The notes under the pieces were generated by a model. That model was given only the letters and a program-made list of their open reading frames with translations, did no database searches and had not been told where the DNA came from. A stretch of 18,875 bases of DNA, taken from Flavobacteriales bacterium UBA1995 (GTDB taxonomy: Bacteria; Bacteroidota; Bacteroidia; Flavobacteriales_D; Sanyastnellaceae). Of the stretch, positions 1-18,875 are shown piece after piece. How positions within the stretch are numbered: the first letter of the stretch is position 1; each line of letters begins with the position of its first letter. The stretch is taken from contig DDCX01000010.1 of the NCBI GenBank assembly GCA_002336475.1, positions 1 to 18,875 on the forward strand, written 5' to 3'. A program made the translations under genes and the position numbers.

Positions 1-332
1 CACTACCTCCTTCGGGACTGCCATATCAATTTGTCAATTTCGCGTTCTCTAATCGCCACATTAGTTCTCTGAATCGTCATAACGCAAGCTGAAAAGCCCA
101 GCATTTAATTTAACAACCGCTCCATACCATGTGTGGAGCAACAATGTTTCGAATTGCTGACGAGTCTTTTTCAACAGACAACCTTATGTCAAAAACAGAA
201 CCACCACCCTCCCTTTGCAAGCACGAAAATCCCTCACCATGACTACCTGGCCCGGCAAAAAGATCTAATACTGGCGTTGACTGATTACCAACACTCTAAA
301 TCAACATAACATTTGATTCATATTCGAGAATT
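1..332. other. Gene-poor left edge, downstream of the RT operon
   Basis: No convincing gene lies in these 332 bases. It is AT-rich and lies downstream of the minus-strand RT operon. It holds one clear hairpin (119-139). On the minus strand an ATG at 24-22 opens eight codons reading MAVPKEVV before the window edge; this could be the beginning of the next gene, but eight codons cannot establish that. No terminator with a T-run was found after the stop at 333, so transcription from the RT operon may continue through this stretch. Confidence 0.5.
119..139. repeat. Short inverted repeat / hairpin
   Basis: GCTCCA at 119-124 is the exact inverse complement of TGGAGC at 134-139. Pairing continues inward through one G-T wobble and two further pairs, leaving a three-base loop CAT. 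There is no T-run on either side, so it does not look like an intrinsic terminator. It could be an RNA hairpin in the 3' part of the RT operon transcript, or chance. Confidence 0.4.
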
Positions 333-1064
333 TTATTTCAATCCGTCTAAGTTATACGCTGGCCACAAACACCCAAAAACAGAACACAATGTCCTAACAT
401 TGTCTAAGATATGCTCATCATGAAGTTTATCCATTTTCGTAAAGTCGTACTTGATCGGAACTAACTCCTTGGTTTTCTCATCCACCTCTTTTGGATGTTT
501 GTATTTACCGTGATGACGATACACCTCAATTGACTTCGAACCCAATTGACGCTCCTCATCATTAAAACCATCAAATTCCAAAAGCAGAAACGCCTGCTTA
601 TCTGCATTTATACCCTTCTTTTCCTTTTTTTGCTTGCTCTTTACGAATTGGTCAAAACCTCGTTTTTCTGGAGAACGACTACTCTTCTTATTCACTGCAC
701 AGCAAAGGTCTTCAAACACCAATACCCAACGATCGTAATAGTCCTTTCGATCATCAAAAGACATCTTCCCATTAGCCTCCTTCTCATGCAATAAAACCAA
801 CAACTTACCAGCCCTTTCCACAAGATCATCCCTATTGTCTCGGCACTCCTTCTGAATACAAGAGTCAAAGTTGAATGTTACTTTATTCGGATCAATTATT
901 TTCGAAAACAAGCTGGAAAAAGGAGTTTTTATCAATTGGACCCTTTGTTCCTCTTCTTCTTCGAGATTTTTTAATCGCAGTAATCGGCGACGCATGTCAT
1001 CCCGCTCCTTTTCCTGAATGCGCTCATCTCTCTCCTTGCGCAATTGATGCTTCGACTTGCCCAT
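333..1064 (-). CDS. Charged hypothetical protein, accessory to reverse transcriptase
   Basis: This 243-residue protein belongs to no family I recognise. Residues 1-45 are almost all charged, with many Arg, Lys and Glu and a run of five Glu near 35-39, which suggests a long helix or coiled coil. Residues 105-125 contain an aromatic, hydrophobic helix-like stretch (YYDRWVLVFEDLCCAV), 141-151 is a lysine-rich patch that could contact nucleic acid, and the C-terminus is aromatic. There is no signal peptide or membrane segment, so it is probably cytoplasmic. Its ATG lies only 7 bp after the RT stop codon, so the two are very likely co-transcribed. Base composition is AT-rich like the RT and unlike rmuC. 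A role as RT partner or effector is inferred from position alone. Confidence 0.75.
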   Translation of the reverse strand: MGKSKHQLRKERDERIQEKERDDMRRRLLRLKNLEEEEEQRVQLIKTPFSSLFSKIIDPNKVTFNFDSCIQKECRDNRDDLVERAGKLLVLLHEKEANGKMSFDDRKDYYDRWVLVFEDLCCAVNKKSSRSPEKRGFDQFVKSKQKKEKKGINADKQAFLLLEFDGFNDEERQLGSKSIEVYRHHGKYKHPKEVDEKTKELVPIKYDFTKMDKLHDEHILDNVRTLCSVFGCLWPAYNLDGLK

Positions 1065-1071
1065 TGATAAT

Positions 1072-2784
1072 TTAGGTCAACCCACGGGTCAAGTCAGCAA
1101 CAAAACGATCTAGTCGTGCTTTTGAATTCCGAGATCTACAATAAAGCGATCTGGCAATTAATAAGGGCGACTTCTCTGTCCTCAACACATCTAGAACGTC
1201 CAACAGTTCAGATGAGCCATCTTCTACCCTTTTAAGCAAGAGCAAATAATACCCAAGGCGTGCAAGCTCCGAATCACATTTGACCAGACCCTCGATGTGC
1301 TTCGCAATCTCGGACTCCCCTAAAACTGGCACTGTACTGAGCAGAACAAGCAGCTCAAACACAATTTTTTCATGACGCTCATTTACGGCAATAGCGCGAG
1401 AAATAGCATCTGTAAAGCCTAGAACACTCGCACATCCTTCCAGTGCCCAAATGAAGTGATTTGCTCGATGCGGCATTGCTTGAATCATATCAGTCCAAAG
1501 CCGAAGCCAGTCCGCCCCCACAATACACTGACTCAACGTTGCCTGTCCAGAAATTCTCAGCACATCCCGATATCTCCTGAAATAGTGCGCTCTCCTCATC
1601 CATAGCCTTTCCTGAGCCTTATCTAAATGAGGTCCACGAACTTTGCCATGCACGAAAACTAGCTCATTGTAATCAGTCAGAACCTCTTTCGAAAAGTGTT
1701 GCCATTCTGAGAGCCGATCGCTCGGAGACTGTGGCTCTTTATCTAATTCATCAGCAGTTTCACGAAGCCCAGCAGTCCGCGGCGGAAGTACGTCAGAAGC
1801 CTTCTCGGTCGAATGTTCACCAAAACCTTCCTCAAGGCGCAAGGCGACTCCAGAAACAGCAAGAACATCAACTTGTGACGAGTCGTCTATCTCAGCAAGA
1901 CACTGCACTCTTGTTTTGCTAGAATTCAATGTCAACCCAAGCCGCTGGAGTATGATATCTATCTGAACCAAAGCATCCCATGCATCTTTCTCGTCTTTAA
2001 GGAATACATGTATATCATCCACATACCGCATATAAAGAACGTCGGAAGCAATGAGGTCTTCATCAAGACTCGCCAAGAGGAGATTAGCCAAAAATGACGA
2101 AGCACCAGGCCCTTGCGGAATACCCACACCTAGGCACTGAGAGTCCCTAACACCGGACCATTTATACAAGCACTCAAACAGTAAGCTCACAATATCATCA
2201 GGCAGGTCACAGCGCTTTTCGATAGTAGAGCGAAGCACCTCGTGATTAACCGAAGAAAAGAAAGAGGCGATATCCGTTTTCAAACAATATTGGACATCAC
2301 TTCTCTTTTTGATTGTCTTTTGTTTCAATTCAAAATTACTCCAGCCAACCTGGTAACGCTCAAAAAAATAAAACTTCAGTGGACGATCGGAGACCAATAC
2401 CTCCTGTGCTTTCCACGCGACCTCTTCTTTGACGACTTGACCAAAAACAAATTCATCTAAGCCTTGCAAAACAGCGTATGACTGACGAGCCAACTCATCA
2501 ATGATACATTGATAAACAATTGCATCCTCCGCATTCAACAGAGTCTTGGGCCTCAAGGTCCCTGATGCCTTCGGCTCAAAGTACTTCAGAGGCGTTCGAG
2601 GGTAAAAATCACCTGAACACAACTCTTCAGAAAGCCTTGCCAGATTTCCCTGAAGATCAGCTTCAAACAAAAAGAAACCAGAGCGCCCCAATTCATCCGG
2701 CTGATAGAAATCACGAACACATCGCTCATAGGCCAAACGTAGGTTGTCCAACCCAAATACCTGACTTCTGGCTTCTTCTGTCAT
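1072..2784 (-). CDS. Reverse transcriptase with helical C-terminal domain (candidate defence RT)
   Basis: RNA-directed DNA polymerase of about 570 residues. Numbered from the ATG at 2784, the fingers/palm signatures are in order: RPKTLLNAEDAIVYQ near 78-92, catalytic-Asp motif LKTDIASFF at 168-176, GIPQGPGASSFLANLLL at 221-237, the YVDD active site at 254-257 and an NSSKTRV motif near 287-293. A hydrophilic linker (about 311-370) leads to a mostly helical C-terminal region of about 200 residues. There is no maturase/HNH or integrase domain and no group II intron was seen, which argues against an intron RT or a retrotransposon. The layout resembles the Abi/UG (DRT) RTs of phage defence, but I cannot assign a group. 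Longer readings of the frame begin inside rmuC; the start at 2784, 34 bp after the rmuC stop, is preferred. The gene is AT-richer than rmuC. Confidence 0.88.
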   Translation of the reverse strand: MTEEARSQVFGLDNLRLAYERCVRDFYQPDELGRSGFFLFEADLQGNLARLSEELCSGDFYPRTPLKYFEPKASGTLRPKTLLNAEDAIVYQCIIDELARQSYAVLQGLDEFVFGQVVKEEVAWKAQEVLVSDRPLKFYFFERYQVGWSNFELKQKTIKKRSDVQYCLKTDIASFFSSVNHEVLRSTIEKRCDLPDDIVSLLFECLYKWSGVRDSQCLGVGIPQGPGASSFLANLLLASLDEDLIASDVLYMRYVDDIHVFLKDEKDAWDALVQIDIILQRLGLTLNSSKTRVQCLAEIDDSSQVDVLAVSGVALRLEEGFGEHSTEKASDVLPPRTAGLRETADELDKEPQSPSDRLSEWQHFSKEVLTDYNELVFVHGKVRGPHLDKAQERLWMRRAHYFRRYRDVLRISGQATLSQCIVGADWLRLWTDMIQAMPHRANHFIWALEGCASVLGFTDAISRAIAVNERHEKIVFELLVLLSTVPVLGESEIAKHIEGLVKCDSELARLGYYLLLLKRVEDGSSELLDVLDVLRTEKSPLLIARSLYCRSRNSKARLDRFVADLTRGLT

Positions 2785-2818
2785 TTGATCAACTGTAAAT
2801 TTATTCAATTCAGTTGTC

Positions 2819-4120
2819 TTATAACCCTCGCTGCTCACCCTCTTGCTGCTGCAACGCATCGAATCTAATTGGACCGCTCGGAGCATACAAATCTGGCAAA
2901 CCAGCAATCTGAGTTGCGTCAAGGGCTTCGAGTTTGCGGCCAGAAGGCAAGATGCGACTTTCCCATGAGCCGACAGCGCTATCATATGCTTCAGATGCGC
3001 CCTTTAGGCCCTTCCCCACCTTCACGAGGTGACCGGCGAAAGCGGCCAAGCGGCTATGGAGCTCTTTTCCCGCAGCGATGATTTTCTGGGCATTCTCTGT
3101 CACACTGTGCTGTTGCCAAGACAAGGCCACCGACTTCAGCACGGCCAGCAACGTTGTTGGCGTGGCGATAATGATCTTGTTGTCCATCGCATCCTGAAGC
3201 AGCTTCGGGTCCGTCACCATAGCTGTGGACAAAGCGCTCTCCACTTGCATGTAAAGCACCACGAAGTCCGGTGCGTTGTCGAACTGGGCCCAATATGACT
3301 TTCGACTGAGCGCAGTGACGTGCTTGCGCACATCTGCGGCGTGCCGCACAAGAAGACCTTCCCGCTCGGAATCGACCTCGCTCTCGAGGGCACTCAAGTA
3401 AGCATCTAAAGGCAGCTTAGAGTCCACCACAATCTGGCCGCCACCAGGCAAGTTGACCACGAGATCTGGCTTGATTGCGCCACCCTCAGTCTCGGCATAT
3501 ACCTGTTCCGAGAAATCACAGTGGGGCGACATGCCGGAGAACTCCACAACCCGCTTGAGACCGATTTCCCCCCATTTACCACGGACCCGTGGGTTGCGAA
3601 GGGCGTTTACCAAAGCGGTCGTTTCCTTCTGCAAGACGCTATTGCTGGACTTCACATCCGTCATGAGCTGCATCACCTGACCGAACGTCTCTGAGTTGCC
3701 CTTCTCCAAAGAGTTAATCCGCTTGGTGTACTGCTCCAGAGCAGTCTTCATTGGCTTGAGCAATTCCTCGATGGAGGCTTTGCGCTGATCAAGCTCTCCC
3801 TTGGAACTGGTGATCTTCTCCCCCAGCGTCGTCTCGGCCAGCTTCAGGAATCGCTCGGTATTCTGCTGGAGCGCGTCACCTGCAGCTGACTTGAAAGAGT
3901 CCCGCAGCGTCTCCTTGTACGCCTCGACGGCCTCTTCCTTGCCGATTTCGATGGCCTCTAGACGCCCTGTGTGGATTTTCAACTCTGATATCTCTGCGTC
4001 CTTTGCTGTGGTCAGCTCAGCCAGTTGCCGAGCTTGTTTTTCACGACCGATAAGCCGTGCAGCAACCCAGCCGATGAAAAAGAAAAGGATGGCGACTGCC
4101 ACTTTGATTGTAATGTCCAT
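2819..4120 (-). CDS. rmuC: DNA recombination protein RmuC
   Basis: Membrane-anchored RmuC-family protein of 433 residues, a normal length. Residues 5-22 form one hydrophobic N-terminal segment, followed by a long coiled coil (about 25-170). The family core follows, with the RGKWGE signature at 180-185 and a nuclease-like PD...DxK pattern (PD at 218-219, DSK at 233-235). RmuC proteins limit rearrangements at inverted repeats and are predicted nucleases related to the PD-(D/E)XK fold. It sits 32 bp behind the helicase gene and 34 bp ahead of the RT. RmuC is normally a housekeeping gene; its place between a helicase and an RT is either the native neighbourhood of an inserted RT module or a functional association. 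Base composition is higher in G+C than the RT. Confidence 0.93.
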   Translation of the reverse strand: MDITIKVAVAILFFFIGWVAARLIGREKQARQLAELTTAKDAEISELKIHTGRLEAIEIGKEEAVEAYKETLRDSFKSAAGDALQQNTERFLKLAETTLGEKITSSKGELDQRKASIEELLKPMKTALEQYTKRINSLEKGNSETFGQVMQLMTDVKSSNSVLQKETTALVNALRNPRVRGKWGEIGLKRVVEFSGMSPHCDFSEQVYAETEGGAIKPDLVVNLPGGGQIVVDSKLPLDAYLSALESEVDSEREGLLVRHAADVRKHVTALSRKSYWAQFDNAPDFVVLYMQVESALSTAMVTDPKLLQDAMDNKIIIATPTTLLAVLKSVALSWQQHSVTENAQKIIAAGKELHSRLAAFAGHLVKVGKGLKGASEAYDSAVGSWESRILPSGRKLEALDATQIAGLPDLYAPSGPIRFDALQQQEGEQRGL

Positions 4121-4152
4121 GTATAAAGACCTTTAATTGACGCACGAACCTC

Positions 4153-5502
4153 TTAGGCTGCATAAAAATTGATGGCACTGACCGAGCTTTTTGCCCGGGT
4201 CATTGCAGTGTAAAACCACTGCCAATTTTGGAAATGCGGATTCCTCCGCATCCAAATTGGCTTGACAAAAACCGTCTCAAATTCTCGGCCCTGCGCTTTA
4301 TGAGCGGTCATGGCATATCCAAAACGGGCCCGGATGGCATTCATGTGCTCATCGTTGACACTGTTTTGATACTCCCGGTATTTGGGGTTGGTGCGCATGG
4401 CCTCTTCTTTCAGCTTCTTTTCCGCATCCGGACCAATGAGTCCCTTTTCTGAAAAGAGAACATCCAAATTCACAAGAGATCGAACAGGATCCTTGCTCAA
4501 TTCCGTCACCATTTCTACCCCTTGAAAACGGCACCCACCCCACTTGTGGACAGACTCATCCACATCTGTGACATACAAGCGCGTCCCTTTGGGAATGACC
4601 ACCCCCTCGATCATCGACGCTTTGTCGGTCACGAGGTGATCTCCGGTAGAGAGAACACCGTCTTCCCGGTCCATTATGTTCCTCACCCCCTGATTCATGA
4701 AGTTGGCCTCTTTGTTTGAAAAGACGATGGACACCGTTTGAAGAATGGGGTGTTCCGGAGCATCGGACGCCGTGGCCGTAATGGCATTTTCGACCCGATA
4801 CTCCTTGGGCATTCCAACCTGAGTTGCGCTCGACTTCCAATCATAAGAAGCTCCTCCCCGCATCAAATCGATGCACCGTGTGGTCATGTCCCGAATGGGA
4901 GAGTCGTCTTTTTGCCTCATGACCTGTGACAACTCCGAGGTCACCACCCCTGCCCCCTCTCCCCAGAGCTCAGCCATCACCTCCGGTGAGAGCGCATCAG
5001 ACTGCTCCTCGTTCACTGGAGGCAACTGAAACAAATCGCCTACAAACACCATCTTACACACCTTGGCATGCCTCTTTCCATGGGCAATCAAATCGCGCAG
5101 AACGGTAGTCGGGGTCTGAAATCCAGCTTGCCCTCCCATTCTGTTTGGCACCATAGATGCCTCATCAACCAACCACAAAACCTTCTCCTGAACGACCTCC
5201 ATTTTTGGCTCAAACACGACCAGATCACCCTTCTGCATCGGTTTGTATATGGCCTGGTGAATGGTATCACAGGACATGCCAATTCTATCGTGCAGATTCA
5301 TGGCCGCAGAGTTAGTAGGCGCCAAGAAGCGCGTCTTGAAACCCTGCTCAACTGCACGCTGGTGCAACTGTGCCATCATGGTCGACTTCCCTGTACCCGC
5401 ATAACCACGGATGATTGCAACAGAAGGATCATGGTCACCCAAAATGGCTGATGAGCGCTCAAGACAGCGCTTCTGGTCTTCGTTCAGTTCAAATGCACTC
5501 AT
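4153..5502 (-). CDS. SF1 DNA helicase, Dda/RecD-like
   Basis: ATP-dependent DNA helicase of superfamily 1, 449 residues, close in size to phage T4 Dda. Visible motifs in order are a Q-motif-like LNEDQ (6-10), Walker A GYAGTGKST (33-41), Walker B LVDEAS (111-116), motif III GDLFQLPPV (155-163), motif IV LSQVMRQ (191-197), the UvrD_C_2-type motif V GYAMTAHKAQGREFETV (from about 395) and motif VI FYTAMTRAK (430-438). All key residues are present, so it should be active. Family members unwind DNA 5' to 3'. It starts 2 bp after the upstream small gene, so the two are probably translated from one message. Similar stand-alone helicases are also common in ordinary Bacteroidota chromosomes, so it may have no link to defence. 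Confidence 0.9.
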   Translation of the reverse strand: MSAFELNEDQKRCLERSSAILGDHDPSVAIIRGYAGTGKSTMMAQLHQRAVEQGFKTRFLAPTNSAAMNLHDRIGMSCDTIHQAIYKPMQKGDLVVFEPKMEVVQEKVLWLVDEASMVPNRMGGQAGFQTPTTVLRDLIAHGKRHAKVCKMVFVGDLFQLPPVNEEQSDALSPEVMAELWGEGAGVVTSELSQVMRQKDDSPIRDMTTRCIDLMRGGASYDWKSSATQVGMPKEYRVENAITATASDAPEHPILQTVSIVFSNKEANFMNQGVRNIMDREDGVLSTGDHLVTDKASMIEGVVIPKGTRLYVTDVDESVHKWGGCRFQGVEMVTELSKDPVRSLVNLDVLFSEKGLIGPDAEKKLKEEAMRTNPKYREYQNSVNDEHMNAIRARFGYAMTAHKAQGREFETVFVKPIWMRRNPHFQNWQWFYTAMTRAKSSVSAINFYAA

Positions 5503-5504
5503 GA

Positions 5505-5786
5505 TCAGTTCTTAAAAATGGGCCTACTGCTGATGACGAGAAAACGAACAGCCTTTGACGTCAGCACAATTGGCCCCTTCTCAGGCATCACAACCAAACC
5601 TTTTTGCATGAGCTTTCGCGTCATTAGGTTCCAGTCATCCCCAATCAGTTCACGCGCATTTTCAAGCTGCGAATGATTTTGGCAAAGGGTCGCCTCCAAC
5701 CGAAAAGCTTCAAATCCTTGAATCTTAAATTTCTTTTGCGCTTGACTTACCAAAGCCAAATCAAGCAACTGAAGTGCTGCCGCCAT
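5505..5786 (-). CDS. Small winged-helix-like hypothetical protein
   Basis: The reading frame is open from 5924, but the first 46 codons look non-coding and would run into the divergent regulatory region. The internal ATG at 5786 gives 93 residues and has a purine-rich AAGGAG, though about 19 bases upstream. Residues from about 45 to the end (ending in a QKGLVVMPEKGPIVLT-like wing followed by SKAVRFLV) have the helix-helix-strand-strand feel of a winged-helix DNA-binding domain; this is a guess from pattern, not a family match. It is the first gene of the minus-strand run and is only 2 bp from the helicase. Confidence 0.6.
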   Translation of the reverse strand: MAAALQLLDLALVSQAQKKFKIQGFEAFRLEATLCQNHSQLENARELIGDDWNLMTRKLMQKGLVVMPEKGPIVLTSKAVRFLVISSRPIFKN

Positions 5787-5905
5787 ATCATCTGATTCTT
5801 GTGGACTCCTTCTTTTCAAACTGAATGCGCCTTTGAGTGTATGTGTGTGCGTTCTGATGATTTCCGAGCTAACCAAACAAGCTATCCCGCCAAATCCATT
5901 GCAAA

Positions 5906-5958
5906 ACTGAGTCTGGTAATTCACTCAGCCCAGCTCAGTACTTTCACTATTGCGCAAT
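5906..5958. promoter_or_regulatory. Candidate operator repeats between the WYL gene and the helicase run
   Basis: The interval between the divergent genes contains three related half-sites, ACTGAGT (5906-5912), ACTCAG (5923-5928) and CTCAGT (5934-5939). The first pairs as an exact inverted repeat with either of the others. Just beyond is the perfect 10-bp palindrome ATTGCGCAAT (5949-5958). WYL-domain regulators such as BrxR and CapW bind inverted repeats upstream of their own defence operons, so these are plausible binding sites. No protein-DNA evidence exists here. Confidence 0.35.
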
Positions 5959-6030
5959 TACTATATTCAGGCGTCAACATGACGAACCTGCTTTTCGGCC
6001 TTATTCCACACCCTTCTTTCCCAAGCCAGC

Positions 6031-7245
6031 ATGCAATCCCACAAAAACCAAGTCCACCGGCTCGTGCTTATCGATCGCGTGCTGCAACACAATACATTTC
6101 ATGAACCTGCAGGCATGAACAGTAAAGACTTGGAGCAATGTGTCCAAAGCCTCCTCTCAACTTCAGAGGGGCAGCAACTCACCTCCGTCCCCTTTAATGA
6201 ACTGTGGAAGGGAAAAGACGCATTCCGAAAAGACCTCAAATTCATCTTGACCCACTATCCAGAAGTGATGCAAAAAGTGGGGAACAAGCTATGGAGCTAT
6301 TCCAATCGTGGCGCCTCAATTTTTCCCAGGTTTGGAAATATTGAAAAAGACGCGCGCATCCATAGCCTTATCCTATTACTGGATTACATCAAAGAACTCC
6401 CTTTCATTCATGACTTTGATATAGAGCAGAGCATCACCACCCTGAAAAATTGGTACGGATGGTCAACCCCATCAAATGCCAAACCCCTTCGAAATTTCCA
6501 CCATCAATTTTCATCTGAAGACAGCGATGCTTTCAGCAAAAACCACATCATCACGCTACACGAATCATTGGGAATAAACATCGTCGAAATAAAATACACT
6601 TCCTCAAGACAAAACCTCACAAGACATCTCGAATTCCACCCATGGGAATTCCACCAATCCGAAGGTCGATGGTATGTAGCTGGTTTTATATCCGCCGATT
6701 TAGAAGGTAATTATCCAGGTGCGGAGCGCTCAAACTATCCTGGTCTTGTTCTCAAACTCTCGCAAATCCAATCTGTGATCCAGCTGAAAGGCTCCGAAAT
6801 CCAATTAAGACAGTCCCAAAATCTGAACCAACAAAGGCACACGTTTATCACAAGAGACAAGTACCCTACCCTACTTGACTTTCAGAACAGAATCGGTGTA
6901 GGTGGATGGGACCATTCTCTCATTGCCCTCAAAGGACGAGTAGATCTAACCATCGAATTTCGCATCACAGAAAAAGCGTACAAGTACTTCGAATCGACAA
7001 CTCTAGTGAGCTATTGCCGAAAATCTAACGCAACGGAACTCAACGGGTGGATCAAACTCCTTATCCCGATTTTACCAAAAAACAAAGTCAAAGGAACACC
7101 GACCATTTCAACTTTAAACAGAGAACTCATCGACATCCTTCGATCGTATGGGGCCCAAATAGAAATCCTTTCTCCTACCGAACTACGAGACAAGTTCCGA
7201 CAGGAGACAAGACAAGCAGCTTCTTTCTACAAACAAGAACATTAA
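6031..7245 (+). CDS. WYL-domain transcriptional regulator
   Basis: A 404-residue protein with the architecture of WYL regulators. The N-terminus begins with the typical RLVLIDRVLQ helix near 10-19, followed by a roughly 120-residue helical part likely to include the DNA-binding domain. The WYL domain starts near 173 and contains the characteristic core HPWEFHQSEGRWYVAGF (203-219), where GRWYVAGF matches the usual GRWYLxGY block. A WCX-like C-terminal region follows. WYL domains sense ligands such as nucleic acids or nucleotides and often repress phage-defence operons (BREX, CBASS and others). It is divergent from the helicase-RmuC-RT run and convergent with the ATPase pair, so it could control either. 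The ATG at 6031 gives the full conserved N-terminus. Confidence 0.82.
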   Translation: MQSHKNQVHRLVLIDRVLQHNTFHEPAGMNSKDLEQCVQSLLSTSEGQQLTSVPFNELWKGKDAFRKDLKFILTHYPEVMQKVGNKLWSYSNRGASIFPRFGNIEKDARIHSLILLLDYIKELPFIHDFDIEQSITTLKNWYGWSTPSNAKPLRNFHHQFSSEDSDAFSKNHIITLHESLGINIVEIKYTSSRQNLTRHLEFHPWEFHQSEGRWYVAGFISADLEGNYPGAERSNYPGLVLKLSQIQSVIQLKGSEIQLRQSQNLNQQRHTFITRDKYPTLLDFQNRIGVGGWDHSLIALKGRVDLTIEFRITEKAYKYFESTTLVSYCRKSNATELNGWIKLLIPILPKNKVKGTPTISTLNRELIDILRSYGAQIEILSPTELRDKFRQETRQAASFYKQEH

Positions 7246-7309
7246 ACTTTACGGCACACGCCCCTCGTATTTACAACAATATTGTAATAACCATACTCAA
7301 ACACAATAC

Positions 7310-8371
7310 CTAGTTCTTGGCTACAGACTGCACCATAGTCGCCTCGACACCGTTCAGCTTAGTGCTGAGACAACGTTCAACCAAATTCTCCCACTCCGGG
7401 CTAAATACAGTGGTGACCCTCACATCAACAGGTCGGCCATTCCGTTTATCCTCTCGGATGGAGCCAAGTTCATTTGTAAGATCAAACACATTCGGGCCCC
7501 CAGTCAAAAACAACCTCCTCTTCACAGCATTGGCCCCCTTCGCTTGACCATAAGGCATAATACCAAGGACGATCTTCCAAGTCCCACCGTAATACGAACT
7601 CAAATAATCTATTAACCGACTCGCCAATTGCTCCATCAACCGAGAGTCCACCCGCATATTTCGCTTCTTCATCTCCTTTGTAACCCTCCCCACTACGACA
7701 AGCGTATTATTTGAATTCAGTCTCTTCCAACCATCGCTAATCAATGGTTTCAGTTCAGCAATGATCTCCTGCTGCATCAAAACCGTGTCAGCAATTGGCT
7801 CCCCCAGGACATCTTCATGTGTCAACCCTTCAAGCTGCAACGTAAATAAGTCATCTAAGCAAAAATTCCGGTCAGCATCAAAAAGCAACTCCCAAACACT
7901 ACTGAACGCAAACCAACTACGCGACACAAAAATTCCTCCATTCAACTCCGCATCAGCACATGGCGTCAATTCCCAGTGGTCGCCATCCTCAATCAAAAAA
8001 TCAAAGGATGGCCTTCTTCCAGTCAAAACATTGGACGCGAAATAATACTCCAATCCCTTAACTGACACTCCACATGGAATCGAAACAACACAAGACCAAT
8101 CAAGTTCATGCCCTGAATAATCGACCCTGAACTGCGACGTAAACTCATCACAGCCACCTAATTGAACACAACTCTTCAACCCTGACGGGGGCATCTCTCT
8201 AAAATTCAAAAGTCCGCCACCAGCCAACGCTACAACAATCTCATCAGATAACTGACGCTTATCAAAGCTTTGGTAAACCTTAATTCCCAAGGACGCGAAA
8301 AATTCATACCAGTCATCCCATCCCGAATAAACTTGATCCTCTAGAAACTCCTTTCGAATAACAACATCCAT
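7310..8371 (-). CDS. Unrecognised partner protein of the AAA ATPase
   Basis: A 353-residue soluble protein that I cannot assign to a family. It has no signal peptide or membrane segment. The N-terminal 200 residues are rich in aromatic and acidic residues and look like mixed alpha/beta. The C-terminal third reads like an alternating beta/alpha fold: TLVVVGRV (about 225-232), then a helix, KIVLGIMPYGQAKGANAVKR, and VDVRVTTVF near 325. It does not carry the DUF4435/TOPRIM pattern expected of a PARIS AriB effector, nor an obvious nuclease motif. Its ATG is 6 bp after the ATPase stop, so the two form a tight two-gene unit. The gene is AT-rich like the ATPase. A role as effector or sensor working with the ATPase is inference. 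Confidence 0.75.
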   Translation of the reverse strand: MDVVIRKEFLEDQVYSGWDDWYEFFASLGIKVYQSFDKRQLSDEIVVALAGGGLLNFREMPPSGLKSCVQLGGCDEFTSQFRVDYSGHELDWSCVVSIPCGVSVKGLEYYFASNVLTGRRPSFDFLIEDGDHWELTPCADAELNGGIFVSRSWFAFSSVWELLFDADRNFCLDDLFTLQLEGLTHEDVLGEPIADTVLMQQEIIAELKPLISDGWKRLNSNNTLVVVGRVTKEMKKRNMRVDSRLMEQLASRLIDYLSSYYGGTWKIVLGIMPYGQAKGANAVKRRLFLTGGPNVFDLTNELGSIREDKRNGRPVDVRVTTVFSPEWENLVERCLSTKLNGVEATMVQSVAKN

Positions 8372-8377
8372 CTTAAC

Positions 8378-9859
8378 TCAGCTGAAGTGAATTCCTCTAA
8401 TTAATCGGCTGCTTTCATCCAAGAAACCAGAGGGCAACGCCTCGGTCAATTGCCCTGTTCGCTCAACTCCTATTTCATGAACTCGCAATTGCCCCCCATC
8501 ATTAGAAACCCAATTAATAATAAAATCATTCAGTCCAATCGATCCATCTTTCACCGCCAACTGACCTCGCCTAAGGAAATATTCACTGTGAGTCTCAACA
8601 ACAAATTTCACTTGAGCCTTATAATTCTCAATCAGATCCTGGAAACTACACAACACTTCCAAAATCTTAGTTTGCGCGTCCGGATGCAAACTGACTTCAG
8701 GCTCTTCTATTACAAAGATGTGACGCTGATGAAATGAGTTCTGCATCTTATCACAATACCACGTCAACATAAAAGCCAACTCAAGGATCAGAACAAAAAT
8801 TTGCCTCTGACCAGAACCCAAGTCAAAATGGTAAAACCCGTCCTCGAACTTAATCAGCAACATTCCACCTTTCGACTCTTCAATTTCAAAGCGCCCGATA
8901 TCGAATTTCTTAAGTGCTGAAATTAGCCAGCCCCTTATCTCATCCGAAGGCCAAGCTTTCTCAAACTTTCTTGTCTTTCGCTTCTTTAATTCACTCCATA
9001 TCCTAGAACTAGGGTCAAAGACCCGAGAACTCTCAATGCGTTGACGCACTTTGAAATGCTTAAACAACGGGATTAATCTTGGGTTGTGCGGGTCTATTCC
9101 ATCACACAACATACCTAAAAGATTTGGTGCTTTCAGCCAGCTGGAGACTGACTCTATTTCATCTCGAAAAGCCTTGTCGCTAAAATAAAGCGCTCTAAGA
9201 CCATCTTCAATAAAATGGTTTAGCCCATGAAGCTCAACTTCCTTTCTCTGAATAACCTCAGCATCTCCACTTTTGATGTCTTTAATGAACCCCAATCCCT
9301 CTTTTGATACACGTGACATCTTGTCACGCATTTCGGAATCTACAGACTTAATAGAATCACGTGAGAATTCAACTTCCTCCTTAGCAAAGGATATTCGCTC
9401 AACAAACCCCGAAGTAAATAAACCTATCAAATGAAAATAGGCAGGACAAACTGAAATCAAAGCCTTCTGTTTTTCATCAGACAGAGGCATCAACTCCATG
9501 CAATAAACCGTGAACTCACTTTCTGCATAGCGAATTTCGAAACGGTTGTAGACAGCGCCAAAGTCATCTTTTTTAATGCTTTGACTAAAGACAAACTCAT
9601 CAACACGCCATTCAAAATCTATTGGCTTCTTTGGGTTTTCTGCAATCTCTTCGAAGTCATAAATATTAAATTTCGCACTCCAATTGTCTCCGAGCTCCAA
9701 CTTACCCATGCGGTTTTTTACAACGTGATGACCATACGCAAGCGCATGCGTCAGTGTTGTTTTCCCAGCTCCATTTTCGCCCAATAAAACTGTTATCGGA
9801 CTGAGCCTGAGGTCTACTGCCTCACCAGCCCTTTTGAAGTTTCTTACCTTGAAATGCAT
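8378..9859 (-). CDS. AAA/ABC-type ATPase, OLD-like with DUF3696-like C-terminus
   Basis: SMC/RecF-fold ATPase of 493 residues. Walker A GENGAGKTT is at 27-35, immediately after an N-terminal strand typical of AAA_15/AAA_21 proteins. The long middle region (about 40-340) is partly helical. The ABC signature-like LGSGQRQ is at 347-353, Walker B IFVIEEPEVSLHP at 381-393 and the H-loop-like THSEYFLRR at 423-431. The last part ends RTGQLTEALPSGFLDES, close to the WPxGFFDE ending common in DUF3696 ATPases. No TOPRIM domain is fused. Such ATPases are the sensing component in many two-gene defence systems. It is followed after 6 bp by an unknown 353-residue gene. The upstream gene ends 61 bp away and is much more GC-rich, suggesting a composition boundary there. 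Confidence 0.88.
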   Translation of the reverse strand: MHFKVRNFKRAGEAVDLRLSPITVLLGENGAGKTTLTHALAYGHHVVKNRMGKLELGDNWSAKFNIYDFEEIAENPKKPIDFEWRVDEFVFSQSIKKDDFGAVYNRFEIRYAESEFTVYCMELMPLSDEKQKALISVCPAYFHLIGLFTSGFVERISFAKEEVEFSRDSIKSVDSEMRDKMSRVSKEGLGFIKDIKSGDAEVIQRKEVELHGLNHFIEDGLRALYFSDKAFRDEIESVSSWLKAPNLLGMLCDGIDPHNPRLIPLFKHFKVRQRIESSRVFDPSSRIWSELKKRKTRKFEKAWPSDEIRGWLISALKKFDIGRFEIEESKGGMLLIKFEDGFYHFDLGSGQRQIFVLILELAFMLTWYCDKMQNSFHQRHIFVIEEPEVSLHPDAQTKILEVLCSFQDLIENYKAQVKFVVETHSEYFLRRGQLAVKDGSIGLNDFIINWVSNDGGQLRVHEIGVERTGQLTEALPSGFLDESSRLIRGIHFS

Positions 9860-9920
9860 AGCATACGATTGACCATCAATCTAAGCAAGGAAAGAACAAA
9901 TCGAAACCACTTGATCGCCA

Positions 9921-10664
9921 TCACTTCCAGCAATCGACACGCCAATGGGGGCGAGCAGGGTCGTCGTCATGGCGGATGTGGTGGGTCCATTGGCGGGCAG
10001 AGCGGTCGTGGCATTCCTCCGGCGGGGATTCAAAGAGGCGGCTGCGGTCCCAAGACACGATTTGAAACATGCCCTTTTGGGCGATGATGCGGCTGGTCAG
10101 GTCCTCAAGCCAACCGTTTTCTGAGGCTGTAGCATCGCCATATGCCCAATCCTTGAACGTCACCAGTCGCAATACCTTGAGCCGATCGCCATGGTCATCG
10201 AGCAGCTCGTTGATCAGCCCCACCGCCTCTGACAAGGCGAGTTGAAGCCGCTCACTCCGCGATTGCATCCACCCTGTGTGCGTACCCATCACCGTCATCA
10301 CCGCACACGGCGAATACGTGGAGCCTCCAGGCAACACTGTCTCCCCTCGCTTGAGGCTCGCCCGTCGCAACTCCCAAGGACTGTTTGCCCCAGTAGGGTT
10401 GATGTAATCCTCAATCAACCTGGCATAAGAGCCCAGTGGATCCTTCTCATCATAAGTGGTTTCCAAGGGCTCATACTTGTTGCCCAATGCGGCCGCGAGC
10501 CAATGAAACTGGCCGTATGATTCAAACTCACTCTCCTGCGCCAAAACCCCATATAACGTGGGCTTATAGTCCCATTTAATCTTGCGTTGAAGCGTCTGCT
10601 TTTCTCGCAATTCAGCCTCAAGCCGCTTGCGAGGATTGTCTCCCAAGGTCCTCGAATAATTCAT
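9921..10664 (-). CDS. Hypothetical protein, second of a coupled pair
   Basis: A 247-residue soluble protein of no family I recognise. It starts with a charged helix (residues 10-30), has a Trp/His-rich middle and ends in a polar Arg/His/Asp-rich tail. A TTG lies one codon further upstream, but the ATG at 10664 shares its A with the TGA stop of the preceding gene (TGATG), a classic arrangement for translational coupling, so this start is preferred. Function is unknown. Its composition is more GC-rich than the ATPase gene that follows 61 bp later, so I do not place it in the same unit. Confidence 0.72.
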   Translation of the reverse strand: MNYSRTLGDNPRKRLEAELREKQTLQRKIKWDYKPTLYGVLAQESEFESYGQFHWLAAALGNKYEPLETTYDEKDPLGSYARLIEDYINPTGANSPWELRRASLKRGETVLPGGSTYSPCAVMTVMGTHTGWMQSRSERLQLALSEAVGLINELLDDHGDRLKVLRLVTFKDWAYGDATASENGWLEDLTSRIIAQKGMFQIVSWDRSRLFESPPEECHDRSARQWTHHIRHDDDPARPHWRVDCWK

Positions 10665-11437
10665 CAAAACGGGACCTCATTGGGATCCATAGGGGTGTAC
10701 TCGCGGAATGCATAATGGGACGTGCTGGTTTCCTCACACCACATTCCATTGCTGTGGGTGCACCACGTCAATGGCTTGCCCCCCATCGCGTACCAACGCG
10801 GTTCCATAATGTCCCACACCATGTCTTTTCCTTCAAACGCAAACGGCCAATCCACACACTCATTCGGATCATAATAATTCTGCCAGATGTATGGCTCGAA
10901 GCCTGCACCATAGTGGTTGTCATTCCACATCCAATCGTCCTCCTTGAAATAGGCGTGCACCGCTTCCATGAAACGCTCAGAGCGGAATGCAAATACATGC
11001 TCTCTCAGATGCATTCCAAAGTGGACTTCTCTGTAGGGGTTGAACTCCTCCTTGCGGAAGGGACTGTGATCCCCAAACAAGGGCTCGTAATGCATGCCCC
11101 TCGTACATCCCGCAAAAGGCATGCGCTCCCAATTGGGATCCCAGCTCGAGACTTGCTTGTGATGAAGGTTGTCATCCCCTGCGAGCTGGTACAAGCCGTG
11201 CACCCAATCAATCCGTTTGCAAATCACCTCCCAAGATTTGCTGGCGTCAGGGATGATGTTGACCTCAGCCTCTGCCCACACTTTTCGAGCATGCTTTTCC
11301 TCAAGGTCGAGGTCTCGTTTCCGCTTCGGCCCCATTTCGCGCATGGAGGTCACCTCTGCGAGGTGCGCCATAAACCGGGCGTTTTCCCGAAAAGTGGGAC
11401 TGGCATTGTCCAAATGGTTGGGGTCGAGGTGCATCAT
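10664..11437 (-). CDS. Hypothetical protein, first of a coupled pair
   Basis: About 257 residues, unrecognised. The frame is open back to 11554, but the first 39 codons look non-coding (Cys/Pro-rich), so a start at the tandem ATG codons at 11437/11434 is preferred. A charged helical segment follows (REMGPKRKRDLDLEEKHARK). The second half is unusually rich in Trp, His, Tyr and Met, for example WMWNDNHYGAGFEPYIWQNYY. It has no signal peptide or membrane segment. It overlaps the next gene by one base (TGATG). The lipoprotein gene upstream has its own terminator, so this pair probably has a separate promoter in 11440-11580, although none is clear. Confidence 0.7.
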   Translation of the reverse strand: MMHLDPNHLDNASPTFRENARFMAHLAEVTSMREMGPKRKRDLDLEEKHARKVWAEAEVNIIPDASKSWEVICKRIDWVHGLYQLAGDDNLHHKQVSSWDPNWERMPFAGCTRGMHYEPLFGDHSPFRKEEFNPYREVHFGMHLREHVFAFRSERFMEAVHAYFKEDDWMWNDNHYGAGFEPYIWQNYYDPNECVDWPFAFEGKDMVWDIMEPRWYAMGGKPLTWCTHSNGMWCEETSTSHYAFREYTPMDPNEVPF

Positions 11438-11583
11438 ATTGGGGCAGACTTTAGAATTGGGGGGAGGGCAAGATGCAGCCCCGTGTGGTTCGTTCCAAAC
11501 CCCCTTTTTCAACACCGTGTTGGACCGATAGGAACAATGGGGTGTTGGCGGCACTCGCCAACTTCTCCACGGGCGCCAAAACA

Positions 11584-11611
11584 GAAAAGGCCGACAAATG
11601 CCAGCCTTTTC
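11584..11611 (-). terminator. Intrinsic terminator after the lipoprotein gene
   Basis: GAAAAGGC (11584-11591) is the inverse complement of GCCTTTTC (11604-11611), with a 12-base loop. Read on the minus strand the stem ends in CCTTTTCTGTTTTGG, a T-rich tract. It begins 20 bases after the stop of the lipoprotein gene at 11631, the expected place. Confidence 0.6.
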
Positions 11612-11630
11612 ATTCTTTTATCTCAAGCCG

Positions 11631-12251
11631 TCATTTTCCCGAAGGCTTCATCGTCGCACCCTTTAAACGCGCCTTGATTTGAGACTCTTGCGAGAATAAA
11701 CCTTGTCTGTATTGAATGTCATATCGTGGGTTGAAAAACAGGTCAACATTTGGATTGTCCTGTATCAACTGCCGCTCCATTTCGCCAGTCACACCGCTGC
11801 TTGCAATCCCTGAATACACCACATTCTGTATGCCGCCCCAAATCGGAACAGCCATGGGAAGCGATAGAATCCAAGGCAGTTTATATTCCACTTTTCCTGT
11901 TTGGGAGCTGTAATAGGAACCACCTCCTTCTCGGATGACTGCTCCAGTAACAAAAGTGCCCGCAATCATGGTCAACAATGGCACCAATTTGGGAAATCTG
12001 AATCCCCCTGGCCCGTCCAGATTTATGATGAGTCCAGTGGAGCTCACATTGTCAATCTGCCCTATACCTGATGGAATCCCAAAGACAGCTTTACCGGTAA
12101 CTTCAACAGGGGTAAGCTCTTGCCAAGTGTATTCATCACCCAGGTGAATCGGGTGCTCATGTCGGGCTCCATTGGCAACCAAGCGTTGCTGGGAACAGGA
12201 AGAGAGCAAGACAACCGCAGCCAAGGCTAAAGGTAAAATTCGGCGGAACAT
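11631..12251 (-). CDS. Hypothetical lipoprotein
   Basis: A 206-residue predicted lipoprotein. Residues 1-18 form a signal peptide (Arg-Arg near the start, then a Leu/Ala/Val core) ending in the lipobox LSSC, with the lipidated cysteine at 19. The mature part has two hydrophobic glycine-containing stretches, around 89-107 (LVPLLTMIAGTFVTGAVI) and 128-145 (WILSLPMAVPIWGGI), which could be membrane-associated. The C-terminus is basic. I do not recognise the family. It is a single-gene unit with a candidate promoter upstream and a terminator downstream. Confidence 0.8.
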   Translation of the reverse strand: MFRRILPLALAAVVLLSSCSQQRLVANGARHEHPIHLGDEYTWQELTPVEVTGKAVFGIPSGIGQIDNVSSTGLIINLDGPGGFRFPKLVPLLTMIAGTFVTGAVIREGGGSYYSSQTGKVEYKLPWILSLPMAVPIWGGIQNVVYSGIASSGVTGEMERQLIQDNPNVDLFFNPRYDIQYRQGLFSQESQIKARLKGATMKPSGK

Positions 12252-12300
12252 TCGTTTGGTTTTTCTCGAATCTATATGACCTCGAAGGCCTGTAAATTAC

Positions 12301-12329
12301 CAAACATGTATTAACGTGTTAGCCACCAA
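12301..12329 (-). promoter_or_regulatory. Candidate Bacteroidota-type promoter for the lipoprotein gene
   Basis: On the minus strand TTGG (12329-12326) is followed after 17 bases by CATGTTTG (12308-12301). This is one mismatch from each of the Bacteroidota -33 (TTTG) and -7 (TAnnTTTG) consensus elements. It lies about 50 bases upstream of the lipoprotein ATG. Nothing else recognisable was seen between 12252 and 12532. Confidence 0.33.
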
Positions 12330-12532
12330 TTTCCTGAGGTTATCGGCAACATTTCGTCAAAAAGACCTAGACACATCTCACTCAAGAAACATGCAGAATA
12401 AAACAGGTTCCTTCCATTCATCGCAATGCTTCCTGTGACCTGTGCAACGCATCACAACACAGGGCTGCAGCGGGTAAAGTGGGGGGAGGGCTATCTTGAG
12501 GGGGTGAGGTGCACCCTAACCGAAGCCGTCTG

Positions 12533-12997
12533 ATGGGATTCAATATCGTACTTGTAGAGCCGGAGATTCCCACCAATACGGGGAACATTGGCAGGCTGAG
12601 TTTGGCCTCGGGGTCGACCTTGCACCTCATCCAACCCTTTGGGTTCGAGATCACCGATACCCGGCTCAAGCGGGCCGGGCTGGACTACTGGCAGCACTTG
12701 GACGTCCGCACCTACGAGAGCCTCGGTGCCTTCATGGAACTGCATGGCGACGCCCACTTTGCCTTCCTGTCGAGCAAGGGCACCCAAGCGCATTACGACA
12801 TCGATTACCAAGACAACATGTTCCTGGTGTTTGGCAAAGAATCCGTGGGGCTGCCGGACGACCTGTTGGAACGCCATGCCGACCGGCTCTATCAGATCCC
12901 GTTGTTTAGCCCGCACATCCGGAGCCTGAACCTGGCCAATGCGGTGGGCATCATCGTCTACGACGGGCTGCGCCACCTGCGCCAAATCAAGGGCTGA
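12533..12997 (+). CDS. trmL: tRNA (cytidine/uridine-34-2'-O)-methyltransferase TrmL
   Basis: SPOUT-family methyltransferase of 154 residues, the usual TrmL length. It transfers a methyl group from S-adenosylmethionine to the ribose of the wobble nucleotide in certain leucine tRNAs. Family motifs are complete: NTGNIGR near residues 15-21, FLVFGKESVGLP around 102-113, and SPHIRSLNLANAVGIIVYDGLRH near the C-terminus, which form the trefoil knot that binds the cofactor. The ATG at 12533 (MGFNIVLVEPEIP) is the standard N-terminus; the frame extends eight codons further upstream to 12509 with no conserved residues. Its last 11 bases overlap the convergent SGNH gene. Confidence 0.95.
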   Translation: MGFNIVLVEPEIPTNTGNIGRLSLASGSTLHLIQPFGFEITDTRLKRAGLDYWQHLDVRTYESLGAFMELHGDAHFAFLSSKGTQAHYDIDYQDNMFLVFGKESVGLPDDLLERHADRLYQIPLFSPHIRSLNLANAVGIIVYDGLRHLRQIKG

Positions 12998-13865
12998 TCC
13001 CCCAGCCCTCGAGCAGCGGTTCCAAACGGTCGGCCACCGCCGCACTGCCCTCACAGGTCAGGTGATGGTAATCGCGAAACCCCGAATCGGGCAGCGGAAA
13101 CCGCGCCATATCCACATAGGTGATGCGCGGGTGTTCAGCAGCAGCCTTGAGCGCCGCCTCATAGTCGGCCATCGCTCCAGGGTGCACCTGATCCAGAAAG
13201 CTGCGGTGCATGGGGTGCTCCAGCAACACCAGCTCCCAGCTTTGGCTTTCTGCGAGGCGGACGATCTGCCCCAGGGCCCAGCGTGAGACCTTGGCCCCAT
13301 CGAACCATGGCGCCTCTTGGACCAAGGTTCCCATTTTAAAGCCGTAATCCGAAGGGATGGACCGGTCCTGACAATCCCAACCCGATGTGCGAATGCTGCT
13401 GCGCAGTTGGAAGGTGTTGAGCAGCATGCGCCAACGCAACCGCCAAGGAACCGCAGGCTCTACCATGTGGCGGAAGCCCAATACGGGCCCCACCCGCCCG
13501 AGCACCGACTGTCCCCAGCGGTCTTCCTGAATCCGTCCAGAAAGGCGGCGTTCAGCCAACGGCAGAAACTTGCTCGGCCACACCGTCAACACGACCACTT
13601 TCACCTTGGAATCGGCATCCCCTGCCCGAACGAAGGCATCCATCCACATCCATGTGCTGACCAAGTCCTGCGCAGGGAAGGCAAAACGCGGCGCCTGGGG
13701 CAACCGCACATCGCCGGCATGGCTGTCTCCAAATACGACCACCTCACCTCTGTGTGCCTGCTCAAATTCTGCATCGGCCCCCCTGCCCATCCATAGGTGC
13801 GCTGCACCCCAAAGGAGGCATACACCCGCCAAAATGGCCAACGGCCTATGAATCAAAGCCCGCAT
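12987..13865 (-). CDS. SGNH-hydrolase-like partner of the MBOAT acyltransferase
   Basis: A 292-residue protein with an N-terminal signal anchor (about residues 6-22) and then a periplasmic domain. An SGNH block I appears as VVVFGDSHAGD, with Asp-Ser at 47-48, and a block V-like DYHH motif lies near 265-268, giving a Ser and Asp/His set compatible with catalysis. Such proteins accompany MBOAT acyltransferases (as AlgX/AlgJ or DltD do) and complete acyl transfer to extracellular polymer. The ATG at 13865 shares its A with the stop TGA of the MBOAT gene, so translation is coupled. The frame is open further upstream, but that part lies inside the MBOAT gene. The polymer acylated cannot be told from sequence. 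Confidence 0.8.
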   Translation of the reverse strand: MRALIHRPLAILAGVCLLWGAAHLWMGRGADAEFEQAHRGEVVVFGDSHAGDVRLPQAPRFAFPAQDLVSTWMWMDAFVRAGDADSKVKVVVLTVWPSKFLPLAERRLSGRIQEDRWGQSVLGRVGPVLGFRHMVEPAVPWRLRWRMLLNTFQLRSSIRTSGWDCQDRSIPSDYGFKMGTLVQEAPWFDGAKVSRWALGQIVRLAESQSWELVLLEHPMHRSFLDQVHPGAMADYEAALKAAAEHPRITYVDMARFPLPDSGFRDYHHLTCEGSAAVADRLEPLLEGWGISP

Positions 13866-15280
13866 CAGAAGGCGAAATAGATGAACTCCTGCGACGCTTG
13901 CCGCAAGCCAAAAAACAAAGACACTGCGATGAGCACCGCTTCGACCCAAGGTCCGCGCCACGCCCTGCGCCACAGCCAGCGCACACCATACCGGAACTGC
14001 GCCCACTCCAACAGGGCAAAGGCAGCGAGTGCCCATGCAAAGGCCTCATACCCGGGCATCTTCCAATCTGGCGCGTCGCCCGCGGTCCAGCCCTGTCCCA
14101 TCCTTGCGAGCACGTCCAAGGCATGGCCCATGTCGTCGGCGCGAAAAAACACCCACGCGAAGCACACCACGGCAAACGTCCACAGCGTCTTGGGAAGGTC
14201 CGACCAGCGCCACACCTGTTCGGGCCTGCGGTTGCCTCCCCTCAAGAAAAGGGGAACAAAACAAGCGGCGTGCACCGCCCCCCACGTCACAAACTTCCAA
14301 TCCGCGCCGTGCCACAGTCCGCTCACCAAAAAGACGACGGCCACATTGAACACCGCCCGGCCCCGGCCCCGGCGTGAACCGCCCAGCGGGATGTACAGGT
14401 AATCGCGAAACCACGTGTTGAGGGAGACGTGCCAACGGCGCCAGAATTCGCCAAGGTCGCGGGAGAAATACGGGAACCGGAAATTGGACCGCAAGCGGAT
14501 ACCGAAAAGCCGGGCGGTGCCAATGGCGATGTCAGAATAACCGCTGAAATCGCCATAAATCTGGAGGGCAAAGGCCACCACGCCCACCACCATATACGGT
14601 CCTGACCACCCCGCTTCACCAAAGGCCGCGTTGGCATACACCGCAGCAGAGTCCGCAATGACCACCTTCTTGAACACCCCCCAACACATCAACCGCAAGC
14701 CCGAGCGCACCGATGTCTCCGTGACCGATCGCGGCCCCAACATCTGCGGCAACAGCCGCGTCGCACGCTCAATCGGGCCCGCCACAAGCTGCGGGAAGAA
14801 GGCCACATACGTCGCAAAAGCCACCACATCCTGCGCCGGTTCAATCCGCCGGCGGTACACGTCGATGCTGTAGCTCAAGGTCTGAAACGTATAGAAGCTG
14901 ATGCCCACCGGAAGGATGATCTGCATGGTCATCGGGTCCATGGTGACCCCCACCGAGGCCCAGGCAGACACCCACTGCTCGACCAGAAAACCGGCATACT
15001 TGAACCACGCCAACATGCCGAGATTGAAGGCCAAAGACACCCCCAACCAGGCTTTTCGGGACCGTGGCGCTTCCAACGCCGCCAGCCTCCGGCCCACCAC
15101 AAAATCCACCGCAGTGGAACCGGCAATCAGCAACAAGAAACGCGCATCCCACCAACCGTAAAAGAAGTAACTCGCCGCCAAGAGGAGCGCGTTTTGCCAC
15201 CGCCAGTGAACGCGCAGCGCCCAGTAGAGTGCCAAAACCGTGGGCAGGAATGCCCAAAAGGCCGAAGTGATGAAATGCAT
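13865..15280 (-). CDS. MBOAT family O-acyltransferase (AlgI-like)
   Basis: Polytopic inner-membrane acyltransferase of 471 residues, close to AlgI length. It moves an acyl group, usually acetyl, across the membrane for O-acylation of an extracellular glycan. Family landmarks include LPVGISFYTFQTLSYSIDVYR, FFPQLVAGPIERA, QIYGDFSGYSDIAIG, FWRRWHVSLNTWFRDYLYIPLGG and the catalytic-His motif SGLWHGADW (His about 324). The ATG at 15280 (MHFITSAFWAFLP) gives the typical N-terminus; the frame extends 18 codons further. A weak promoter-like CAACTTTG lies just before this ATG on the minus strand. A strong terminator 55 bases upstream separates it from the preceding gene, so MBOAT and SGNH form their own two-gene operon. 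Confidence 0.93.
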   Translation of the reverse strand: MHFITSAFWAFLPTVLALYWALRVHWRWQNALLLAASYFFYGWWDARFLLLIAGSTAVDFVVGRRLAALEAPRSRKAWLGVSLAFNLGMLAWFKYAGFLVEQWVSAWASVGVTMDPMTMQIILPVGISFYTFQTLSYSIDVYRRRIEPAQDVVAFATYVAFFPQLVAGPIERATRLLPQMLGPRSVTETSVRSGLRLMCWGVFKKVVIADSAAVYANAAFGEAGWSGPYMVVGVVAFALQIYGDFSGYSDIAIGTARLFGIRLRSNFRFPYFSRDLGEFWRRWHVSLNTWFRDYLYIPLGGSRRGRGRAVFNVAVVFLVSGLWHGADWKFVTWGAVHAACFVPLFLRGGNRRPEQVWRWSDLPKTLWTFAVVCFAWVFFRADDMGHALDVLARMGQGWTAGDAPDWKMPGYEAFAWALAAFALLEWAQFRYGVRWLWRRAWRGPWVEAVLIAVSLFFGLRQASQEFIYFAF

Positions 15281-15335
15281 CCTCGCGGCAAAGTTGACCC
15301 AAAACTTCAACGCGCAACGGAAATGGTGTGGCACG

Positions 15336-15356
15336 AAAAAGCCCGGCGCCGGGCTT
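15336..15356 (-). terminator. Strong intrinsic terminator, minus-strand oriented
   Basis: AAGCCCGGCGCCGGGCTT (15339-15356) is a perfect 18-bp palindrome. Read on the minus strand it is followed by further T residues (15338-15336), giving a five-T tract; on the plus strand there is no T-run. It therefore ends a minus-strand transcript arriving from the right and is placed 5 bases after the stop of the small reading frame at 15362. Confidence 0.75.
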
Positions 15357-15361
15357 CTCCG

Positions 15362-15529
15362 TTAGGCGGTGGAGACTGGACAGTCTGTCAACACATAAAC
15401 CGTCCAATTGAAGGATGACTCACCTGTATTCCAAGCGCCCATGATGGAACGCGTGTAAGTGAAGGGGTTCACGTTGGCCTGGGTGGCCATGGCAATCTTG
15501 CCCCCGCCTTCAGACGGATACATGACCAT
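15362..15529 (-). CDS. Possible small hypothetical protein (55 aa)
   Basis: A short reading frame from the ATG at 15529 (or 15523) to the TAA at 15362. Its codons match the GC-rich neighbours, and the residues look protein-like (FTYTRSIMGAWNTGESSFNW, ending TDCPVSTA). The best support is position: the stop is followed after 5 bases by a minus-strand terminator that has no other gene to serve. The same frame stays open upstream across the SulP gene, but that upstream part is an antisense artefact. Function unknown; no membrane segment or signal peptide. Confidence 0.45.
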   Translation of the reverse strand: MVMYPSEGGGKIAMATQANVNPFTYTRSIMGAWNTGESSFNWTVYVLTDCPVSTA

Positions 15530-15575
15530 GAAGGCCGCGAAAATGCGTGAGAATATCAGGCGCCTTCCCTCGGAT

Positions 15576-15615
15576 GTACACTTGATGATCGCCGGTGACA
15601 GATTGGAAAGTGTAC
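15576..15615. promoter_or_regulatory. Inverted repeat upstream of the SulP gene
   Basis: GTACACTT (15576-15583) and AAGTGTAC (15608-15615) are exact inverse complements separated by 24 bases. They lie between the possible small gene and the SulP start, ending 37 bases before the SulP ATG. They could be an operator for either divergent gene, or an RNA hairpin in the SulP leader. No regulator is identified. Confidence 0.35.
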
Positions 15616-15652
15616 GCCGTAGCTTCGCGCCCTTTTTCCAGCGCCCCACAAT

Positions 15653-17179
15653 ATGCGGATTGCCCTCTTCAACTTCCGACAGACCGTCGACTACCGCCTC
15701 GAGGTTCTCAGTGGGCTCACCGTGGCCATGGCGCTCATCCCGGAAGCCGTCGCCTTTGCCCTCATCGCGGGACTCAGCCCATTGACCGGGCTCTATGCCG
15801 CCTTTGTGGTGGGTTTGGTGGCCAGCGTTCTGGGTGGTCGTCCGGGGATGATCAGCGGTGCCACCGGCGCCATCGCCGTGGTCCTCGCTGAACTGGCCTT
15901 GTCTCACGGCCCCGAATACATTTTTGCCACCGTCATCCTGGCCGGTCTCATCCAAGGGGCCGCTGGATTCATGAAGCTGGGAAAGCTGATGCGACTGGTG
16001 CCGCAACCTGTCATTTTTGGTTTTGTCAATGGACTCGCCATCATCATTGGCGGCAGCCAAATCACCCAGTTCCAAACCGATGAAGGACACTGGCTGGCGG
16101 GCACAGACCTCGCTGTCTTTGGCGCCCTCGTTCTGGTGGCCATGGCCATCATCGCCTTCTTGCCCAAACTCACAAAGGCTGTACCCAGCGGCCTGACCGC
16201 CATCCTGGTGATTTTTGGGCTGGTCACGGCATTGGGCATTGACACCAAAACCGTCGGCGATCTGGCCAGCATCCAAGGCGGCTTCCCTCCTTTCCACATT
16301 CCCGCCATTCCATTCAATGTGGAAACCCTGATGCTCATCGCCCCCTATGCGGCGATTGTTGCAGGCGTTGGACTGGTTGAGAGCCTGTTGACCCTCAACA
16401 TCCTCGACGAAATCACCGAGACCCGTGGACAGGGCAACCGCGAATGTGTGGCCCAAGGCGCTGCCAATGTCCTCAGCGGACTGTTCAGCGGCATGGGAGG
16501 CTGCGCCATGATCGGCCAGTCCCTCATCAACGTCAGTTCTGGCGCGCGTGCCCGACTCAGTGGCATCGTGGCAGCAGTGATGCTGCTGGTATTCATCCTC
16601 TTCGGTGCCCCCCTCATCGAGAAGCTGCCCATGGCCGCCTTGACCGGACTGATGATCATGGTCGCCATCGGCACTTTTGAGTGGGCCTCTTTGAGAACCT
16701 TCCGCAGGATGCCCACTTCGGACGTGATCATCATGGTCCTGGTGACGGGCATCACAGCGGTGTTGCACAACCTGGCGCTCGCCGTCTTGATTGGCGTCAT
16801 CGTCGCCGCGCTGATCTTTGCTTGGGACAATGCCATCCGCATTCGCGCGCGCAAACGCACCGATGAGAAAGGCTGGAAACACTACGAGCTCTTTGGCCCC
16901 CTCTTCTTTGGTTCCACCACCGTATTCCAAGAAAAGTTCGACGTCCAGGGCGATCCTGAACACGTGGTGCTCGACTTTGCAGAATCGAGGGTGTCCGACA
17001 TGAGTGCCATCGAAGCCGTCAACAAAATCACGGCCCGCTATGCGGCTGCCGGCAAGACGGTGCACCTCCGTCACCTGTCGAGTGATTGCCGGCGGTTGTT
17101 GGATCGGGCCGAGGCCATCATTGAGGTCAACCACTTTGAAGACCCCACCTATAAGGTCGTCACCGACGCCACGAAATAG
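15653..17179 (+). CDS. SulP family anion transporter with STAS domain
   Basis: Inner-membrane anion transporter of 508 residues. The N-terminal membrane domain (about 1-395) carries the SulP signature around IPEAVAFALIAGLSPLTGLYAAF and GRPGMISGATGAIAVVL, followed by PQPVIFGFVNGLAI and multiple hydrophobic segments. The cytoplasmic STAS domain runs from about 410 (FGPLFFGSTTVFQEKF) to about 500, including the loop FAESRVSDMSAIEAV. The family moves sulfate, bicarbonate or other anions, often with sodium or protons; which applies here cannot be read from the sequence. The ATG at 15653 gives a compact N-terminus directly before the first transport motif. There is no Shine-Dalgarno. It is a single-gene unit with a terminator at 17224-17250. 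Confidence 0.93.
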   Translation: MRIALFNFRQTVDYRLEVLSGLTVAMALIPEAVAFALIAGLSPLTGLYAAFVVGLVASVLGGRPGMISGATGAIAVVLAELALSHGPEYIFATVILAGLIQGAAGFMKLGKLMRLVPQPVIFGFVNGLAIIIGGSQITQFQTDEGHWLAGTDLAVFGALVLVAMAIIAFLPKLTKAVPSGLTAILVIFGLVTALGIDTKTVGDLASIQGGFPPFHIPAIPFNVETLMLIAPYAAIVAGVGLVESLLTLNILDEITETRGQGNRECVAQGAANVLSGLFSGMGGCAMIGQSLINVSSGARARLSGIVAAVMLLVFILFGAPLIEKLPMAALTGLMIMVAIGTFEWASLRTFRRMPTSDVIIMVLVTGITAVLHNLALAVLIGVIVAALIFAWDNAIRIRARKRTDEKGWKHYELFGPLFFGSTTVFQEKFDVQGDPEHVVLDFAESRVSDMSAIEAVNKITARYAAAGKTVHLRHLSSDCRRLLDRAEAIIEVNHFEDPTYKVVTDATK

Positions 17180-17223
17180 TGGTTCAGGCCGACCCGCACT
17201 GGCCACCGGAATTTTATTCAAAT

Positions 17224-17250
17224 AAAAAGCCCGGCTTTGCCGGGCTTTTC
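17224..17250. terminator. Bidirectional intrinsic terminator after SulP
   Basis: AAAAGCCCGGC (17225-17235) and GCCGGGCTTTT (17239-17249) form an 11-bp perfect stem with the loop TTT. T-runs leave the stem on both strands, so it can stop transcription from either side. It begins 45 bases after the SulP stop. Its core stem (GCCCGGC) is also present in the terminator at 15336-15356. Confidence 0.85.
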
Positions 17251-17601
17251 GTTGACGGATGATCAATATCCTCCTTGGACCGAATTCAGACGAGATCACC
17301 GTCAAAATCTTCAATCGCCTTTGACAACAGGATGTTCCTTTTGTCGACAAGCGATTTAAAACATGCCTCAAACAACTCAAAGGGTCATGTCTACAAGTCA
17401 AATATACGCATTTAGTAAGACTATTCCTACGGCTAAGCTTGAACAGTCCTACCCAACAAACCTGCGGGTCTTTTGACCACAGCTCATCTGCTTGTTCCAA
17501 CGCCAGTGTATTGATGCACAGCGCAACGGTCGTAAAAAATAGCCGCCCGGCTGAAGCGCAACAGCCCAAGTCAGAAATTGCTCTTGTCAAAACACCATAC
17601 C
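17251..17601. other. Intergenic region ahead of the secreted cupredoxin gene
   Basis: No complete gene is seen in this 351-base gap. On the minus strand a 32-codon open stretch without ATG (17384-17286) reads like protein, including LVDKRNILLSK and AIEDFDGDLV then TGA, and ends 36 bases before the bidirectional terminator. It is preceded by an in-frame TGA, so it may be a gene remnant, a tiny gene with a TTG start, or chance. The promoter of the plus-strand secreted protein must lie here, but no good -33/-7 pair was found. Confidence 0.4.
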
Positions 17602-18875
17602 ATGCGTTTCCTTTCCCCCTTCTTTGCCGTGCTCGTTGGTCTCATTACCAGCCCAGTCGTCGCCCAAGACTGCGACGGCGCCGACCATACAGTCCTTGCA
17701 GGCAACCTCTATTTCAGTCCTGCTGACTTGACCATCTCCGTGGGCGAAACAGTCGCCTGGGTCAATGAAGGTGGATTCCACGACGTCAATGGCAACATCA
17801 GTGCTGTTTCTGGTGAGAGCTTCGGCAATCCAGAAGTCTTCTCGCTGCCCACCGCAACGGGAGATGCCTCCGGTGTTTGCATGGGCACGCATACGTTTAC
17901 GGTCCCAGGCACCTACAACTATGACTGCAGCGTAGGCAGCCACGCGGCCAACGGAATGGTCGGCACAGTCACCGTCGAGGCCGCAGCTACCGGCTGCAAC
18001 AACGACCTCGCCTGCAACTATGACAGCACCGCTACCAGCGATGCCGACTGCCAATACAACGATGGCACTTTTGACTTTAGCGGCGGGTTTTGGCTGGTTC
18101 CCATCAACGCATTAGATGCAGACTTGGGATGCGACATTCAGCCTGCAGTCGGCACCATTGCCTCTGTGGTGGATGAAGTAGGGCAACCCGTCACTGTTGT
18201 AGTAGACGCAGCACTTGAAACCTACATCAACGGAGCTGTGGCCGACGGCTTACTCTCTTCGCTACAGGCCATTCTGCTTTTGTCTGCGCTGGAGCAAGCC
18301 ACCTTTTCATTCTGTGGCAACACCATGACGGGCATTGCTGGAATCAACACCATTGTATCAGACTGGAATGGCCAGTCTTGGTCGCTCGGAGACTTGGGGC
18401 TCAACCTTGCGCCGGTCAGCACACTCGACGACGGCTGCAACGACCCCGACGCCCTCAATTACGACCCTTGTGCCAACCCAGATGAAACCCTGTGCGAATA
18501 CATGGCTTTGGAATGCAATGACCCCTTGGCTTGCAACTACGACAGCACCTCCACAGGCTCCACAGACTGCAACTACTTCGATACCGAGCTGTTCACCTTG
18601 GGTGAAAATGACTTCATCGGGCTCACCGACTTTGAAGACTGCGAAACAGGCTACCCGGGTGCCTACTCCCTTCCTGTGCCCCTGACCCAAGACAGCACAG
18701 GAGGCCCCCTCTACCTGGTTCTGTTTCCCGATGTGGAAAGCTTCTTGGTGGAAAATGGCTTTGAAATTGCCGCCCAAGACATCGCTACGGTCAGCTTGAG
18801 CGTTTGCGACACGGTGATGAACTACAACTCACTGGTCATCGGAGACACCGATTTGTATTGGGACGGCATGGGCTT
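17602..18875 (+). CDS. Secreted plastocyanin-like protein with Cys-rich NYD repeats (3' end missing)
   Basis: An open frame of 424 codons with no stop, cut by the right edge. Residues 1-21 are a signal peptide (MRFLSPFFAVLVGLITSPVVA, cut before QD). Residues about 28-126 are a blue-copper plastocyanin/azurin-type domain: FSPADLTISVGETVAWVN, then ligands His60, Cys109, His114 and Met119 in YNYDCSVGSHAANGMVG. All four type 1 copper ligands are present. Three Cys-rich modules of the CNDPxAxNYD type follow (131-152, 278-300, 304-325), separated by larger beta-rich segments. Such modules are widespread in secreted marine Bacteroidota proteins, many of them type IX secretion cargo with a C-terminal sorting domain; that end is not in the window. 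Likely role: extracellular or surface electron transfer or adhesion, inferred. A bidirectional terminator isolates it from SulP. Confidence 0.9.
   Translation, partial: MRFLSPFFAVLVGLITSPVVAQDCDGADHTVLAGNLYFSPADLTISVGETVAWVNEGGFHDVNGNISAVSGESFGNPEVFSLPTATGDASGVCMGTHTFTVPGTYNYDCSVGSHAANGMVGTVTVEAAATGCNNDLACNYDSTATSDADCQYNDGTFDFSGGFWLVPINALDADLGCDIQPAVGTIASVVDEVGQPVTVVVDAALETYINGAVADGLLSSLQAILLLSALEQATFSFCGNTMTGIAGINTIVSDWNGQSWSLGDLGLNLAPVSTLDDGCNDPDALNYDPCANPDETLCEYMALECNDPLACNYDSTSTGSTDCNYFDTELFTLGENDFIGLTDFEDCETGYPGAYSLPVPLTQDSTGGPLYLVLFPDVESFLVENGFEIAAQDIATVSLSVCDTVMNYNSLVIGDTDLYWDGMG
17992..18576 (+). repeat. Three Cys-rich CNDPxAxNYD protein repeats
   Basis: Three coding repeats within the cupredoxin gene at 17992-18057, 18433-18501 and 18511-18576. 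Each encodes about 22 residues with the pattern (G/E)-C-N-(N/D)-x-x-A-x-N-Y-D, then 8-9 residues, then C-x-Y. The first and third are closest (both contain ACNYDST). The second has ALNYDPCANPDE. Cysteine pairs probably form disulfides and the Asp/Asn residues may bind calcium; both are inference. Confidence 0.75.

Follow-up and report, generated by a model that had tools for sequence, protein, structure and literature searches.

The window analysed here, a stretch of 18,875 nucleotides from a Flavobacteriales genome, carries a reverse transcriptase (RT) gene followed on the same strand by a gene for a 243-aa protein. A preliminary description had taken this pair for an undescribed defence unit of the DRT type, and the question is whether the two genes form a new combination or a divergent version of a catalogued one, and what the small protein might do. 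The RT gene (1072..2784, minus strand) encodes 570 aa, with its ATG at 2784 and its stop at 1072. Its mechanical frame extends to 2985, overlapping rmuC, and the database record gives 595 aa; the ATG at 2784 is favoured because of the N-termini of the relatives. The catalytic core is intact: DIASFF, which holds the first catalytic Asp (2257..2274), GIPQGP (2107..2124) and YVDD (2014..2025) are all present on the minus strand. The D, I, F and F residues of the first motif and the GIPQG of the second are invariant in 21/21 aligned rows, and the third, read from the sequence, is mostly YMDD in the relatives. RVT_1 was the only Pfam domain found in the protein (E 9.4e-18), with no maturase or integrase domain. 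Seven bases (1065..1071) separate the RT stop from the start of the second gene (333..1064, minus strand), whose product is a probable divergent RTas1465-like protein according to a 67-member profile and a helical model. Both genes (G+C 45.8% for the RT and 40.2% for the 243-aa gene) are AT-richer than rmuC (55.1%), and the genes from trmL to SulP reach 59-61%. On the core, the domains, the gap and the base composition, the preliminary description was accurate. The protein clusters represented by the RT and by the 243-aa protein comprise 5 and 12 contigs, respectively; the pair is therefore no artefact of a single assembly. The rmuC gene (2819-4120; Pfam RmuC, 5.8e-90) lies 34 bases upstream of the RT, and a RecD-like helicase (4153-5502; PADLOC PDC-M16A, 215 bits) is next beyond it; these two genes and one for a 139-aa unknown protein run together on the minus strand (2819-5924).

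The best PADLOC profile for the window RT was RT_UG19 (288 bits, 4.1e-86, residues 8-517 aligned to 5-487 of 562), followed by RT_UG21 (181 bits). Equivalog models for group II, retron, Drt and AbiA RTs all remained far under their cut-offs, the AbiA RT family TIGR04499 scoring 39.6 bits against a cut-off of 250. A protein search in which the best 7996 candidates were scored listed the window RT and 56 others, and RT_UG19 was matched by 21/21 aligned RTs (the window RT and 20 of the listed homologues). When one genome of each species was scanned for two peptide patterns, which is not exhaustive, at least 34 related RT loci emerged, mostly in Bacteroidota, with additional ones in an Ignavibacteria bin, Vibrio, Paraglaciecola and another gammaproteobacterium. 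The window RT is 27-33% identical to 30 of these locus RTs. A maximum-likelihood tree was built from 51 rows, with 20 of the 57 listed RT homologues and without L025 and the partial RTs of L032, L033 and L036. In it the window RT is the lowest branch of a clade shared with 41 RTs that measure about 550-630 aa; support is 96/90 for this clade and 94/99 for the 41 RTs alone. Thirty of the 41 are locus RTs, so that the window RT groups with RTs of the RTas1465-type layout. The exact place of the window RT is unsure, given its long branch (2.62) and a composition unlike that of the other rows. Outside this clade are five RTs of about 700 aa, two UG21, one UG34 and one UG25. The RTs of about 700 aa fit the UG19 profile better than the window RT does (404-566 bits). 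The tree, rooted at the midpoint, does not settle the forks among the window's clade, these five UG19 RTs and the two UG21 RTs, so that the name UG19 for the window RT rests on the profile. On sequence grounds, the window RT is a UG19-like enzyme, of the Abi/UG type first proposed and not of the intron or retron type. A profile of its C-terminal region, the part that is an alpha-Rep domain in Class 1 UG RTs, gave no PDB sequence match at E values of up to 10.

We then consider what lies behind the related RTs. A same-strand ORF of 202-219 aa directly follows the RT in 31/31 of the loci with enough downstream sequence (34 loci in all), the two frames overlapping by 4, 13 or 16 bases when mechanical ORF starts are used and by 1 or 4 bases from the partner ATG. 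The 30 distinct downstream proteins belong to one family, and 30/30 match PADLOC RTas1465, a DRT accessory family listed without a functional name, which we take to stem from the survey establishing the UG groups. NCBIfam and Pfam gave only scattered weak matches to this family, among those of Pfam HEPN_LA2681 in 2/30 members (best E 0.042). The family alignment leaves out L025, identical to L024 across the compared stretch, and the 67-member profile used below includes 37 of the 120 listed partner homologues. RT and partner distances are correlated (r 0.947 over 29 loci, L033 being left out; 0/2000 permutations as high), a value to which shared descent contributes. The one RT of about 700 aa examined in its locus, L112, adjoins a different 232-aa gene with no Pfam family, and an RTas1465-type partner may therefore mark the clade of the window RT. 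The proposal of a real two-gene unit is thus borne out by the relatives, in which the partner place is always filled where it can be read. The unit is nevertheless catalogued and not undescribed, since the RT has UG19 as its best profile and the 30 distinct partners match RTas1465. Nor does the view of a partner foreign to every known RT system hold, the window gene being probably a very divergent RTas1465 member. A literature search, the survey defining the UG groups lying outside it, returned no experimental study of UG19 and no statement of the partner's identity.

The predicted fold of the partner family, modelled on the representative L005, resembles HEPN ribonuclease toxins of the HEPN-MNT (HepT) kind. 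These toxins carry the motif R-x4-H-x-Y. Among the 67 family members, R is found in 61/67 and H in 66/67, and the exact form R-[N/S]-x3-H in 58/67; Leu replaces the Arg in 6/67. At the place of this stretch, the window partner has R183-x6-H190 (RHHGKYKH, 495..518, minus strand) instead of the R-x4-H spacing, and its residue in the family Arg column is H185. To judge from the model, the HEPN-like reading of the RTas1465 family and its conserved R...H motif are new here.

The best overall explanation, which we hold with about even confidence, is that the window pair is a deep-branching unit of a UG19 RT and an RTas1465 protein, a two-gene counterpart of AbiA with a HEPN RNase as its effector. 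It is based on the RT profile and grouping, the gene order, the correlated divergence of RT and partner, the HEPN-like predicted fold of the family, the R...H motif and the defence neighbours of the relatives. The pair is probably antiphage, and may guard the cell against phages because its small partner resembles RNA-cutting HEPN proteins. An RT extended at its C-terminus, whose gene immediately precedes that of a distinct small HEPN-like protein, would synthesise DNA without a cis-encoded RNA template and would be held in a complex with that protein. Phage infection would alter the RT or its DNA and thereby set the HEPN ribonuclease free, and the freed enzyme would cleave cellular or phage RNA and halt the infection. 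According to passages of PMC13174585, the Class 1 UG RTs investigated to date need no nucleic acid template for DNA synthesis. More tentatively, UG19-RTas1465 in general could be an RT-controlled HEPN ribonuclease that works without guide or template RNA, a split AbiA whose toxic HEPN is restrained by the RT or its DNA product; the window would then contain the most diverged lineage seen, with its site rearranged from R-x4-H to R-x6-H.

The partner might instead have the HEPN fold without a nuclease role, dimerising or steadying the RT for DNA synthesis as in AbiA, with the DNA product or a drain on dNTPs blocking the phage. We consider this somewhat unlikely. In the accessible part of PMC11077055, AbiA without its HEPN domain is a monomeric, inactive enzyme, the domain being needed for dimerisation and DNA synthesis, and AbiA shows no RNase activity and cuts no RNA in vitro. 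The His in the Arg column of the window partner, and the Leu found there in a few family members, agree with such a role. The partner is however a separate gene, and the conservation of R and H across the family seems to go beyond the need of a scaffold. The two residues kept in most members would lean towards an RNase effector, whereas the altered site of the window and the case of AbiA would lean towards a polymerase partner.

A second alternative is that the 243-aa gene of the window is not homologous to RTas1465 at all, but an unrelated charged protein in the same place with another mode of action. PADLOC and NCBIfam gave no family for it, and the PADLOC RTas1465 model remained silent even at E 10. 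Pfam gave only a sub-threshold match to SIR2_2 (E 0.01), which was rejected as its identity and put down to chance. A protein search with the window partner as query found nothing besides itself, and no homologue was found in phages, plasmids, viral contigs or the 399 genomes of the order beyond its own. In mean identity distance to the family it did no better than 15 unrelated proteins and 15 shuffles, the family Arg is absent from its column, and its predicted model has a long N-terminal helix (5-46), in line with the N-terminal helix of the preliminary description. Nevertheless, the 67-member profile scored 16.2 bits (bias 6.2) on this protein, a value reached by 0/2000 full and 0/2000 local shuffles (maximum 9.4). 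The best of 246 real neighbour ORFs reached 4.6 bits and the best of 247 reversed ones 5.9; the 247 neighbour controls had contained one true family member, L025, which was set aside. The 30-member profile found two collinear blocks (12.9 bits), and the pairwise scores to L003 and P0178 were each reached by 1/500 shuffles, that to P0177 by 7/500. The profile of the L003-group sub-clade was not above shuffles (525/2000 reached its score). The profile-profile probability was 16%, yet the score topped the controls, of which 120, L025 included, were given a profile-profile score. The gene occupies the same place on the same strand as the family, and its product retains the Gly, Tyr and His of the C-terminal block. 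The RT divergence predicts a partner distance of 0.84, against 0.86 observed, so that plain similarity is expected to be lost at this depth of the lineage; for unrelated proteins, however, the value is no different. The predicted models of the window partner and of a family member share the order of their main helices and a hairpin, the former having been built on an alignment that already assumed the family match; Foldseek with it found nothing meaningful. Homology to the RTas1465 family is therefore well favoured by the profile scores, although not proven because plain identity is at chance level, and we regard an unrelated protein as unlikely.

A template RNA encoded in cis, as in DRT2, DRT9 and DRT10, was also considered. 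According to passages of PMC12632851 and PMC13174585, cis ncRNAs serve the Class 2 UG RTs investigated to date, and an RNA that escaped detection would make the window pair a Class 2-like DRT. Several related RTs are indeed preceded by 300 bases of conserved sequence: between L007 and L022 this stretch is 81% identical over 94 bases, with RTs that are 42% identical, and it holds a hairpin in which 5/18 pairs show two-sided changes. However, 5/8 genomes searched contain the core of the element at two or more places (those of L007, 4; L027, 4; L020, 5; L005, 2; L030, 2; the RT copy may count) and the remaining 3/8 at a single one, and the 17-base core of the element was found in 28 viral contig stretches. 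We thus rejected the element as an RT-specific ncRNA and describe it as a dispersed repeat of about 100 bases with a hairpin (L027:289-393, L022:5896-6001, L007:1002-1103), located upstream of several UG19-like RTs and also elsewhere in some of these Bacteroidota genomes; it is perhaps integron-type or MITE-like. In the window itself, the room upstream of the RT is limited to the 34 bases that separate it from rmuC, the predicted folding of the region behind the partner (1-332) does not exceed that of shuffles (z 0.76) and Rfam gave no match over 1-6000. An ncRNA-templated system appears quite unlikely here.

Several relatives sit near defence genes. Ten neighbours from nine relative loci have PADLOC hits with E values of 1e-20 or lower, namely to type I methyltransferases, TmtA, BrxHI and PglZ. 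These ten were picked by eye and not randomly, and the count is therefore to be read as at least 9/34 loci with defence neighbours and not as a rate. The RT-partner pair lies between two type I methyltransferase genes at L011:4485-9753 and directly before pglZ at L009:5947-10815; at L026:3793-7623 the RT comes directly after brxHI, with the end of the contig behind it. The idea that the RT is a retroelement or group II intron enzyme, or serves some other purpose than defence, is by now largely refuted and highly improbable, since the group II RT/maturase profile reaches 85 bits through the shared palm but stays far under its curated cut-off of 300, the maturase domain is absent, UG19 scores far higher and the relatives sit among defence genes. 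The defence role first suggested for the pair is accordingly the likeliest one, in view of these neighbours.

An RT at the UG19 level was found in 5/399 genomes of the order, including that of the window. Neither such an RT nor the partner was detected in the genus mates, 16 further genomes of which several are incomplete. trmL is present in 6/16 genus mates and SulP in five of those six stretches, and the trmL-SulP side of the window is therefore old backbone. The genus-mate stretches beyond trmL (36 to 9168 bases) contained at E 1e-4 no match to the partner, to this rmuC, to the helicase, or to the WYL protein and ATPase described below; the single match to the RT was the palm of another, different RT of 371 aa, in one genus mate (G093). 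There, this RT adjoins trmL (L065:7713-8828), the backbone gene that borders the variable region of the window, and the trmL border is possibly a defence hotspot. The joint acquisition proposed for the two genes fits their base composition and their patchiness near the trmL backbone; the rmuC of the window, however, also differs from those of the genus mates, being 22-31% identical to its matches in 13/16 of them, and another rmuC is present elsewhere in the genome, on C97. Elsewhere in the window, an AAA_15/AAA_21 ATPase (8378-9859, minus strand; PADLOC NsnB, 103 bits) stands in tandem with a 353-aa gene (7310-8371, minus strand), and a divergent WYL-domain protein is encoded beside them (6031-7245, plus strand). 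The 353-aa gene and the ATPase look like a second, so far unnamed two-gene defence candidate with the WYL protein as regulator. Between the ATPase and trmL lie three genes (9921-12251, minus strand) whose products, of 248, 296 and 206 aa, match no Pfam family.

As a kind of system, the unit of the window is thus nothing unusual, the combination of UG19 and RTas1465 being already catalogued as a candidate; what is new is the depth of its lineage and the HEPN-like reading of the partner. For UG19, a listed candidate defence RT, a HEPN-like partner supplies a concrete hypothesis on the effector that a change of one residue can test, and because the polymerase and the HEPN protein are two genes they can be removed separately, which is less simple in the fused AbiA. 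The window also suggests that the diversity of the unit exceeds the reach of current profiles. The literature consulted also includes PMC8934634, PMC13092281 and PMC12596737.

Compared with the catalogued UG19 and RTas1465 systems (PADLOC PDLC03756, PDLC03792), the window pair shares the best RT profile, the ORF length, a similar-sized same-strand partner directly behind the RT and a host of Bacteroidota type. It differs in the low identity of its RT to the 30 relatives, below which it branches, in a partner that is out of reach of the PADLOC model, longer (243 versus 202-219 aa) and provided with a long N-terminal helix, and in a 7-base gap where the relatives overlap. DRT10 (UG17 RT, SLATT protein and ncRNA) likewise joins an RT to a small co-evolving partner, proposed as the effector in the part of PMC12632851 that was accessible, but it has an RT of another group, a SLATT instead of a HEPN-like partner, and a cis ncRNA of which no equivalent was found here. 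The HEPN-MNT (HepT) toxins share the predicted fold of the partner family; they are paired with a nucleotidyltransferase and not with an RT, and the Tyr of their motif is not conserved here. In AbiA of Lactococcus, composed of RT, helical and HEPN domains, an RT is again paired with a HEPN-type domain. There the HEPN domain is fused to the RT, whereas two genes are found here, and the window RT falls outside the AbiA family; the motif spacing of AbiA, R-x6-H, is nevertheless that of the window partner.
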